From an uncultured Clostridia bacterium (GTDB lineage: Bacteria > Bacillota > Clostridia > UBA1381 > UBA9506), in the NCBI GenBank assembly GCA_944393605.1, contig CALYAO010000058.1, positions 1 to 62,054 of the forward strand: a stretch of DNA of 62,054 nt, given 5' to 3'. A program made the position numbers and the translations under genes. Shown piece by piece: positions 1 to 62,054 of this stretch (positions are counted from its first letter, which is position 1; each line of letters opens with the position of its first letter). The notes beneath the pieces are model-generated. The model did no database searches, was not told the DNA's origin, and saw nothing but the letters and a program-made list of their open reading frames with translations.

Positions 1-1
1 T

Positions 2-68
2 AAATCCTCCTCATGTGTTTTAATTTTGACTGGCAGGTCAATCTTATCTTAACACATGAGGAGGATTT
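2..68. repeat. 18-bp inverted repeat, possible terminator
   Basis: Positions 2-19 and 51-68 are perfect reverse complements separated by about 31 bases, and the right arm runs into a short T tract. On the plus strand this could end transcription of a gene left of the window. The gene it would serve is not visible, so the role is inferred. Confidence 0.5.
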
Positions 69-93
69 TTGCTTATCGGTTAACCTCTTTCCA

Positions 94-117
94 ACCACGC
101 GACTATCGCGTGGTTTT
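94..117 (+). terminator. Short hairpin with T run
   Basis: An 8-bp perfect stem (94-101 with 107-114) around a 5-base loop is followed by TTT. It looks like a weak intrinsic terminator for plus-strand transcription entering from the left edge. Confidence 0.4.
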
Positions 118-128
118 CGTATTACAAT

Positions 129-162
129 AAAGCCCCTTGGGGAATTCCCCAAGGGGCTTTTT
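129..162. terminator. Bidirectional terminator after htpG
   Basis: A perfect 32-base palindrome (129-160) with A and T runs on its two sides lies 37 bases past the htpG stop codon. It should end htpG transcripts on the minus strand and anything arriving from the left. Confidence 0.75.
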
Positions 163-198
163 GTATGCCAGCAGCTCATATAGCAGCCACACCGCACA

Positions 199-2088
199 TC
201 AGCTGATGAGTTCACAGGTGTCACTGGAAAATGCCGCCGGATCCTCCACCGGCAGACCCTCCATCAGCAGCGCACAGTTGTACAGAACACCCGTGTATTT
301 TTTAAGCCGCTCCTTGTCCTGTGCAAACAGCCGGTCCAGCGTCGCCATAATGGGATGGGAGACATTGATCTCCAACAGCCGCTCCGCCTTCACCTTTTGA
401 TCGTTTGGCATGGCGTTTAGCACCTTCTCCATTTCCACCGACAGCTCCCCGACGCTGGAAATGCAGACAGGATGGGATTTCAGCCGCGTCGTGGGCCGCA
501 CGTCCGTCACCTTGTCTCCCAGGGTTTCTTTCATGAACGCAAACAGGTCCTTATGTTCCTCCTGGGCCTTCTGCTCCGTCTCCTTGTCCTGGTCATCCGC
601 CAGCCCCAAGTCGCTTGCGGATACCGATTTGAATTCGTGTTCCTCATACTTCATGAGTACCTTAATGGCGAATTCATCCACATCCTCCGTGAAATAAAGG
701 ATTTCATAGCCCTTGTCCTTGACCAGCTCGGTCTGGGGCAGCTTGTCAATCTGTGCAACGCTGTCCCCGCATGCATAGTAGATATATTTCTGATCCTCCT
801 TCATGCGGCTCACGTATTCCTGTAAGGTGACGAGCTTTTGCTCGGTGGAGGAATGGTACAGCATGAGATCCACCAGAAACTCCTTGTCCGCACCATAGTT
901 GTCGTACATGCCGAACTTGAGCGGGCGGCCGAAGCTCGCAAAGAACTTCTCATAGGTCTCCCGGTCGTTTTCCAGCATGTGCGCAAGCTCGCTTTTGATC
1001 TTCTTTTTGAGATGCGCCGCGATGGACTTGAGCTGCCGGTCATGCTGCAGCATCTCCCGCGAGATGTTGAGCGACAGATCCGCCGAGTCCACCAACCCCC
1101 GCACAAACCCAAAGTAATCGGGCAGGAGATCGGCACACTTATCCATGATCAGCACGCCGTTTGCATACAGCTGGAGCCCCTTTTGGAACTCCTTGGTATA
1201 ATAATCAAACGGCGGGCGGGCCGGGATAAACAGCAGCGCCTTATAGGACAGCATGCCGTCCGCGCTGGTGTGGATGACCTTTAAGGGATCTTCAAAATCA
1301 AAGAACTTTTCCTTGTAGAAGTTGTTGTACTCTTCCTGTGTGAGCTCCGACTTATTTTTGCGCCAGATGGGAACCATGCTGTTTAAGGTCTCTTCCTCCT
1401 GGTAGCTCTCATACTCTGGCTTTTCGCTGTCCGTCCCCTCCTTGGGGCGGGATTTTGTGACCATCATCCGGATGGGATATTTGATATAATCCGAATACCG
1501 CTTCACCAGGCCCCGGATGCGGTATTCATCCAAAAACTCGTCATACTGCTCATCCTCGGTGTTGGGCTTTAAGGTCAGCACAATCTGCGTTCCGACGGTG
1601 TCCTTGTCGCACGGCATAATCTCATACCCATCCGCGCCCTCGGACACCCAGCGATACCCCTCCTCGCTGCCGAACCGACGGGAGGTGACCTCCACCTTAT
1701 CCGCCACCATAAAGGCGGAATAGAATCCCACGCCAAACTGCCCGATGATGTCCACGTCGTCTGTCAGATCGTTTTCGCTCTTAAACGCAAGGGATCCGCT
1801 CTTTGCGATGGTACCCAGGTTGTCCTCCAACTCCTCACGGGTCATGCCAATGCCCGTATCCGTAATGGTGAGGGTGCGTGCGTCTTTATCTGCCGCGATG
1901 TGGATATAAAAATCATCCTGATTAAAACGGATATTCTCATCCGAAAGGGACAGGTAGTATCGCTTATCCAGCGCGTCGCTCGCATTGGAAATCAGCTCCC
2001 GCAGAAAGATCTCCTTGTGGGTATAGATGGAGTGGATCATGAGGTCCAAAAGCCGCTTGGACTCCGATTTGAATGCTTTTTTTGCCAT
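199..2088 (-). CDS. htpG: Chaperone HtpG (Hsp90)
   Basis: This is the bacterial Hsp90 chaperone, an ATP-driven homodimer that remodels client proteins in the cytosol. The 629-residue product has the family's usual length. The N-terminal GHKL ATPase signatures are all present: NASDAL at about 35-40, DTGIGM at about 77-82 and GQFGVGFYS at about 115-123. The middle and C-terminal dimerisation domains follow without a break. The gene is monocistronic, with its own sigma-A-like promoter and a CIRCE operator just upstream, so HrcA repression is expected. A strong palindromic terminator follows the stop codon. Confidence 0.97.
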
Positions 2089-2135
2089 GCCGTATCATCC
2101 TCCGCTATCCAAAAAAACTTTTGTAATTGCAAACA

Positions 2136-2162
2136 TTAGCACTCTATCCTTGCGAGTGCTAA
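2136..2162 (-). promoter_or_regulatory. CIRCE operator (HrcA site)
   Basis: TTAGCACTC, nine bases, then GAGTGCTAA is an exact match to the CIRCE consensus. It lies 5 bases downstream of the htpG -10 box, so it covers the transcription start. HrcA bound here would repress htpG until heat shock. CIRCE is classically found at groE and dnaK operons. Confidence 0.95.
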
Positions 2163-2166
2163 TACT

Positions 2167-2194
2167 ATTGTACCATGCAACGCGCATTTGTCAA
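2167..2194 (-). promoter_or_regulatory. Sigma-A promoter of htpG
   Basis: On the minus strand, TTGACA (2194-2189) and TACAAT (2172-2167) are separated by 16 bases. The CIRCE operator follows at once. Confidence 0.85.
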
Positions 2195-2230
2195 GTGGAT
2201 TCATATTTTGTTTACAATCTTTTCCTGACA

Positions 2231-2266
2231 TAAAAAAATAGAAAGCGATTTCGCCGCTTTCTATTC
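2231..2266 (-). terminator. Terminator after dpaB
   Basis: A hairpin with arms AATAGAAAGCG and CGCTTTCTATT is followed on the minus strand by a run of Ts. It ends the dpaAB transcription unit and separates it from the htpG promoter. Confidence 0.8.
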
Positions 2267-2276
2267 TCTTCCCTAC

Positions 2277-2867
2277 CTATGGCAGTGCCGTAATCACGGG
2301 CTGAATCTGAATGCCGTCCAGTGCCAGTTTGAGGGTATCTGGGATTTTGGTCATATCCGCCACCAGGGAATTGTGCTTATCAAAGGGGGCATCCTGCCGG
2401 AAGGGCACAAAGAAATAGTGCTTGGCATTTAGGAGCACCCCGATGTTCTGTGCGCTGGCGCCCAGCCCATCGTTGGTGGAAACCGCCACCACCACCGGCT
2501 TTTCGTTGCGCAGGCTGGCCTTGACTGCCATGGTGACGGGCGTATCGGTGATGCCGCCGGCCAGTTTGCCCAGCGTGTTGCCCGTACAGGGCGCGACGAC
2601 GATGGCATCCAGCGGGTCTTTGGGCCCAATGGGCTCCGCCCCCGCAATGGTGGTGATTGCCTCATGCCCCGTCATATGCTCAATCTTGCTCGCAAAGTCA
2701 GCCGCCATGCCAAAGCGTGTGTCAATGGTCGCCGCATTGAAAGACAAGATGGGCACCACGTCTGCGCCCAGCGTCACCAACACCCCAATTTGTTCCACCG
2801 CACTCTTGAAGGTACAAAATGAACCGGTTAGCGCAAAACCAATCGTTTTGCCTGTCAGTTCCATCAT
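2277..2867 (-). CDS. dpaB: Dipicolinate synthase subunit B
   Basis: This is subunit B of dipicolinate synthase (SpoVFB). With DpaA it makes dipicolinic acid from a lysine-pathway intermediate in the sporulating mother cell; dipicolinate then fills the spore core. The 196-residue protein has the flavoprotein-like fold of the family, with the TGSFCTF segment at about 14-20 and VVAPCTGNTLGKLA in the middle. A GGAGGTGAA ribosome-binding site precedes ATG at 2867. This start overlaps the TGA of the dpaA 3' part by four bases (ATGA), so translation is coupled. In the present arrangement dpaB is cut off from the dpaA promoter by the intervening element and by the terminator at 3370-3402. Confidence 0.95.
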   Translation of the reverse strand: MMELTGKTIGFALTGSFCTFKSAVEQIGVLVTLGADVVPILSFNAATIDTRFGMAADFASKIEHMTGHEAITTIAGAEPIGPKDPLDAIVVAPCTGNTLGKLAGGITDTPVTMAVKASLRNEKPVVVAVSTNDGLGASAQNIGVLLNAKHYFFVPFRQDAPFDKHNSLVADMTKIPDTLKLALDGIQIQPVITALP

Positions 2868-3356
2868 TTCACCTCCATTTCGTGGATCATGTTGAGGATG
2901 GTGTCCTTTATGATGTTCCCCGCCGTGTTGGGCGCGACCTTCCCCGGCAGGGACAACGCCCAGATGACGTCCCGGCCAAGCTGCTGTGCCGCCCCAAGGT
3001 CCACCCCGCCCGGCTTGGAGGCAAGATCAATGATGAGTGCATCGGGGCTCACCCGCTCGAGCATCCTGCGGTCTAGGATGGTGGTCGGGATGGTATTAAA
3101 GATCACATCAAACGCGCCTATGTACTCCCCCAGATTTGCCAGATGGACGCCTTCGTAGCCGTATGCGTCAATCCATGCGAGATCCTCATACTTGCGCGCC
3201 TCCACACAAACCCGCGCGTCCAGTGCCTTTAGCTTGTGCGCCAGCGTCTTGGCGACCCGGCCAAAGCCCAGCACCAGGCAGTCCGCGCCGTGCAATGTGA
3301 TGGGCAGCTCCCGCAGGGCGATTTCGATGGCCCCTTCTGCAGTAGGGATCGCATTG
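2864..3356 (-). CDS. dpaA: dpaA 3' part (C-terminal NAD-binding domain), split gene
   Basis: This is the downstream half of dpaA: 163 codons from NAIPTAEG to the TGA at 2864. It matches the C-terminal half of SpoVFA, with the Rossmann segment HGADCLVLGFGR, then NTIPTTIL and LASKPGG. It has no credible start of its own. Upstream in frame there is no ATG or GTG, only an unsupported TTG at 3295, and a TAA lies at about 3406 beyond a terminator. Homology to SpoVFA stops exactly at the 13-bp repeat 3344-3356. The missing first 129 codons are at 9634-10020, on the same strand and in the same frame. Joining the two at the repeat gives VRNAIPTAEGAI, the expected family sequence, and a 292-residue protein (B. 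subtilis SpoVFA is 297). It is therefore not a simple pseudogene. Confidence 0.93.
3344..3356. repeat. att core, right-hand copy (with dpaA 3' part)
   Basis: AGGGATCGCATTG is repeated exactly at 9622-9634. Read on the minus strand as CAATGCGATCCCT, it encodes part of the conserved NAIP motif of DpaA. It is the proposed recombination core at the dpaA 3' junction. The element-side arm ATTGGCG at 3360-3366 mirrors CGCCAAT at 9610-9616. Confidence 0.88.
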
Positions 3357-3369
3357 GCAATTGGCGCAT

Positions 3370-3402
3370 AAAACAGGGCCGCCCAATTGGACGGCCCGTT
3401 TT
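3370..3402 (-). terminator. Terminator at the dpaA 3' end of the element
   Basis: On the minus strand a GC-rich hairpin with an AATT loop is followed by TGTTTT. It lies just after the stop codon of the small hydrophilic-protein gene and before the att core. It should stop element transcripts from reading into the dpaA 3' part and dpaB while the element is in place. Confidence 0.75.
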
Positions 3403-3403
3403 C

Positions 3404-3697
3404 TTATACCGGCTTTGCCTTCTCTTTGCCCGATTTCGCCTTGCCCTGGATCTCCGGAACAGGCGTCACGTCATTTTTGGGCGTATGCACATTGTGGTTG
3501 CGCCCGCCGTGGATGTCCCCCGGCTTGTAGCGTCGCATGCCTTGTTTTGCCATTACCGTTTCCTCCTCGTGTTGGGCCCCAGTGCCTGTTTTTTTGCTGT
3601 TCGGCCCTTGATTTTGGTTTTTGACCTGTCCGCTGTCCTCCTGGTTGGAGCTCTCAAGGCTCACCCGGCCGTTGTAGTCTGTCTTTTTGTCTGCCAT
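3404..3697 (-). CDS. Small hydrophilic protein, unknown function
   Basis: A 97-residue protein, very rich in Lys, Gln, Asn and Gly, with no predicted membrane segment or cysteine motif; it is probably largely disordered. ATG at 3697 is chosen because AGGAG sits six bases upstream. The start overlaps the end of the tocopherol-cyclase-like gene by 44 bases, so the two are probably co-transcribed. I do not recognise the family. It is the last gene of the dpaA element and is followed by an intrinsic terminator. Confidence 0.65.
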   Translation of the reverse strand: MADKKTDYNGRVSLESSNQEDSGQVKNQNQGPNSKKTGTGAQHEEETVMAKQGMRRYKPGDIHGGRNHNVHTPKNDVTPVPEIQGKAKSGKEKAKPV

Positions 3698-4613
3698 TTT
3701 TTCTCCTTTCTGTGTCGCCGTTCTCCGACAAATGGTACTCAAAGCCCGCATGGGGGCTGGTCAAATCAAACACCAGCCGGCCCTTCTCATATAACACGTA
3801 CCGCACGGTGCTGGCCGCACACTCATAGATGGTGCCGCGCATGCTGCCCCGGCTGGGCGCGCGCAGCGGCCGCGGATTGCCAGCTGTCTGCATAACCTGG
3901 AGCCGCATCGTCCCCTGGCACAGCGTCATCCCTTTGGGTCCAAATTCTGTCACATGAGCGCCTCGGTAGGTGGCGATACGGTACTCCCGCCCGCCGTATA
4001 GGATGGCGCAGAGGCACCCGGTAAACCCCAGGCCCGCCATGGGGATGTGTGCCGCGGCAGCGACGATGGCACAGGAATCCGCCCCCGGAAAGACATTGCA
4101 CTGTGTCCAGAGGTATCGTTTGGGAAAGGAGCACCCCCGGTCGGATTCCACGTACCCTCTCCCGCCGTCCAGTGAAAAGCGCTCCCCGTTGATGCAAAGC
4201 TCCCCCGCCAGGTCATGACCCATGCTCTGGACGCCATGGCGGCACTGCATATGCGGCACCCACCGAAAGGGGCCCATGATGTCACGGGGCAGCGGACAAA
4301 AGCCCCGATAGGACAGGTCACCCGTCACCGTGAGCGCCGGATGCGCCACCGCGAGATGGCACCCCGTATCCGAAAACCAGCTGTCCCCCAGCCGCACAAA
4401 CAACCGGTCTTTTTGTGCTGAGAAATCTTGTGCGGCATAGGGAACATGGTAGGATGCGTCATCCGTGATGAGCTGCAGGGATGCCGATTTTTGTCCCTGT
4501 TCGTCGATGTGGTAGGCCGGGATAAACGCAAGCGTATGATCCCCCGCCTGACACTTGACGTACCACCCCTCAAAGTATGCCCGGCGCCGGCGGGCCCCAT
4601 GAAAGCTACGCAC
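3654..4613 (-). CDS. Tocopherol-cyclase-like protein
   Basis: The 319-residue protein has hallmarks of the tocopherol cyclase-like family (PF14249): YFEGWYVK near residue 13, and GYVESDRGCSFPKRYLWTQ in the middle. Bacterial members are beta-barrel, lipocalin-like proteins of unknown substrate; cyclase activity is proven only for plant and cyanobacterial enzymes. It overlaps the upstream FAD/Rieske gene by eight bases and the downstream small gene by 44, so the three form one operon inside the dpaA element. A role with the neighbouring oxidoreductase on a hydrophobic substrate is possible but not shown. Confidence 0.8.
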   Translation of the reverse strand: MRSFHGARRRRAYFEGWYVKCQAGDHTLAFIPAYHIDEQGQKSASLQLITDDASYHVPYAAQDFSAQKDRLFVRLGDSWFSDTGCHLAVAHPALTVTGDLSYRGFCPLPRDIMGPFRWVPHMQCRHGVQSMGHDLAGELCINGERFSLDGGRGYVESDRGCSFPKRYLWTQCNVFPGADSCAIVAAAAHIPMAGLGFTGCLCAILYGGREYRIATYRGAHVTEFGPKGMTLCQGTMRLQVMQTAGNPRPLRAPSRGSMRGTIYECAASTVRYVLYEKGRLVFDLTSPHAGFEYHLSENGDTERRKNGRQKDRLQRPGEP

Positions 4614-6045
4614 GATCCAAGTCCTCCATGGCGGGATTGTCTAAAAGCTGCCCCGTGTGGTCAAAGCGGGAGCCATGACAGGGGCAGTCCCAGCTGCGTT
4701 CATCGGGGTTCCACTCCAGCTGGCACCCCAAATGGGGGCACTGGGCGGACACCACAAACACCTCTCCGCTGTCATCCTTATACACGCCCACCTTTTGTCC
4801 CTCCACCTCCACGATGCCGCCATGCCCACTTGGCAGGTCGTCTGCCAGTCCGCGCGGCAGCCCCAAGAAGCCGCGCGCGAGCCCCTTGACCGACTGCTTG
4901 CCATCCGCCCACAGCGCCTTGGCGGATGCGGCGAGGTGAAACCGATGGGGTGAGAACACATCCGCATAGGGCGGCCGTTTGCCCGCCAGCTCCTCGGACA
5001 GCAGCTGGGCCGCCACCATGGAGGTGGTCATGCCCCACTTTTGAAAGCCCGTCGCGACGTATAGGCTTTGGGTGTCCTCCGCATATTGCCCGATATAGGG
5101 GATGCCATCCAGCGGGATGCAGTCCTGTGCGGGCCACTGGGCCGCGACGCGGGCACCCGGATAATACTGGGATGCGGCATCTTGAAGCGCCCGGTATTTG
5201 CCGCCCGCCGAATTTTCCCCTGTGCGGTGCTGACTGCCGCCGAACAGGAGCAGACCGTCATATTCCCGGAAGGAGTACCCGTCCGGCTCTACCCCCAGGT
5301 ACATCCCATGGAGCACCGGCGCCCCTTGGAGCGCCAAGACATAGGAGCGCTCCTGGTGCATGCGCAGAAAGTAGTAACCCGGCACATTGATGAAGGGGTA
5401 ATGGGTCGCCATGACGACCGCCTTGGCCGTCACAGTGCCGCCGTCGGTCTCCACGCGGTTTTCGTGGACAGCACGCGCCATGGTGCGCTCATACACCGTG
5501 AGCTTGTCTGCCACAGCGGCCAAAAATGCCAATGGCTGAAACTGCGCCTGGTTGTCAAACCGCAAGGCACCCGCCACCGGGAAGGGAAGCTCGGTGTCCT
5601 GCGTGAAAGCGGCCGAAAACCCCAGTTTCTTTGCCGCTTCCAGTTCCTGCTGCAGGGGTGCTGCATCCTGTGTGGCATAGAGATAGGCGGGCCGCCGGGA
5701 AAACCCGCAGTCAATGCCCAGCTCCCCTATCAGCGCCTCAAATTGGTCGATGGCCTGCCGGTTCGCCTCCGCATACTGTCGGGCGGCATGCGGGCCGATC
5801 TTCTCCAGCAGCATCCCATACCGCAGGGCATGCTGGGCGGTGATTTTGGCGGTGGTGTTTTTGGTCTGCCCGCACCCGACGCGCCCCGCCTCCAGCACCA
5901 CCACATCCTGCCCCTTCTGCTGCAAATAATAGGCGGTGAGAATCCCCGCCATGCCGCCGCCGATGACGCAGACGTCCGTTTGGATATCCTTGCCAAGCGG
6001 CTCCCGTTCGGGCAAGGTCACGCCCGTTTCCCAAATAGAACCCAT
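4606..6045 (-). CDS. FAD-dependent oxidoreductase with C-terminal Rieske domain
   Basis: The 479-residue protein begins with a DAO-type FAD domain, with the dinucleotide-binding VIGGGMAGILTAYYL at about 28-42. It ends in a Rieske [2Fe-2S] domain with ligands at about C436, H438, C454 and H457 (CPH...CPCH). This two-domain layout is that of the YhfW family of B. subtilis, whose substrate is unknown. The start is firm: AAAGGAGGAG precedes ATG at 6045. It is the first gene of a three-gene cargo operon in the dpaA element. The Rieske tail ends soon after the second ligand pair but looks complete. Confidence 0.9.
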   Translation of the reverse strand: MGSIWETGVTLPEREPLGKDIQTDVCVIGGGMAGILTAYYLQQKGQDVVVLEAGRVGCGQTKNTTAKITAQHALRYGMLLEKIGPHAARQYAEANRQAIDQFEALIGELGIDCGFSRRPAYLYATQDAAPLQQELEAAKKLGFSAAFTQDTELPFPVAGALRFDNQAQFQPLAFLAAVADKLTVYERTMARAVHENRVETDGGTVTAKAVVMATHYPFINVPGYYFLRMHQERSYVLALQGAPVLHGMYLGVEPDGYSFREYDGLLLFGGSQHRTGENSAGGKYRALQDAASQYYPGARVAAQWPAQDCIPLDGIPYIGQYAEDTQSLYVATGFQKWGMTTSMVAAQLLSEELAGKRPPYADVFSPHRFHLAASAKALWADGKQSVKGLARGFLGLPRGLADDLPSGHGGIVEVEGQKVGVYKDDSGEVFVVSAQCPHLGCQLEWNPDERSWDCPCHGSRFDHTGQLLDNPAMEDLDRA

Positions 6046-6120
6046 TCTGTCTCCTCCTTTGTCTCGCCCATAGTTTGCGCAGATTGCTAAAAAACTATGT
6101 ACCCTGGAAACGGGTCAAGA

Positions 6121-6188
6121 CCACCAGTAAACTGGTGGCTTGTCCAGCCCCTAGAAGGGGCTATTACAGGCTTAACCCCTAAAAGGGG
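6121..6188. repeat. Hairpins at the 3' end of the IS200-like element
   Basis: Three short perfect hairpins occur in tandem: 6121-6138 (CCACCAGT arms), 6146-6162 (AGCCCC arms) and 6176-6188 (CCCC arms), the last one spanning the tnpA stop codon region. Subterminal hairpins of this kind are recognised by single-strand transposases of the IS200/IS605 type. The exact element boundary cannot be set by eye. Confidence 0.5.
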
Positions 6189-6732
6189 CACTGAAAGTTT
6201 GACACCGCATTACCATCTCAGGCAGCCGCTCACGTGCGGCTGTCTTTTTTGCCCACTTGTTCTGGCTACCCGTAAACGGGTCTATATATTCCTTGATGCT
6301 GATTTGATCAGATGCGTAGTCCTCTTCTAGCTGATTCCTGATATACTGCTCTATCGCCTTTTTATTCCTTCCCACCGTATCCACGTAATACCCTCGACAC
6401 CAGAAATGCCTTGAACCATACTTGTACTTCAAATTTGCATGTCTATCAAATATCATCAGCGAACTTTTTCCCTTGAGAAACCCCATGAATTGTGCTATAC
6501 TTAAATATGGTGGAATACTTACCAGCATATGTATATGATCAACACAGGCCTCTGCTTCGATTATTTCAACGCCCTTTTGCTCGCATAATTTGCGCAATAT
6601 TTCCCCAATATCTCGTTTGAGTTGGCCGTAAATCTCTTTCCGCCTGTACTTTGGCGCAAACACGATATGATACTGACAACGGTATTTTGAATGCGCTGTG
6701 CTTTTAATTGCGTTTGTGCTTTTCTTTAACAT
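6172..6732 (-). CDS. tnpA: IS200-family Y1 transposase TnpA
   Basis: A HUH-type single-strand transposase of the IS200/IS605 family. It has the HIH metal-binding motif in VDHIHMLVSIPP at about 64-75 and the candidate catalytic Tyr in KKAIEQYIRNQ at about 127-137. At 186 residues it is longer than the usual 130-155 because of a C-terminal tail. No TnpB or IscB partner is present, as in classical IS200. The ribosome-binding site GGAGG lies in one arm of a long hairpin, the typical IS200 way to keep transposase expression low. The insertion sits within the dpaA element, between cargo genes. Confidence 0.93.
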   Translation of the reverse strand: MLKKSTNAIKSTAHSKYRCQYHIVFAPKYRRKEIYGQLKRDIGEILRKLCEQKGVEIIEAEACVDHIHMLVSIPPYLSIAQFMGFLKGKSSLMIFDRHANLKYKYGSRHFWCRGYYVDTVGRNKKAIEQYIRNQLEEDYASDQISIKEYIDPFTGSQNKWAKKTAARERLPEMVMRCQTFSAPFRG

Positions 6733-6736
6733 TGTT

Positions 6737-6804
6737 AAAAACCTCCATGATATTTTTGGGTAATGCGGCTGCCAAACCGTTACCAGTATATCATGAAGGT
6801 TTTT
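6737..6804 (-). promoter_or_regulatory. Hairpin sequestering the tnpA ribosome-binding site
   Basis: Arms 6737-6753 and 6788-6804 are complementary at 16 of 17 positions. On the minus strand the second arm contains the GGAGG that serves tnpA at 6732. Pairing would hide this site, as the leader hairpin of IS200 does. Confidence 0.7.
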
Positions 6805-6827
6805 CTTATGCTAAAGCTTTCTTTCTT

Positions 6828-6853
6828 CCTCCGGTAGAACCGGAGGTTTTTTT
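6828..6853 (+). terminator. Hairpin with T7 run
   Basis: CCTCCGG, five bases, CCGGAGG, then seven Ts on the plus strand. It may shield tnpA from antisense transcription or mark the outer end of the IS200-like insertion. Confidence 0.5.
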
Positions 6854-6870
6854 CCACGCCTAAAGACGCC

Positions 6871-6908
6871 AAAAAAAAGGGCCGGCGGGAATGCTCCGCC
6901 GGCCCTTT
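6871..6908 (-). terminator. Terminator after the patatin-like gene
   Basis: A strong GC hairpin (AAAGGGCCGGCGG arm, CCGCCGGCCCTTT partner) is followed on the minus strand by eight Ts, 12 bases past the patatin stop codon. Confidence 0.8.
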
Positions 6909-6919
6909 GCGTCTTATTT

Positions 6920-7747
6920 TTACATCTGTGCCAAAAACTGCGCGCCATCCCGTTTCCCCATCTCATATACGGCCATGAGGCGCGGCACCTTGCGTTCAAA
7001 CTTGCCGATTGTAATGGGCTGGCTGGGCGCAATCACCTGCACCGACCCCTCTTGCTCCCGCCGCGCAATCTCCGCGAGCGTCTCGTTGTATACCGTATGC
7101 CGCCGGGCGATGGCATCCGCCACCTTGGGGTAATCCCGGAGCACATGCCGGTATATCCGTTTGCCCACCTGGGGCTTTTTCTGGTATCCCCGGTTGCGCG
7201 TCAGCACCGCGACCACCCGGTCGCACCCATCCGCAAACGCCCGCCGCACGGGAATGGGATCGGTAACGCCGCCGTCCATATACATGCCGCCCCGGAAGGC
7301 CACAGGCGGGGAAAACACGGGCAGGGAGGAGGACGCACGCACGATCGTACAGTCGTGGTCAAGCGCCTCTTTCCCAAAGTATTCCGCCTCCCCCGTCACC
7401 GCATTGGTCACCACAACGCGGTAATCACAGGGATCCTGCAAAAAGGTGTCATAATCATAGGGCTCCAGCCGTTCGGGGATGTCCCCAAAGATAAAGTTCA
7501 TGCCAAACAGCGACCGTTCCCGGAAAAAATTGCCAAGGCTCAGGTATCGTTTGTCCCCGATATAGTTGACATAGGTGCGCAGACCCCGCCCCTTTTGATG
7601 GGATGCAAAGGAAAGTCCGCCCGATGAGCCCGCCGAGACGCCAATGATATAGTCGGGCCGGAACTGGCCCTCTTCCAGCGCATCCAAGACACCAATGGTG
7701 TAAATCCCGCGCATGCCGCCGCCTTCTAATACAAGCCCCGTCTTCAT
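6920..7747 (-). CDS. Patatin-like phospholipase
   Basis: A 275-residue patatin-family acyl hydrolase. It shows the glycine-rich oxyanion motif GGGMRG at 9-14, the nucleophile elbow GVSAG with Ser38, and the catalytic Asp158 in DGG, making the usual Ser-Asp dyad. No signal peptide is seen, so a cytosolic or membrane-face lipase or thioesterase is likely. AGGAGG seven bases before ATG 7747 supports the start. It is cargo of the dpaA element and has its own terminator. Confidence 0.93.
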   Translation of the reverse strand: MKTGLVLEGGGMRGIYTIGVLDALEEGQFRPDYIIGVSAGSSGGLSFASHQKGRGLRTYVNYIGDKRYLSLGNFFRERSLFGMNFIFGDIPERLEPYDYDTFLQDPCDYRVVVTNAVTGEAEYFGKEALDHDCTIVRASSSLPVFSPPVAFRGGMYMDGGVTDPIPVRRAFADGCDRVVAVLTRNRGYQKKPQVGKRIYRHVLRDYPKVADAIARRHTVYNETLAEIARREQEGSVQVIAPSQPITIGKFERKVPRLMAVYEMGKRDGAQFLAQM

Positions 7748-7819
7748 ATGGCTGCCTCCTGTGGTTCTGATTCACTGCTATATGCTCCCATTATACCAAA
7801 CCAAAGGGGCAAATGCAAG

Positions 7820-9331
7820 TCAGGGCACCAGCGTGCAGCTTTGGATGCGGACAGTGTACCGCTCCTTGTAGCCGCTGGCGGTGCATACGACGCGGAAGGT
7901 CCCAGGGATGCCAAACAGCCGGATGCAAAGCGCATCCTCCTGCACCGTGATGGTCTCCACCACCTCCCGAAGCGCGTCAGGGCCCGCCAGCACGCCATCC
8001 ACAGCCTCCGCCGCCCATGCGTCATCGGCCACATCCGCGGCGGTTTCCAGCCACGCCAGTTCCGCATCCACCCGCGCCTTACGGGTCCGCATCTCCTCCC
8101 GGGTCATATCTCCGGCGACATAGGCATCCAGGATCCGTTCCCGCTGGGCCAGCAGCGCCGCATGCTGCCGGGCGGTATCTTCTGCCCCTGCCGCTGCTGC
8201 CGTAAGCTCCGCCACCAGTTCGCCCCGCAGGGCGTCCATGGGCAGGAACAGCCCCAACACATGCCGCACGCAGGCCGACAGCATTCGCTCATTCACCATG
8301 CGCATGGCACAGGTCTTGCCCGGCCGCTTGCCCAGCCGGCATGCGCACCCCCATGCCCGGTATTCCTGCCCGTCCGCGCGGGTCGCCCTGCGCACCGTAA
8401 AGGGAGCGCCGCATGCGCCGCATACCACCTTTCCCGAGCACCAGTAGCGGGCGGAGTGGCGTGTCCCTGTCCGGCCAGCACGTGCATCCAGCTCCGCCTG
8501 CACCGCTTCCCACACCGCCCGTTCCACGATGGCAGGGTGATGATCCCGCAAATAGATCTGATCCGCTTCCTCCCGATTGATCACCTTTTTGTGGGTCAAA
8601 AAATCGGTGGTCACATACTTCCTTTGGCGCAGATCCCCCACATACTTTTCGTTGCGCAGCATCCGCAGCACCATGCTGCCCGACCAGGCCGCCGTATCCG
8701 GCTTGGGCGTTGGGACGCCCGCCTCGGTGAGCTCCCGCGCGATCACAGACGTCCCCTTTCCCTCATACAGGCACATCCCATAGACGCGCCGCACCACCGC
8801 CGCCTGCTCCTCCCGCACAGTCAGCATGCCCTGGTGGGTCGCAAAGCCATAGGTGGTATCGTTGCCGAACACCACGCCCCGCTCCATGGAGCGCCGCTGG
8901 CCCCACTTCACCCGCTCAGACGTCTTGCGGGACTCCTCCTGCGCCACGCTTGCCATGATGGACAGCCGAAACTCCCCGTCCCCCGCCCGGGTGTCGATAC
9001 CGTCTCCGATGAACACCACGCCGACGCCATACCGCGCCAATTCCCGCGTATATTGCAGGGTGTCCACCGTATTGCGTGCGAACCGGGACACCTCCTTGGT
9101 CAGAATGAGATCAATCTCCCCCGCACGGCAGGCCGACAGCATCCGGCCGAATGCCGCACGGTGTTTCACCGATGTGCCCGACAGGCCTTCATCCGCATAC
9201 ACCGCCACCAGCTCCCAGTCCGCATGCGCCCGGATATACTCCGCAAAATAGGCCCGCTGGCTCGCCAGGGAGTGACGCTGGTCCTCCGAATCGGTGGACA
9301 CCCGACAGTATGCACAAACCCGCAGCTTCAT
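7820..9331 (-). CDS. Large serine recombinase of the dpaA element
   Basis: This 503-residue site-specific recombinase is the proposed excisionase of the element. The N-terminal resolvase domain (about 1-150) contains the catalytic Ser12 in YCRVSTD and the conserved LTKEVSRFARN at about 77-87. A recombinase domain follows (about 155-280), then a zinc ribbon with cysteines at about 304, 307, 329 and 341, a coiled-coil stretch (about 360-425) and a C-terminal tail. This is the layout of SpoIVCA and phage integrases, and it looks full length. AGGAGG sits before ATG 9331. It is codirectional with dpaA and about 300 bp from the att core at 9622-9634. Transcription could come from the dpaA promoter or a nearer one; an intrinsic terminator at 9355-9392 lies just upstream. 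Confidence 0.96.
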   Translation of the reverse strand: MKLRVCAYCRVSTDSEDQRHSLASQRAYFAEYIRAHADWELVAVYADEGLSGTSVKHRAAFGRMLSACRAGEIDLILTKEVSRFARNTVDTLQYTRELARYGVGVVFIGDGIDTRAGDGEFRLSIMASVAQEESRKTSERVKWGQRRSMERGVVFGNDTTYGFATHQGMLTVREEQAAVVRRVYGMCLYEGKGTSVIARELTEAGVPTPKPDTAAWSGSMVLRMLRNEKYVGDLRQRKYVTTDFLTHKKVINREEADQIYLRDHHPAIVERAVWEAVQAELDARAGRTGTRHSARYWCSGKVVCGACGAPFTVRRATRADGQEYRAWGCACRLGKRPGKTCAMRMVNERMLSACVRHVLGLFLPMDALRGELVAELTAAAAGAEDTARQHAALLAQRERILDAYVAGDMTREEMRTRKARVDAELAWLETAADVADDAWAAEAVDGVLAGPDALREVVETITVQEDALCIRLFGIPGTFRVVCTASGYKERYTVRIQSCTLVP

Positions 9332-9354
9332 GTTGGCCTCCTTGGGGCAAGCTC

Positions 9355-9392
9355 AAAAAAGCGGCATCCCGCCCCTCGGCGATGCCGCTTTT
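9355..9392 (-). terminator. Terminator between small ORF and recombinase
   Basis: On the minus strand, arms AAAAGCGGCATC and GATGCCGCTTTT (partly paired) are followed by seven Ts. It lies three bases past the stop of the small ORF and before the recombinase ribosome-binding site, so recombinase transcription from upstream would be attenuated. Confidence 0.75.
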
Positions 9393-9395
9393 GTC

Positions 9396-9533
9396 TTATG
9401 TGGTAGGCCGGCCCTTGGTAAGCCGCGCCAGCTGCTGCCCCGTCAGCCGTTTCTGTTGGTACAGCTGCCGCCAGACACCCGTTTTGTACCGCAAAACCAG
9501 TGCCTTTTTCTGTTTTTCCGTCACGCCCTCCAT
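9396..9533 (-). CDS. Small protein next to recombinase (SHOCT-like; possible directionality factor)
   Basis: A 45-residue basic protein between the att core and the recombinase. ATG 9533 is chosen because GGAGGTGAG lies three bases upstream. The pattern YKTGVWRQLYQQKRLTGQQLARL resembles short SHOCT-like helices that often accompany clostridial recombinases; this is a pattern match only. Skin excision in C. difficile needs a small element-encoded directionality factor, so this gene is a candidate for the same job. It could equally be an accessory protein without that role. Confidence 0.55.
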   Translation of the reverse strand: MEGVTEKQKKALVLRYKTGVWRQLYQQKRLTGQQLARLTKGRPTT

Positions 9534-9551
9534 CGGCTCACCTCCACTACC

Positions 9552-9580
9552 ATAATATGGAAGGTCCGGGCTGGCTATGC
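9552..9580 (-). promoter_or_regulatory. Possible mother-cell (sigma-E-like) promoter
   Basis: On the minus strand GCATAGC (9580-9574), 14 bases, then CATATTAT (9559-9552) partly fits the sigma-E pattern GMATATT-N14-CATACAHT. The implied start would fall at or very near the small ORF's ribosome-binding site, which is tight. It is a weak but well-spaced candidate. Confidence 0.25.
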
Positions 9581-9597
9581 GTCCCGAGGACCATTTT

Positions 9598-10020
9598 TCA
9601 TGCCCCAACCGCCAATGCGGCAGGGATCGCATTGCGGACCGTCAATTCCTCCCGTTCAAAATAGTCGAAATAGGTCACGCCATACCGCTGTGCCAACTCA
9701 TCCACATCCGCATCAATCCGCCCCAGAAACAACTTTTGGGACTGGTCCAGCAGTGCAAACAGATCCGCAAACGGGATCTTTTCCCCGTACAGCGACGCAT
9801 TGACGTGCTTGCCGTCCGTTGTACAGGGCAAGGGCAGAATGATATATTCCGCGTCTTGCACTGCCTCCCGCAGCGTCCCTTCCCGCTGAACGCTCCCGGC
9901 AAAGGCCACATCGGGCGAAAACCCAAACACCTTCACCTGATTGCCTTTAAAGGAAAGCTCATTTGCCATCATGACGATCCGGTAGTCGCCGCCAATGACG
10001 GCAAAAGAGTGCGTTGTCAT
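9598..10020 (-). CDS. dpaA: dpaA 5' part (N-terminal domain), split gene
   Basis: This is the upstream half of dipicolinate synthase subunit A. ATG 10020 follows GGGAGGTG. The first 129 residues align with the SpoVFA N-terminal domain: FAVIGGDYR at 6-14, YIILPLP at about 59-65 and YFDYFEREELTVRNAIP leading to the break. After the core the frame runs seven codons into the element and stops at TGA 9598, giving a 140-residue truncated product. The rest of the gene is at 2864-3355. A sigma-K-like promoter lies upstream. As it stands the cell cannot make intact DpaA from this locus unless the element is removed. Confidence 0.93.
   Translation of the reverse strand: MTTHSFAVIGGDYRIVMMANELSFKGNQVKVFGFSPDVAFAGSVQREGTLREAVQDAEYIILPLPCTTDGKHVNASLYGEKIPFADLFALLDQSQKLFLGRIDADVDELAQRYGVTYFDYFEREELTVRNAIPAALAVGA
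9622..9634. repeat. att core, left-hand copy (with dpaA 5' part)
   Basis: This is an exact copy of the 13-bp core at 3344-3356, inside the NAIP codons of the dpaA 5' part. The two copies are 6,278 bp apart. The reading frame of each dpaA half passes through the core in the same phase (codon AAT at 9633-9631 and at 3355-3353), so strand exchange anywhere in the core restores the gene. Confidence 0.88.
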
Positions 10021-10066
10021 AAACCACACCTCCCAATCTTGATAGTCTCTTCTCCTCGGTATAGTA

Positions 10067-10095
10067 CATAGTATGAAAAGAGGATGGGGTTCGTG
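10067..10095 (-). promoter_or_regulatory. Possible sigma-K-like promoter of dpaA
   Basis: On the minus strand CAC (10095-10093), 17 bases, then CATACTATG (10075-10067) resembles sigma-K (AC at -35, CATANNNTA at -10). The -10 also fits sigma-E at seven of eight positions. dpaAB is a late mother-cell operon in characterised spore formers, which makes this placement sensible. Confidence 0.4.
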
Positions 10096-10141
10096 CTTGG
10101 CTTTGCGCCGAAAATGCGGGATCAGAGACAGCCGGCGACCA

Positions 10142-11008
10142 CTACTGATACTTTTCAAAGATGCCCTTGCCCCGCCATGCAAACGGGTATTTGCCGTATT
10201 TACGGGCAAACCCGCGCCCTGACAGCGCCGCAACATCCGCAAGGTCCAGCGCGGGCAAATGGTCCTGCCGGAACGCCGCAATGGGCGTGATGGGCAGATC
10301 CCGGTTGTGGGGACACACCTCTTGGCACACATCACAGCCATACACCGTGCCGCATGCGGCAAGAAGCGCCCGTTCCTCGGATGAGACCTGTTTTTGCTGG
10401 GTGAGCGCAGACACACACCGGCCCGGGTGAAACGTCCCATCCGCCTCCAGCGCATGCCCGGGGCAGGCGCTGGCGCACCTGCCGCAGCCCATGCAGCCGC
10501 CGGGCAGCGGCGCGTCGGGCAAGAGGGGCAGGTTGGTGAGCAGGGAGCCAATAAACACATAGGAGCCATAGACCGGATGGATGAGGCTGTGGTTCTTCCC
10601 CAACACGCCCAACCCGGCACGGTATGCCACATACCGGTCCACCAGCGGGCCGGTGTCCACGAAGGCGCGCCACGCAAAACCCGGGCATTCCGCCGCTATC
10701 CCTGCCGCCAACTCGGACAGCAGACCATGTGCCACCCGGTGGTAGTCGGGCAGCTGCGCATAGCGAGACAGGTTGGACGGCGCAGACAGCCCCGTATAGT
10801 ACGGAAACAAGCACACGATGATGGAGCGCGCGCCCGCAAGGTGCATGCCCGGCGTGGTGCGGGCAGGGATATCCGCGGGCTCAAAGGGGCTTTGTTCGTC
10901 CCGCTTTGCCAGCCGCTCCGCCAGTGCATACTGGGGTTTGGCATCCGTCACGCCGACACAGTCCAGCCCCAGCGCACGCGCCAGCTGCTTGACCCGTTCT
11001 TTGTCCAT
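10142..11008 (-). CDS. queG: Epoxyqueuosine reductase (QueG-type)
   Basis: The 288-residue protein is of the cobalamin-dependent epoxyqueuosine reductase family, which makes the last step of queuosine tRNA modification. Two 4Fe-4S motifs are visible, CMGCGRCASACP at 172-183 and CDVCQEVCPHN at 225-235, with C198 completing the set. The active-site Asp is probably D118 in VDTGPLVDRY. It lacks the C-terminal HEAT extension of E. coli QueG, as is usual in Firmicutes. It is transcribed from its own promoter at 11038-11066 and ends about 120 bp before dpaA. Confidence 0.9.
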   Translation of the reverse strand: MDKERVKQLARALGLDCVGVTDAKPQYALAERLAKRDEQSPFEPADIPARTTPGMHLAGARSIIVCLFPYYTGLSAPSNLSRYAQLPDYHRVAHGLLSELAAGIAAECPGFAWRAFVDTGPLVDRYVAYRAGLGVLGKNHSLIHPVYGSYVFIGSLLTNLPLLPDAPLPGGCMGCGRCASACPGHALEADGTFHPGRCVSALTQQKQVSSEERALLAACGTVYGCDVCQEVCPHNRDLPITPIAAFRQDHLPALDLADVAALSGRGFARKYGKYPFAWRGKGIFEKYQ

Positions 11009-11037
11009 GCCATCTCCCCCTCTCTATCGTTACCTGT

Positions 11038-11066
11038 ATTATACCCAAAAAGCAAAAAAACGTCAA
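11038..11066 (-). promoter_or_regulatory. Sigma-A promoter of queG
   Basis: TTGACG (11066-11061), 17 bases, then TATAAT (11043-11038) on the minus strand, about 30 bases upstream of the queG start. Confidence 0.85.
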
Positions 11067-11141
11067 ATGCAGGAAGGATTTCCCTGCCCTAGCCCGAATA
11101 CAATACAATAAGACCATTTTTGGGACAGGAGGAAGCAAACC

Positions 11142-12068
11142 ATGGGGAAGGTAACCATCACGGAGACGACCTATCAAAACTACGGCAAGTGCCTGGAAAT
11201 TTCCAACGGCACGGTGCAGCTGCTGGTGACGACCGATATCGGGCCCCGTATCATCCGCTATGCCTTTGTGGGCGGCGAAAACATGCTGTTTGAGGACACC
11301 GCACGCTCGCGCAAGGAAACGGGCCCCGCCTTTGACAAATTCGGCGGCGGAACCTGGTACATCTATGGTGGGCATCGGCTTTGGACCAGCCCGGAGGGCA
11401 TGCCAAAGAGCTACTACCCAGACAACGAGCCGGTGCATGTGGAAATCATAGAGAACGGCGCAGTCTTTACGCCGCCCGTCCAGAAGTGGAACCAGTATCA
11501 GCTGTCCATCTCTGTCACCATGTGCCCCGATACGGGCAGCGTGACCCTTGGGCACACCGTCACCAACCACGCGGCATGGCCCGTGGAGCTTGCGCCCTGG
11601 GCGCTCACCGTGCTCGCGCCGGGCGGCACCGAAATCGTCCCCATGCCCACCCGCGACACGGGGCTGCTGAGCAACCGGCTGCTTGCGCTGTGGCCTTATG
11701 CCAAGATGAACGACCCGCGCGTCACCTGGGGGGACAAGTACATCACGCTGCGGCAGCAGCCCGGCGCCACGCAGAACTTTAAGCTGGGCCTCAACTCGGA
11801 ACATGGATATGCGATGTACTTCAACCATGGAGATGTGTTCATCAAGCGGTTTACCCCCGTTTTGGACGGTAACTATCCCGACGGCGGCATGTCCTTTGAG
11901 ACGTTTACGGACGGCAGCTTCCTGGAAATGGAAACCTTGGGGGAAACCACCGTCATTGCACCCGGCGATACGGCCGTACACGAGGAACGGTGGATGCTGG
12001 CAAAGGAGGATGCCCCGGCGATGGACGAAGCGGCCTATGACGCGCTGGCGGCAAAGTATGTGAAATAA
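11142..12068 (+). CDS. Galactose-mutarotase-fold protein (DUF4380-like)
   Basis: A 308-residue protein with the beta-sandwich pattern of aldose-1-epimerase-like enzymes: DIGPRIIRY near residue 32, GGTWYIYGGHRLWTSPEG at about 69-86 and HTVTNHAAWPVELAPWALT in the middle. It is likely cytosolic and acts on or binds a sugar; the substrate cannot be read from the sequence. AGGAGG nine bases before ATG 11142 fixes the start. rdgB follows two bases after the stop codon, so the two genes are an operon. Confidence 0.75.
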   Translation: MGKVTITETTYQNYGKCLEISNGTVQLLVTTDIGPRIIRYAFVGGENMLFEDTARSRKETGPAFDKFGGGTWYIYGGHRLWTSPEGMPKSYYPDNEPVHVEIIENGAVFTPPVQKWNQYQLSISVTMCPDTGSVTLGHTVTNHAAWPVELAPWALTVLAPGGTEIVPMPTRDTGLLSNRLLALWPYAKMNDPRVTWGDKYITLRQQPGATQNFKLGLNSEHGYAMYFNHGDVFIKRFTPVLDGNYPDGGMSFETFTDGSFLEMETLGETTVIAPGDTAVHEERWMLAKEDAPAMDEAAYDALAAKYVK

Positions 12069-12069
12069 G

Positions 12070-12666
12070 ATGAATCAGCTGATTGTTGCAACAAAGAACA
12101 AAGGAAAACTGGCAGAGATGAAGGCCATCCTGGCGCCTTTTGGCTATGAGGCGCTGGGGCAGGAGGAAGCGGGCATCACCGTGGATGTCAAAGAGGATGG
12201 CACGACGTTTTTGGAGAATGCGCGCAAGAAGGCGGTCGCCGTCATGGCGGCCTCGGGGCTCCCCGCGCTGGCGGACGATTCTGGACTGTGCGTGGACGCG
12301 TTGGATGGCCGTCCGGGCATCTACTCCGCCCGGTATGCGGGCCCCGGCGCAACCGATGCGGACCGTACCGCAAAGCTCCTCGCAGAGCTCGCGCAGGTCC
12401 CCCAAGCGGAGCGCACAGCGCAGTTTGTCTGTGCTATCTGCGTGGCCTATCCCGACGGGCGGTTTTTGGAGATTGAAGAGGCGTGCGCAGGCCGCATCCT
12501 TCCTGCGCCGCGCGGCGAAAACGGCTTTGGGTATGACCCCGTATTTTACGTGCCCGAGCTGGGTAAAACTTTTGCGGAGGCGACGGACGAGGAGAAAAAC
12601 GCCATTAGCCACCGTGGCAAAGCCCTCCGAAAGCTCATGGATTTTCTAGGCAACGCCCTCACATAA
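12070..12666 (+). CDS. rdgB: XTP/dITP diphosphatase RdgB
   Basis: A 198-residue member of the Ham1/RdgB family, which hydrolyses non-canonical purine triphosphates (dITP, XTP) and keeps them out of DNA. The signature IVATKNKGKLAEM at 4-16, LADDSGLCVDAL at about 70-81, GENGFGYDPVFY near 150 and the terminal SHRGKALRKL are all present. It follows the mutarotase-fold gene by two bases, with probable translational coupling, and ends at a strong terminator. Confidence 0.96.
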   Translation: MNQLIVATKNKGKLAEMKAILAPFGYEALGQEEAGITVDVKEDGTTFLENARKKAVAVMAASGLPALADDSGLCVDALDGRPGIYSARYAGPGATDADRTAKLLAELAQVPQAERTAQFVCAICVAYPDGRFLEIEEACAGRILPAPRGENGFGYDPVFYVPELGKTFAEATDEEKNAISHRGKALRKLMDFLGNALT

Positions 12667-12668
12667 GC

Positions 12669-12698
12669 AAAAAAGACGGCCAGGAGGCCGTCTTTTTT
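12669..12698. terminator. Terminator after rdgB
   Basis: GACGGCC, four bases, GGCCGTC, then six Ts, with a matching A run on the left. It separates rdgB from the dnaE promoter. Confidence 0.9.
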
Positions 12699-12734
12699 GC
12701 TGACCGCCTTTTCCACAATATCTGCCAAATCCCC

Positions 12735-12763
12735 TTGTTATTTGCCACTAAATATTGTATAAT
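12735..12763 (+). promoter_or_regulatory. Sigma-A promoter of dnaE
   Basis: TTGTTA (12735-12740), 17 bases, TATAAT (12758-12763). It leaves a leader of about 157 bases before the dnaE start, in which no known riboswitch is recognised. Confidence 0.8.
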
Positions 12764-12926
12764 AGAAGCAAACGGTGTTGTCACATCCACAGCACAACAG
12801 AGCATCCCATCCAGACCGGCGGCATGCAGCCGCAAACAGCGGATGGGTGGCATGTGCCAAAGAAACAGGCCCGCGTCGCAAACGGCAAGAGCGCCGCATG
12901 CCGCACGGCCATTTGGGAGGCCCACT

Positions 12927-15900
12927 ATGGGATTTGTTCACTTACACGTACATACAGAATATAGTCTGCTGGACGGCGAATGCCGGCTGGACAAGCTGAT
13001 TGCGCGCACCAAAGAGCTTGGCATGGACGCGCTCGCCATCACCGACCACGGGGTCATGTATGGGGTCGTGGATTTCTATAAAAAGTGTAAAGCGGCCGGT
13101 ATCAAGCCCATCATTGGGTGCGAGGTGTATACCGCGTCGGTGTCCATGGCGGACAAGTCCTTTCATGCGGGCAACCAGACCAACCACCTCATCCTGCTCG
13201 CCAAAGACCAGACGGGGTATCAAAACCTCATCAAGATTGTCTCGGCGGGCTTCATTGACGGGTTCTACTACAAGCCGCGCGTGGACCTCGCCTACCTCCG
13301 GGACCATGCCGAAGGGATCATCGCGTTGTCTGCGTGCCTGGCCGGGGAGATTCCCGCCGCCATTTTGGCGGGCGACGAGGCGCATGCCAAACAGCTGATT
13401 GAACAGCATATGGGAATATTTGGCAAAGATAATTTTTACCTGGAGCTTCAGGATCACGGCATCCCCGAACAGAAGCAGGTGAATGCCGCGCTGGTGCGGT
13501 ATGCGGCGGAGTTTGGGCTGGGCCTGGTCGCTACCAACGACATCCACTATGTGGACAAGCAGGATGCACGGGACCAGGACACCCTGATGTGCATCCAGAT
13601 GAACAAGCAGATCACAGACGACGACCGCATGAAATTTGCGACGGACGAGTTTTACCTAAAGGGCCCCGACGAGATGGCAGCGCTGTTCTCCGCCTTCCCC
13701 GAGGCACTTTCTAACACAGAGGACATTGCGGCCCGGTGTAACGTGGAATTCACGTTCGGGCATCTGCTGCTTCCCAAATACGATGTCCCCGGAGACGGCG
13801 ACCCATTTGCCTATCTCAAGAGCCTGTGTGAGGCCGGGCTTGCAGAGCGCTATCCCGATGACCCATCGGAGGCCAAAGAACGCCTGGACTATGAGTTGGG
13901 CGTCATCGCCCAGATGGGATATGTCGACTATTTCCTCATCGTCTGGGATTTTATTAAGTATGCCAAGGATCACGGCATCCCCATGGGTCCCGGCCGGGGC
14001 TCCGCCGCGGGCAGTATCGTGTCCTATGTGCTGGATATCACCACCATCGACCCGCTGCGCTACAACCTGCTGTTTGAGCGATTCTTAAACCCCGACCGTA
14101 TCAGCATGCCCGATATCGACGTGGATATCTGCTACGAGCGGCGGCAGGAGGTCATTGATTACGTGGTGCACAAATATGGCGCCGACCGCGTCACCCAGAT
14201 TATCACGTTTGGAACGCTGGGCGCCAAGGCCGCCATCAAGGACGTGGGCCGCGCCATGGGCATCGCCATCCCCGAGGTGGATGCGATCTCCAAGCTCATC
14301 CCCAACGAGCTGCACATGACGCTGGAGAAAGCCCTGTCCCAGGTCAAAGAACTCAAGGAGCTGTACCAAAACGACCCCCGCATCCACCAGCTGATCGACC
14401 AGTCCATGGCGCTGGAGGGCCTGCCGCGGCACGCCTCCACCCATGCGGCAGGCGTCGTCATCGCGCGGGAGCCGCTGACCAACTATATCCCGCTCCAAAA
14501 AAACAAAGACGTCGTGACCACCCAGTTTCCCATGGGTACCATTGAGGAGCTGGGGCTGCTCAAGATGGACTTTTTGGGCCTGCGCAACCTCACCACCATC
14601 CGGCGCGCCACCGACATCATCCAAGAATCCCGCGGCATCACGGTGGATATGGACCATGTACGCCTGGATGCACCTGAGGTGTATGCGCTCCTGTCCCGCG
14701 GGGAGACCGAAGGGGTGTTCCAGCTGGAATCCGCCGGCATGAAGCAGTTTATGAAGGAACTGCAGCCCCAGTCGCTGGAGGACATCATCGCAGGCATCTC
14801 CCTCTACCGGCCCGGCCCCATGGAGCAGATCCCCCGCTATATTGCCAACAAGACCCATCCGGAGAGCATCACCTACCTGCATCCCCTTCTGGAGGACATC
14901 TTGGACGTGACCTACGGCTGCATGGTGTACCAGGAGCAGGTCATGCAGATCGTGCGGACGCTGGCGGGCTATCCGCTGGGCCGCGCTGACCTGGTGCGCC
15001 GTGCGATGGCCAAAAAGAAGATGGACGTCATGACCCAGGAGCGGCACAACTTCATCCACGGCATCGTGGCCGAGGACGGCACCGTTGAGCTGGAGGGGTG
15101 CATCCGCCGCGGCGTCCCAGAGGATGTGGCAAACCAGATCTTCGATGAAATGATGGACTTCGCCAAGTATGCCTTCAACAAATCCCACGCCGCCGCCTAT
15201 GCCGTGGTTGCATACCAGACAGCATACCTCAAGACCTTCTACACCGCGGAGTACATGGCGGCGCTGCTGTCCTCCGTCCTGGGCCAGGCGGCCAAAATCG
15301 CCAGCTACACACAGGAATGTGCCAAATTCGGCATCAAACTGCTCCCGCCTGACGTCAACGAATCGTCCAGCGACTTTTCGGTATCGGGCGGCAACATCCG
15401 CTATGGGCTCGCTGTGGTCAAAAACGTGGGCGTTGGCTGCTGTGAGGACATCGTGGCGGAGCGCAGGGCAAACGGCCCCTATGCCGACTACACCGACTTT
15501 GTGAGGCGCACGGCGGGTATTCCCTCCATGACCAAGCGCACGCATGAAAACCTCATCAAGGCGGGGGCGTTTGACTCCTTTGGCGCCAAACGGTCCCAGC
15601 TGCTTGCCGTGTACCAGGACATCATAAACGACGTCGTGGAAAACCGCAAACGGAACATGGACGGGCAGATCTCCCTGTTTGAGCTGGGGGGCGAAGAGGC
15701 CGAAAGCGCGGTCGCCATCACCCTGCCCGATATCCCTGAGCTGGATAGCAAGCAGAAGCTCTCCATGGAGCGGGAATGCCTGGGCTTTTACGTGTCGGGG
15801 CACCCCTTGCAGGAATTTGCGGAGACCGCCCAGAGCCTTGCCACCCTGTCCGCCGCGGATATCGCGGAATTCATGGAGGCGGAGGAGCAGGAAGATGTTG

Positions 15901-16409
15901 TATACACCGGCCCCGTGGAGGAAGGGGCCAGCGTGACGGTGTGCGGCGTCATCACCTCGCTGCGCACCAAAGCAGACCGCAACGGCAACCGCATGGCGTT
16001 TGCCACCATCGAGGACCTCACGGGGCCCATTGACCTCATCCTCTTTGCCAAGGTGTATGCCGCCTGCCAGCCCTACATCTTTGAAGAAGCGGTTGTCACC
16101 GTAAACGGGCGGCTCAACTTCCGGGAAGGGGAAACCCCCAAAGTCCTGTGCGATGCAGTCATGCCCATCACGGCACAAGCGACCGCCGCACACAAGCTGC
16201 ACTTAAACGTCCTGCTGGGCAAGGACCATCTCATGCTGCTCGCCCGCCCCATTTTGGAAAAATATCCGGGAAATGACCCCGTATATGCTCATTTCGAGGA
16301 AACCAAACAGACCACGCTGACGTCTAAAAACCTGTGGGTTGCGGTTTCCGACCCACTTTTAGACGAGCTTTCCGCGCTGTTTGGCGCAGAAAATGTCGCC
16401 GTCCGGTAG
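12927..16409 (+). CDS. dnaE: DNA polymerase III alpha subunit DnaE
   Basis: An 1,160-residue replicative polymerase of the DnaE type. The N-terminal PHP domain starts with HLHVHTEYSLLDG at about 5-17. The polymerase active site includes PDIDVDICYERR near 395-406 and GPGRGSAAGS near 356-365. A helix-hairpin-helix region follows, then a C-terminal OB fold (about 1000-1070). ATG 12927 is chosen because GGGAGG lies six bases upstream and the PHP domain starts at once; the frame is open further upstream but without homology. Firmicutes usually also carry PolC, which is not in this window. Confidence 0.97.
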   Translation: MGFVHLHVHTEYSLLDGECRLDKLIARTKELGMDALAITDHGVMYGVVDFYKKCKAAGIKPIIGCEVYTASVSMADKSFHAGNQTNHLILLAKDQTGYQNLIKIVSAGFIDGFYYKPRVDLAYLRDHAEGIIALSACLAGEIPAAILAGDEAHAKQLIEQHMGIFGKDNFYLELQDHGIPEQKQVNAALVRYAAEFGLGLVATNDIHYVDKQDARDQDTLMCIQMNKQITDDDRMKFATDEFYLKGPDEMAALFSAFPEALSNTEDIAARCNVEFTFGHLLLPKYDVPGDGDPFAYLKSLCEAGLAERYPDDPSEAKERLDYELGVIAQMGYVDYFLIVWDFIKYAKDHGIPMGPGRGSAAGSIVSYVLDITTIDPLRYNLLFERFLNPDRISMPDIDVDICYERRQEVIDYVVHKYGADRVTQIITFGTLGAKAAIKDVGRAMGIAIPEVDAISKLIPNELHMTLEKALSQVKELKELYQNDPRIHQLIDQSMALEGLPRHASTHAAGVVIAREPLTNYIPLQKNKDVVTTQFPMGTIEELGLLKMDFLGLRNLTTIRRATDIIQESRGITVDMDHVRLDAPEVYALLSRGETEGVFQLESAGMKQFMKELQPQSLEDIIAGISLYRPGPMEQIPRYIANKTHPESITYLHPLLEDILDVTYGCMVYQEQVMQIVRTLAGYPLGRADLVRRAMAKKKMDVMTQERHNFIHGIVAEDGTVELEGCIRRGVPEDVANQIFDEMMDFAKYAFNKSHAAAYAVVAYQTAYLKTFYTAEYMAALLSSVLGQAAKIASYTQECAKFGIKLLPPDVNESSSDFSVSGGNIRYGLAVVKNVGVGCCEDIVAERRANGPYADYTDFVRRTAGIPSMTKRTHENLIKAGAFDSFGAKRSQLLAVYQDIINDVVENRKRNMDGQISLFELGGEEAESAVAITLPDIPELDSKQKLSMERECLGFYVSGHPLQEFAETAQSLATLSAADIAEFMEAEEQEDVVYTGPVEEGASVTVCGVITSLRTKADRNGNRMAFATIEDLTGPIDLILFAKVYAACQPYIFEEAVVTVNGRLNFREGETPKVLCDAVMPITAQATAAHKLHLNVLLGKDHLMLLARPILEKYPGNDPVYAHFEETKQTTLTSKNLWVAVSDPLLDELSALFGAENVAVR

Positions 16410-16445
16410 ATTCTATTATATTTTTGTGACAAATGCCGGGATTGG

Positions 16446-16474
16446 TTGCATTTGGCAAGAAAGTGTCTTATAAT
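16446..16474 (+). promoter_or_regulatory. Sigma-A promoter of the SLH protein gene
   Basis: TTGCAT (16446-16451), 17 bases, TATAAT (16469-16474), followed by a leader of about 70 bases to ATG 16552. Confidence 0.8.
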
Positions 16475-16551
16475 GAGGATAGTATTACCATGATACAATC
16501 CTGTAAATTGTATAGACAACGAAAACCAAGGAAGCAGAGGAGGATAAGAAG

Positions 16552-18393
16552 ATGGGAAAAAAATTATGCGCAATGGTGCTGTCGCTGGTGCTGGCTGCAA
16601 CATCGACCTTCGCAACCGTCAGCGCCGCTGACTTTTCGGATGTCACAGCCGCCTATGACTGGGCCAGCGAGGCCATCGATCAACTCTCAGACGCCGGGAT
16701 TGTAACCGGTTATCCGGACGGGACCTTCAAGCCGGGCAACAGCGTCTCCAAGCAGGAGAGCATCGCGCTGTTTGCGCGCATGATGGGCAGCACAGAGGAC
16801 ATCAACAGTGCCATCTTGGAATTTGCAACCGATACATACGCGGATGAATTTGAACATCTCGACACCTTTGCCAACAAAGAAATGTCCTATTTGATTTACA
16901 AGCATGCGCTCGCGGTATCTGACATTCCGACTTACCTCAACAATTCTGTCATGGACGCGCCCACCAAGCGGTATGAAGCCGCGACCCTGATCGCCAAGTG
17001 TCTGGGCGGGGATGTTTGGCTCAAAGGAAATCCAACCATTGAAGTTTCCTTCCCCGACAAGGATCAGATCCCGGACAATGCACTTGGCTATGTGCAATAT
17101 GCCACCAATCTGGGTATCATCAAGGGCATGGACGACGGGACCTTTAACCCCAACGGCGACGTGACGCGCGCCCAGATGGCTGTCATGCTGCAGCGCATGA
17201 TCGATCTCATGAACTTTACGTATGAGAAGGGCAACGTCAGTGAAATCCACACAGGATACAGCACTGTGACGCTAAAGCTGGCGGACGGCACCTCCAAGAC
17301 CGTCAATATCGTCACGGATGTCGCCATCAACGTAAATGGCGAAAAGTCCCCCATGAATCTCCTGGAACCGGGGATGGAATGCGTCCTCACCTATTCGGAC
17401 GGGCGGCTGTATTCACTGGATGCGCTGGACATTGCGCCCGATTCAGAGATCACCGGCAAATATGTCTCCTATTCCCGCGTGGATAATGTTTCCACCATTC
17501 GTGTCGCACCGCTGGATGGTTCCTCCTCAGACGCGGAGTCATACACCGTTTCGGAAGATGCCGTCATACAGATGGACGGTCAAACCGTATCCATCAGCTC
17601 TTTCAAAGCGGGGGATCAACTGACCCTGACCATTAAAAATGGGAAGGTGGTTGAGATTGCGGGCAAAACCAAAACCGGCACGCTGGACAACTGTGTCGTT
17701 GAATCCATCAGCTTTGACCCGGTGGTGGCAATCACCGTCCGCACCAGCGACAACGAGGTGCTGACTTATGAAGTGCTCTCCTCTGCCACCATTCAGCGCA
17801 ACAACGCCACGGCGACCTTTTCCGACCTCGCAGTAGGCGACCGGGTTTCTTTGACGCTGGAATATGAAAAGATCAGACATGTGAGCGCAACGGGCACTTC
17901 CAAAGTGCTGGAGGGTAGCATCGAAGAAATTGTGATCAATAAAACGCCCTCCATCAAGATCAACAAAGACGGCAATACCGAAACCTATGCCATTGGCCAA
18001 GACGTGGAGATCACCTTAAACGGCGAGGCTGCGACCATATATGACCTCCGACTGGGCTATAATGTCAAGGTGTCCCTCACCAGTGACACCGTACGGGAGA
18101 TCACCGTTCAGGCCGTTACCGCCCCGCTGCAAATGACCGGGGAAATCACGTTGGTGAACGCCGCATATGGGATGATTCGCGTGAATGTGACCGATTCCAA
18201 CGGCAACGTCCAAAATGAACAGATCTTCATCAAGGATTCTGCCAAAATTTTAGATTCCACCGACAACAACAAATTCAAAGACATCGATGACCTCAAGGCG
18301 GGCATGATGGTGTCCTGCACGGGTGCGGAAAACATCGGCGTCTTTGAAGCAACCAGCGTCGTTATTGTCGCGGTTGCGAATAGCAACAGTTAA
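16552..18393 (+). CDS. SLH-domain surface protein with beta repeats
   Basis: A 613-residue secreted protein. A signal peptide (KK, then a hydrophobic stretch, cleavage near VSAA at about 26) leads into three S-layer homology domains (about 27-215); the first has the GYPDGTFKPG motif and the third GMDDGTFNPNG. SLH domains bind pyruvylated secondary wall polymers. The rest is a series of about 70-residue beta-rich repeats (pattern VTLKLADGTSKTVNI, SYTVSEDAVIQMDG, LTYEVLSSATIQRN, ETYAIGQDVEITLNG), similar to repeats in other clostridial envelope proteins. It is monocistronic, with its own promoter and terminator. Confidence 0.92.
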   Translation: MGKKLCAMVLSLVLAATSTFATVSAADFSDVTAAYDWASEAIDQLSDAGIVTGYPDGTFKPGNSVSKQESIALFARMMGSTEDINSAILEFATDTYADEFEHLDTFANKEMSYLIYKHALAVSDIPTYLNNSVMDAPTKRYEAATLIAKCLGGDVWLKGNPTIEVSFPDKDQIPDNALGYVQYATNLGIIKGMDDGTFNPNGDVTRAQMAVMLQRMIDLMNFTYEKGNVSEIHTGYSTVTLKLADGTSKTVNIVTDVAINVNGEKSPMNLLEPGMECVLTYSDGRLYSLDALDIAPDSEITGKYVSYSRVDNVSTIRVAPLDGSSSDAESYTVSEDAVIQMDGQTVSISSFKAGDQLTLTIKNGKVVEIAGKTKTGTLDNCVVESISFDPVVAITVRTSDNEVLTYEVLSSATIQRNNATATFSDLAVGDRVSLTLEYEKIRHVSATGTSKVLEGSIEEIVINKTPSIKINKDGNTETYAIGQDVEITLNGEAATIYDLRLGYNVKVSLTSDTVREITVQAVTAPLQMTGEITLVNAAYGMIRVNVTDSNGNVQNEQIFIKDSAKILDSTDNNKFKDIDDLKAGMMVSCTGAENIGVFEATSVVIVAVANSNS

Positions 18394-18406
18394 TTCGCAT
18401 ATACTG

Positions 18407-18441
18407 AAAACCGCGGCGCTGTTTTAGCGTCGCGGTTTTTT
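18407..18441 (+). terminator. Terminator after the SLH protein gene
   Basis: AAAACCGCGGCGCT pairs imperfectly with AGCGTCGCGGTTTT across a short loop, and six Ts follow. Confidence 0.85.
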
Positions 18442-18473
18442 CACAATACCCCAAAGAAAGCAGGTATGATACC

Positions 18474-19145
18474 ATGGTCAACCATACCATCACCTTTGAA
18501 CAGATCGCAAACAACGAAGAAATCCGCACATATCTGCGGCAAGGGCATGCGGTTTTGGGCGCAATGGGCTATACGGAGCACTCCTTGGTGCACGCCGGCC
18601 GCGTGTCCTATACCGCGGCACATATTCTGACATCTCTGTCCTATGACGCACGCACGGTTGAGCTCGCCCGCATCGCAGGATATCTCCACGACATCGGCAA
18701 TATGGCGGGCCGCTATGAGCACGCACAGACGGGAGCAGTGTTTGCATTCCAGCTCCTGCGCGAGCTGGGCATGGACCCCGCCGAAACCGGTATCATCGTA
18801 TCCGCCATTGGCAACCACGATGAAGGCAGCGGCAACGCGGTCAATCCCGTATCCGCCGCCCTGATCCTCGCGGACAAAACGGACGTGCGCCGCAGCCGGG
18901 TGCGCAATCAAGACCCCGCCTCCTTTGACATTCACGACCGCGTGAATTACGCCGTCACCGATGCCGTCACCACCGTGGATGCGGCCAACAAACAGATCAC
19001 CCTGACCCTCACCATCGACCCAGCGCTGTGCCCCGTCATGGATTACTTTGAAATCTTCCTGAGCCGCATGATCATGAATCGCCGCGCAGCAGAATTTTTG
19101 GGCACTCGATTTGCCCTTGTCATCAACGGCAGCAAGCTGCTATAA
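18474..19145 (+). CDS. HD-domain phosphohydrolase
   Basis: A 223-residue HD-superfamily protein. The metal ligands are in HAGRVSYTA at about 40-48, the HD pair in GYLHDIGNMAGRYEHA at about 65-80, and a later His in SAIGNHDEG near 112-120. Such proteins hydrolyse nucleotides or cyclic nucleotides; the substrate is not evident. The C-terminal third is longer than a minimal HD domain and has no match I recognise. It is a single-gene unit after the SLH terminator and converges on the AraC gene. Confidence 0.85.
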   Translation: MVNHTITFEQIANNEEIRTYLRQGHAVLGAMGYTEHSLVHAGRVSYTAAHILTSLSYDARTVELARIAGYLHDIGNMAGRYEHAQTGAVFAFQLLRELGMDPAETGIIVSAIGNHDEGSGNAVNPVSAALILADKTDVRRSRVRNQDPASFDIHDRVNYAVTDAVTTVDAANKQITLTLTIDPALCPVMDYFEIFLSRMIMNRRAAEFLGTRFALVINGSKLL

Positions 19146-19156
19146 CGCCCCATATG

Positions 19157-19984
19157 CTACAGCCCCAGCGCGTCATGCGGCAGCGTGCCGCGTTTTTCCG
19201 CCCGGTATTGCAGCGGCGATATGCCATATTTCTCTTTAAACTCCCGGCTGAAGTAGAAGGCATTGGAAAAGCCCACCTGCGCGCCCACCTCTTTGACCAG
19301 CAGATCGGTGCTGTCTAACATCTCCCGCGCCGCATGCAACCGGCAGTCCCGGATAACCTGCAGCGGTGACTGTCCCGCCTGCCGGTAGAAGATGTTGCGA
19401 AGCGTCCGGTCGGACATGTGGTGTGCCTGCGCCAGACCACTTACCGTCAGATGTTTTTTCAGCCCCGCGTTGATTTCATACAAAATCTGCTGAAACAACA
19501 GCCGCTCTCCGTCACCGCCAATGTCCGTATTGGAAATCCAGTAGGACAGCAGCGCAGCAAACATTGCCGCGCCATACTGCGCCTGCTTATGCCCCGTCTG
19601 GATCAGGCTCCTGCGGCACTCGGACAGATACAGGCTTTCCGATTTCTCCATCGGCAGCGCATACACCCGCTCCAGCGTCAGGCCCATGCCGCCCACCCAA
19701 TCGAACTCAAACCAAAAAAAGTCCCAATCCTGATGGGTGGTTGCATACTGCTTGATCGCGTTGCCTTGAAATACCACCAGCGACTGTGCGGGTGCGAGCA
19801 CCACGTTCCGCTCGGTCACAACCGTGCCGCACCCCGCAACGGTGCGCACCGCGACGAGTGTATCCCGCGCTTTTTCCGGGCGGTTCACCCGATAGCTTGC
19901 ATCGGCACACACCTGCCAGATCGCGTGCAGCTGGCACTGCGGCGAGTGCGCCGGCGTCTGAGCCACATATGCCTGATTTTGCAT
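19157..19984 (-). CDS. AraC-family transcriptional regulator
   Basis: A 275-residue regulator with an N-terminal cupin-like sensing domain (about 20-150) and a C-terminal double helix-turn-helix (about 170-270), including LKKHLTVSGLAQAHHMSDRTLRNIF and the second-helix segment VGAQVGFSNAFYFSREFKEKYGISP. It is divergent from the uroporphyrinogen-decarboxylase-family gene at 20121 with a 136-bp gap, so that gene is the likeliest target. The ligand is unknown but may be a sugar or small metabolite, as is common in the family. Confidence 0.92.
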   Translation of the reverse strand: MQNQAYVAQTPAHSPQCQLHAIWQVCADASYRVNRPEKARDTLVAVRTVAGCGTVVTERNVVLAPAQSLVVFQGNAIKQYATTHQDWDFFWFEFDWVGGMGLTLERVYALPMEKSESLYLSECRRSLIQTGHKQAQYGAAMFAALLSYWISNTDIGGDGERLLFQQILYEINAGLKKHLTVSGLAQAHHMSDRTLRNIFYRQAGQSPLQVIRDCRLHAAREMLDSTDLLVKEVGAQVGFSNAFYFSREFKEKYGISPLQYRAEKRGTLPHDALGL

Positions 19985-20120
19985 GCCATCACCCCTTTTT
20001 CTCTATCATACCATACCAGACAAAGGCAAACAAGCTTTTCCGAAAAATATATGTTTTTTTCCGAAATCCAGATTCCCATTTGCGCCCCATTCTGATATAC
20101 TGACTCTGAGGTGATGACAG

Positions 20121-21221
20121 ATGGAGCGATCCATACAGAAAATGCAGGACTTCTATAATCACGTCCCCGGCGCGGATATTGTGCAGGAAGAATTTGGATA
20201 TTATTGTCTGGACCGTTGGAAACGGGAGGGGCATATCACAGATGCCACCGATCTTGCGGCGCTGTTTGGCTACGATCCGCCGGCGCGACACTCCCTGGGC
20301 CAACTGGGCTGGTGCGAAGCGGGTTTTTGCCCGGTCTTTCCCGAAGTCATTTTAGAAGACCGCGGCGAGTATGAGGTCGTGCAGGACTTTGCGGGGCGCC
20401 ATGTCCTGTATTTCAAAGGCCGCCGCGACGGATTTATGCCCGAATACATCGACCACCCCGTCAAGGATATGAAAACCTGGGAGGCGCTGAAATGGCGCAT
20501 GGACCCCACAACGCCCGAACGGTACACCGATTTTGACGCGCGCATGGCGGATGCAAAGGCAAAGCAGGCGGCGGGCTACCATATCATCCAAAATCTGGTC
20601 GGCGGCTACATGTACCTGCGTTCCCTCATGGGCCCCGAGGATCTGCTCTACAAGTTTTATGACGACCCCGACCTCATCCATGCCTGCATGCAGACATGGT
20701 TTGAGCTGGCGGACGCGGTGATCGCCAAGCACCAGGAGCACGTCCAGATTGATGAACTCTTTATGGGAGAGGACATCTGTTACAACAACGGTCCCCTCAT
20801 CTCCCCCGATATGATGCGGGAATTCTTACTCCCGTACTACCAGCAGCTCATCGCCAACATCAAAGCCCGCCAAAAGGATAAGACCAAGCATTTGTTCATC
20901 CAAATCGATACGGATGGGGACTGCCGCCCCGTCATCCCGGTATATCAGTCCATCGGCATGGATTACATGTCCCCCTTTGAGGTGGCATCGGGCTGCGACG
21001 TGGTGGAGATTCGCAAGCAATACCCCGAGCTGCTCCTGCGCGGCGGCTTTGACAAACGAATCCTCGCGGCGGGCAAAGAGGCCATCGCCCGGGAGGTTGA
21101 CCGTATCATGCCTTTTATGAAGGCACAGGGCGGATACATCCCCTCCTGTGACCACGGCGTGCCTGAGGAGGTCAATTTTGAGGATTACCTATACTACCGT
21201 GAGCTGATGAGTCAGTACTGA
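20121..21221 (+). CDS. Uroporphyrinogen decarboxylase-family protein
   Basis: A 366-residue TIM-barrel protein of the URO-D/MtaA superfamily. Segments such as GGYMYLRSLMGPEDLLYKFYDDP and IDTDGDCRPVIPVYQSIGMDYMSPFEVASGCDVV fit the clade related to methylcobamide:CoM methyltransferases rather than the haem enzyme HemE. Members are found with corrinoid methyltransferase systems or AraC regulators in gut Firmicutes, and their substrates are mostly unknown. GAGGTGAT precedes ATG 20121. No corrinoid protein gene is adjacent here. Confidence 0.85.
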   Translation: MERSIQKMQDFYNHVPGADIVQEEFGYYCLDRWKREGHITDATDLAALFGYDPPARHSLGQLGWCEAGFCPVFPEVILEDRGEYEVVQDFAGRHVLYFKGRRDGFMPEYIDHPVKDMKTWEALKWRMDPTTPERYTDFDARMADAKAKQAAGYHIIQNLVGGYMYLRSLMGPEDLLYKFYDDPDLIHACMQTWFELADAVIAKHQEHVQIDELFMGEDICYNNGPLISPDMMREFLLPYYQQLIANIKARQKDKTKHLFIQIDTDGDCRPVIPVYQSIGMDYMSPFEVASGCDVVEIRKQYPELLLRGGFDKRILAAGKEAIAREVDRIMPFMKAQGGYIPSCDHGVPEEVNFEDYLYYRELMSQY

Positions 21222-21265
21222 CGTATGCCCTTTTTGATGGGATATGCCTCTGTAAATCCATTTGC

Positions 21266-21298
21266 AACCGAAAGGGTTCGCCTTTCGGTTGCTTTTTT
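21266..21298 (+). terminator. Terminator after the URO-D-family gene
   Basis: AACCGAAAGG, five bases, CCTTTCGGTT, GC, then six Ts. Confidence 0.88.
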
Positions 21299-21471
21299 AT
21301 TGGCTTCCAAACCATCGCTGCAGCGCGGTGCACACCCTTTGCATTTTGGCCGCCAATATGGTATCATAAAAGTCCAAAGACAAACCGTATCTGCGGTCCT
21401 GCGAGATCTTGATTGCACAAACTGTGAAAGCAGCTTCAATATATGGAACAAAAAAAGGGGGGGCACGCAGC

Positions 21472-21906
21472 ATGGTCCGAAAGGCAACCAACACAGATAT
21501 TCCCACACTCGTCCAGCTTGCGTCCTGCCTGTGGCCCGAACATGCGCCGCAGTCGCTGGCGGAGGAAATGCGGGATCTGATGAAACAAAAGGATGCGGCA
21601 TACTTTTTGGCCGAAACACAGGGCATCCCTGTCGGGTTCGCCCAGTGCCAACTGCGCACCGACTACGTGGAAGGAACGCATACGAGTCCCGTTGGGTATC
21701 TAGAAGGCATCTATGTGGCAGAGCATTGCCGGCGGCACGGACATGCCTCCGCCTTGCTTGCGGCCTGTGAACAATGGGCCGCCGAGATGGGGTGCACAGA
21801 ATTTGCCAGCGATTGTGAGATTGGCAACGACGTCAGCCTGCGTTTTCACCTGCATGCGGGCTTTCAGGAGGCCAATCGCATCATATGCCTGACGAAAAAA
21901 CGATGA
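21472..21906 (+). CDS. GNAT acetyltransferase, AAC(6')-I-like
   Basis: A 144-residue GNAT acetyltransferase whose sequence follows aminoglycoside 6'-N-acetyltransferases closely along its length: RKATNTDIPTLVQLASCLWP at the start, GYLEGIYVAEHCRRHGHASALLAACEQWA for the acetyl-CoA site, then FASDCEIGNDVSLRFHLHAGFQEANRIICL. Chromosomal AAC(6') relatives may or may not give resistance. ATG 21472 is chosen because an AGGGGGGG tract lies upstream; an earlier in-frame ATG at 21409 has no ribosome-binding site. The DUF1294 gene follows 33 bases after the stop. Confidence 0.82.
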   Translation: MVRKATNTDIPTLVQLASCLWPEHAPQSLAEEMRDLMKQKDAAYFLAETQGIPVGFAQCQLRTDYVEGTHTSPVGYLEGIYVAEHCRRHGHASALLAACEQWAAEMGCTEFASDCEIGNDVSLRFHLHAGFQEANRIICLTKKR

Positions 21907-21939
21907 ATTTGGGTGTTCCATGCAGAGGGTGTGAATCAG

Positions 21940-22446
21940 ATGGAATGGTACGGATGGGGACTGCTATGGCTGCTGTGGAATGGCGTTGTTTTTCTGGTGT
22001 ATGGCCTTGACAAATGGCAGGCAAGACGGGACGGCCCGCGGGTACGGGAACGGACGCTGCTGCTCCTGGCCTTTTGCATGGGGGCGGCCGGCGCCCTGTT
22101 TGGCATGCACCTCTTTCGACACAAGACCAAGCACCTGTCCTTCCGCATCTTGGTGCCGCTGGGGCTTTTGTGTAACATACTGATCATCGGAGGGGGCATC
22201 TGGCTAGTTTCGTGGCAGATGGGCGAAAGAACCCGCTACGAGGCGCGCAACACTATGAATCACTCTGAAGGATCGTTTCGTTGCTCCTTTGGCGATGAAA
22301 AAACGCAGCATTTTGCCGCAACCGTCTGTGCCGGGAACCGCGCGCCATACGACAAGAGGCTTTTATGGGGGCCGATTCGTTTACCAATAAAAAACAGCGG
22401 GCAGGCAAACGCGCCATCCGCTGTAAAAAGTCTTGGCATCTCATGA
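21940..22446 (+). CDS. DUF1294 membrane protein with long C-terminal tail
   Basis: The first 85-90 residues are a typical DUF1294 protein with three predicted membrane segments and motifs VYGLDKWQARR and FGMHLFRHKTKHLSF. Function is unknown. The frame then continues for about 80 residues of low-similarity, Arg- and Ser-rich sequence (22200-22446). Usual family members end near residue 90, so the tail may be read-through after loss of a stop codon, or simply unselected sequence. ATG 21940 is preceded by GAGGGTG. Confidence 0.75.
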   Translation: MEWYGWGLLWLLWNGVVFLVYGLDKWQARRDGPRVRERTLLLLAFCMGAAGALFGMHLFRHKTKHLSFRILVPLGLLCNILIIGGGIWLVSWQMGERTRYEARNTMNHSEGSFRCSFGDEKTQHFAATVCAGNRAPYDKRLLWGPIRLPIKNSGQANAPSAVKSLGIS

Positions 22447-22482
22447 AACCCGTTTTGCCCCACATGCAGGGCATACCCATAC

Positions 22483-22520
22483 AAAAAACCGGGAAGGCAA
22501 TTGCCTTCCCGGTTTTTTTT
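22483..22520. terminator. Bidirectional terminator
   Basis: A perfect palindrome, AAAAAACCGGGAAGGCAA with its reverse complement, ends in eight Ts on the plus strand and in As giving Ts on the minus strand. It serves both the DUF1294 gene and the convergent kinase gene. Confidence 0.92.
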
Positions 22521-22521
22521 C

Positions 22522-23277
22522 TTATTGAAATTCAATGACGTCAATCCACTTGGAGAGAAACTCTTTTTCAGAATCCTTCCGTTTGGTCATCTGCGCCGCC
22601 GCCACGATGGGCAGCCACTGCTGTACATACTGCTTTGCGGTGTCGCTCTTTTTGCAGAACAGGGTCATATACTTCTCCGCCAGTTCCTCCGACTCCAGCG
22701 CAAACAGCAGATAGGTCATGGCTGCATCGCCGCTGGCATTGCCCTGCGTCGCATGGGACCAGTCGATCACATATGCGCCCTTTTTGCTGATGATCACGTT
22801 GGAAGGGTTGAAGTCACCATGGCACACCTTGGTGTGCTTGGGCATGCCGTCCAGGCGAGTATGCAGCTCATAGCGCGCGGTGGCATCCAGCTCGCCTGCC
22901 AGGCTATCAATCTGCCGGATGAGCTTATCCTTGAGTTTGCCCAGCAGCGGAGATTTTTTGGAGTGAATCATAAGCTGCAGATCCACAAACTGCTCCATAT
23001 AGTCATCCACTTTATCCGGATTCTTCTTCATGAGCTCCGCCATGGTCTCGCCTTCAATGTACTCCATCGCGATTGCCCACTTTCCATCCGTCTTGCTGAC
23101 TTCCAGCACCTTGGGGATATTGAGGCCGGTCTCCTCTACCCGCGCATGGTTTAAGGCCTCATTAAAGACATCTGCCTTGGGGTGGCTTTCGGCAAACACC
23201 TTGACCACCGTATCCCCACACTGGTACACCATCTTATGCGGACGCTCCGCAATCAGTTTTTTGTTATCTAAATTCAT
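22522..23277 (-). CDS. APH-fold small-molecule kinase (TIGR02172-like)
   Basis: A 251-residue phosphotransferase with the aminoglycoside/choline kinase fold. The catalytic loop is CHGDFNPSNVII at about 152-163 and the metal-binding segment VIDWSHATQGNASGDAA follows at about 168-184. It matches the TIGR02172-type clostridial subfamily, whose substrate is unknown, rather than proven resistance enzymes. It lies 58 bp downstream of adhE on the same strand and may be co-transcribed, but no terminator or promoter is clear between them. Confidence 0.82.
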   Translation of the reverse strand: MNLDNKKLIAERPHKMVYQCGDTVVKVFAESHPKADVFNEALNHARVEETGLNIPKVLEVSKTDGKWAIAMEYIEGETMAELMKKNPDKVDDYMEQFVDLQLMIHSKKSPLLGKLKDKLIRQIDSLAGELDATARYELHTRLDGMPKHTKVCHGDFNPSNVIISKKGAYVIDWSHATQGNASGDAAMTYLLFALESEELAEKYMTLFCKKSDTAKQYVQQWLPIVAAAQMTKRKDSEKEFLSKWIDVIEFQ

Positions 23278-23334
23278 CGCTAATACCTCCCTTTCTACTC
23301 TTATATACCCAGTTTTACCATGGTTCTAACAGCA

Positions 23335-25944
23335 TTATTTCCCGTAATAGGATTTGAGGTACAGCTCTTTGATCTCGCTGATGAGCGGATAGCGCGGGTT
23401 CGCCCCGGTGCACTGGTCATTGAAGGCATTTTCGCACATCTCATCCAGCGTTGCAAGGAAGTCTTTCTCCTCGATGCCATAGTCCGCGATGGTCGGCTTG
23501 ATGCCAATCTTCACCTTGAGGTCTTCGAGCGCCGCGATGAACTTTTCAAAGGTATCGCGGTCATCCTTGCCCACAATGCCGCAGAACCGCGCAGCTTCCG
23601 CATACCGCTCCAGCGCATGCGGATACTGGTACTGGGAGAAGGTCCCCATCTTGGTGGGCACGTCGGCCGCATTGTAGCGCATCACGTTGGTCAGCAGCAG
23701 CGCGTTGGCCACGCCGTGCGGCAGGTGATGGTATGCGCCCAGCTTATGCGCCATGGAGTGGTTGAGGCCCAGGAAGGCATTGGCAAACGCCATACCCGCC
23801 ATGCAAGCCGCATCCGCCATCTTCTCGCGCGCTTCAGGGTCATTTGCGCCGTTCTCATAGGCAGACGGCAGATACTTTATGACATTTTTCATCGCCTTTA
23901 GGGCCAAGCCATCGGTGTAGTCGGTCGCCATGATGGACACATATGCCTCCAGCGCATGGGTCATAACGTCGATACCCGACGCACTTGTGAGGCCTTTGGG
24001 CTGGCTCATCATGTTGTCCACGTCCACAATCGCCATGTTGGGCAGGAGCTGGTAGTCCGCCAGCGGGTACTTGGTGCCCGTCTTCTCATCCGTGATGATA
24101 GCAAACGGCGTCACCTCCGAACCGGTACCCGAAGAGGTCGGGATGGCGACAAAATAAGCCTTTTCACCCATTTTCGGGAAGGTGTAAACACGTTTTCTGA
24201 TATCGATGAAGTCCATGGCCATGTCCATGAAGTTCACGTCGGGATGCTCGTAGAGCACCCACATGATCTTGGCAGCGTCCATCGCGGAACCGCCGCCCAG
24301 CGCGATGATGACGTCGGGCTCAAACGAGCGCATCTGCTCCGCGCCCGCCAGCGCACAGCCCAGCGTCGGGTCGGGCGCAACCTCGTAGAAGCAGGTGTGC
24401 TCAATGCCCATGGAATCCAGCTTGGACTCAATGGGGTTCACATAGCCATTCTTGTAGAGGAAGGTGTCCGTCACGATAAATGCCCGCTTCTTGTGCATGA
24501 TGGTGCCGAGCTCGTCCAGCGCCACCGGCATACAGCCCTTCTTAAAGTACACCTTTTCAGGCGCTCTGAACCAAAGCATGTTCTCTCTCCTCTCGGCAAC
24601 CGTTTTGATGTTCAAAAGATGCTTGACGCCGACGTTCTCCGAAACGGAGTTGCCGCCCCACGAACCGCAGCCCAGCGTGAGCGAGGGCGCCAGCTTGAAG
24701 TTGTACAGGTCACCAATACCGCCATGGGAGGACGGGGTGTTGATGAGGATTCGGCAGGTCTTCATAGCCGCCGCATGCTTGGCCATCTTCTCAGTCTGCG
24801 CCGGATGGATGTATAGAGAAGAGGTGTGTCCATAGCCGCCGTCTGCAACCAGCTTCTCCGCCTTGGCGAGCGCATCGTCAAAGTCCTTGGCCTTGTACAT
24901 CGCCAGAACCGGCGACAGCTTCTCATGCGCAAATTCCTCCGAAATATCGGTGGATTCCACCTCGCCGATGAGCACCTTGGTGTGCTCAGGCACATCCACG
25001 CCCGCGAGCTTGGCAATGGTATACGCGCTCTGGCCCACGATTTTGGCGTTGAGCGCGCCGTTGATGAGGATGGTCTTGCGAACCTTGTCCAGTTCATCCC
25101 CCTTGAGGAAATAGCAGCCGCGTGCCAAAAACTCCTGTTTTACGGCGTCATACACCGAAGCCAACGCCGTCACCGACTGCTCAGAGGCACAGATCATGCC
25201 GTTGTCAAACGTCTTGGAATGGATGATGGAGCTCACCGCCATCTTGATGTCCGCCGTCTCGTCGATGATAACAGGGGTATTACCCGGACCCACGCCGATG
25301 GCCGGCTTGCCCGAGCTGTATGCGGCCTTCACCATGCCGGGGCCGCCCGTTGCCAGGATGATGTCCGCGCTCTTCATGACCTCGTTGGTGAGCTCCAGCG
25401 AAGGCACGTCAATCCAGCCGATGATGCCCTCAGGTGCACCCGCCTTGACCGCCGCTTCCAGCACGACCTTGGCCGCCTCAATGGTACAGGCCTTGGCCCG
25501 CGGATGGGGGCTGATGATGATGGCATTGCGCGTTTTGAGCGCGATCAGCGTTTTAAAGATCGCGGTGGAGGTGGGGTTGGTGGTCGGAATAACCGCCGCA
25601 ATCAGGCCGATGGGCTCCGCAATCCGCTTGATGCCATACGCCGTGTCTTCCTCAATCACGCCGCAGGTCTTGGTGTGCTTATACGCGTTGTAGATATACT
25701 CCGCAGCATAGTGATTCTTGATGACCTTATCTTCCATGACACCCATGCCGGTCTCTGCAACCGCCATCTTCGCCAGCGGAATCCGCTGCTTGTTGGCAGC
25801 CATCGCCGCTTCATAGAAGATCTTGTCCACCTGCTCCTGCGTGAAGGTCGCAAACTTGCGCTGTGCCTCCCGCATGGCCGCCATCTTGGCGACAAGCGCG
25901 TCTACGTTGTCAATGATGGCCGGCAGTTCTGTTTTCTTTGCCAT
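23335..25944 (-). CDS. adhE: Bifunctional acetaldehyde-CoA/alcohol dehydrogenase AdhE
   Basis: The 869-residue fermentative enzyme reduces acetyl-CoA to acetaldehyde and then to ethanol, regenerating NAD+; it forms spirosomes in the cytosol. The N-terminal aldehyde dehydrogenase half has the catalytic Cys near 250 in NGMICASEQSV and GVGPGNTPV before it. The C-terminal iron alcohol dehydrogenase half has ALGGGSAMDAAK and the iron ligands in GLNHSMAHKLGAYHHLPHG near 720-740. ATG 25944 follows GGGAGGG; a TTG two codons earlier is not needed. It has a consensus promoter with a Rex operator over the start point, so expression should rise when NADH is high. Confidence 0.98.
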   Translation of the reverse strand: MAKKTELPAIIDNVDALVAKMAAMREAQRKFATFTQEQVDKIFYEAAMAANKQRIPLAKMAVAETGMGVMEDKVIKNHYAAEYIYNAYKHTKTCGVIEEDTAYGIKRIAEPIGLIAAVIPTTNPTSTAIFKTLIALKTRNAIIISPHPRAKACTIEAAKVVLEAAVKAGAPEGIIGWIDVPSLELTNEVMKSADIILATGGPGMVKAAYSSGKPAIGVGPGNTPVIIDETADIKMAVSSIIHSKTFDNGMICASEQSVTALASVYDAVKQEFLARGCYFLKGDELDKVRKTILINGALNAKIVGQSAYTIAKLAGVDVPEHTKVLIGEVESTDISEEFAHEKLSPVLAMYKAKDFDDALAKAEKLVADGGYGHTSSLYIHPAQTEKMAKHAAAMKTCRILINTPSSHGGIGDLYNFKLAPSLTLGCGSWGGNSVSENVGVKHLLNIKTVAERRENMLWFRAPEKVYFKKGCMPVALDELGTIMHKKRAFIVTDTFLYKNGYVNPIESKLDSMGIEHTCFYEVAPDPTLGCALAGAEQMRSFEPDVIIALGGGSAMDAAKIMWVLYEHPDVNFMDMAMDFIDIRKRVYTFPKMGEKAYFVAIPTSSGTGSEVTPFAIITDEKTGTKYPLADYQLLPNMAIVDVDNMMSQPKGLTSASGIDVMTHALEAYVSIMATDYTDGLALKAMKNVIKYLPSAYENGANDPEAREKMADAACMAGMAFANAFLGLNHSMAHKLGAYHHLPHGVANALLLTNVMRYNAADVPTKMGTFSQYQYPHALERYAEAARFCGIVGKDDRDTFEKFIAALEDLKVKIGIKPTIADYGIEEKDFLATLDEMCENAFNDQCTGANPRYPLISEIKELYLKSYYGK

Positions 25945-25986
25945 AAACAATCCCTCCCAAATATGTGGTCCATACGTCTGCTTACT

Positions 25987-26004
25987 TTGTTATTTATTTC
26001 ACAA
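25987..26004 (-). promoter_or_regulatory. Rex operator of adhE
   Basis: TTGTTATTTATTTCACAA fits the clostridial Rex consensus TTGTKA-N6-TMACAA in full. It begins four bases past the -10 box, over the transcription start. Rex leaves its site when NADH is high. Confidence 0.88.
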
Positions 26005-26008
26005 TATC

Positions 26009-26037
26009 AGTATACTATATTGTTAAAAAAATGTCAA
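26009..26037 (-). promoter_or_regulatory. Sigma-A promoter of adhE
   Basis: TTGACA (26037-26032), 17 bases, TATACT (26014-26009) on the minus strand, a near-consensus promoter. Confidence 0.92.
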
Positions 26038-26133
26038 TATCTTTCCGGATATATTTTTGCACAAAGTTTCGGCCGCATCCCGCTGTCATTTTGTGAAGTT
26101 TCCCGCATAGGGAAATATGGGACACAAAGCGGG

Positions 26134-26448
26134 TCAATCTGCATCCTCCGGGAGCGCCTCAATCAGGAAGCTCACGGGACGGAAGCCATCATTGCAGGAG
26201 ATCATGGCGGAATGCTTGTCCTTCATCCAGCCGCCATACAAATCCGTCCCGCCATGGGCGAGCGCCATGACAAACGCGGACATGCTCTCCCATGCGCTGT
26301 CACACAGGCCTTCGGGCTTTTGCCAACCGTTTGCTAGAAACACTTGCCCCACCCGCATGTCACACGCGTGCTGGATGGGGTTTTCATATTGGTCCATCAG
26401 ATCCTGATAATGGGCCATTTTCATGACCGTAATCCTGCATTTTTTCAC
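26134..26448 (-). CDS. TIGR04076-family protein
   Basis: A 104-residue protein matching the TIGR04076 family: KKCRITVMKMAHYQDL at the start, GQVFLANGWQKPEGLCDSAW in the middle and SCNDGFRPVSFLIE at the end. Conserved Cys residues suggest metal or redox chemistry; function is unknown. GTG 26448 is chosen because GGAGG lies eight bases upstream; the frame is open further up without homology. Confidence 0.8.
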   Translation of the reverse strand: MKKCRITVMKMAHYQDLMDQYENPIQHACDMRVGQVFLANGWQKPEGLCDSAWESMSAFVMALAHGGTDLYGGWMKDKHSAMISCNDGFRPVSFLIEALPEDAD

Positions 26449-26661
26449 GGTGCCATCCTCCCTATTGTGCCTGCAACGGCCGCCTAACATACCAAAACAA
26501 AATGGGCATTTACTATTATATCGATTTGGCGGAAAAAATGCAAATGGTTTTCATATCTATTTTCCCCGCAAACCATTTTGGCCCAATTTTTTTGCCTTTT
26601 TATATCGCAAAATGACAATCGCATACAGCCGAAGTCTTTGCTTTCCTTATGAAATTCACTC

Positions 26662-26690
26662 TTGTAAATGCGTCCGAAAAAAGATATAAT
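26662..26690 (+). promoter_or_regulatory. Sigma-A promoter of the DUF1961 gene
   Basis: TTGTAA (26662-26667), 17 bases, TATAAT (26685-26690), about 40 bases before the start codon. Confidence 0.8.
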
Positions 26691-26730
26691 GATAATAAAC
26701 ATACAAGCAGAAAAAAAGAGGGGAAAAGCT

Positions 26731-27405
26731 ATGAAATTAGAACGGTTTCGCAAATTGATATACAGCAATGCATTGGCCAAGCCGGTTGATGTAAACGATT
26801 TTGTTATGGAAGGGAAAGCCGCTGTCAGTTTCCCGAGAAATCGAATGCGATTGGAATCGCTTTTGCCGCCTGAATCGGGTCAAAAAGCCAACTTGGTATT
26901 TTGGTGCCCGATTACATTTCCCCACGATGTTGTGATCCAATGGAAATTTTGCCCGATATATGAGCCGGGATTGTGTATCATGTTTTTTGGCGCAAAAGGA
27001 GTCGCGGGCCAAGACATCTTCGACGAACAGCTTCACAAACGGACCGGCGAATATCAGCAATATCACCACGGTGATATCAATGCATATCATATATCATATT
27101 TCCGCAGACCCAATCCCGATGAAACGGTTTTACATACCTGCAACTTAAGAAAGAGTTATGGCTTCCATATGGTCGCACAGGGCGCAGACCCTATACCAAC
27201 GGTATCTCAATGCAAAGATCACTATGAGATAACCATAGCAAAAGACGGCGCACAGATCGCATTCTATATCGACAATTTAAAAATTTTAGAATATGAAGAT
27301 GACGGAAAGACGTATGGTCCTGTAATAGCTGGCGGAAAGATCGGTTTTCGTCAAATGTCGCCGCTAATTGCGGAATATTGGGATTTAAAAGTATATACCA
27401 AATAA
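26731..27405 (+). CDS. DUF1961 (YesU-like) protein
   Basis: A 224-residue protein of the DUF1961 family, which includes B. subtilis YesU from the rhamnogalacturonan cluster. The fold is a concanavalin-like beta sandwich; visible marks are LVFWCPITFPHDVVIQW, MFFGAKGVAGQDIF, HISYFRRPNP and the last strands GKIGFRQMSPLIAEYWDLKVY. It probably binds or processes carbohydrate. The gene is visibly AT-richer than its neighbours, as is the 300 bp before it, which suggests recent acquisition. ATG 26731 follows GAGGGGAAAAGCT. Confidence 0.8.
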   Translation: MKLERFRKLIYSNALAKPVDVNDFVMEGKAAVSFPRNRMRLESLLPPESGQKANLVFWCPITFPHDVVIQWKFCPIYEPGLCIMFFGAKGVAGQDIFDEQLHKRTGEYQQYHHGDINAYHISYFRRPNPDETVLHTCNLRKSYGFHMVAQGADPIPTVSQCKDHYEITIAKDGAQIAFYIDNLKILEYEDDGKTYGPVIAGGKIGFRQMSPLIAEYWDLKVYTK

Positions 27406-27574
27406 CGGATGCGCAGGGATTTTGGAGCGGTCTTCCCGCTGTGATACATGTGTCCAATGTTTTGGGGGTAATCCCATTTGCAAAAAGCACAGCTGCATGA
27501 TTCTTGCTGCTCCAAGTCTTTATCCCCCATCCTGGTACCACAACGTACCCCATATGACAAAAGGAGGTTTTTGT

Positions 27575-28744
27575 ATGTTCGGAGAATTTACCTATTGTAA
27601 CCCCACCCGCCTGTATTTTGGCAAGGAAGCGCTAGACGGGCTGCGAAAAGAACTGGAAAAATATGGACCAAAGGTGCTGTTGTCCTATGGCGGCGGTTCC
27701 ATCAAGAAAAACGGGATATAAGACCAGGTGACCGCCATTTTGCAGGCGTGCGGCAAGACGGTCATTGAGGACCCTGGTGTCATGCCAAACCCGACGGTCG
27801 AAAAGCTCTATGAAGGCTGCCGCCTGGCAAAGGACAACGCTGTGGATTTAATCCTGGCTGTGGGCGGCGGCTCGGTCTGCGATTACGCCAAGGCGGTATC
27901 GGTTTCGGCCTACTGCAATGAGGACCCATGGGAGAAATACTACCTGCGCATGGAAGATGTGGATAACCCCATCATCCCGGTTGGGTGCGTCCTGACTATG
28001 GTTGGGACGGGCTCGGAGATGAACGGCGGCTCGGTCATCACAAACCATGCGCAAAAGCGCAAGATTGGACACGTGTTTGGAGACAACGTATTCCCCAAAT
28101 TCGCCATTTTAAACCCCGAATACACCTTCACCCTTCCCGCATACCAGATGGTTGCAGGCTTTTTTGACATCATGTCACACATTTTAGAGCAGTATTTCTC
28201 TGGGGAGGATGACAACACCTCCGACTATATCGCAGAAGGCCTGCTGCGCTCGCTTATCCATTCCTCCCGCATCGCGGTTAAAACGCCCAACGATTATGAG
28301 GCACGCAGCAATATCATGTGGATTGCGACCTGGGCGCTCAATACGCTGATTGCCATGGGAAAATCCACCGACTGGATGGTGCATATGATCGGCCAATCCA
28401 TCGGCGCATACACCGACGCCACACACGGCATGACCCTTTCGGCCATCTCCATCCCGTATTACCGGCACATCTGCCCCTATGGGCTCGCAAAGTTCAAGCG
28501 GTATGCCATCCACGTGTGGGATGTGGATCCAGCCGGCAAAACGGATGAACAGGTTGCCGCCGAAGGGCTGGACCGTATGGAGGCCTGGATGAAGGAAATC
28601 GGGTTGGTCATGAACATCACGGAATTGGGCGTCACAGAGGACATGCTAGATGGTATCGCCGACGGCTCGTTTATTATGGAGGGCGGGTACCATACACTGA
28701 CCCACGATGAAATTGTACAAATTTTGAAAGAGAGTGCGAAATAA
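27575..28744 (+). pseudogene. Iron-containing alcohol dehydrogenase interrupted by in-frame TAA
   Basis: The reading frame from ATG 27575 (AAAGGAGG upstream) gives a normal start of a BdhA/YqhD-type NAD(P)-dependent alcohol dehydrogenase, then meets TAA at 27719-27721. It continues in the same frame to TAA 28744. Relatives have Tyr at the stop position (SIKKNGIYD), so a single base change from TAT or TAC explains it. After the stop all motifs are intact, including LAVGGGSVCDYAKAV, VGTGSEMNGGSV and the metal-binding region DIMSHILEQYFSG. A restart at GTG 27728 is possible but would lack the first 50 residues. It is either a fresh pseudogene or a sequencing error. Confidence 0.85.
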
Positions 28745-29317
28745 ATGACACAACAAACAAAGAAAAATTGGATCCTTTCCGCTTTGTTCCTAGCGATTGG
28801 CCTGGTTTTGCCTTTTTTAACGGGGCAGATTCCACAAATTGGAAATCTTCTATTGCCCATGCACATCCCTGTGCTCCTCTGCGGACTCATCTGCGGCTGG
28901 CAATACGGCGCAATGGTCGGATGCATCCTGCCCTTCCTGCGCTATGCTCTTTTCGGAATGCCGATCCTGTTCCCAACGGGGATCGCCATGTCCTTTGAGT
29001 TGCTGACCTACGGTCTCGTCGTTGGGCTGTGCTACGGGTATTCCCGCTGGCAATGTATCCTCTCGCTGTATCGCTCTCTGATTGCCGCGATGTTGGCCGG
29101 GCGCGTCGTTTGGGGCATTGTCCAGATGATTCTGCTTGGCATCACGCAATCCAGCTTCACGTGGCAGATGTTTCTGGCAGGTGCGTTTGTGAATGCCATT
29201 CCTGGTATTATTTTACAGTTGCTTCTGATCCCCGCCATCATGGTCGCCCTCAACCGCACCGGGCTGGTTCGGTTTAAAAAGCGGCAGGCGGTGCCCGACG
29301 CGGGGACCAATATATGA
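28745..29317 (+). CDS. ECF transporter S component
   Basis: A 190-residue membrane protein with about six hydrophobic segments, typical of substrate-binding S components of energy-coupling-factor importers. The start LSALFLAIGLVLPFLTGQIP and the HIPVLLCGLICGWQYGAMVG loop are characteristic. The vitamin or substrate is unknown. The energising EcfA and EcfT subunits are not nearby, so it probably shares a common module. It begins immediately after the alcohol dehydrogenase stop and overlaps the next gene by four bases. Confidence 0.82.
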   Translation: MTQQTKKNWILSALFLAIGLVLPFLTGQIPQIGNLLLPMHIPVLLCGLICGWQYGAMVGCILPFLRYALFGMPILFPTGIAMSFELLTYGLVVGLCYGYSRWQCILSLYRSLIAAMLAGRVVWGIVQMILLGITQSSFTWQMFLAGAFVNAIPGIILQLLLIPAIMVALNRTGLVRFKKRQAVPDAGTNI

Positions 29318-29892
29318 GGGAGCAAACACTTGCTCGGATACGAGCGGCCATCGAAAAGCTCCCAAAGACGACAACACCCATACTGATTGCCATCGACGGC
29401 CGATGTGCCGCGGGCAAAACCACCCTGGCCGCCAAGCTGCAAGAAGCCTTGGACTGCAACGTGTTCCACATGGACGATTTCTTTCTCCCGCCCGCGCTTC
29501 GGACACCCGAGCGGCTTGCGCAGCCCGGCGGCAATGTGGAATATGAACGGGTCTATGATGAGGTGCTGCTGCCTGTGATGCACAGCAAAGCCTTTTCATA
29601 CCGGCCATACAGCTGCCGGCTGAAGCGGCAGACAACACCTGTTTCGGTATTGCCCAAGCCCATCAACATCGTGGAAGGGGCCTATAGCTGTCATCCGCAC
29701 CTATGGGATTGCTACGACCTTCGTATTTTTTTGGATATCAGCCCATCGGAACAGCTGCGGCGAATCGGGGCACGCAATGGAAAAGAGCAGCTGGCCATCT
29801 TTCAAGAGCAGTGGATTCCACTGGAGGAGAGATATTTTTCTGCGTTTCAAATCCGGGAACGCTGCAATTTGTCTTTTTCGCATGCCGAATAA
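29314..29892 (+). CDS. Uridine-kinase-like P-loop kinase
   Basis: A 192-residue P-loop protein with Walker A GRCAAGKTT at about 27-35, FHMDDFFLPPALRTPERL downstream and NIVEGAYSCHP at about 119-129, the pattern of the uridine kinase/phosphoribulokinase group. Its ATGA overlap with the ECF S component gene suggests that it may phosphorylate the imported compound; this is inference from context. Confidence 0.8.
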   Translation: MREQTLARIRAAIEKLPKTTTPILIAIDGRCAAGKTTLAAKLQEALDCNVFHMDDFFLPPALRTPERLAQPGGNVEYERVYDEVLLPVMHSKAFSYRPYSCRLKRQTTPVSVLPKPINIVEGAYSCHPHLWDCYDLRIFLDISPSEQLRRIGARNGKEQLAIFQEQWIPLEERYFSAFQIRERCNLSFSHAE

Positions 29893-29940
29893 AAATCCAG
29901 TATGTAACAGCATTGTACATGAAAAAGGAGTGACAAAACG

Positions 29941-31074
29941 ATGATTTACAACACATTTCAGGACATGAAGCTGTCCGCCCTTGGCATGGGCACCATGCGC
30001 CTGCCTGTCGTGGACGGAAACGATGCCCACATTGATGAAAAGGCGGCAGAAGCCATGGTCGCATATGCCATGGAACATGGTGTGAACTACTACGACACCG
30101 CATGGGGGTATCATGACGGCAACTCTGAGCTCGTCGTAGGAAAAGCGCTGAGCAGTTATCCGCGGGAAAGCTACTATTTGGCCACCAAATTTCCGGGCTA
30201 CGACCTTGCCAATATGGACAGGGTGGAGTCCATCTTTGAAAAACAGCTGGAAAAGTGCGGCGTTTCTTATTTTGATTTTTACCTGTTCCACAACGTCTGT
30301 GAAATGAATATCGACGCGTATCTGGATCCCAAATACGGCATTTATGACTACCTCATGCAGCAGAAAAAGGCCGGCCGGATCCGCCATCTGGGCTTCTCTG
30401 CCCATGGCAGCTTGGACGTGATAAAGCGTTTTCTTGCGGCCTATGGCAAAGACATGGAGTTCTGCCAGATTCAGCTAAACTATTTGGACTGGCGTTTCCA
30501 AGATGCCAAGGCGAAGGTGGAGCTGCTTGCGGAGCACAACATCCCCATCTGGGTGATGGAGCCGCTGCGGGGCGGCAAGCTGGCCTCTCTTGCTCCAACG
30601 TATGAAGCGACGCTCAAAGAGATGCGGCCGGAGGAGGAGATCCCGGCCTGGGCATTCCGTTTCTTGCAGAGCATTCCCAGCGTGACCGTCACCCTCTCGG
30701 GCATGTCCGACATGGAACAGCTGCAAGCCAATCTCCGTACCTATGAGGAGGACAAACCGCTGAGTGCGCAGGAAATGAAGACACTGCTCGCCATCACGGA
30801 TGAAATGCTCGGCAAAAAGACGCTGCCCTGCACTGCCTGTCACTACTGTACCAGCCATTGTCCCAAAGGGCTGGATATCCCCGCGTTGCTGGCGCTTTAC
30901 AATGAGCATTGCTTTGCCGAAGGCGGTTTTATCGCGCCGATGGCTCTCATGGCCATTCCAAAGGAGAAGTGGCCCAGCGCCTGCATCGGCTGCCGCAGCT
31001 GTGAGGCGGTATGTCCGCAGCAGATCAAGATTTCAGAGGCCATGGCGGATTTTGCCCAGAAACTCAACGGCTGA
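29941..31074 (+). CDS. Aldo/keto reductase with C-terminal 4Fe-4S domain
   Basis: A 377-residue protein. The TIM-barrel aldo-keto reductase part (about 1-280) has the catalytic tetrad: Asp in YYDTAWGYH, its Tyr, Lys in LATKFPG and His in LFHNV. The tail carries two cysteine clusters, CTACHYCTSHCP near 298-309 and CIGCRSCEAVCP near 345-356, for two 4Fe-4S centres. The product and partner are unknown. It is followed 18 bases later by a paralogous gene, so the two form an operon. Confidence 0.92.
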   Translation: MIYNTFQDMKLSALGMGTMRLPVVDGNDAHIDEKAAEAMVAYAMEHGVNYYDTAWGYHDGNSELVVGKALSSYPRESYYLATKFPGYDLANMDRVESIFEKQLEKCGVSYFDFYLFHNVCEMNIDAYLDPKYGIYDYLMQQKKAGRIRHLGFSAHGSLDVIKRFLAAYGKDMEFCQIQLNYLDWRFQDAKAKVELLAEHNIPIWVMEPLRGGKLASLAPTYEATLKEMRPEEEIPAWAFRFLQSIPSVTVTLSGMSDMEQLQANLRTYEEDKPLSAQEMKTLLAITDEMLGKKTLPCTACHYCTSHCPKGLDIPALLALYNEHCFAEGGFIAPMALMAIPKEKWPSACIGCRSCEAVCPQQIKISEAMADFAQKLNG

Positions 31075-31092
31075 CAAGAAAGGAGCCACCGC

Positions 31093-32187
31093 ATGGAATA
31101 CCGGAAACTGCCCCATGGCGGGGAGCAAATCAGCATCATTGGCCTTGGCAATAGTTCCCTTGGTGCGGCGGGGGAAGCGGAGGTCGAAAAGACCGTCGCG
31201 CTGGCGCTGGAGAGCGGCATCAACTTTTTTGATATGGCCGCAGGAGACGCTGTCCCCTTTCCCGCTTATGGCCGCGCCGTTGCCGGCTGCCGGAAACAGG
31301 TGTTTTACCAGGTGCATTTCGGCGCAGATTACCGCAGCGGCGCATATGGATGGACGCTTGACATAGACGACATCAAGCGCTCTGTGGACTGGCAGCTTAC
31401 GGCCCTGCAGACGGATTACATCGACTTCGGCTTTCTCCACTGCATTGATGAAGCGGCTGACCTCCAAACCGCCATCGCACAGGGGACCCTTTCGTATATG
31501 GAGGACCTAAAACGCCAGGGCGTGATCCGCCACATCGGCCTGTCCTCCCACACGCCTGCCGTGGTGCACCAGGTGCTGGATATGGGCATTTTGGACATGC
31601 TGATGTTCAGCATCAACCCCGCCTATGACTATCGGCACGGCGAATATGCCATCGGCAGCGGGGACGAGCGCGCCGCGCTGTACCGGCGCTGCGAAGCAGA
31701 AGGTGTTGGCATCTCGGTCATGAAGGCCTTCAGCGGGGGCCAGCTGCTGTGCGCGGAGACCTCCCCCTTTGGCCAGGCTCTGACCGAATACCAGTGCATC
31801 CAGTATGCGCTGGACCGGCCCGGCGTTGTAACGGTGCTGCCCGGTGTGCGAAACCGGGAGGATGTTCGGCGCATCCTGGGATTTTTGACAGCCAACGAGG
31901 ACGAAAAGGACTATTCTGTCCTCGGCAGCTTCACGCCGCAGGAGGCCGCCGGAAGCTGTGTCTACTGTAACCACTGTCAGCCCTGTCCGGCAGGACTGGA
32001 TGTCGGGCTCATTAACAAGTATTACGACCTCGCGCTGGCTGGGGATGCGCTGGCAAAAAGCCACTATGCCAATCTGGGCACCAAAGCCTCAGCCTGCCTG
32101 GCATGCGGGCACTGTGATGCCCGGTGCCCGTTTGGGGTGCGTCAGACACAGCGGATGCGGGAGATTGCCGCCTATTTCGGCGAATAG
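31093..32187 (+). CDS. Second aldo/keto reductase with 4Fe-4S domain
   Basis: A 364-residue paralogue of the upstream gene. The barrel has FFDMA for the Asp, but the catalytic Lys position reads FYQVHFG, so Lys is replaced by His, as in a distinct subfamily of these proteins. The ferredoxin tail has CVYCNHCQPCP near 293-303 and CLACGHCDARCP near 338-349. Reduction by the classical hydride mechanism is therefore doubtful. AAGGAG precedes ATG 31093. Confidence 0.88.
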   Translation: MEYRKLPHGGEQISIIGLGNSSLGAAGEAEVEKTVALALESGINFFDMAAGDAVPFPAYGRAVAGCRKQVFYQVHFGADYRSGAYGWTLDIDDIKRSVDWQLTALQTDYIDFGFLHCIDEAADLQTAIAQGTLSYMEDLKRQGVIRHIGLSSHTPAVVHQVLDMGILDMLMFSINPAYDYRHGEYAIGSGDERAALYRRCEAEGVGISVMKAFSGGQLLCAETSPFGQALTEYQCIQYALDRPGVVTVLPGVRNREDVRRILGFLTANEDEKDYSVLGSFTPQEAAGSCVYCNHCQPCPAGLDVGLINKYYDLALAGDALAKSHYANLGTKASACLACGHCDARCPFGVRQTQRMREIAAYFGE

Positions 32188-32243
32188 CCGTCGCTTTTTA
32201 CACAGGCTGGCGCACGGCGCCCACTACACGTTTTATCAACAAC

Positions 32244-32294
32244 AAAAAAACGCTGCGCGAACACGGATTTCTAAACCGTTCGAGCAGCGTTTTT
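32244..32294. terminator. Shared terminator between aldo/keto reductases and phn operon
   Basis: AAAAAACGCTGC pairs with GCAGCGTTTTT around an imperfect stem. Ts follow on both strands, so it ends both converging units. Confidence 0.82.
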
Positions 32295-32295
32295 C

Positions 32296-32919
32296 TTATC
32301 CGCTGTATGGGGCCGTGCCCCGTCCGTATTTCTCGATAAACCCCGGGATATCGTTAAAATCCAAAAGCCGCGCCCGGATGGTGTCATGGTCCCAATCCCA
32401 CCAACGGGTGGATTCGATGCCCTCTATAATGGGGTCGGGAAAACGCATCCGGATCGTTTTGGCAGGAACACCCACCACAACGGCATAAGGCTCCACATCC
32501 CGGGTCACAACGGCGCCGCTTCCCACCACCGCACCGCTGCCAATGGTGACGCCGGGCATGACGGTCACGTTATGTCCCAGCCACACATCGTGGCCAAGCG
32601 TCACCGTCTTCTCCAAGCGTCCCGCAAAAAATGCCGCATCGTCCTCTCCAAAACCAAATAGACTGCGTCGGTAGGTAAAATGGTGCTGTGCCACCCGGGT
32701 ATAGCAGGGATGGTTTCCGGGATTGATGCGCACAAAGGTCGCGATGGAACAAAACTTCCCGATGCGGGCAGCATAAATTTGATTGTAGCCGGCGCAGTAG
32801 GAATAGTCCCCAAACTGCGTCTCTTCCAGGATGCTGTGTGCCTTGATTTGCGTATATTTGCCCAGCTGCACGTTTTGGAGCAGCACATCTTCTTCCACCG
32901 TGGGCCGGTCGCTCAGCAT
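32296..32919 (-). CDS. Phosphonate-metabolism hexapeptide acetyltransferase
   Basis: A 207-residue left-handed beta-helix protein of the xenobiotic acetyltransferase type, close to TIGR03308 (phosphonate metabolism transferase hexapeptide repeat protein). Repeats are seen as IGKFCSIATFVRINPG, LGHDVWLGHNVTVMPGVTIGSGAVVGSGAVVT and the end VGVPAKTIRMRF. Its substrate may be an aminophosphonate, which acetylation would detoxify, but that is inference. It is the last gene of the phn operon and overlaps the PHP gene by seven bases. Confidence 0.85.
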   Translation of the reverse strand: MLSDRPTVEEDVLLQNVQLGKYTQIKAHSILEETQFGDYSYCAGYNQIYAARIGKFCSIATFVRINPGNHPCYTRVAQHHFTYRRSLFGFGEDDAAFFAGRLEKTVTLGHDVWLGHNVTVMPGVTIGSGAVVGSGAVVTRDVEPYAVVVGVPAKTIRMRFPDPIIEGIESTRWWDWDHDTIRARLLDFNDIPGFIEKYGRGTAPYSG

Positions 32920-33713
32920 ATGGCGGTCACCCCGCTCTCCTCCGAAAGGCAGCAGCCAAGTCCCGGAGAATTGGGCTCATAGGCGCCGTGAAAATCACTG
33001 CCCCCCGTCAAAAATAGGCCATATTCCTTGGCATATGCCCGAATGATCTCTTTGTCCTGCTCCGAATTGGCGGGGTGATGCAGCTCCAGACCCGCCAGCC
33101 CTTCTTGCACCATTCGGGGAATGAGGGAAAAATTCTGCTGCTGGCCGCTGTGGGCCAGAACCGCCAGCCCGCCGGCCTCTTTGATGATCCGTATCGCCTC
33201 ATAGGGATCCAAATATCGGATGTCAAAGGCACAGATACCCCCGTTTTTGAAGGTTCTCTGATAAAAATCGCCAAACATGTCAGGCGCCTGGCCGGTCTCA
33301 ACCAGATACGCCATGATGTGCTGCTTGTACAGATAGGTGCCGTCCGCCCGATACAGCTTGTCTTCCTCAATGGTGAATCCATGTTCTTTGAGAATGGCAA
33401 CCTGTTTCATAGAATTCTCATGGCGGGCCACCAGAAGCGGATGCACGAATGCCTCCACCAGCGCGCTGTTCTGGATGTGATATCCCAGCACATGTACCCG
33501 CATGTTGGCCTCGTAATCAAACGCGGATATCTCGATCCCAGGGATAACCTGAACAGGCAGACCTTCGGGAATTTGCCGCATCTGGGAGAGGGTATCATGA
33601 TCGGTGACCGCGATGGCATCCAGCCCCCGCTCTGCCGCAAGATCGGCCAGTTCCCCGATGGTATAGCTGCCGTCCGACACACGGGAGTGGGTATGTAGAT
33701 CCGCTCGTTTCAT
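32913..33713 (-). CDS. PHP-family cyclic phosphodiesterase (PhnPP-like)
   Basis: A 266-residue PHP-domain hydrolase with metal ligands in DLHTHSRVSDG at about 5-15, VTDHDT at about 36-41, HSGQQQ near 184 and GSDFHG near 243. In phn operons of this kind, PHP enzymes (EC 3.1.4.57, the PhnPP type) hydrolyse the phosphoribosyl 1,2-cyclic phosphate left by C-P lyase, replacing PhnP. ATG 33713 overlaps the phnL stop by four bases; the longer frame upstream lies inside phnL. Confidence 0.85.
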   Translation of the reverse strand: MKRADLHTHSRVSDGSYTIGELADLAAERGLDAIAVTDHDTLSQMRQIPEGLPVQVIPGIEISAFDYEANMRVHVLGYHIQNSALVEAFVHPLLVARHENSMKQVAILKEHGFTIEEDKLYRADGTYLYKQHIMAYLVETGQAPDMFGDFYQRTFKNGGICAFDIRYLDPYEAIRIIKEAGGLAVLAHSGQQQNFSLIPRMVQEGLAGLELHHPANSEQDKEIIRAYAKEYGLFLTGGSDFHGAYEPNSPGLGCCLSEESGVTAIC

Positions 33714-34402
33714 ACCAGCGTCCCCTCCGAAATATTGAACACCTTGTCGCACAGCCCATCCATGAATTCCAAATCATGGAAAATTCCAATCATGCTCTTG
33801 CCTTTTTCCTTCAAGCGAACGAGCATATCCTTGACCAGCACCTTGGTCTTGTTGTCGAGCGAAGCCGTCGGCTCGTCCAGCAGCATGAAGCGGGGCTGTT
33901 TGACCATGGTATGGGCCAGATTGAGCCGCAGCCGCTCCCCGCCCGAAAAGGTGTTGGGATAGATGTCCCACAAGGCTTCGGGCAGGCGGAAATACGCGAG
34001 CATGTCTTCCGCTTTTTCCTGCGCCTCCGACATCCCGGCGCCCGAATCCAGCAGCGCGTTCATCACGTGCTCCTTGGCGGTGGTGCGAGGCATGACGTGC
34101 AAAAACTGGGACACATACCCAATTTCATTTTTCCGTAAATACAGGATCTCCCGTTCGGATGCCGTGGTGAGATCAATGCGCCCAAAGGCGGCACTGTTGT
34201 AGTAGATATGCCCCTTCGTCGTCAAATAGGTACGGTGGATGCACTTTAAGATGGTGGACTTCCCCGCCCCCGACAGACCGACGATCCCGACAAATTCCCC
34301 CTCCTGCAAATCCAGGGAGATGTCCTGGCAGGATCGGATGTGTTTGTCGGCATTGTGCAGATAAAATTCCTTGGATAAGTGTTGAATGGATAGAATTTCC
34401 AT
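33710..34402 (-). CDS. phnL: C-P lyase ABC-type subunit PhnL
   Basis: A 230-residue ABC ATPase-like protein of the C-P lyase system. Walker A GLSGAGKST near 43-51, the signature FSGGERLRLNLA near 145-156 and Walker B FMLLDEPTASLD near 165-176 are intact. PhnL takes part in the PhnGHIJKLM machinery, probably with PhnI in nucleobase exchange, rather than in transport. It follows phnM after three bases. Confidence 0.95.
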   Translation of the reverse strand: MEILSIQHLSKEFYLHNADKHIRSCQDISLDLQEGEFVGIVGLSGAGKSTILKCIHRTYLTTKGHIYYNSAAFGRIDLTTASEREILYLRKNEIGYVSQFLHVMPRTTAKEHVMNALLDSGAGMSEAQEKAEDMLAYFRLPEALWDIYPNTFSGGERLRLNLAHTMVKQPRFMLLDEPTASLDNKTKVLVKDMLVRLKEKGKSMIGIFHDLEFMDGLCDKVFNISEGTLV

Positions 34403-34405
34403 ATA

Positions 34406-35578
34406 TTACCTCCTGTATTCCACCCGAGAGGTGGTGCGTCCGTCCACCAGCACATGGGTGATGACCGGATAGCCGTCCAGCAATTCGACAATGAGCAGAT
34501 CCGCTTTCTTTCCGGGTTCAATGGTGCCGTATTCACTGCCCAGGCCAACGGCTCTGGCCGGGTTGCGGCTCGCCTTGTTCACCATCTCAGGCAGCGGCAC
34601 ACCATGTTTCTCATGCATGAGAAACACGCCATGCAGAATGGACGGCGGGTAATAATCGGAGCACAGAATATCCGCGCATCCCGCCAAAATGGCCTCCGCC
34701 GCGGACATATTGCCCGAGTGGGAGCCGCCCCGCAGGATGTTGGGGGCGCCCACCACGGTGGCAAAGCCCAGCTCCTTGGCATAGGCTGCCGCCTCCACGG
34801 TGATGGGGAACTCGCTGATGTCCACGCCGATCTCCTGGTTGATCCGCAGCTTTTCGGGGGTATCATCGTCATGGGAGGCCACGGCGATGCCGTGTGCATG
34901 GGCCATCTGGCACAGTGCCCGCAGCTGCTCAAAGGTCAGCACCTCTTTGGTCTCTTCCCGTTTTAAAAAGTTCTCAAAATCGTATTCCTCTGTTTCACAG
35001 CCCTGATATTTGGCCAGCGTTTGCCGGTAGATGGCCAGGTCTTTATACTGCCCCTGTCCCGGGGAGTGGTCCATAAAGGAGACTTCATGGACAAGGCCCT
35101 GCGCAATCATATCCCGCGCGATGTCGTAGGCCTCCAGGTTGTCAATCTCCACCCGCAGATGAAACCGATGGTGAATGAGATGAAACCGGTCATGGATGTC
35201 GCGGATGAGCTCCGCCATCTCCTGCACACTCGCCAAGGTGCGCAAGGGGCTTTTGCCAAACCGCTCGTCTTTGTACAGAGACAGGGAATGATACATGGTG
35301 GTAATCCCCTGGTGCAGGAGCTCCCGCTCGCATTCTTTGAGCGCCAGTTCAAAATCAAACCGCGCGGTGGGCCGGGGCAGGATAAACTGCTCGATCCGGT
35401 CGGAATGGATGTCGATAAAGCCGGGTGTGACATACCGGCCATGGGCATTGATGACCCTGTCCGCGTGCGGGGGCAGGGTATCCGAGATGGCCTCGATGCG
35501 GTCCCCTTCTATCAGCAGATATTTGCCGTCCACAATCCGATCGGGCAGGACCAGCCGCCCATTTTGAATCACAATCAT
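34406..35578 (-). CDS. phnM: Ribose triphosphonate diphosphatase PhnM
   Basis: A 390-residue amidohydrolase-fold enzyme that removes diphosphate from alkylphosphonate ribose triphosphate, giving the substrate of PhnJ. Metal-binding marks are GFIDIHSDRIEQ near 54-65, SFMDHSPGQGQYKDL and HDDDTPEKL. Position between phnK and phnL fits the usual gene order in Firmicutes. Confidence 0.96.
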   Translation of the reverse strand: MIVIQNGRLVLPDRIVDGKYLLIEGDRIEAISDTLPPHADRVINAHGRYVTPGFIDIHSDRIEQFILPRPTARFDFELALKECERELLHQGITTMYHSLSLYKDERFGKSPLRTLASVQEMAELIRDIHDRFHLIHHRFHLRVEIDNLEAYDIARDMIAQGLVHEVSFMDHSPGQGQYKDLAIYRQTLAKYQGCETEEYDFENFLKREETKEVLTFEQLRALCQMAHAHGIAVASHDDDTPEKLRINQEIGVDISEFPITVEAAAYAKELGFATVVGAPNILRGGSHSGNMSAAEAILAGCADILCSDYYPPSILHGVFLMHEKHGVPLPEMVNKASRNPARAVGLGSEYGTIEPGKKADLLIVELLDGYPVITHVLVDGRTTSRVEYRR

Positions 35579-35590
35579 ACCAGCGCCTCC

Positions 35591-36424
35591 TTACAGCAAC
35601 GAATGTACCAGCTGCTGCGTGTAAGCATGCTGGGGATCTTCTAGGATTTGGTCGGTCAGACCACTTTCAATGATTTTGCCATCCAACATCACGATGGTGC
35701 GGTCAGCCAGCATTCGGATCACCGCCAAATCGTGTGAAACCAGCAGGATGGAGATGCCGTATTTCGCCTTGATCTTCCGGATGAGATCCAGCACCTTGGC
35801 CTGCACCGACAGGTCCAGGCCGGTGGTCACCTCATCCAGCAGAAGCAGCGCAGGGTTGTTGGCCAGCGCCTTGGAAATCTGCACCCGCTGCTGCATGCCG
35901 CCCGAGAAGTTTTTGGGCGCCTCGCTCATGCGGGAGGTGAGGATTTCCACCGCCTCTAAAAGCTCCTTTGCCCGCTCGGTCATCTGCCCGGCATTGCGGC
36001 TGCCGGCGGCAATGATCTTCTCCGCGATGTTGGAGGCCGCGGAGTAGTCCATCCGCAGGCCCCGAATGGGATTCTGATACACCATCCCCATGATGGTATT
36101 TTTGATATGCCGCTTTTCGGCCGCGCTGGCTTCCCAGATGCTCTTTTTGCCGGCTCCGTAGTTTTGCAGGTAGGCGGTGCCAGCGGTGGGTTCCAAATCA
36201 AAATAGAGGCTCTGCATCAGGGTGGATTTGCCGGAGCCGCTCTCGCCCACGATGCCGAGCACCTCGCCGGGATAGACATCCAGCGATACATCATTGGCCG
36301 CCCAGACGGCGCCGCATGACGTACAGCGGTTTTTTTCCAGATGTGACGCACACTGCGGGCAGCCATCGCCATAGCGGACGGTCAGACCACGTACGCTGAG
36401 CACGGGGGTTTCCTGTAACATCAT
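35591..36424 (-). CDS. phnK: C-P lyase subunit PhnK
   Basis: A 277-residue ABC-type ATPase that docks on the PhnGHIJ core. Walker A GESGSGKST (about 60-68), FSGGMQQRVQISKAL and LLLDEVTTGLD are present. Compared with E. coli PhnK it has an extra cysteine cluster at about C22, C25, C34 and C37, a probable zinc knuckle. ATG 36424 overlaps the phnJ stop by four bases; the longer frame upstream is inside phnJ. Confidence 0.95.
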   Translation of the reverse strand: MMLQETPVLSVRGLTVRYGDGCPQCASHLEKNRCTSCGAVWAANDVSLDVYPGEVLGIVGESGSGKSTLMQSLYFDLEPTAGTAYLQNYGAGKKSIWEASAAEKRHIKNTIMGMVYQNPIRGLRMDYSAASNIAEKIIAAGSRNAGQMTERAKELLEAVEILTSRMSEAPKNFSGGMQQRVQISKALANNPALLLLDEVTTGLDLSVQAKVLDLIRKIKAKYGISILLVSHDLAVIRMLADRTIVMLDGKIIESGLTDQILEDPQHAYTQQLVHSLL

Positions 36425-37254
36425 TTCGAGCGCACCTCCTTGCAGTATGAGGTATCGGAGCACTGGTAATAGCGTTCTCCGGTTGCGGAATCGAAGATCT
36501 CGTCCAGGTAGGTGTCGGTGCTGCCGCACAGGCGGCACTTCTTGCCCCGGAAGCTCTCCTTTTCAAAAGGCACGTCGTCAAACGCCAAGGACACCACCTT
36601 GGTGTGCGGCGGAATCGCATAAATCTTCTTTTCCCGCCCCGCGCCAAAGAGATACAGGCATTCGGCGTCATGCAGCTTCGAATTGTCAAATTTTGGTATT
36701 GGGCTGGGATTCATGATATACCGGTCCTCCACCAGACAGGGATACTCCGCGCTGATGGTCACCTTGCCGTATTTGATGAGGCTCTCATAGAGCTGCAGCC
36801 AAATGGGCGCATAGTCCGATTCGGCATGCATCTTCTTGGTGACCGCCTCCTGGGGCTCCACAATCCGCAGGGGTTCGGGCAGGGGGACCTGCAAAACCAG
36901 GATCTGTCCATTGGTCATCGGCACTTCGGGAATCCGGTGCCGGGTTTGGATGATGGTGGCTTCCTGCGTACGAGTGGTACAGGGGACACCCGTGCACATC
37001 TTGACAAACTTTTTGATGTTGACCGCATTGACACTCTCATCGCTGCCCTGGTCGATGACCTTTAGGGTATCCTCCGGCCCAATGAGAGACAGCGTAAGCT
37101 GGATGCCGCCCGTGCCCCAGCCGCGGCCGATGGGCAGTTCCCGCGAGCCAAACGGCACCTGGTAGCCGGGGATCGCCACCGCCTTTAGCACACTGCGGCG
37201 GATTTCCCGCTTGGAGCCTTCATCCAGAAAGGCATAGTTGTATTTATCCATCAT
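36421..37254 (-). CDS. phnJ: C-P lyase radical SAM enzyme PhnJ
   Basis: The catalytic subunit that breaks the carbon-phosphorus bond by radical SAM chemistry. The 277-residue protein has the unusual cluster motif C240-x2-C243-x21-C265, followed by C271, which corresponds to the E. coli residues C241, C244, C266 and the thiyl-radical C272. The start overlaps the end of phnI by 11 bases; two ATG codons in a row (37254 and 37251) are both possible. Confidence 0.97.
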   Translation of the reverse strand: MMDKYNYAFLDEGSKREIRRSVLKAVAIPGYQVPFGSRELPIGRGWGTGGIQLTLSLIGPEDTLKVIDQGSDESVNAVNIKKFVKMCTGVPCTTRTQEATIIQTRHRIPEVPMTNGQILVLQVPLPEPLRIVEPQEAVTKKMHAESDYAPIWLQLYESLIKYGKVTISAEYPCLVEDRYIMNPSPIPKFDNSKLHDAECLYLFGAGREKKIYAIPPHTKVVSLAFDDVPFEKESFRGKKCRLCGSTDTYLDEIFDSATGERYYQCSDTSYCKEVRSK

Positions 37255-38311
37255 GGCGTTCCCTCCGTGTTTTCCGCACCGCATCCAGCTTGGACTGGAA
37301 GGTGACGTAATGCGGCAGCTTCAGATGGGAAATAAACCCGTTCATTTCCAGGCTGTCGCCGTGCAGCAGCACAAATTCGTCGTTTTGTGTGGGATAGTCC
37401 CCGGTGGTGTCCAGTTCATGGTCCAGCACCGCCATCGCAATGGCCTTGTTTTCATTGCGGCCCATAACAGCACCATAGCCACAAGCGAGTTTGAGTTGAT
37501 CCTTGTCATCCGCCTCGTTGAACACCTCGACGTCGGTGAGCAGGATTTCCCCAATCCACAGGCTTTCAGCAGCGTCCTCCAGATAAGGCACCTCAATCTC
37601 CACGTAGCCGCAGCGCAGCTCTCCCACCGTGGGATGCACCTGGCCGAAGCCGCGCAGAACGGAATAAGCAAGCCCCGAAATGAAGCCGGTGTCCGCCCGG
37701 GATAACGTTTGCAGCCGTGCGCTGCGGGGTACCGGGAATTCCAGCAGGTTCTGGGTCACGTCGTAGGGCTCTTCATTGTCTTGCTCGAACCGATCAATCA
37801 ACCCCTCTGTTTTTAGCTCGTCGGACACCCGCCCACAAGGCGCAATCTCCACTGGCTCCTGATCGGCCACCGTCTGATGCATCTTTTGGCAAAGGGCGGC
37901 TGCATCCTCCCGCTGAAGGTCGAAATCCATCAAACGATGGGTGTAATCATAGGACGCACCTAGCATCTGTCCGCCTGGGATGTCTTTAAAAGCCGCTGAG
38001 ATCCGGCGCACAAGCCGCATATCCCGGGTATCCGCCACCAGGGAGTCATAGCTGCGCTTGAGGGTGGAGCGATACGCACGCAGGAGAAAGACCGCTTCGT
38101 CGCTGGAGCCTTCACACTGTTTGAGTGCCAGCGCCGCATAGGTCTTGGAATACAAGCCGGCCTCACTCATCACCCGGTCCACCAGCAGGCTCATCTTTTC
38201 TTGGATCACTTCCAGCTCCAGATCCTTTTCCGTCCCGCTCCGGTAGTATGACAACAGGCGGATGCTGGCCTCAATGGCCTCCTCCCCGCCCGAAACTGCT
38301 ACATATGCCAT
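37244..38311 (-). CDS. phnI: C-P lyase subunit PhnI
   Basis: A 355-residue nucleosidase-like subunit that, with PhnG, PhnH and PhnL, replaces adenine of ATP by the phosphonate. The family start MAYVAVSGGEEAIEAS and the segments DYTHRLMDFDLQRED and ADTGFISGLAYSVLRGFGQVHP are clear. The start at 38311 lies one base past the phnH stop codon, so translation is probably coupled. Confidence 0.96.
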   Translation of the reverse strand: MAYVAVSGGEEAIEASIRLLSYYRSGTEKDLELEVIQEKMSLLVDRVMSEAGLYSKTYAALALKQCEGSSDEAVFLLRAYRSTLKRSYDSLVADTRDMRLVRRISAAFKDIPGGQMLGASYDYTHRLMDFDLQREDAAALCQKMHQTVADQEPVEIAPCGRVSDELKTEGLIDRFEQDNEEPYDVTQNLLEFPVPRSARLQTLSRADTGFISGLAYSVLRGFGQVHPTVGELRCGYVEIEVPYLEDAAESLWIGEILLTDVEVFNEADDKDQLKLACGYGAVMGRNENKAIAMAVLDHELDTTGDYPTQNDEFVLLHGDSLEMNGFISHLKLPHYVTFQSKLDAVRKTRRERHDG

Positions 38312-38312
38312 G

Positions 38313-38891
38313 TCAGCATTCCTCCATTCTGACCAGTCTCGGAATGCAGAGTAACTCGCTTTCCGGCAGAAGAAAAATAAAATCGATCCCTTGGGGGTAT
38401 TCATAGTCCTGACGATCCCGCAGCGCAACGGCCTGTTTCACATCCGAAGGCACCACCGCCGCCGCCAGCCCGTCCACGCCCGGCCCGCTCAAAAGAACCT
38501 GCTCGCCTGCCTGTCCTTCGGGGACTTTCACGATCAGCGTGGCCGAGGTATGCGGGTTTTCCAGCGTTCCTCTTTTGGCGGATGCAAGCATGCCGGGCAG
38601 CTGATCCTGTGCGGAAAGAAACACATAGTCCGCCTGCTCAAGTGGGACCGATTTGGCATGGGTGAGCAAAACGATCTGCTCGGTGAGCGCCGGATTTTGG
38701 GGCGCGCAGAAGCTGACACCGGCATCCAGCAGGGTCATGGCGACCGCCAGCATGTCGGGATCATCGCCGAACAGTTTCTCGCTTTGGCTCCTGATATCAC
38801 ACCGGCGCCCCGGATTGGCCATGGCCTCCAGCAGATGCCGAAAGACCTTCTGGGAATCAAATACCTCATCAAACGTATGTAGTTGTTTCAT
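38313..38891 (-). CDS. phnH: C-P lyase subunit PhnH
   Basis: A 192-residue core subunit of the C-P lyase complex with the PLP-transferase-like fold but no cofactor. Marks are FDEVFDSQKVFRHLLEAMANPG at 8-29 (the family's first helix), and PHTSATLIVKV near 128-138. It overlaps phnG by four bases (ATGA). Confidence 0.93.
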   Translation of the reverse strand: MKQLHTFDEVFDSQKVFRHLLEAMANPGRRCDIRSQSEKLFGDDPDMLAVAMTLLDAGVSFCAPQNPALTEQIVLLTHAKSVPLEQADYVFLSAQDQLPGMLASAKRGTLENPHTSATLIVKVPEGQAGEQVLLSGPGVDGLAAAVVPSDVKQAVALRDRQDYEYPQGIDFIFLLPESELLCIPRLVRMEEC

Positions 38892-39313
38892 GGTGCCACC
38901 TCCGAATCCATGGACTGGAAGCTGACCATGGTTTGTAAAAACATGGCGTTCTCTTTTTCCAGCCGGAGCGTCTGCTCCTTCTCCAAGCGTTCAAGCTCCC
39001 CGTAGCCCGCAAAAACCCCTTTATTACAGGCTGCGTCGATGACCGCCATGTCCAACACCTTCTCAAAATCGTCTCCCATCAGCACGGCAACCCCTTTGGC
39101 GCCGTCCAAATCCACAATTGCTTCGCAGACAATCACTTCCCCCAGGTGAAACAGGCTCTCCCGAACCGGTTCCCGCATGCGGACCATGGCCAGCGACTTC
39201 TCAGGCGCCTTCACAATCACAGGAGAATGGGTCGCCTTGACCGCATCGGCAAGGCTCCTTACCTGTTCTTTGCTGGCTCGCGCCAATATCCTAGATATCC
39301 GTCTTTTTTCCAT
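38888..39313 (-). CDS. phnG: C-P lyase subunit PhnG
   Basis: A 141-residue subunit of the PhnGHIJ core. The family pattern is seen in RRISRILARASKEQV at the start, VIVKAPEKSLAMVRMREPVRESLFHLGEV in the middle and GVAVLMGDDFEKVLDMAVIDAA. ATG 39313 is chosen over the earlier frame start because GAGGAG lies upstream at the right distance. Confidence 0.93.
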   Translation of the reverse strand: MEKRRISRILARASKEQVRSLADAVKATHSPVIVKAPEKSLAMVRMREPVRESLFHLGEVIVCEAIVDLDGAKGVAVLMGDDFEKVLDMAVIDAACNKGVFAGYGELERLEKEQTLRLEKENAMFLQTMVSFQSMDSEVAP

Positions 39314-39324
39314 ATACAGTCTCC

Positions 39325-40209
39325 TCATTTCACTTTTGCCTTGATTTTGGTGGAGATCATCTCCAGCAGAACCACGGCAATCACTACAATATAGGTCAAA
39401 AGGCCCATCTCATGCAGGTCAAAGTAAAAACTGCCCGCCATAAACAGGTGAAAACCGATGCCGCCGGCCCCGGCCGCCGCGCCCATGGCCACGGCGTTTG
39501 CAAAATTGATCTCAAAGCGCATGAAGGTCCATGCCACCATGGATGTGATGGTGGAGGGCACGACCGCCTGGCAGACAATCTGCCAGTACCGGGCCCCGTT
39601 GGCCCGCAGCGCCTCAATGACCCCAGGGTCCATCTCCTCAATGGATTCGGCATATGCCTTCGTGAGATAAGCAAAGCTGTGAAACGTCAGACCCACCACG
39701 GCCGCCACGCTGCCCAGCCCCGCCGAAACTGCAAAAATCAGCACCCACAGCACATTCGGAACCGCCCGCGCAACCGCCACCACGCTTTTTATGATATTCA
39801 CACAGACCGGATGCGCCAGATTCCGGGCACACAGCAGCGAACAGAAAAATGCCAACACCGCCCCAATCAGGGTGGACAGCGTGCCCAGACAAAAGGTGAC
39901 CAACAGCTGGTATAACACACCGCCGATCGTATCGGATGTGAGCCGAGGCTCTAAAAAGACGGTCTTGATGTTGTGCAGCGTGTCAGCAACTGCCTTGCCG
40001 AAATCGATGCCTTGATAATCGAAGGTTAAAAAAGCGACGACCGTAATCCCCAAAAGCACCAATACCAGAATCTTGATCGCCAATTGACTCTTGCTTTTGG
40101 CACCTATCTTGATTTTTCCTTTTCGGGAACGGTTGATAAACCGCTCCAAATTGACCGCCGATGACGGTCTGGCCGATATCCCGGCCGAAAGAGCAACCGT
40201 TTCATTCAT
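39325..40209 (-). CDS. phnE: Phosphonate ABC transporter permease PhnE (second)
   Basis: A 294-residue inner-membrane permease with about six membrane helices and the EAA-type loop EEMDPGVIEALRANGARYWQIVCQAVVPS near 200-228. It pairs with the first PhnE to form the channel. TGATG links it to the preceding gene (one shared base). The N terminus carries an extra 40-residue basic stretch before the first helix. Confidence 0.95.
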   Translation of the reverse strand: MNETVALSAGISARPSSAVNLERFINRSRKGKIKIGAKSKSQLAIKILVLVLLGITVVAFLTFDYQGIDFGKAVADTLHNIKTVFLEPRLTSDTIGGVLYQLLVTFCLGTLSTLIGAVLAFFCSLLCARNLAHPVCVNIIKSVVAVARAVPNVLWVLIFAVSAGLGSVAAVVGLTFHSFAYLTKAYAESIEEMDPGVIEALRANGARYWQIVCQAVVPSTITSMVAWTFMRFEINFANAVAMGAAAGAGGIGFHLFMAGSFYFDLHEMGLLTYIVVIAVVLLEMISTKIKAKVK

Positions 40210-41000
40210 CACAAAATCACCTTCCTGATTCTATTGGAAACCGTTTCAATGACCAACACCAGCACAACGATGGACAGCACCACAAGGCTGGCCGAAGCAA
40301 AATCCAGTCTTTTGTAGTACAGATCAAACAGATAGCCAATCCCGGTTGCTGTCAGGATGCCGATGAGGGTGGAAGAACGGATATTGGTCTCAATCATATA
40401 TAAAACCCAGGTGGTAATTCCCGGCAAGGAGGAAGGAAGGATGCCTTGGAATACCTTCTGGATAAAATTGGCTCCGGTCGCGTCCAATGCCTCCACACAG
40501 TGGGAACTGACCTCATCCATGGTTTCGATAAAAGCACGGGTCAGCAGCCCGAAGGTGGTGAAAAACAGGGCAAAAAAGCCGGTCAGGACATTCTGCCCAA
40601 AGGAAAACATCAGCAGCATGGCCCACACAACATCCGGCACATTGCGGAAAAAGGCGGCCACAATTCGCACGATACGCTTGATAAACCCATTGACTTTGGT
40701 GATGTTTGCACCCAGCAGACTAAAGAAAAAGGCCAAAATGGCAGCTACCACGGTGACCGCAACGGACAACAGCGCGGTCTCCATCAATTCGCTTAAAATC
40801 TTGGGCAGCCGCTCCATCGCCTCGGCGTCTGGAATGAGATTGACCGCAATCCACTGCAGGGCAGCCGGAAAGGAAACGATGCCGTCAATGGGATGAAATT
40901 CTGCCACAATGGAGGCGCCGGCAAAGATTGCAAGGAAGGCCAAAAATACCAGCGTATATGTCAGCTTGCGTCTTCGAAATACATCCATGGTTTTCTGCAT
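40209..41000 (-). CDS. phnE: Phosphonate ABC transporter permease PhnE (first)
   Basis: A 263-residue permease, paralogous to the following gene, with the EAA loop SHCVEALDATGANFIQKVFQGILPS near 172-196. ATG 41000 overlaps the phnC TGA by one base; an upstream GTG at 41009 is less likely given the spacing to AGGAG. Confidence 0.95.
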   Translation of the reverse strand: MQKTMDVFRRRKLTYTLVFLAFLAIFAGASIVAEFHPIDGIVSFPAALQWIAVNLIPDAEAMERLPKILSELMETALLSVAVTVVAAILAFFFSLLGANITKVNGFIKRIVRIVAAFFRNVPDVVWAMLLMFSFGQNVLTGFFALFFTTFGLLTRAFIETMDEVSSHCVEALDATGANFIQKVFQGILPSSLPGITTWVLYMIETNIRSSTLIGILTATGIGYLFDLYYKRLDFASASLVVLSIVVLVLVIETVSNRIRKVIL

Positions 41001-41779
41001 CACACGCACTCCTCCACATCCGTAATCAGATCATGGTCGCTGGACTGGTAGATCTCGTGGATTTTGTCCTTTGTCAGCCCGTCGGTGGGGCCATCGTACA
41101 CAATCTTGCCAGCTGTCACGCCAATGATACGCTTTGAATACTTCATTGCCACATCCACCTGATGCAGGTTCACCAGGCAGGTGATGTTTTTCGTTTGGTT
41201 GATGGTTTTTAAATGGTCCATGATAACCTTGGAGGATTTGGGATCCAGCGAAGCAATGGGCTCATCACACAAAATCAGTTTGGGATGCTGCATGATGGCC
41301 CGGGCAATCCCCACCCGCTGCTTCTGTCCGCCCGACAGCTCGTCACAGCGTTTATAGGCCTGTTCCTCCAGCCCCATCTCTTGAATGATGCGAAACGCCT
41401 CCTGTTTTTCCGCTTCCGTGTAGTGGCCTGCCGCACCGCTCAAGGTGGATTTTTGACCCAGCCGTCCATGCAGGACGTTTTCCACGACACTCAGACGGTC
41501 CACCAAGTTGTAGTGCTGAAAAATCATCGCTGTTTTGGTTCGGATGTCCCGCAGTTCATTTTTTTTGCTGGAAGTGACGTTTTTGCCATCAAAAAAAATC
41601 GTACCCTGCGATGCATCCACCAGACGGTTGATGCATCGCAGAAGCGTCGATTTCCCGGCCCCGGATGGACCAATGATGGACACAAACTCCCCTTCTTCGA
41701 TGGAAAACGTAACATCCTGCAAGGCCTTTGTGACACCATTGTAGGTCTTGCTTACGTTTTGAAAGCTGAGAAGTGCCAT
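41000..41779 (-). CDS. phnC: Phosphonate ABC transporter ATP-binding protein PhnC
   Basis: A 259-residue transport ATPase with Walker A GPSGAGKST near 37-45, signature LSGGQKQRVGIARA near 148-161 and Walker B LILCDEPIASLD near 168-179. It energises PhnE and follows phnD after 29 bases. Confidence 0.97.
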   Translation of the reverse strand: MALLSFQNVSKTYNGVTKALQDVTFSIEEGEFVSIIGPSGAGKSTLLRCINRLVDASQGTIFFDGKNVTSSKKNELRDIRTKTAMIFQHYNLVDRLSVVENVLHGRLGQKSTLSGAAGHYTEAEKQEAFRIIQEMGLEEQAYKRCDELSGGQKQRVGIARAIMQHPKLILCDEPIASLDPKSSKVIMDHLKTINQTKNITCLVNLHQVDVAMKYSKRIIGVTAGKIVYDGPTDGLTKDKIHEIYQSSDHDLITDVEECV

Positions 41780-41808
41780 TTTCGAATCTCCTTTTTCTCT
41801 ACCCGAAT

Positions 41809-42867
41809 CTATTTGCTCAGTTCGCGGATGGGATCAAACCAAGCATCCTCCACCAGCACAAAGCGTTCATTTGCGACTTTTTCAAACATCCCCACATTGT
41901 CAGAACCCTCAGGAACGAAAATCAGTTCGTTGTTTGTGACCTCGTCCGACGTAAACAGGTCCTGAATGGCCTTTACATCAGCGGGATCCAAGGCTTCTGA
42001 GTTGTATACAAAGGGGCCGTTTAGCACCGGAGTGGATTGGATGATGACGAATTCCTCACCCCGCACCGTATCAAACGGGGCACTGGCGTCGTCTTTGATC
42101 GCATACACAGCACCGGTGGTGTTGGGTTCCCCTTCCACACATTCGGCATAGGGATCAATTTCAGTGTCACAGAAGGCAGCCACATCAGCCTTGGCCGACA
42201 TGAGGTTGAATGCTGAGCCCTGGTGAGACCCGCCAAACAGAACTTGGGAGAAAAGCATGCCTTCGCCGCCCTCGATCAAATCATCTTCGGTGAGATTTCG
42301 GTCGCTGAAGTGGCCAATGATGGAGTTCGTCGGCACCTTAAAGCCAGAGGTAGAGCTGTTGGACACGAAGGACATCCGCTTGCCCTCGATGTTGTCGATG
42401 GAATAGCTGTCGCCATCGGCATATTCCCCCTCGTTGCCTTTTTCAACAGCCAGAAAACTATAATATTTCGCGTCGTCCAGGGTGCCCGATTCACCCGAGT
42501 TGACAAACAAAGGCATAACCGCATCATTGGCTTCTTTTGCTTCGATATAGCCCTGTGCACCCATAAAGCAGATCTGGGCGGTGCCACTTGATAACGACTC
42601 GATGGCAATGGCATAGTCGGTGGTCAATTTTTGCTCAATCTTTTTACCGGTGGCCTGCTCCATGAGCCGCGCATACTCCTCACGGGCCACTTCATAATCC
42701 TCCGCCGACTCGTTGGGATACCAAACAAGCGTGATGGTATCCGCATAGGAACCGCCCTGGGAGCCGCTGTCCGCACTGGTAGAGCTTGGAGTGGCAGAAC
42801 ATCCTGCCAGGGCCGAAACCGCCAAAACAGCACTGATCGCCAGCGCCAAAAAATGCTTACGTTTCAT
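41809..42867 (-). CDS. phnD: Phosphonate-binding lipoprotein PhnD
   Basis: A 352-residue substrate-binding protein. A lipoprotein signal ends in the lipobox LAGC (Cys23), so it is anchored outside the membrane. The phosphonate-binding family is seen in LVWYPNESAEDYEVAREEYARL near 50-71, FMGAQGYIEAKE and SNSSTSGFKVP. ATG 42867 is chosen over 42873 because AAAGGAG is nine bases away from it and only three from the other. It is the first gene of the phn operon. Confidence 0.95.
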   Translation of the reverse strand: MKRKHFLALAISAVLAVSALAGCSATPSSTSADSGSQGGSYADTITLVWYPNESAEDYEVAREEYARLMEQATGKKIEQKLTTDYAIAIESLSSGTAQICFMGAQGYIEAKEANDAVMPLFVNSGESGTLDDAKYYSFLAVEKGNEGEYADGDSYSIDNIEGKRMSFVSNSSTSGFKVPTNSIIGHFSDRNLTEDDLIEGGEGMLFSQVLFGGSHQGSAFNLMSAKADVAAFCDTEIDPYAECVEGEPNTTGAVYAIKDDASAPFDTVRGEEFVIIQSTPVLNGPFVYNSEALDPADVKAIQDLFTSDEVTNNELIFVPEGSDNVGMFEKVANERFVLVEDAWFDPIRELSK

Positions 42868-43103
42868 GATCATTTTCTCCTTTACATACCATAATGAAAT
42901 CCACTATATCTTTGACAGCCTAACAGCTGTTATTTTTGTGTTCCCTTGCATCATGCTGCCTTTCTGTAAAAGCAAAAGCCGCGCGGCGTAAAGCCGGTGT
43001 CAAAACTTCCCCATTCCCATGCTTTTGTCTTGTAGCTTCCATTTGATCTGTTTATGCATGCCAGTTACCCCAATTTTTGTGGCCTTCTGCTGTTTTCTAG
43101 TTG
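42868..43103 (-). promoter_or_regulatory. Leader of the phn operon
   Basis: About 230 bases lie between the likely transcription start and phnD. A GC-rich hairpin around GCCGCGCGGC (near 42979-42988) is followed on the minus strand by TTTTGCTTTT, which could act as an attenuator. No riboswitch class is recognised and no ORF is convincing. Confidence 0.3.
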
Positions 43104-43132
43104 ATTGTATCAGACGAAAATCACCCGAACAA
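43104..43132 (-). promoter_or_regulatory. Sigma-A promoter of the phn operon
   Basis: TTGTTC (43132-43127), 17 bases, TACAAT (43109-43104) on the minus strand. No Pho box is obvious by eye. Confidence 0.7.
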
Positions 43133-43443
43133 GCACGCGGAGGTAAAGGGTATGTAAAGATCTAGTTAAGGAGCAGGCGAAGCCAACCGCTCCAAAAGAC
43201 AGGACCTGCAAACATGCACGCTCTGATTTACAAGCAGCATCCATGCAACGCACGCCTCAAAAAAACAGATCAGAGAAGCAGCTTGCTTTCGTACGAGCAG
43301 CCGTGCGGCGGCCGCATACGCAGCGTTATGTTCCAGAAAGCGCAAAGACTTGCCACAACGGGCCGGTAATCGGTATGCTGGTGTGAAAACGAGTGGTAAC
43401 ATGCCTGTACAAACACGACTCCATTGTCCATCTTTAAAAACCA
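43133..43443. other. Non-coding gap between phn promoter and marR promoter
   Basis: This stretch, and the 640 bp from 42868 to 43506 in which it lies, has no ORF with a ribosome-binding site and recognisable protein. Apart from the two promoters and the phn leader hairpin I see nothing definite in it. Confidence 0.6.
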
Positions 43444-43472
43444 TTGACTTTTATCCGATTTCGGATTATAAT
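43444..43472 (+). promoter_or_regulatory. Promoter and likely operator of marR-MATE
   Basis: TTGACT (43444-43449), 17 bases, TATAAT (43467-43472). The spacer holds the perfect inverted repeat ATCCGATTTCGGAT (43453-43466), well placed as an autoregulatory MarR operator. Confidence 0.82.
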
Positions 43473-43506
43473 GAAACTATCTGGATTGGAAAGAGGGGGA
43501 ACGCCC

Positions 43507-43950
43507 ATGGATAGATCGAGCTCGGACCCACAAGCCACATTCAATCAGCTATACAAGGAAATGGACGAAATCTATCATGCATACGCAAAAAGGCACGGAG
43601 TATCGGATACGGCGCTATGGCTGCTCTACTCCCTTTGCGAAAACAGAGCTGCATGCACGCAGAAGGAACTTTGTTCCGCTTGGCACTATCCGCCGCAGAC
43701 CATCAATTCCGCCTTAAAGCGCCTGGAAAAACAAGGCCTCGTCACGCTGAGGTTTCGTTCTGAAAACCACAAGAACAAGTGGGTCATGCTCACAGAAGCG
43801 GGAAAAACATATGCGCAAGCAATCATTGCGCCCCTGATTGCTGCGGAACAAAGGACATTTCAAGGACTGAAAAAAACGGAAAGGGAGACGCTGGTGGCCC
43901 TAACGCAAAAATATGCAATCCTGTTGCGCGATCAAATCAACGAGATATAA
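43507..43950 (+). CDS. MarR-family transcriptional regulator
   Basis: A 147-residue winged-helix regulator with the recognition region CTQKELCSAWHYPPQTINSALKRLEKQGLV near 52-81 and the wing RFRSENHKNKWVMLTEAG. It lies 154 bases upstream of a MATE exporter on the same strand, the common local-repressor arrangement. ATG 43507 follows GAGGGGGA; the frame upstream runs through the promoter. Confidence 0.92.
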   Translation: MDRSSSDPQATFNQLYKEMDEIYHAYAKRHGVSDTALWLLYSLCENRAACTQKELCSAWHYPPQTINSALKRLEKQGLVTLRFRSENHKNKWVMLTEAGKTYAQAIIAPLIAAEQRTFQGLKKTERETLVALTQKYAILLRDQINEI

Positions 43951-44104
43951 ATCGCCTGCTGCTTACCATGCTTGTTTGATCGCAACAAGCCTCCCATGCG
44001 CCTTGTTTCGGCAGCATCCGGCGCGAAATGGGACATTTTTGCTGCCGAAGTTTTCAAGAAATTTCCAATGAGAAAAACTGTACTGAAAGGAAGGACACAC
44101 TCAT

Positions 44105-45451
44105 ATGAACTCCACTGCACTCTTTGCGAGAACGCCGCCGCTGCGGCTTTTCTTTCTGGCTTCTATTCCCGGCGCAATCAGCATGCTGGCGTCGGCGCTC
44201 TATCAGACGCTTGACGGGATTTTTGTGGGCCAATATCTCGGAGCAACTGCCTTTGCTGCACTCAACCTCGCCATGCCGTTTGTGATTATCAACTTTGCGC
44301 TGGCGGACCTAATCGGCGTCGGTTCGGCCGTTCCCATTTCTGTTTGCCTCGGAAAAAAACAGGAACAGCAGGCAAACAACATTTTCACTTGCGCCTGTCT
44401 CATGATTGTTGGTGCGGGCATATTGGTTGGCGCCCTTATGTTTACCACCGCCCCGCTGTTGATTCGGCTCATGGGCGCAGAGGGGGAATTCGCCACGTTG
44501 GCAGTCCAGTACCTGCGGGTTTATGCGCTTTGTTCGCCAGTAACAACAATCGTGTTTGCGGCCGATAATTACTTGCGGATCAGCGGATTCATCCGCGGCA
44601 GCATGTTTTTAAACATCCTGATGTCCGTTTTGATTGCGGTATTGGAATTTGTGTTTCTCAGCATATTCCATTGGGGAATCTGGGCAGCCGCACTAGCAAC
44701 CTGCTCGGGCATGCTTATCTGTGCCATCATTGCTTTTATTCCCTTTTTTCGGGGAAAGGCGCTGCTCCGGTTTTGCAGGCCGCGTTTTAGCGGCAAGATG
44801 ATTCGGCAAATTGTCGCATGCGGGAGCCCAAACTTCTTAAACAACATCGCAGGCCGAATCACCTCTATTTTAATGAATGCCATTCTGGTGCGTCTGGGCG
44901 GCGAGATGGCCGTTTCGGTATATGGCGTTTTGATGTTTGCAGATGGGTTCATCCTGCCGCTTCTATACGGGATGTGCGACTCCCTGCAGCCTGCAGTTGG
45001 ATATAACTGGGGCGCGCAAAAGTTCTCCCGGGTGCGGGCGATTGAAAAATGCTGCTTTACGGCAAGCGGTGTCGTCTCCCTGCTTGCGGTGCTCGTCATC
45101 CTGCTGTTCCCGGAACAGATCACCAATCTGTTTGTGGCAGATGCCGGAGCGGATGTCCTGCATATTTCGGTTTTCGCATTGCGGCTTTTCAGCATTACCT
45201 ACATCACGCGATGGTTTTCCTTTGCAACGCAGAGTTACATGCTGGCGATTGAAAAACCGCTCCCCGCATCCATCATTTCAGTGTCAACCGCGCTGATTTT
45301 CCCTGTCGTCCTGGTCGCGGCCCTTTGGCCGCTGGGACTGACGGGCATCTGGCTGAACTTTGCGGGGACGTCCGTTCTCGCCGCTCTGCTGTCCCTGGTC
45401 ATTCTCATTAAGTTCCGCCGTGAGCTCAAGCAGCCCGACAAAGAGGTATAA
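44105..45451 (+). CDS. MATE-family efflux transporter
   Basis: A 448-residue membrane protein with about 12 predicted helices and the MATE pattern LYQTLDGIFVGQYLGATAFAALNLAMP near 34-60, with the mirrored half after residue 230 (GGEMAVSVYGVLMFADGFILPLLYGMCDSLQP). It probably exports drugs or a metabolite using a Na+ or H+ gradient. Control by the upstream MarR is inferred from position. Confidence 0.93.
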   Translation: MNSTALFARTPPLRLFFLASIPGAISMLASALYQTLDGIFVGQYLGATAFAALNLAMPFVIINFALADLIGVGSAVPISVCLGKKQEQQANNIFTCACLMIVGAGILVGALMFTTAPLLIRLMGAEGEFATLAVQYLRVYALCSPVTTIVFAADNYLRISGFIRGSMFLNILMSVLIAVLEFVFLSIFHWGIWAAALATCSGMLICAIIAFIPFFRGKALLRFCRPRFSGKMIRQIVACGSPNFLNNIAGRITSILMNAILVRLGGEMAVSVYGVLMFADGFILPLLYGMCDSLQPAVGYNWGAQKFSRVRAIEKCCFTASGVVSLLAVLVILLFPEQITNLFVADAGADVLHISVFALRLFSITYITRWFSFATQSYMLAIEKPLPASIISVSTALIFPVVLVAALWPLGLTGIWLNFAGTSVLAALLSLVILIKFRRELKQPDKEV

Positions 45452-45483
45452 AGCGTCCAAAAATGTAAAAGGAGGTTTCGGAT

Positions 45484-46104
45484 ATGAACATTATCACCAT
45501 CAGCCGTGAATTTGGCAGCGGCGGCCGCGAAATCGGAAAACGAATGGCCGATATCCTGGGGTATGCCTACTACGACAAAGAGATTGAGATTGAAGTCGCC
45601 AAGCGTATGAACATGGACGTCGGATATGTTTCACAGGCCATAGACCGCGGGGTTCTCATGAACATTCCGCTCCACTTTGGCATGACATTTGCCGACTCCT
45701 ATGCAATGAAACAACAGGTGGGCATTCTGGTGGAAAAACAGCGCATTCTAAAGGAAATTGCGCAAACCTCTCATTGCGTCATTGTGGGCCGTGCGGCGGA
45801 TGTCATCCTGACCGAATATCAGCCTTTTAAAATTTTCGTGTATGCCGATATGGCATATAAAATCAGCCGTTGTCAGGGATATGCAGAGGCAGGAGAAAAC
45901 CTCTCCCCCTCCGAAATGGAAAAAGCGATTCGGAAAATCGATGCCAAACGTTCCCAATATCACGGACTGTTTCCGGGAACAGACTGGGGCAGCAAAGAAC
46001 AATACCATCTTTGCGTCAATACAACGGGACTCACCATCAAAAAGATCGTTCCGCACATCGCAGATTATGCCCGCTGCTGGTTTGAGGGCCAGAGGGAGAA
46101 CTAG
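45484..46104 (+). CDS. Cytidylate-kinase-like family protein
   Basis: A 206-residue P-loop protein of the cytidylate kinase-like family (PF13189). The start is ITISREFGSGGREIGKRMAD with the nucleotide-binding loop at about 6-20, followed by YYDKEIEIEVAKRMN and CVIVGRAADVIL near 98-109. Relatives are common in clostridia, and their substrate is unknown. It follows the MATE gene by 32 bases with an AAAGGAGG site, so it may belong to the same transcript. Confidence 0.88.
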   Translation: MNIITISREFGSGGREIGKRMADILGYAYYDKEIEIEVAKRMNMDVGYVSQAIDRGVLMNIPLHFGMTFADSYAMKQQVGILVEKQRILKEIAQTSHCVIVGRAADVILTEYQPFKIFVYADMAYKISRCQGYAEAGENLSPSEMEKAIRKIDAKRSQYHGLFPGTDWGSKEQYHLCVNTTGLTIKKIVPHIADYARCWFEGQREN

Positions 46105-46162
46105 AGAATGGCACTTTCCCCATACATGCTTGCAGGCAGTCGCATCCTTCCAAAAGCATCAC

Positions 46163-46190
46163 AAAACGCCGGGCCACAGCCCGGCGTTTT
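46163..46190. terminator. Bidirectional terminator
   Basis: AAAACGCCGGGC, five bases, CCCGGCGTTTT. It lies between two converging genes. Confidence 0.88.
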
Positions 46191-46233
46191 CTTCATAAGA
46201 GGCAACACAATCCTGCACAGCAACAAACGCCCC

Positions 46234-47487
46234 TCAGTCTGCCGCATAGACCGCCAGCGCACTGTTTGCCGCACTATGCCCATAATACTCCTCAGAGAGT
46301 GCCAGACCGCTGTCGATGCGTCGTTCGGTCTGGTCCACCTGCACATACAGCGCAAACTCGCCCGCCGGGGTTTTCCGCAAAAAAGCAACCTCACTGGGGT
46401 CTGACAGCACATGAGGCGCAAAGTCCGTGCCCTCCGAGCCCTTTGTAGCCGGATGGGCTGCGCCGTCTGCCAAGTCCATCCGCCAGATCCCCTGCGGCTG
46501 CGCCTCCCATGCCTCCAACGTCTTTTGCTCCTCCCTTGCGGCGTAATACAGCGTCATGCCATCCTGCGAAAATGCCGGTGTCATGGCCGTTTTTCCCGGT
46601 CCCAGCAGGGATTGCTGCCGGCCGCTTGGCACGGACAGCAAAACCAGCCCTTTGTTCCGGTTCATGCCTCGTCCTGCACCGCTTACGAAGGCCACCTGCG
46701 CTCCATCCGGTGCAACCGCCAAGTTGTCTGCATAGGGCAGCACCGTTGTATCCGAAAAGACACGGTACGTCCCCGTTGCCACCTCGTATACTCCCAACGG
46801 GACACCATCCGCCGACAAGGATGCCGATGTGGTTTTGTCCCAGAGAAACAGCTGCCGGCCGTCGGATGAAATGCCGGCCAGCGCGGGCGCCTTGCCAACC
46901 GCGCCTTCGGACGGCACCTCCGCCCGAAGCAGCACCTCCTCTCCGCCCGCGAGCGGATGAGCCGTCACGCCCACAGGGCGCATGGCAGGCCCGTCTGCTC
47001 CATGTTCCCCCGTATATGCGTCCGCATACACCACACCATCCCCAAACAACAGGCTATCATAGATATGCCCATTTGCTGAAAGTGTCGTGTGCGTATCCTC
47101 CTCCACGCCGTAGCGATACAGGCCGCCTGTCCGGGGTGCATAGGCCAGCTGCGCCCCGGACAGCCACACAAACGAAACCACCTGCTGCGCAACCGGCTGG
47201 ACACGTTTCGCATCTGCGGCCAGCGAGGCAACATATAGCGCCTCCCCTTTGATGTATGCGGCATACCGGCCATCCTCCGAAATCAGCGGATGCCGGACCT
47301 TCCCGCCGCCGTCGAGCTGCCGCACGTCGCCGCCCGGAAGCGTCGCCAAATACAGCCCATCCGCCTTCCCATAGACCGCCAGGTCGCCGGCATAGCCCGC
47401 CGGCCAGTTGACCGGGACGCTACACCCCAGTATGCCGGCCAGTGCTCCCAATGCTGCCGTCAGCAAAACTGCCCGCATGCCCCGCAA
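46234..47487 (-). CDS. TolB-like beta-propeller lipoprotein
   Basis: A protein of about 417 residues with a lipoprotein signal ending in GILGC, then repeated four-stranded blades with SEDGRYAAYI, SSDGRQLFLW, APDGAQVAFVSG and SQDGMTLYYAA, the WD40-like/TolB pattern. It should sit on the outer face of the membrane; its ligand is unknown. TTG 47487 is chosen because GAGGTGG lies five bases upstream; ATG 47478 and GTG 47496 are alternatives and do not change the call. Confidence 0.78.
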   Translation of the reverse strand: MRGMRAVLLTAALGALAGILGCSVPVNWPAGYAGDLAVYGKADGLYLATLPGGDVRQLDGGGKVRHPLISEDGRYAAYIKGEALYVASLAADAKRVQPVAQQVVSFVWLSGAQLAYAPRTGGLYRYGVEEDTHTTLSANGHIYDSLLFGDGVVYADAYTGEHGADGPAMRPVGVTAHPLAGGEEVLLRAEVPSEGAVGKAPALAGISSDGRQLFLWDKTTSASLSADGVPLGVYEVATGTYRVFSDTTVLPYADNLAVAPDGAQVAFVSGAGRGMNRNKGLVLLSVPSGRQQSLLGPGKTAMTPAFSQDGMTLYYAAREEQKTLEAWEAQPQGIWRMDLADGAAHPATKGSEGTDFAPHVLSDPSEVAFLRKTPAGEFALYVQVDQTERRIDSGLALSEEYYGHSAANSALAVYAAD

Positions 47488-47596
47488 TAGAACCACCTCA
47501 CTTGATAAACGGCTTTCCCATAAATTCCAATTTATTCCATTTTATTGTATCCCAACTGCTTTGTCAACGCAAGTCCACGCATCTTTCGTTATGCGC

Positions 47597-47643
47597 AAAA
47601 CAGCCCGGCTAGGAAGAATCTACTCCCACAGCCGGGCTGTTTT
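47597..47643. terminator. Terminator after the pseudouridine synthase gene
   Basis: AAAACAGCCCGGCT at 47597-47610 and its perfect reverse complement at 47630-47643, with A and T tracts. It lies 26 bases past the stop of the minus-strand gene. Confidence 0.85.
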
Positions 47644-47668
47644 GAATGTTTTTCACGCAATATGCCCT

Positions 47669-48634
47669 CTATGCTTCGGATCCGTCCGCCGTCTCCAGCA
47701 GCGCGGCAAGCTCCGACGGAATGGCAAACGTCTTGCCATCCAGATATTGCAGGATGCCGCAGTCCTCCGTGAGCGCAAAGGTCAGCCGACAGGAACACAG
47801 CGCCTGGCGCCGGAGCGCGGGGTGCTTACCCAATGTCCCATACTTGCCGTCCCCCAGGAGCGGATGCCCGATGTGCGCCAAATGGGCACGGATTTGATGG
47901 GTGCGCCCCGTCACCAGCTCCACTTCCAGCAGGGAAAGGCCATTTTTCTCCGCCAGCACCCGATACCTTGTCACAATCTCCCGCCCGCCGGGCATGGGCG
48001 CATCCGAGACCACCACGCGGTTGTCCGCCGCATGCTTCACCAGATACCCATGGAGCGTGTCAGACTGGTGCGGAAGGCGGCCATGTACCACACATTCATA
48101 AAACTTATGTACCTGCCGTGTCTTGATGATCCGGCTCATGATGCGCAGGCTTTCCGCGTTTTTTGCCGCGATCACAATCCCCCGCGTATTGCGGTCAATG
48201 CGGTTACACAGCGCGGGCGCAAAGGTCAGCGCCGCATGGGGGTCGTATTCCCCCCGCTGATAGAGATACGCTGTGATGTGACCAATGAGCGTGTTGGTGC
48301 GCTCCGTCTCATCTGCATGCACCACCATGCCCTGTGGCTTATCCACCAACAGCAGGTTGTCATCCTCATACACAACCGTAAGCTGCGGTGTCTTGATGCG
48401 GCGCCAGCTATCCTGCTCGTTTGGCCGCTCAAAGAATTCGTCATTGATATACAGCTCCAAAACATCCCCAACCGCGAGCTTATAGCCTTCCTCGCCCCGC
48501 TTGCCGTTTACTTTGGCGCGTTTTTTGCGAATGGCCTTATACACCATGCTTTTGGGCATGGTGGGCAGGGACTTGATCAAAAACTTGTCCAGCCGCTGGC
48601 CCGCATCGTCGGTCGATACCACAATTCGCTTCAT
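47669..48634 (-). CDS. RluA-family pseudouridine synthase
   Basis: A 321-residue RNA pseudouridine synthase. An S4 RNA-binding domain (about 12-70, QRLDKFLIKSLPTMPKS) precedes the catalytic domain, with the active-site Asp in CNRIDRNTRGIVIAAKN near 173-189 and TGRTHQIRAHLAHIGHPLLGDGKYG later. The target (23S rRNA or tRNA) cannot be told from sequence alone. GGAGGGG precedes ATG 48634. Confidence 0.94.
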   Translation of the reverse strand: MKRIVVSTDDAGQRLDKFLIKSLPTMPKSMVYKAIRKKRAKVNGKRGEEGYKLAVGDVLELYINDEFFERPNEQDSWRRIKTPQLTVVYEDDNLLLVDKPQGMVVHADETERTNTLIGHITAYLYQRGEYDPHAALTFAPALCNRIDRNTRGIVIAAKNAESLRIMSRIIKTRQVHKFYECVVHGRLPHQSDTLHGYLVKHAADNRVVVSDAPMPGGREIVTRYRVLAEKNGLSLLEVELVTGRTHQIRAHLAHIGHPLLGDGKYGTLGKHPALRRQALCSCRLTFALTEDCGILQYLDGKTFAIPSELAALLETADGSEA

Positions 48635-48645
48635 AAACCCCTCCG

Positions 48646-50058
48646 CTATGCCGCCTGTTCATTCGCACGAATCAGCCGGTTGAGTCGCCTGATTTCAAAC
48701 CCCAAAAAGATTGCCGCAATGATCGCGGACAACAGATCCGCAAGCGGAGATGCCCAAATGACACCATAGATCTCCTTGCCTTCGGGGAACAGCAGCGGCA
48801 GCAGAATGATCGCCGGGATAAACAGCACAATTTGCCGGGATGCGCTCAAAATGACCGAGGTCCGGGAGTTGCCGATGGCCATGAAATAGTTGGAACTGAG
48901 CACCTGGAAGCCCACCACCGGCATGAACAAAGAGGTGATGCGCAGCGCCATGGCGCCAAACTTCTGCAGATCGGGGTCATTGCGGTTAAAGATACGGATG
49001 ATCAGCTCGGGCATGATCTGGGCGACCAAGAAACCCAGCGTCATCCAAATGGTTCCATACAGAAGTGCGGTCAAAAACACCTGTTTGACCCGTCGATAAT
49101 CCTTGGCACCATAGTTGTAGCCCAACAGCGGCTGAATACCCTGATTGATGCCATACAGCGGCATGAGAAGCACCATGCCGAGGCTGGTCACGATGCCAAA
49201 CGCCGCCAGCGCCACATCGCCGCCCCGCGCGCTGTCCATCGCGCTGCCATAGATGGTGAGACTGTTGTTGTACAGCAAAATGATGGCGGCACTTGCCACC
49301 TGGATCAAAAACTGAGGCAGACCCAACCGAAAGATGGGCAGGATACAATGCGGATCAAATCGCCGCAGGGACAGTTTGAGATGGCTGTGCCGGCTGAGGT
49401 AATAGGCGACAATCCAAACCGCGGAGACTGCTTGTCCCAAAATGGTCGCAATTGCAGCACCCCGCACGCCCAGGCCAAATCCAAAGATAAACACAGGATC
49501 CAACACGATGTTGACCGCCGCACCTACGACGGAGGTATACATGGCGACCCGCGCATTGCCCTCTGCGCGGATATTCTGATTGAGCCCCGCGCTTACCAGC
49601 TGGAACGGGATACCCAAAATGATCACAAACAGATACTCCTTTGCAAGCTCTGACGTCACCTGGGAGGTTGCCGACGTCCCCGACAGCAGCAGAATCTGGT
49701 CCAGCAAAAAGAAGGAAGGGATCATCACGATCACCGAAAAACAGAGGAGCAGCACAAAGGCTGTGCTGTTCACCCGTGCGGCTTCCCGCCGCTTTTTCTC
49801 TCCCAGCTTCAAAGAAATGATGGCAGACGCACCCGTCCCCACCAGCGCCGAAAATGCCGCGAGGATGGTGGTGTAAGGCAGCGCCGCGGTGACGGCACTG
49901 AGTGCTTCGCTGCACAGTTGCCCGACATAGATGCGGTCTACCAGATTATAGAGCAGGTTAACGATGTTGGCCAGGATGGCCGGGATGGATAACTTCAAAA
50001 TCAGCTTTGTTACGCTTTCTTCCTGATAATTGCGCAGTTTGCTTTCCAAAAAGGTCAC
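48646..50058 (-). CDS. MATE-family efflux transporter (second)
   Basis: A 470-residue MATE protein with about 12 helices: NIVNLLYNLVDRIYVGQLCSEALSAVT near 32-58 and GINQGIQPLLGYNYGAKDYRRVKQVFLTA in the second half. It resembles the NorM/DinF-like clostridial group, not the MATE gene at 44105. The start is GTG with a weak ribosome-binding site, so the first residues are uncertain. An AraC regulator gene ends 22 bases upstream on the same strand and may control it. Confidence 0.92.
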   Translation of the reverse strand: MTFLESKLRNYQEESVTKLILKLSIPAILANIVNLLYNLVDRIYVGQLCSEALSAVTAALPYTTILAAFSALVGTGASAIISLKLGEKKRREAARVNSTAFVLLLCFSVIVMIPSFFLLDQILLLSGTSATSQVTSELAKEYLFVIILGIPFQLVSAGLNQNIRAEGNARVAMYTSVVGAAVNIVLDPVFIFGFGLGVRGAAIATILGQAVSAVWIVAYYLSRHSHLKLSLRRFDPHCILPIFRLGLPQFLIQVASAAIILLYNNSLTIYGSAMDSARGGDVALAAFGIVTSLGMVLLMPLYGINQGIQPLLGYNYGAKDYRRVKQVFLTALLYGTIWMTLGFLVAQIMPELIIRIFNRNDPDLQKFGAMALRITSLFMPVVGFQVLSSNYFMAIGNSRTSVILSASRQIVLFIPAIILLPLLFPEGKEIYGVIWASPLADLLSAIIAAIFLGFEIRRLNRLIRANEQAA

Positions 50059-50079
50059 CTCATCTGCAATGGGATTGGA

Positions 50080-51000
50080 TTATGCCTGGGCCTCTTCCAC
50101 CCGATTGACACGTTTTTTGCGTTCCGCCTGCCGAAACTTGAGCGGCGTAATCTCCGTGGACTTCCGAAAGATATCGTTAAACCGCTGTTGGCTGGAGAAG
50201 CCAACCGTCGCCGCCACTTCCGAGATGCGCATATCGGTGTTGGCGAGCAGTTCTTTGGCCGCCTCCACCCGCACCTTTAAGATGTAGCTTTTGGGGCTGA
50301 TCTGGAAGCGGTTTTTAAACGCATGCGCAAAATAGCTGTCACTCAAATAGATGTACTTTGCCACATCCGTCAGGCTGATCTCCTTGGCATAGTTCTGGTC
50401 AATGTATTCCTTCGCCACGTTCAGAAGCTCGTTGAGCTTTAAATTCCGGTTTTTCGTGCTGATATCCAGATCTTTTTTGAGATTGCGGGACACCAGCACA
50501 AACAGCTCCATAAACAGCAGGCTGGACAGAAAGTCCCCCCACTGCTCCTGCCGGCTGCGCTCCCGCACGATGCGGTTCATCACGTGCGCAATGTCGTTTT
50601 TGCGCCCCAGTTTCATGAAGATAAACGGGCCGCTTGCCTCGTCTTCCACGAACTCAATAAAGTCCGCCACGGCAACGTGGTTCTGCGGGCCGCCCTCCCG
50701 CTGCTTAAACTTGAAGCTCAGCACAATAAACTCGCAGCTTTCGGTCTTGACGATAAACTTGTGACTCTTCTGCGGTTTGATGATGACGACACTGTGCGGC
50801 GACATATTGACGTCCATACCGTCAATTTGAAACACCGCCGTCCCCTTTTTCATGTATACCATCTCAAAGTGGTCATGCCGGTTGGGCTGCATGGACCATT
50901 CCACATCATGGATTTTTTCAATGGTCTTGACAATCACCGGCATAAAGGGCAATTTGCTGACCATATCCTCCCACGCGCGCGGGAGCGGTGTCGGTTCCAT
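50080..51000 (-). CDS. AraC-family transcriptional regulator (second)
   Basis: A 306-residue regulator with an N-terminal cupin domain (RHDHFEMVYMKKGTAVFQIDG near 41-61) and a C-terminal double helix-turn-helix (about 205-300) with ISLTDVAKYIYLSDSYFAHAFK and ISEVAATVGFSSQQRFNDIFRK. ATG 51000 follows GAGGAGGAAATCCT; the long frame upstream overlaps rarA and is not used. It lies between rarA and the MATE gene on one strand. Confidence 0.93.
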   Translation of the reverse strand: MEPTPLPRAWEDMVSKLPFMPVIVKTIEKIHDVEWSMQPNRHDHFEMVYMKKGTAVFQIDGMDVNMSPHSVVIIKPQKSHKFIVKTESCEFIVLSFKFKQREGGPQNHVAVADFIEFVEDEASGPFIFMKLGRKNDIAHVMNRIVRERSRQEQWGDFLSSLLFMELFVLVSRNLKKDLDISTKNRNLKLNELLNVAKEYIDQNYAKEISLTDVAKYIYLSDSYFAHAFKNRFQISPKSYILKVRVEAAKELLANTDMRISEVAATVGFSSQQRFNDIFRKSTEITPLKFRQAERKKRVNRVEEAQA

Positions 51001-51022
51001 AGGATTTCCTCCTCTTTCTTCT

Positions 51023-52312
51023 CTAACGCTCTTTGCCCGCCTCCCGGGCGGCTGCTTTGACCGCGTCCCAATATGCCTTGGCGGCCTGTTCGGTCTTGTT
51101 GTCCCCCGGCTGATAATACTGCCGGTCTTTGATCTTATCGGGCAGATACTGTTGCTCCACATAGTGCCCCGGGAAGGCATGCGCATATTGATACCCCGCG
51201 CCATGCCCCATCTTTTTTGCGCCGCCGTAGTGGCTGTCCTTCAGGTGCTTGGGGATGTCCCCCGTATCCATGGTCGCGATGTCCCGCATGGCAGCATCAA
51301 TGGCGCACATGCCGCTATTTGACTTGGGCGCGGTGGCACACAGGATCACCGCATCCGCCAGCGGGATGCGCGCCTCGGGCAGCCCCAGCTGGAGCGCACT
51401 GTCCACGCAGGCCTTGGTGATGGTGATGGCCTGCGGATACGCCAGGCCAATGTCCTCCGCTGCACACACCAGGAGCCTGCGGCATGCCGACAGCAGGTCG
51501 CCGCCCGCCAGCAGCCGTGCCAGGTAGTGAATGGCAGCGTCGGGATCACTCCCCCGGATGGACTTTTGAAAGGCACTCATGACATCAAAATGGCTGTCCC
51601 CGTCCCGGTCATGCCGGAAGGACTTGCGCTGGGTCGCCTCCTCCGCGCCTGCCATGGTGAGCACATACTGGCCCTGTTTATCCAGCGCAGCAGCATTGAC
51701 ACACAGCTCCAGGCCGTTGATGGCCTTGCGCACGTCCCCGTTGGCGGTCTCAGACAGGTGCAGAAGCACCCCCTCCTCGGGCAGGATCTTTGCGGACATC
51801 TCCTGCTCCAGCACCCCGATACACCGCACAAGGGCGGCCTCGATGTCCGCGGGCGTGACGGGTTCAAACTCAAACACAGTGGACCGGGAAAGGATGGCAT
51901 TGTAGATATAGAAATAGGGATTTTCGGTGGTGCTGGCAATGAGCGTGATGCTGCCGTTTTCAATGAATTCAAGCAAGGACTGCTGCTGCTTCTTGTTGAA
52001 GTTTTGGATCTCATCCAAATACAGCAGGACGCCTCCCGCCGCACCAAATCCGTCCAGGTCAGAGATGATGGCCTTGATGTCGCTTACCGAGGCGTTGGTC
52101 GCGTTGAGCTTATACAGCTTTTTGCCGCTCTTTTCCGCCGCAATGCGCGCCACCGTGGTCTTCCCTGTGCCCGACGGGCCATAGAAGATCATGTTCGGCA
52201 GCTCCCCGCCTTCGATCAGCCGGCGCAGCAGCTTGCCCTCTCCCAGCAAATGCTGCTGCCCCACCACGTCGGACAGCTCACCGGGCCGCATTCGATCCGC
52301 CAATGGCTGCAT
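51023..52312 (-). CDS. rarA: Replication-associated recombination protein RarA (MgsA)
   Basis: A 429-residue AAA+ ATPase that acts at stalled replication forks, related to clamp loaders and RuvB. Walker A GPSGTGKTT (45-53), Walker B LYLDEIQNF, the sensor ASTTENPYF and the C-terminal tetramerisation part with SDPDAAIHYLARLLAGGD and KDSHYGGAKKMGHGAGYQYAHAFPGHYV are all present. GGAGGGAGAAGGG precedes ATG 52312. Confidence 0.96.
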   Translation of the reverse strand: MQPLADRMRPGELSDVVGQQHLLGEGKLLRRLIEGGELPNMIFYGPSGTGKTTVARIAAEKSGKKLYKLNATNASVSDIKAIISDLDGFGAAGGVLLYLDEIQNFNKKQQQSLLEFIENGSITLIASTTENPYFYIYNAILSRSTVFEFEPVTPADIEAALVRCIGVLEQEMSAKILPEEGVLLHLSETANGDVRKAINGLELCVNAAALDKQGQYVLTMAGAEEATQRKSFRHDRDGDSHFDVMSAFQKSIRGSDPDAAIHYLARLLAGGDLLSACRRLLVCAAEDIGLAYPQAITITKACVDSALQLGLPEARIPLADAVILCATAPKSNSGMCAIDAAMRDIATMDTGDIPKHLKDSHYGGAKKMGHGAGYQYAHAFPGHYVEQQYLPDKIKDRQYYQPGDNKTEQAAKAYWDAVKAAAREAGKER

Positions 52313-52443
52313 CCCTTCTCCCTCCTGTTCTTCATCAAATTTGCTCTCCGTTTACAATATCGGATATTATATCACTATTTTCAGTAAAATACAACCGCTT
52401 CATGACGATTTAAGAAACTCCTAATAATTCTAACATTTCTCTA

Positions 52444-52496
52444 TTGACGTATGGATATAAATGTTATATAATAACATAGAAATTGATAATTTATCA
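52444..52496 (+). promoter_or_regulatory. Promoter with two palindromes upstream of the DeoR operon
   Basis: TTGACG (52444-52449), 17 bases, TATAAT (52467-52472). The perfect palindrome ATGTTATATAATAACAT (52461-52477) covers the -10 box, and TGATAATTTATCA (52484-52496) lies just after it. Both are good candidates for autorepression by the DeoR protein. Confidence 0.78.
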
Positions 52497-52535
52497 CTAA
52501 ACGTGTGAATTATGGCCATCGGAGGTGAATAAAAA

Positions 52536-53330
52536 ATGCAAGACAGGCAACTTCTTGTTGGAAATTACATCGATGAAAAGGGAGAAATGTCGCTCCGTGA
52601 ACTAGAGGCTCTATTTCCCGACGTCTCCTCCATGACGCTCCGCCGGGATCTGGATGCGCTGGAAGCGGAGGGGCGCATCATTAAGATCAAGGGGGGCGCC
52701 AAATCCATCCGACACCTGTCCCGCAGCATCCTGTTTCAAAATGTGGAGGATGACTACGGGCACCGGGAGCTGGAAAACACGGCGGCCAAAGAGGCCATCG
52801 CGGAAGCCGCCGCAGGGTTGGCTGAGACGGGCTGCTCCATCTTCATGGACGCAGGCAGCACCCTCATGTGCCTGGCGCGGCGGCTGTCCGAGGAACGGCG
52901 GTTCGTGGTCACCAGCGGTATCAATGTCGCAATGGAGATGGCGCGCAACAAGCACACCATTGTCAACCTCATCGGAGGGCAGCTCAGCCGGGACAACCTG
53001 TGTGTCGCGGGCGCCGGCGCCCTCAACCACCTGCAAAACATCAATATCGATATCGCCTTCATCGGCGCGAGCTGTTTCTCCGCCGAAGCAGGGTTCACCT
53101 GCGGGGACTACAACGAGTGTGAGATGAAACGATATGTGGTATCCAAAGCGAAAAAGAAGTATGTGCTGATGGACAGCACCAAACTGGGCCGCAGCATGCC
53201 ATATACCTTTGCGCGGCCCGAGGATATGGACTGTCTGATCACAGACAACACCACGCCCATGCTGGAGGAGATTGCGCAGCGCGCCGGCATGCGGCTCATT
53301 TTAGCACAGACAGGAGGATGCGATCATTGA
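52536..53330 (+). CDS. DeoR/GlpR-family transcriptional regulator
   Basis: A 264-residue repressor. The N-terminal helix-turn-helix is MSLRELEALFPDVSSMTLRRDLDALEAEG near 18-46; the C-terminal DeoR sensor domain has IFMDAGSTLMCLARRL and NLCVAGAGAL. Members respond to sugar phosphates, which suggests the downstream pathway begins with a phosphorylated polyol or sugar. It is the first gene of the operon through 61006, and its TGA overlaps the next start codon. Confidence 0.93.
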   Translation: MQDRQLLVGNYIDEKGEMSLRELEALFPDVSSMTLRRDLDALEAEGRIIKIKGGAKSIRHLSRSILFQNVEDDYGHRELENTAAKEAIAEAAAGLAETGCSIFMDAGSTLMCLARRLSEERRFVVTSGINVAMEMARNKHTIVNLIGGQLSRDNLCVAGAGALNHLQNINIDIAFIGASCFSAEAGFTCGDYNECEMKRYVVSKAKKKYVLMDSTKLGRSMPYTFARPEDMDCLITDNTTPMLEEIAQRAGMRLILAQTGGCDH

Positions 53331-54574
53331 AAACCAGAGCGGTTCGGCTATACGGCGCAAATGACCTGCGCCTAGAAACATTTGAGCTCCCCCCCATTGG
53401 GGAAGACGAGATCCTGGCGCATGTCATCTCAGACAGCATCTGCATGTCGTCCTACAAGGCGGCCGTGCAGGGCGCGGCCCACAAGCGGGTGCCCGACGAT
53501 GTTGCGGAAAACCCCGTCATCATCGGGCACGAATTCTGCGGCACCATTGTGGAAGTGGGCGCCAAATGGCAGCACAAATACCAGGCGGGGCAGAAGTTTT
53601 CCATCCAGCCCGCCATCAACTACCAGGGGACGCTGGATGCCCCTGGCTACTCTTTCCCCCACATCGGCGGGGATGCCACCTACATCATCATTCCCCACCA
53701 ATTTATGGAGTTGGGGTGCCTGCTGCCCTATGACGGGGATGCCTATTTCTATGGTTCGCTGGCAGAGCCCATGAGCTGCATTGTGGGCGGGTTTCATGCC
53801 AATTATCACACCAAGCCGGGATCCTATGTACATACCATGGAGGTAGTAGAGGGCGGCAACATGGCCATTCTCGCGGGCGCAGGCCCCATGGGGCTCGGCG
53901 CCGTCGACTATGCCATTCATAATGACCGCCGCCCCAAACGGCTGGTGGTGACCGACATCGACCAGGCGCGGCTTGACCGTGCGGCGCAGATCCTGCCGCC
54001 CGAAGAGGCGGCGCGGTGCGGCGTTTCGCTCACCTATGTGGATACCTCGGGACTGTCCGACCCGACAGCCCATCTCATGGAGCTCACGGATGGACAGGGC
54101 TATAACGACGTATTCGTGTTTGCCCCCGTCCGGCCCGTGGTGGAGCTGGGGGACCAGATCCTGGCACGGGACGGATGCCTCAACTTCTTTGCAGGCCCCA
54201 CCAACCCCGCCTTCTCCGCTGAACTCAACTTCTACAACGTCCACTATGCATCCACCCACATCGTCGGCACGAGCGGCGGCAACACGGATGACATGCGCGA
54301 ATCCCTGCGTCTGATGGAGGAGGGACGAATCAATCCCGCGGCCATGATCACCCACATCGGCGGCCTGGACGCGGTCATTCCGACGACGCTCAATCTCCCC
54401 AACATTCCAGGCGGCAAAAAACTCATCTACACGGGCATCGACCTGCCGCTTGTCGCCCTGTCCGACCTGGCGGCATCGGATGACCCCGTGCTCCGTGCGG
54501 TGGGGGACATTGTTGCGGCGCACAACGGGCTCTGGTGTGCAGAGGCCGAGGCATACCTGCTGGCACACAAATAA
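53327..54574 (+). CDS. Zinc-type medium-chain dehydrogenase (sorbose-phosphate-reductase-like)
   Basis: A 415-residue member of the zinc alcohol dehydrogenase superfamily. The catalytic zinc region GHEFCGTIVEVG lies near 64-75, the NAD-binding loop LAGAGPMGLGAVDYA near 184-198 and TDIDQARLDRA after it. The segment EPMSCIVGGFHANYHTKPG recalls L-sorbose-1-phosphate reductases (SorE type). TTG 53327 is chosen because AGGAGG is nine bases upstream, whereas ATG 53318 directly abuts it. The TTG shares bases with the deoR stop. Confidence 0.88.
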   Translation: MKTRAVRLYGANDLRLETFELPPIGEDEILAHVISDSICMSSYKAAVQGAAHKRVPDDVAENPVIIGHEFCGTIVEVGAKWQHKYQAGQKFSIQPAINYQGTLDAPGYSFPHIGGDATYIIIPHQFMELGCLLPYDGDAYFYGSLAEPMSCIVGGFHANYHTKPGSYVHTMEVVEGGNMAILAGAGPMGLGAVDYAIHNDRRPKRLVVTDIDQARLDRAAQILPPEEAARCGVSLTYVDTSGLSDPTAHLMELTDGQGYNDVFVFAPVRPVVELGDQILARDGCLNFFAGPTNPAFSAELNFYNVHYASTHIVGTSGGNTDDMRESLRLMEEGRINPAAMITHIGGLDAVIPTTLNLPNIPGGKKLIYTGIDLPLVALSDLAASDDPVLRAVGDIVAAHNGLWCAEAEAYLLAHK

Positions 54575-54605
54575 TATGGAAGGATATTTGATAGGAGGAA
54601 CGCTG

Positions 54606-55658
54606 ATGCAAACCATATCTAATATCGCCCCTGTCCTGCGCACTGTGCTGGGCGGCGGCGCACTCACCTATTCCGAAGAAACCGGCCCCTGCGACCTGAA
54701 CCTGTCTGCTATTCCCGACGACCCGACCGCCATGGCGGATGCGGTGCGCAGCAGCATGGGCAGCCGGACGGACATCCATACCATTGGGGTTGCGGGCGTT
54801 GGCACCTTCACCCGCCACAGCCCCGTCCAAAGCGGACGTCTGGCGGACAAGACTGCCATCGTGACAGGCGCTGCACAGGGCTTCGGCCTGGGCATCGCGG
54901 AAGCCATGCTGGCCGAGGGCGCATGGGTGGTCATCGCAGACCTCAATATCACGCTCGCACAGGAGATCGCCAAAACGCTGTGCGCCCGGTTTGGTGCGGG
55001 CCGCGCGGTGGCCGTGCGGGTGGATGTATCGGACGAGACGTCTGTCGCCGCCATGATAGAGGAAACCGCACGCATGCTGGGCGGGCTGGACATCCTGGTG
55101 AGCAATGCCGGCGTGCTCAAGGCAGGCTCGCTGGAGGAGATGGACGTGGAATCCTTTGCTTTCGTCACCCGCGTGAACTACCAGGGCTACTTTCTATGCA
55201 CCAAATATGCCTCCCAAATGATGAAGCGGCAGCATGCGGCCGACCCCGATCGTATGTATGACATCATCCAGGTCAATTCCAAATCAGGACTGGAGGGCAG
55301 CAACAAAAATTTCGCCTATGCGGGGGGCAAATTTGGCGGCATCGGACTCACCCAGAGCTTTGCGCTGGAGCTGATTCCATACGGCATCAAGGTCAACGCG
55401 GTATGCCCAGGCAATCTCCTGGACGGGCCGCTGTGGTCCGATCCCGAAAAGGGGCTGTTCGTACAGTATCTGCACGCTGGCAAGGTGCCGGGCGCCAAGA
55501 CGGTGGACGATGTGCGCCGGTACTACGAGGCCAAGGTCCCCATGGGGCGCGGATGTGAGGTGCAGGACGTCGCACGCGCGATCTTCTACCTCATCGAGCA
55601 GCAGTATGAGACGGGTCAGGCCCTCCCCGTAACAGGCGGACAGGTCATGCTCCGTTAG
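54606..55658 (+). CDS. Short-chain dehydrogenase (sorbitol-6-phosphate-dehydrogenase-like)
   Basis: A 350-residue SDR. The Rossmann start KTAIVTGAAQGFGLGIAEAM is at about 82-101, LVSNAGV near 165, and the catalytic Tyr-Lys in YAGGKFGGIGL near 239-249 with the preceding Ser. It resembles sorbitol-6-phosphate 2-dehydrogenases and the SDR half of aldolase-SDR fusions. The first 80 residues are extra and carry no recognised domain; they may be a remnant of such a fusion. Note that the usual YxxxK reads YAGGK, which still fits. Confidence 0.88.
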   Translation: MQTISNIAPVLRTVLGGGALTYSEETGPCDLNLSAIPDDPTAMADAVRSSMGSRTDIHTIGVAGVGTFTRHSPVQSGRLADKTAIVTGAAQGFGLGIAEAMLAEGAWVVIADLNITLAQEIAKTLCARFGAGRAVAVRVDVSDETSVAAMIEETARMLGGLDILVSNAGVLKAGSLEEMDVESFAFVTRVNYQGYFLCTKYASQMMKRQHAADPDRMYDIIQVNSKSGLEGSNKNFAYAGGKFGGIGLTQSFALELIPYGIKVNAVCPGNLLDGPLWSDPEKGLFVQYLHAGKVPGAKTVDDVRRYYEAKVPMGRGCEVQDVARAIFYLIEQQYETGQALPVTGGQVMLR

Positions 55659-55692
55659 CAAATCCGAATATTTACATAGAAGGAGTGGTTCC

Positions 55693-57048
55693 ATGGCAAC
55701 ACCGGTCATCATGCCCCGTCAGGGGCAGTCGGTCGAAAGCTGTATCATTGCCAAGTGGCACAAACACAAGGGAGACCCGGTGGCGGTAGGAGATCTCTTG
55801 TTCACCTACGAGACGGACAAGGCCACCTTTGATGAAGAGGCGCAGGTCGCAGGCACGCTCATTGACGTTTTCTTTGAGGAGGGGGATGATGTGGCATGCC
55901 TCCTGAACGTCTGCGTGATCGGAGAACCCGGAGAGGACACCGCACCCTTCCGGCCGGGCAGTGCCCAAGAGGATGCCGCCGAGGCACCCACCCCCGCGCC
56001 GGCAGCGGCAGAAGCGGCCCAGGAGGCCAAAACAGGCATTGCAGTCGCAGCTGTTGGGGCTGACAAACCCATCTCCCCCCGCGCGCGCAATCTCGCGGAG
56101 AAAAAGGGCATTGACTACCGCTTCGCAGAGGGCACAGGCCCACACGGCCGCATCATCGAGCGGGACGTCTTGGCGCTGGAAGAAGCAGGACTATCCTACA
56201 CCATGGCCGCCAAGGAAGATGTGCTCGCGCAGAATGGCCGCATCCCTGGTACGGGGCTGGGCGGGCGCGTGACGGTAGAAGACGCTGCAGCCCGCCGGGC
56301 ATCGGGCGGCGCCTACGAGGTGGCAGATGTCATCTCTGCCGCCATAGACCGTCCCGAGACGGAGGAGGTTCCGCTACCCAACATCCGCAAGGTCATTGCA
56401 AAGGCCATGCACACCTCGCTGTCCACCACGGCGCAGCTGACACTAAACAGCTCGTTTGACGCGACGGACATCCTGGCCTACCGCAAGCAGCTCAAGGCCC
56501 ATGCGGAATCGCTGGGTCTGCCCAACATCACCCTAAACGACATGGTGCTGTATGCGGTGTCCCGGACACTGCCCGGTCACCCTGACCTCAACGCACTGCT
56601 CACGGGGGACACCCTCACACGGTACCACACCGTCATGCTGGGGTGCGCGGTGGATACGCCGCGGGGCCTCATGGTTCCCACCATCCGGAACGCGGAGCAA
56701 AAGAGCCTGGCCGAAATCGCGAAGGAGGCCAAAGCGCTCGCGGCGGCATGCCAGAGCGGGACGGTCAATCCCGACGTGCTGTCGGGCGGATCCTTTACGG
56801 TGACCAACCTGGGCTCGCTGGGCGTCGAATCCTTTACGCCCGTCTTAAACGCGCCGCAGGTGGGCATTCTGGGGGTATGCAGCATCACCCAGCGCATCCG
56901 GGAAGTGGATGGAGATATCCAAACCTACCCCGCGATGGGGCTGTCCCTCACGTTTGACCACCGCGCGGTGGACGGCGCCCCGGCGGCCCGGTTCCTAAAG
57001 GATTTGGTCTCCAACCTGGAGCATTTCAGCGTTCTTTTGGCACAATAA
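55693..57048 (+). CDS. 2-oxoacid dehydrogenase E2 (dihydrolipoyl acyltransferase)
   Basis: A 451-residue E2 core subunit. The lipoyl domain (about 1-80) has the lipoylated Lys in ETDKATFDEEA near 36-46. A Pro-Ala linker follows, then a peripheral-subunit-binding domain with SPRARNLAEKKGID and GPHGRIIERDV. A second, degenerate copy with NGRIPGTGLGGRVTVEDA follows it. The catalytic domain ends with LTFDHRAVDGAPAARFL near 418-434. It transfers the acyl group made by E1 to CoA. The substrate could be pyruvate, a branched 2-oxoacid or acetoin. Confidence 0.94.
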   Translation: MATPVIMPRQGQSVESCIIAKWHKHKGDPVAVGDLLFTYETDKATFDEEAQVAGTLIDVFFEEGDDVACLLNVCVIGEPGEDTAPFRPGSAQEDAAEAPTPAPAAAEAAQEAKTGIAVAAVGADKPISPRARNLAEKKGIDYRFAEGTGPHGRIIERDVLALEEAGLSYTMAAKEDVLAQNGRIPGTGLGGRVTVEDAAARRASGGAYEVADVISAAIDRPETEEVPLPNIRKVIAKAMHTSLSTTAQLTLNSSFDATDILAYRKQLKAHAESLGLPNITLNDMVLYAVSRTLPGHPDLNALLTGDTLTRYHTVMLGCAVDTPRGLMVPTIRNAEQKSLAEIAKEAKALAAACQSGTVNPDVLSGGSFTVTNLGSLGVESFTPVLNAPQVGILGVCSITQRIREVDGDIQTYPAMGLSLTFDHRAVDGAPAARFLKDLVSNLEHFSVLLAQ

Positions 57049-57063
57049 ACCGAAAGGCAGGGT

Positions 57064-58443
57064 ATGGCTATGAACTATGATGTGATCGTCCTGGGCGGCG
57101 GCCCGGGCGGATACTTGGCGGCGGAACGTGCCGGGCACGCCGGACTGTCCACGCTGCTGATTGAAAAACGGGCGCTGGGCGGCGTGTGCTTAAACGAGGG
57201 GTGCATCCCCTCCAAAGCGCTGCTCTACTCCGCAAAACTCTACGATTATGCGCGGCATGGCGACGCATACGGCGTCACCTGCGGCGCTGTCACCTATGAT
57301 CACGCCAAGGCGGTGGCGCGCAAAGATAAGGTGGTAAAAACGCTGGTGGGCGGCATCCGCGCGCAGATGAAGGCAAACCATGTGACCGTCGCAGAAGGAG
57401 AGGGCGTCATCACGGGCAGAACGGCCGACGGCATCACCCTCACCGCAAACGGCGAAACATATACAGGGAAGCACCTCATCCTAGCGACGGGCTCCCTGCC
57501 TGTCCTGCCCCCTATCCCAGGCGTCCGCGAGGGGTATGAGGCGGGATTTGTGCTCACCAACCGCGAAATTCTGTCGCTTGACCACGTCCCCGGCGAGCTG
57601 GTCATCGTGGGGGGCGGCGTGATTGGCCTGGAGATGGCTTCCTATTTTAACAGTGTCGGCTCCCACGTCACGGTGGTGGAGATGCTGAATAAGATCGCGG
57701 GCCCCACCGACCGGGACATCTCGGCCATCCTCCAGAAAAACTATGAGAAAAAGGGCGTGACCTTCTGTCTGTCCGCCAAGGTGACGGGGATCGGAACGGA
57801 CGGCGTGACCTACGAAGCCGACGGCAAGGCCCACACCATCCCCGCCGACAAGGTCCTGCTGTCCATCGGCCGGCGGCCCGTGACCGAAGGGTATGGCCTG
57901 GAGACGCTGGGCGTACACACCGAGCGGGGCGCCATTGTGACGGGGCGGGACATGCAGACAAGCATCCCAGGCGTCTATGCGGTGGGGGACGTGAACGGCA
58001 AGTCCATGCTGGCGCACACGGCCTACCGCGAGGCGGAGGTCGCGGTAAACAACATCCTGGGCAAGCGGGACGTCATGCGCTATAGTGCCATTCCGTCCGT
58101 CATCTACACCAACCCCGAGGTGGGGTCGGTGGGCGAGACCGAGGAGACCGCAGCCGCAAAGGGCCTGGCGTTTGAGACCGTGACGCTTCCCATGCAGTAT
58201 TCGGGCCGCTATGTCGCGGAAAACGAGGGCGGGGACGGCATCCTAAAGGTGCTGTTGGACAAGAAGACCCGCCGCCTGCTGGGATGCCACATGATCTGCC
58301 CCACAGCCTCCGAAATCATCGTCTCCGCCAGCATCATGGTGGAGACCCAGATGCGGCTTTCCGACCTAAAAGAGCTGATATTCCCCCATCCCACCGCATG
58401 CGAGATCATCCGGGAGGGGCTGTTTCAGCTGCCTGATTGCTAA
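57064..58443 (+). CDS. lpdA: Dihydrolipoyl dehydrogenase (E3)
   Basis: A 459-residue flavoprotein that reoxidises the lipoyl groups of E2 with NAD+. The FAD-binding GGGPGGYLAAERAG, the redox disulfide GGVCLNEGCIPSKALL near 39-54, the NAD-binding VGGGVIGLEMASYFNSVG and the C-terminal catalytic HPTACEIIREG are intact. It is 15 bases after the E2 gene, in the same operon. Confidence 0.96.
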   Translation: MAMNYDVIVLGGGPGGYLAAERAGHAGLSTLLIEKRALGGVCLNEGCIPSKALLYSAKLYDYARHGDAYGVTCGAVTYDHAKAVARKDKVVKTLVGGIRAQMKANHVTVAEGEGVITGRTADGITLTANGETYTGKHLILATGSLPVLPPIPGVREGYEAGFVLTNREILSLDHVPGELVIVGGGVIGLEMASYFNSVGSHVTVVEMLNKIAGPTDRDISAILQKNYEKKGVTFCLSAKVTGIGTDGVTYEADGKAHTIPADKVLLSIGRRPVTEGYGLETLGVHTERGAIVTGRDMQTSIPGVYAVGDVNGKSMLAHTAYREAEVAVNNILGKRDVMRYSAIPSVIYTNPEVGSVGETEETAAAKGLAFETVTLPMQYSGRYVAENEGGDGILKVLLDKKTRRLLGCHMICPTASEIIVSASIMVETQMRLSDLKELIFPHPTACEIIREGLFQLPDC

Positions 58444-58463
58444 ATCGGATACCTGACTGCACA

Positions 58464-58486
58464 CCTTTTCGTTCTGCGCGAAAAGG
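58464..58486 (+). other. Intergenic stem-loop between E3 and E1 genes
   Basis: CCTTTTCG, seven bases, CGAAAAGG, with no T run after it. It may mark an mRNA processing site or adjust expression of the distal E1 gene. Confidence 0.3.
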
Positions 58487-58537
58487 CATCAAATATGGAA
58501 GGGCACATGCCCCGTGTGAGAAAAAGGAGTGTACACC

Positions 58538-61006
58538 ATGCCAAAATCGCAATTCATGGATCCCGTAGAGCTGCGCAAAAGCGGCTGGGTCAAGTTTACC
58601 GACATCCCCGTGAACCAGTACAAAAAGACCTTAAAAGAAGAAAAGGAGCTCTACTCCACCGATGATTTTCTCCGTATCTACCACGATATGGCGACCATCC
58701 GGGAGTTTGAGTCCATGCTCCTAGACATCAAGACCAAAGGTGCCTACCGCGGCATCGAATACAACAACCCCGGCCCGGCGCACCTGTCCATGGGACAGGA
58801 GGCCTCCGCCGTAGGCCAGGCGTACATATTGGACAAAGATGACTACATCTTCGGCTCCCACCGCAGCCACGGCGAAATCATCGCCAAAGGCCTGTCCTGT
58901 ATCCACAAGATGGACGATGCGACCCTGCTGGATATCATGGAGCACTTCCTGGGCGGTAAGATCTACCGCGTCGTGGAAAAGCTGCCCCATGACACCGTCA
59001 AGGAGCTGGCAATTGACTTTCTGCTATATGGTGCCCTGGCCGAAATCTTCGCCCGCACCACCGGCTTCAACGAGGGCCTGGGCGGCTCCATGCATGCCTT
59101 CTTCACCCCCTTCGGCATCTACCCCAACAACGCCATCGTGGGCGGCAGCGCGACCATCGCGATGGGTGCGGCGCTGTATAAGCGCGTGAACCAGAAGCCC
59201 GGCATGGTCATCGCCAACATCGGGGACGCCTCCATGGGATGCGGACCGGTGTTCGAGGCGCTCAACATGGGTGCAATGGATCAGATCACCCAGCTGTGGG
59301 AGGAAGGGTATAACAAGGGGCTCCCCATCCTCTTCAACTTCTTCAACAACCTCTATGGCATGGGCGGCCAGACGGTGGGCGAAACCATGGCATACAACGT
59401 CCTCGCGCGCATCGGCGCGGGCATCTCCCCCACCCAGCTGCATGCAGAGCGGGTGGATGGATACAATCCCCTCGCGGTCATCGACGCGATGCGCCGCAAG
59501 AAGGCCATCATAGAGGAAGGCACCGGCCCGGTTCTCTTGGACGTCCTGACCTACCGCATGTCGGGGCACTCCCCGTCCGACGCCTCCACCTACCGCACCA
59601 AGGAGGAGCTGGATGCCTGGGCGGCGCAGGACGTGCTGGCCGCCTACGAAAAGAAGATGACAGGTGGCAAAGTCGCCAAGGCGGACGACTTTGCCGCCAT
59701 GCGGGAGCGCATTGCCGAGCGCATGGTCAAGATCGTAAGGCTCGCCATCGACGACAGCGTCTCCCCCCGCATGGACCTCAAGGCCAGCCCCAATCTGATC
59801 TCCGACCTCATGTTCTCCAACCAAAAGATCCCCAAGATGGAGGATCGGCCCTGCGACGTGCTCCAGCCCATGGAAGAAAATCCCAGAGTACAGAAGATCG
59901 CAAAAAAAGAACGCTTTGCATTTGACAAGGATGGCAAGCCCGTTTCCAAAAATAAGGTCTACCAACTCCGGGACGGGCTGTTTGAGGCCATCATCCACAA
60001 GTTCTACGAAGATCCCACCTGCATCGCATACGGCGAAGACAACCGGGACTGGGGCGGCGCATACGCCGTGTACCAGGGGCTGACCGAGGCTCTGCCCTAC
60101 CACCGGTTCTTCAATGCCCCCATCTCGGAGGCCGCCATTGTGGGGTCGGGCGTCGGATATGCCATGAGCGGCGGGCGGTGTATCATTGAGCTCATGTACT
60201 GTGACTTTTTGGGCCGCGCCGGCGATGAGGTGTTCAACCAGCTCGCCAAATGGCAGTCCATGAGCGCCGGCATCCTAAAGATGCCCGTGGTGCTGCGGGT
60301 GTCCGTGGGCAGCAAATACGGTGCCCAGCATTCCCAGGACTGGACGGCCATCTGCGCGCACATTCCCGGCCTCAAGGTCATCTTCCCCGCCACGCCCTAT
60401 GACGCAAAGGGCCTCTTAAACAGCGCACTCGCCGGGACGGATCCCGTCATCGTGTTTGAGAGTCAGCGCATCTATGACGTGGGTGAACAGTTCCATGAGG
60501 GGGGCGTCCCCGAGGGGTATTACGAGATCCCGCTGGGCGAACCCGACATCAAGCGGGCGGGCAGCGACGTCACCATCCTAACCGTCGGTGCAACGCTGTA
60601 CCGGGCGCTGGATGCCGCAAAAGAGCTGGAAGAGAAGTATGGCATGTCCGCCGAGGTCATTGACGCACGCTCCATCGTGCCCTTCAACTACGAACCGGTC
60701 ATCGAGTCGGTCAAAAAGACGGGCAAGCTGGTGTTGGCGTCCGACGCATGCGCCCGCGGCTCGGTGCTCCAGACCATGGCACAGACGGTGAGCGAGCTGG
60801 CATTTGACTATCTGGACGCGCCGCCCGTGGTGGTGGGTGCCAAAAACTGGATCACGCCATGCTACGAGCTGGACCACGACTTCTTCCCGCAGGCCAGCTG
60901 GATCATCGACGCCATCCACGAGAAGATTCAGCCCCTGCCAGGCCATGTTCCAAGTCACAACTTCACCGAAGTGGAGCAGCTGCGCGAGGCCAAGATGGGC
61001 GTATAA
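58538..61006 (+). CDS. 2-oxoacid dehydrogenase E1, fused alpha and beta subunits
   Basis: An 822-residue thiamine-diphosphate enzyme. The alpha half (about 1-400) has the [12 protein letters not shown] loop and the ThDP motif GDASMGCG with its later NN (GNIGDAS-type fold). The beta half (about 470-822) has [31 protein letters not shown] and [10 protein letters not shown]. Alpha and beta are separate genes in most complexes; this fused form occurs in many Clostridia. ATG 58538 is chosen because AAGGAG lies eight bases upstream; GTG 58529 is too close. It is the last gene of the operon. Confidence 0.93.
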
Positions 61007-61016
61007 CAGCAAACAG

Positions 61017-61052
61017 AAAAAGGCCGCAGAACCAAGATTCTGCGGCCTTTTT
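61017..61052. terminator. Terminator after the E1 gene
   Basis: A perfect 15-bp stem (61017-61031 with 61038-61052), six-base loop, T tract at both ends. It serves the oxoacid dehydrogenase operon and the convergent DUF1858 gene. Confidence 0.92.
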
Positions 61053-61098
61053 GCTGCCCGGCAATCCACCGGTCTGTTTTTTCCTCTGATAAGAATGC

Positions 61099-61305
61099 TT
61101 ATGCATTCTCCTCCAGGAATTTGTTGATTTTTTCCACCAGTTCATCCGCATCCGCGCCATGCACCGCGCAAGCCATCTCGATGGACTCGCCGCTGGCCGA
61201 CGGGCATCCCAGGCAGTGCATGCCCATATCCAGGAAGAACTGCGCCGTCCCAGGATTCATCCCGAGCACGTCCATAATAATCGTATCCTTGGTTACCTTT
61301 GCCAT
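61099..61305 (-). CDS. DUF1858 domain protein
   Basis: A 68-residue protein of the DUF1858 (ScdA/NorA N-terminal-like) family, with the pattern DTIIMDVLGMNPGTAQFFLDMGMHCLGCPSA, including the conserved CxxC. It probably binds a metal or takes part in redox signalling; function is not established. AGGAG precedes ATG 61305; the frame upstream enters the fumarase gene. Confidence 0.9.
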   Translation of the reverse strand: MAKVTKDTIIMDVLGMNPGTAQFFLDMGMHCLGCPSASGESIEMACAVHGADADELVEKINKFLEENA

Positions 61306-61339
61306 TGTAAAATCGCTCCTTTGATATATGAATAATTTT

Positions 61340-61882
61340 TTATTTCCTATCATATAGATTGGCGCCCGTCGTGTCAATGATGACGGTCACGGGCATATCC
61401 TCCACATACAGCCTGCGCACGGCCTCGGTCCCCAAATCGGGATATGCGACCACCTCCGCGCGTTTCACGCACTGCGCGATGAGCGCCCCCGCGCCGCCAA
61501 TGGCGCCTAGGTACACCGCACCATTTCGCACCATGGCATCTATGACCGCATCCGACCGCTGGCCTTTGCCGATCATGGCGGCCTGCCCCAGATCCAGCAG
61601 GGTAGGCGCATAGGCGTCCATACGGCCACTGGTGGTGGGCCCACAAGAGCCAATCACATCCCCCGGCTTGGCAGGACAGGGCCCCGCATAATAGATGGTT
61701 GCGCCACGGATGTCAAAGGGCAGGGATTCCCCCGCCGCAATGGCTTCGCACATGCGCTTGTGCGCGGCATCCCGCGCGGTATAAAGTTCCCCTGTCAACA
61801 GCAGGGCGTCCCCCGCACGGAGGGTCGCCATGACCTCCCGGGTCAGAGGAAGCGTAATCTTTCGTTCCATTGCCTCACTCAC
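61340..61882 (-). CDS. fumB: Class I fumarate hydratase, beta subunit
   Basis: A 180-residue beta subunit of the iron-sulfur fumarase/tartrate dehydratase family. Marks are AGDALLLTGELYTARDAAHKRM near 23-44, YYAGPCPAKPGDVIGSCGPTTSGRMD near 64-89 and GAIGGAGAL near 127. It interconverts fumarate and malate together with an alpha subunit that binds the 4Fe-4S cluster. No alpha subunit is in the visible sequence, so it is either farther away or lost. Start may be GTG 61882 or ATG 61870. Confidence 0.9.
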   Translation of the reverse strand: MSEAMERKITLPLTREVMATLRAGDALLLTGELYTARDAAHKRMCEAIAAGESLPFDIRGATIYYAGPCPAKPGDVIGSCGPTTSGRMDAYAPTLLDLGQAAMIGKGQRSDAVIDAMVRNGAVYLGAIGGAGALIAQCVKRAEVVAYPDLGTEAVRRLYVEDMPVTVIIDTTGANLYDRK

Positions 61883-61906
61883 TTCATTTCTGTCAGAATT
61901 TAGCCA

Positions 61907-62054
61907 TCAACTCAGCATGCAAACTGCGGCGCCAACAACGATCCCCAGCGCAGCACCCGCAAACACCTCAAACGGCGAATGCCCAACCAGCTCTTTGAGC
62001 CGTTCTCCACTGCCTACCATGTCACCGTGCCCCAGCTTATCCACCAGATCATTT
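61907..62054 (-). CDS. Divergent PAP2 family protein, C-terminal end (partial)
   Basis: The last 48 codons of a minus-strand gene that begins outside the window. The end reads LKELVGHSPFEVFAGAALGIVVG, the typical C terminus of the YuiD/DUF212 divergent PAP2 membrane proteins. It stops at TGA 61909-61907, 25 bases before the fumarase gene. Confidence 0.8.
   Translation of the reverse strand, partial: NDLVDKLGHGDMVGSGERLKELVGHSPFEVFAGAALGIVVGAAVCMLS

Follow-up and report, generated by a model that had tools for sequence, protein, structure and literature searches.

A compact serine-recombinase element, probably skin-like, interrupts the dipicolinate synthase gene dpaA of an uncultured Clostridia bacterium

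The gene for dipicolinate synthase subunit A, dpaA, of an uncultured Clostridia bacterium (GenBank assembly GCA_944393605.1, contig CALYAO010000058.1; the stretch of 62,054 nucleotides analysed is hereafter called the window) is interrupted by an element of 6,278 bp, inserted at 9624/3346 and carrying a large serine recombinase (Table 1), raising the question of whether the gene is broken or is rebuilt by excision of the element during sporulation. An initial annotation had proposed that dpaA is split by a skin-like element. Its structural claims held: both halves lie on the same strand at the expected distance, as profile matches and coordinates confirmed, their homology to dipicolinate synthase subunit A (model NF006162) ends at a 13-bp direct repeat in each, the frame is preserved on joining at the repeat, the joined reading being conserved in relatives, and an intact serine recombinase lies inside. 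Its statement that no such element was known in dpaA agrees with the open-licence literature searched, in which there was no report of one, whereas for its suggestion that excision times dipicolinate formation and heat resistance there are no data here.

The direct repeat CAATGCGATCCCT is present at 9634-9622 and 3356-3344, and in a repeat search the core pair extended to 19 nt, 89 % alike, with a spacing of exactly 6278. The C half is coding from 3355 to 2867, with the stop codon at 2866-2864, and neither half in the window has an internal stop. Unexcised, the N half continues for 11 codons beyond the core to TGA at 9600-9598, giving a truncated ORF of 140 amino acids; joined in frame over the repeat, the two halves read LTVRNAIPTAEGAIE. 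The motif NA[VI]P[TS]xEGA[ILV] was found at the joint position in every one of 33 dpaA rows from relatives, comprising 32 complete genes plus L076, whose own cut lies further along the gene (site 3); four paralogue rows were excluded. The cut in the window separates the DpaA_N domain from the NAD-binding domain. A second intact dpaA, which the initial annotation had named as a possible refutation, is absent from the assembly (94.8 % complete); apart from the split gene, only a weakly matching stretch on C95 (E 2e-4) was found. Since dpaB overlaps the dpaA stop codon, downstream of the element, it too is separated from the dpaA promoter. The genes sigK (G000:C44:132623-133279) and spoIVA are both whole in this genome.

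Table 1 Features of the interrupted dpaA locus, in window positions
Feature	Position	Strand	Remarks
dpaB	2277..2867	-	intact, overlaps dpaA stop; NF006161 279 bits (cut-off 156), TIGR02852
dpaA 3' half	2864..3355	-	163 codons + stop, NAD-binding domain; NF006162 132-291
attR core	3344..3356	-	CAATGCGATCCCT; central CC at 3346-3345
attP left arm (attR element side, overlaps core)	3350..3378	-	inverted repeat I1
Cargo: 115-aa ORF, unknown function	3404..3751	-	no family matched
Cargo: tocopherol cyclase-like protein	3654..4613	-	PF14249
Cargo: FAD-dependent oxidoreductase, C-terminal Rieske domain	4606..6045	-	PF01266, PF00355
IS200/IS605 transposase within element	6172..6732	-	NF033573 153.7 bits, cut-off 55
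Cargo: patatin-like phospholipase + DUF6363	6920..7747	-	no homologue among other elements compared
Large serine recombinase, 503 aa	7820..9331	-	PF00239, PF07508; PHROG 95 integrase; clade of dpaA recombinases
45-aa ORF with Shine-Dalgarno, candidate recombination directionality factor	9396..9533	-	similar ORFs in other loci
Candidate -10 of small-ORF/recombinase operon	9552..9559	-	CATATTAT
attP right arm (attL element side, overlaps core region)	9591..9619	-	inverted repeat I1
attL core	9622..9634	-	CAATGCGATCCCT; central dinucleotide CC at 9624-9623
dpaA 5' half	9634..10020	-	129 codons, DpaA_N domain; NF006162 3-130, PF16924 2-116/116
Candidate -10 of dpaA	10068..10075	-	CATACTAT, read from sequence

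The two ends of the element together form one palindromic attP. No inverted repeat in the region is longer than I1 (79 %), which makes up both arms, and the outer positions of the arms, 6.2 kb apart, were paired at 17 of 24 places, which was equalled by none of 20000 shuffles and by 2 of 50000 random 24-mers. A palindromic attP was likewise found at shuffle p ≤ 0.004 in 15 of the 16 loci in which both cores were resolved (15 distinct, L112 repeating L054; 7 more two-half loci were unresolved), the exception being L116 (p 0.45). The attP junction of an excised circle was absent from the window's assembly, for which there were no reads.

The recombinase has Resolvase, Recombinase and Zn-ribbon domains. 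By a pattern match, 23 of 47 loci have a small ORF similar to the 45-aa one ahead of the recombinase. The pattern was devised after examples had been seen; of the 14 rows in the Flavonifractor subclade none fits it, and among recombinases from outside the clade 5 of 48 do. For the window copy, neither Pfam (E ≤ 1) nor PHROG (0.001) gave a match, and two of its homologues were SHOCT-like at E 0.015 and 0.058, under the cut-off. The transposase has a GC content of 42 %, compared with 59 % for the element. PHROG matches among the seven element proteins were those of the integrase and the transposase (integration and excision) and two short, weak ones of the oxidoreductase; the other four had none. 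Three features expected of a skin-like element are thus present, namely insertion within the coding region of a sporulation gene, a core repeat with att arms at both ends whose joining restores the frame, and an own site-specific serine recombinase. A fourth, prophage-like content, is not, as no phage structural families were found in profile searches of the element, but it is not defining, gin lacking it as well. The element is probably a gene-intervening one of the skin-like kind, compact and devoid of phage structural genes. A phage origin was considered separately and rejected, a piece of dpaA occurring in none of the 80 viral contigs kept from an incomplete scan, in which the six best viral recombinases were 40-46 % identical to that of the window.

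Among 95 genomes of the window's order, dpaA was complete in 51 (counting G090, in which a complete copy at the end of a contig is accompanied by a partial one), in pieces in 26 and without a match at E ≤ 1e-9 in 19. The uncut genes of relatives correspond to the empty sites that the initial annotation had predicted. Beyond what that annotation had envisaged, the element belongs to one of three families cutting dpaA: within the order the cuts fall at three sites, with a different recombinase family at each, and 7 genomes have two cuts. All 47 recombinases tied to the site-1 cut (46 adjoining a dpaA half, and L026, encoded on a separate contig of its split genome) fell within one 50-row clade with support 96, and the site-1 label changed 4 times on the recombinase tree versus 33.2 in shuffles, none of 500 being as low. 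This clade includes recombinases of Flavonifractor plautii, Butyricicoccus and Agathobaculum isolates.

dpaA was present only in pieces in 27 of 28 sampled genomes, the 28th, whose recombinase lies outside the clade, having a whole dpaA. The halves were in order on one contig in 19 of the 27 split genomes and on different contigs in 7. In G100 (Flavonifractor sp. An10) they lie on one contig and strand in reverse order, 261 kb apart, so that simple excision cannot join them, which slightly weakens the skin-like reading. Of 99 genomes near F. plautii, at least 8 were split and 47 had dpaA above the cut-off; the split count omits the partial hits G512, G517, G533, G547, G549, G573 and G584, which are possible further cuts. 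The recombinase moves horizontally. Inheritance of the element along with the order, with the window and 8 same-order recombinases as one clade, was rejected (p-AU 8.8e-89).

Purifying selection acts on both halves where close relatives permit the test, that is, in genomes other than the window's. The dN/dS of the N half was 0.019-0.111 in all 10 pairs of five split relatives, and that of the C part 0.044-0.143 in 5 of 6 pairs from four of the five, those 5 being within the dS range. The window's own halves were too diverged (pS 0.72-0.94 to the nearest), saturation making pairwise dN/dS uninformative over large distances. Across pairs with dS 0.05-0.8, ratios reached 0.975 (N, 68 pairs) and 0.776 (C, 95 pairs) for split halves and 0.663 and 0.569 (57 and 58 pairs) for complete genes, high values which most likely reflect saturation. 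A start codon with a Shine-Dalgarno sequence was found near the boundary in 3 of 37 C halves, compared with 17 of 37 in an interior control and 23 of 32 N halves; the motif used was loose, and upstream stops shorten the stretch searched.

CATA was found upstream of 19 of 32 scanned N halves (28 distinct; shuffle mean 5.4, maximum 13 across 1000), not counting the window's own copy, since the scan used another start. The same motif was found at -45 to -18 before the small ORF in 17 of 23 regions, which include near-copies (mean 1.5, maximum 6 across 2000 shuffles preserving letters only). The recombinase operon, like dpaA, thus appears to have a CATA promoter motif; its assignment to a sporulation sigma type is tentative and inferred from sequence alone.

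The likely reading is that the element is skin-like and that its excision in the mother cell rebuilds dpaA-dpaB. This reading is supported by the paired att sites, the preserved frame, the intact recombinase, the lack of another dpaA and the recurrence of the recombinase family at the same codons across dozens of genomes; excision, its mother-cell timing and the role of the 45-aa protein are inferred. In the past, the recombinase would have put a circle bearing attP into an attB consisting of the dpaA codons for NA[VI]PTAEG. Growing cells and the spore chromosome would retain the element, with dpaA split and dpaB apart from its promoter. Once the cell sporulates, a late mother-cell sigma factor would turn on the small-ORF/recombinase operon, and the recombinase with a directionality factor, for which the 45-aa protein is a candidate, would recombine attL with attR at the central CC, freeing the 6,278-bp circle and rebuilding dpaA-dpaB in frame. 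Limiting excision to the mother cell would confine dipicolinate synthesis to the cell destined to lyse and would keep the element in the germ line.

The strongest alternative, which we nevertheless consider unlikely, is an ordinary integrative element that uses dpaA as attB and is occasionally excised for transfer without developmental control, leaving most cells with spores lacking dipicolinate or without sporulation. The horizontal movement of the recombinase, the numbers of genomes with a split dpaA and with dpaA above the cut-off near F. plautii, the wrong order in G100, where the gene may stay unrestored, and the absence of excision data favour it; the purifying selection on both halves in close split relatives, the CATA motif before both dpaA and the integrase operon, and the convergence of three recombinase families on one sporulation gene speak against it. 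A dpaA permanently broken by a mobile element and decaying, with another route to dipicolinate or with sporulation lost, is very unlikely: genomes of the order without a dpaA match, the IS200/IS605 transposase and the reversed halves of G100 would fit, but the window halves have no internal stop, dN/dS is low in close split relatives, and the att structure, dpaB and spoIVA are all intact. That the halves function as two polypeptides without DNA rearrangement, as a cut between two domains could allow, is practically ruled out by C halves mostly lacking start signals and by a joint conserved to the core codons. Misassembly of unrelated contigs, which the initial annotation had named as a possible refutation, is still less credible, for although the window's genome consists of 97 contigs and the order in G100 could be such a fault, the same arrangement occurs in independent assemblies, including isolates and some contigs measuring from hundreds of kb up to 3.2 Mb, and the att arms match at both window ends.

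If excision of the skin-like element were confirmed, dipicolinate synthesis of gut commensals, and hence spore heat resistance, would depend on programmed DNA rearrangement, a broken-looking dpaA could still be a working gene, and the cultured carriers (F. plautii, Agathobaculum, Butyricicoccus) would be models for mobile DNA turned developmental switch. Why such genes are targeted becomes directly testable with three unlike recombinase families on one gene, and the att pairs with their compact recombinases are a naturally occurring set of site-specific integrases whose targets are known. A bolder reading, towards which we lean only narrowly when it is taken as one joint claim, is that small 'DNA introns' of gut Clostridia, moving horizontally, have a general niche in late mother-cell genes, with three separate serine recombinase families each specialised on a different conserved dpaA motif and a sister clade of the first beside cut cotJC genes. 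The minimal unit would be attP, a partner of 40-odd residues and the recombinase, under the same kind of promoter as the interrupted gene, so that removal would come exactly when the gene is needed and the unit would remain intact in the spore.

Of the known systems, vfbin of Bacillus weihenstephanensis, the rearrangement of which is regulated in sporulation, also splits a dipicolinate synthase subunit gene, spoVFB (dpaB) (Abe 2013, as cited in PMC10747680, PMC4191935, PMC6957869), but this is the other subunit gene, whole in the window, and vfbin is said to carry phage-related genes. The skin elements of B. subtilis and C. difficile (PMC5025042) share with the dpaA element a mother-cell target gene, a large serine recombinase and att half-sites with inverted repeats, and that of C. 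difficile has a recombination directionality factor within the element; however, skin is prophage-like and its target is sigK. The yin element in yabG of Clostridium botulinum, for which an excised circle is described (PMC10747680), resembles the dpaA element in interrupting a clostridial sporulation gene and in that its recombinase follows the gene's 5' part, but is prophage-like and reported to be unique to one strain. The gin element in gerE of B. cereus, with a 9 bp end repeat and restoration of the gene (PMC5595907), is like the dpaA element in its lack of phage genes, its serine recombinase and its short end repeat, whereas it is 28.6 kb long with three recombinases, the dpaA elements starting from about 2.5 kb with one.

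The minus strand of the window carries dpaA (spoVFA), the gene of dipicolinate synthase subunit A, as two halves whose equivalent points lie 6,278 bp apart. The N half covers positions 3-130 of the profile NF006162 and the C half positions 132-291, so almost nothing has been lost or duplicated, and the claim of the initial annotation that dpaA is split into two same-strand halves by a 6,278-bp element held with regard to profiles, core repeat and spacing. A second intact dpaA, which that annotation had named as a refuting condition, was searched for, and no other dpaA was found in the window's genome (97 contigs totalling 2.5 Mb, completeness 94.8%). Since sigK and spoIVA are whole, this genome looks like that of a spore former.

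Features of the split dpaA, its element and the cotJC pieces (element genes in order from the dpaA 5' end inward; contigs C are those of the window's genome, G000)
Feature	Position	Strand	Remarks
dpaA N half	10020-9634	-	
dpaA C half	3355-2864	-	
Core repeat CAATGCGATCCCT	9634-9622 and 3356-3344	-	same pair from repeat finder, spacing 6278
dpaB	2867-2277	-	downstream of dpaA, overlaps its stop
attP arms	3350-3378 / 9591-9619		29 nt, 79%
Small ORF, 45 aa	9533-9396		with Shine-Dalgarno; first
Recombinase	9331-7820		second, after 45-aa ORF
Patatin-like protein			after recombinase
IS200/IS605 transposase	6172-6732		after patatin-like protein; GC 42% vs 59%
FAD/Rieske oxidoreductase			after transposase
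Tocopherol cyclase-like protein			after oxidoreductase
115-aa ORF			last, after cyclase-like protein
cotJC pieces	C44:153694-153885, C22:9019-9249, C17:81737-81892		three contigs

Serine recombinases use a palindromic attP, the two arms of which are parted by integration. Beyond the core, 17 of 24 positions are paired between the two element-side flanks of the window (the attP arms); none of 20000 shuffles did as well, and among 50000 random 24-mers drawn from the window only 2 did. The repeat finder, given no prior knowledge of att sites, returned these arms as the longest inverted repeat in the 7.3-kb region, and the centre of the att site is the dinucleotide CC. Both cores were resolved in 16 loci of the family cutting at the same position as in the window (site 1), 15 of them distinct because L112 is the contig of L054; seven more loci with both dpaA halves were left unresolved by the core pattern. 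The attP palindrome was present at p<=0.004 in 15/16 resolved loci, L116 being the sole one without it (p 0.45). The shared repeat ranged from 19 down to 3 bp, and the joint was in frame in 16/16, as DAVP in L084 and as NAxP in the others.

The recombinase was the only larger gene recurring among the stretches compared from other loci (at most 9 kb per locus where one dpaA half was alone on the locus). No match to the window element's cargo was found in any other locus compared, and the window's transposase matched one other locus among these. With its low GC, the IS200/IS605 transposase is likely to be a later insertion into the element. PHROGs matches were to the integrase and the transposase, the oxidoreductase adding two short weak ones, and no phage structural protein was found among the window element's proteins in profile and PHROGs searches. 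The shortest distances between half ends were approximately 2.5 kb (L113), 3.2 kb (L122), 3.7 kb (L095) and 3.9 kb (L092), the longest approximately 14 kb (L044), 20 kb (G030) and 66 kb (G118).

Among 95 genomes of the window's order, including its own, dpaA was whole-length in 51 and in pieces in 26, i.e. 25 at E<=1e-9 and G056, which was counted as split by a short piece at a looser threshold. For six of the 26 (G022, G032, G056, G066, G075, G076) the evidence is a single piece only, and the 57 order genomes over the dpaA cut-off include seven cut genes and leave out the whole-length G025. After refitting with a profile built from 20 complete relatives, three cut sites were distinguished: site 1, NA[VI]PTAEG (13 genomes), site 2, KPGGVDF (13) and site 3, SLPGK (7), two cuts occurring in one dpaA in seven genomes (G023, G039, G042, G045, G049, G050, G054). 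Inverted arms also flank site 2 (e.g. CCTTATCCAAAT...ATTTGGATAAGG in G055) and site 3 (e.g. AACTCCAACCGTTT...AAACGGTTGGAGTT in G043). The recombinases near these two sites, 37-98% alike at site 2 (n=13, among listed matches) and 52-56% at site 3 (n=3), are distant from the site-1 family (24-32%) and make up two further recombinase families, at the KPGGVDF and SLPGK cuts (L052, L055, L062-L067, L070, L072-L081, L106, L115, L264). In L052 (G039) an extra recombinase, 36% like that of the window, adjoins the last dpaA piece.

Scanning of genome contigs with site-1 recombinases kept 80 loci out of 452 relatives. In 43 of the 80 the retrieved flank contained a dpaA piece; for five of the 43 the contig had been counted before, as G030, G042, G039, G049 and G054. 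The carriers include Flavonifractor plautii ATCC 29863, Flavonifractor sp. An10, An100 and An112, Butyricicoccus faecihominis DFI.6.109, Agathobaculum massiliense, A. butyriciproducens DSM 100391, Intestinibacillus massiliensis and Flintibacter muris. Pieces alone were found in 27 of 28 individually searched genomes, the 28th being Lactonifactor, in which dpaA is whole and the recombinase does not adjoin it. The halves were in order on one contig in 19/27, on different contigs in 7/27 and reversed in one, G100 (Flavonifractor sp. An10; L094, L259), where the two halves (C10:132375-132770 and 393814-394293) share a strand but follow each other the wrong way round, with 261 kb between them. Simple excision cannot mend this dpaA; either a genome rearrangement, perhaps mediated by the element, or faulty assembly may account for it. 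In the F. plautii neighbourhood (99 genomes) dpaA was split in at least 8, over the cut-off in 47 and without a match in 16. The empty site which the initial annotation had expected in relatives does exist, since the joint reads NA[VI]P[TS]xEGA in 33/33 rows uncut at site 1. Elsewhere in the class, G187 and G335 have two dpaA matches each without a strong single one.

In a quick tree of 99 recombinases, 47 were tied to a site-1 cut (46 adjoining a dpaA half, and L026 in a split genome but on a different contig), and one 50-row clade (SH-aLRT 96) held 47/47. The site-1 label required 4 changes, compared with a shuffled mean of 33.2 and 0/500 shuffles as low. Of the clade's other members, L090, with the same coordinates as G064, has its genome's dpaA split at site 1, and no dpaA was found in the genomes of L097 and L128, whose contigs are 3.8 and 6.8 kb long. 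The window's recombinase clusters with Butyricicoccaceae and Oscillospiraceae sequences and apart from eight of its own order, whereas the window's C half has only own-order sequences as its six closest; movement of the element between lineages is therefore most likely. A single clade of the window's and the eight own-order recombinases was rejected (p-AU 8.8e-89). On a Neobacillus MAG contig, L139 is a long-branched recombinase at the base of the dpaA clade, with no dpaA piece in its flank.

Among close pairs, the split N half had dN/dS of 0.019-0.111 (10/10 pairs, dS 0.05-0.21; G039, G042, G046, G049, G054) and the split C part 0.044-0.143 in 5/6 pairs of G039, G042, G046 and G049, the sixth pair being outside the dS range and the G054 C part not classed. 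For complete genes of the Flavonifractor neighbourhood at like distance the N values were 0.155-0.479 (9 pairs, dS <0.35); the C values, at dS 0.14-0.37, were 0.449 in a single pair and 0.051-0.096 in the other five. When every pair at dS 0.05-0.8 was included, the ranges were 0.019-0.975 (N, 68 pairs) and 0.043-0.776 (C, 95 pairs, with one contig entering twice) in split genes and 0.154-0.663 (N, 57) and 0.051-0.569 (C, 58) in complete ones; medians at dS 0.1-1.5, split versus complete, were 0.467 versus 0.456 (N) and 0.383 versus 0.385 (C). The ratio rises with distance between pairs, and we read high values as saturation; the window's own halves were too diverged for dN/dS. A start codon with Shine-Dalgarno near the C-half boundary was present in 3/37 C halves (35 distinct), the window's not among them, compared with 17/37 in the interior control and 23/32 N halves (28 distinct). 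Because the motif is loose and upstream stops shorten the searched stretch, these counts support, without proving, the absence of separate synthesis of the C half.

An ORF of 38-54 residues with a Shine-Dalgarno precedes the recombinase in 23/47 loci; the pattern, written after examples had been seen, fitted 0/14 Flavonifractor-subclade rows and 5/48 recombinases outside the clade. CATA, the -10 motif of promoters recognised by sigma-E and sigma-K, occurred at -45 to -18 upstream of the small ORF in 17/23 (letter shuffles: mean 1.5, max 6, n=2000) and upstream of dpaA in 19/32 (mean 5.4, max 13, n=1000), some dpaA starts, including the window's, being misplaced in the scan. The dpaA and integrase-operon promoters of the Agathobaculum group look alike, with GGCGCATAGGATGG preceding dpaA in L122 and, in both L095 and L113, CCGCCGCATAGGAT preceding the integrase operon. 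In the C. difficile skin, sigma-E and SpoIIID control the directionality factor (PMC5025042), and on the basis of this control and the CATA promoters a mother-cell mechanism is proposed. The element's genes would be expressed in the mother cell, recombination of attL with attR, in which the small protein may have a part, would then excise the element, and dpaA-dpaB would be restored, the spore keeping the element.

The spore-coat Mn catalase gene cotJC appears to be in three pieces in the window's genome (profile 1-65, 62-151 and 147-198), and a fourth match lies at C44:10568-10786 (profile 11-82). Contig C22 also carries two recombinases. At L151:11583-12246 a recombinase of the sister clade of the dpaA family directly follows cotJA, cotJB and positions 1-64 of cotJC, and others are at like places (L031/L141, L033, L034, L035, L036), some with ORFs homologous to those of L151. 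Mn-catalase pieces with bounds near profile 28-30, 62-65 and 150 recur among the 61 genomes searched. Possibly, cotJC of the window's genome is a second such sporulation gene, cut twice; no report of cotJC cut by a recombinase element was found in the open-licence literature searched.

The skin-like reading of the initial annotation stands with a broader scope than stated, excision itself lacking experimental evidence. Its statement that no element is known in dpaA agrees with the open-licence literature searched, in which no report of one in dpaA, spoVFA or dipicolinate synthase was found, general intervening-element searches included. The sporulation genes named there as element targets are sigK, spsM, spoVFB, spoVR, gerE and yabG (PMC5595907, PMC10747680, PMC4191935, PMC6957869, PMC5025042); dpaA is a repeated target of such elements, with excision inferred, in gut Clostridia.
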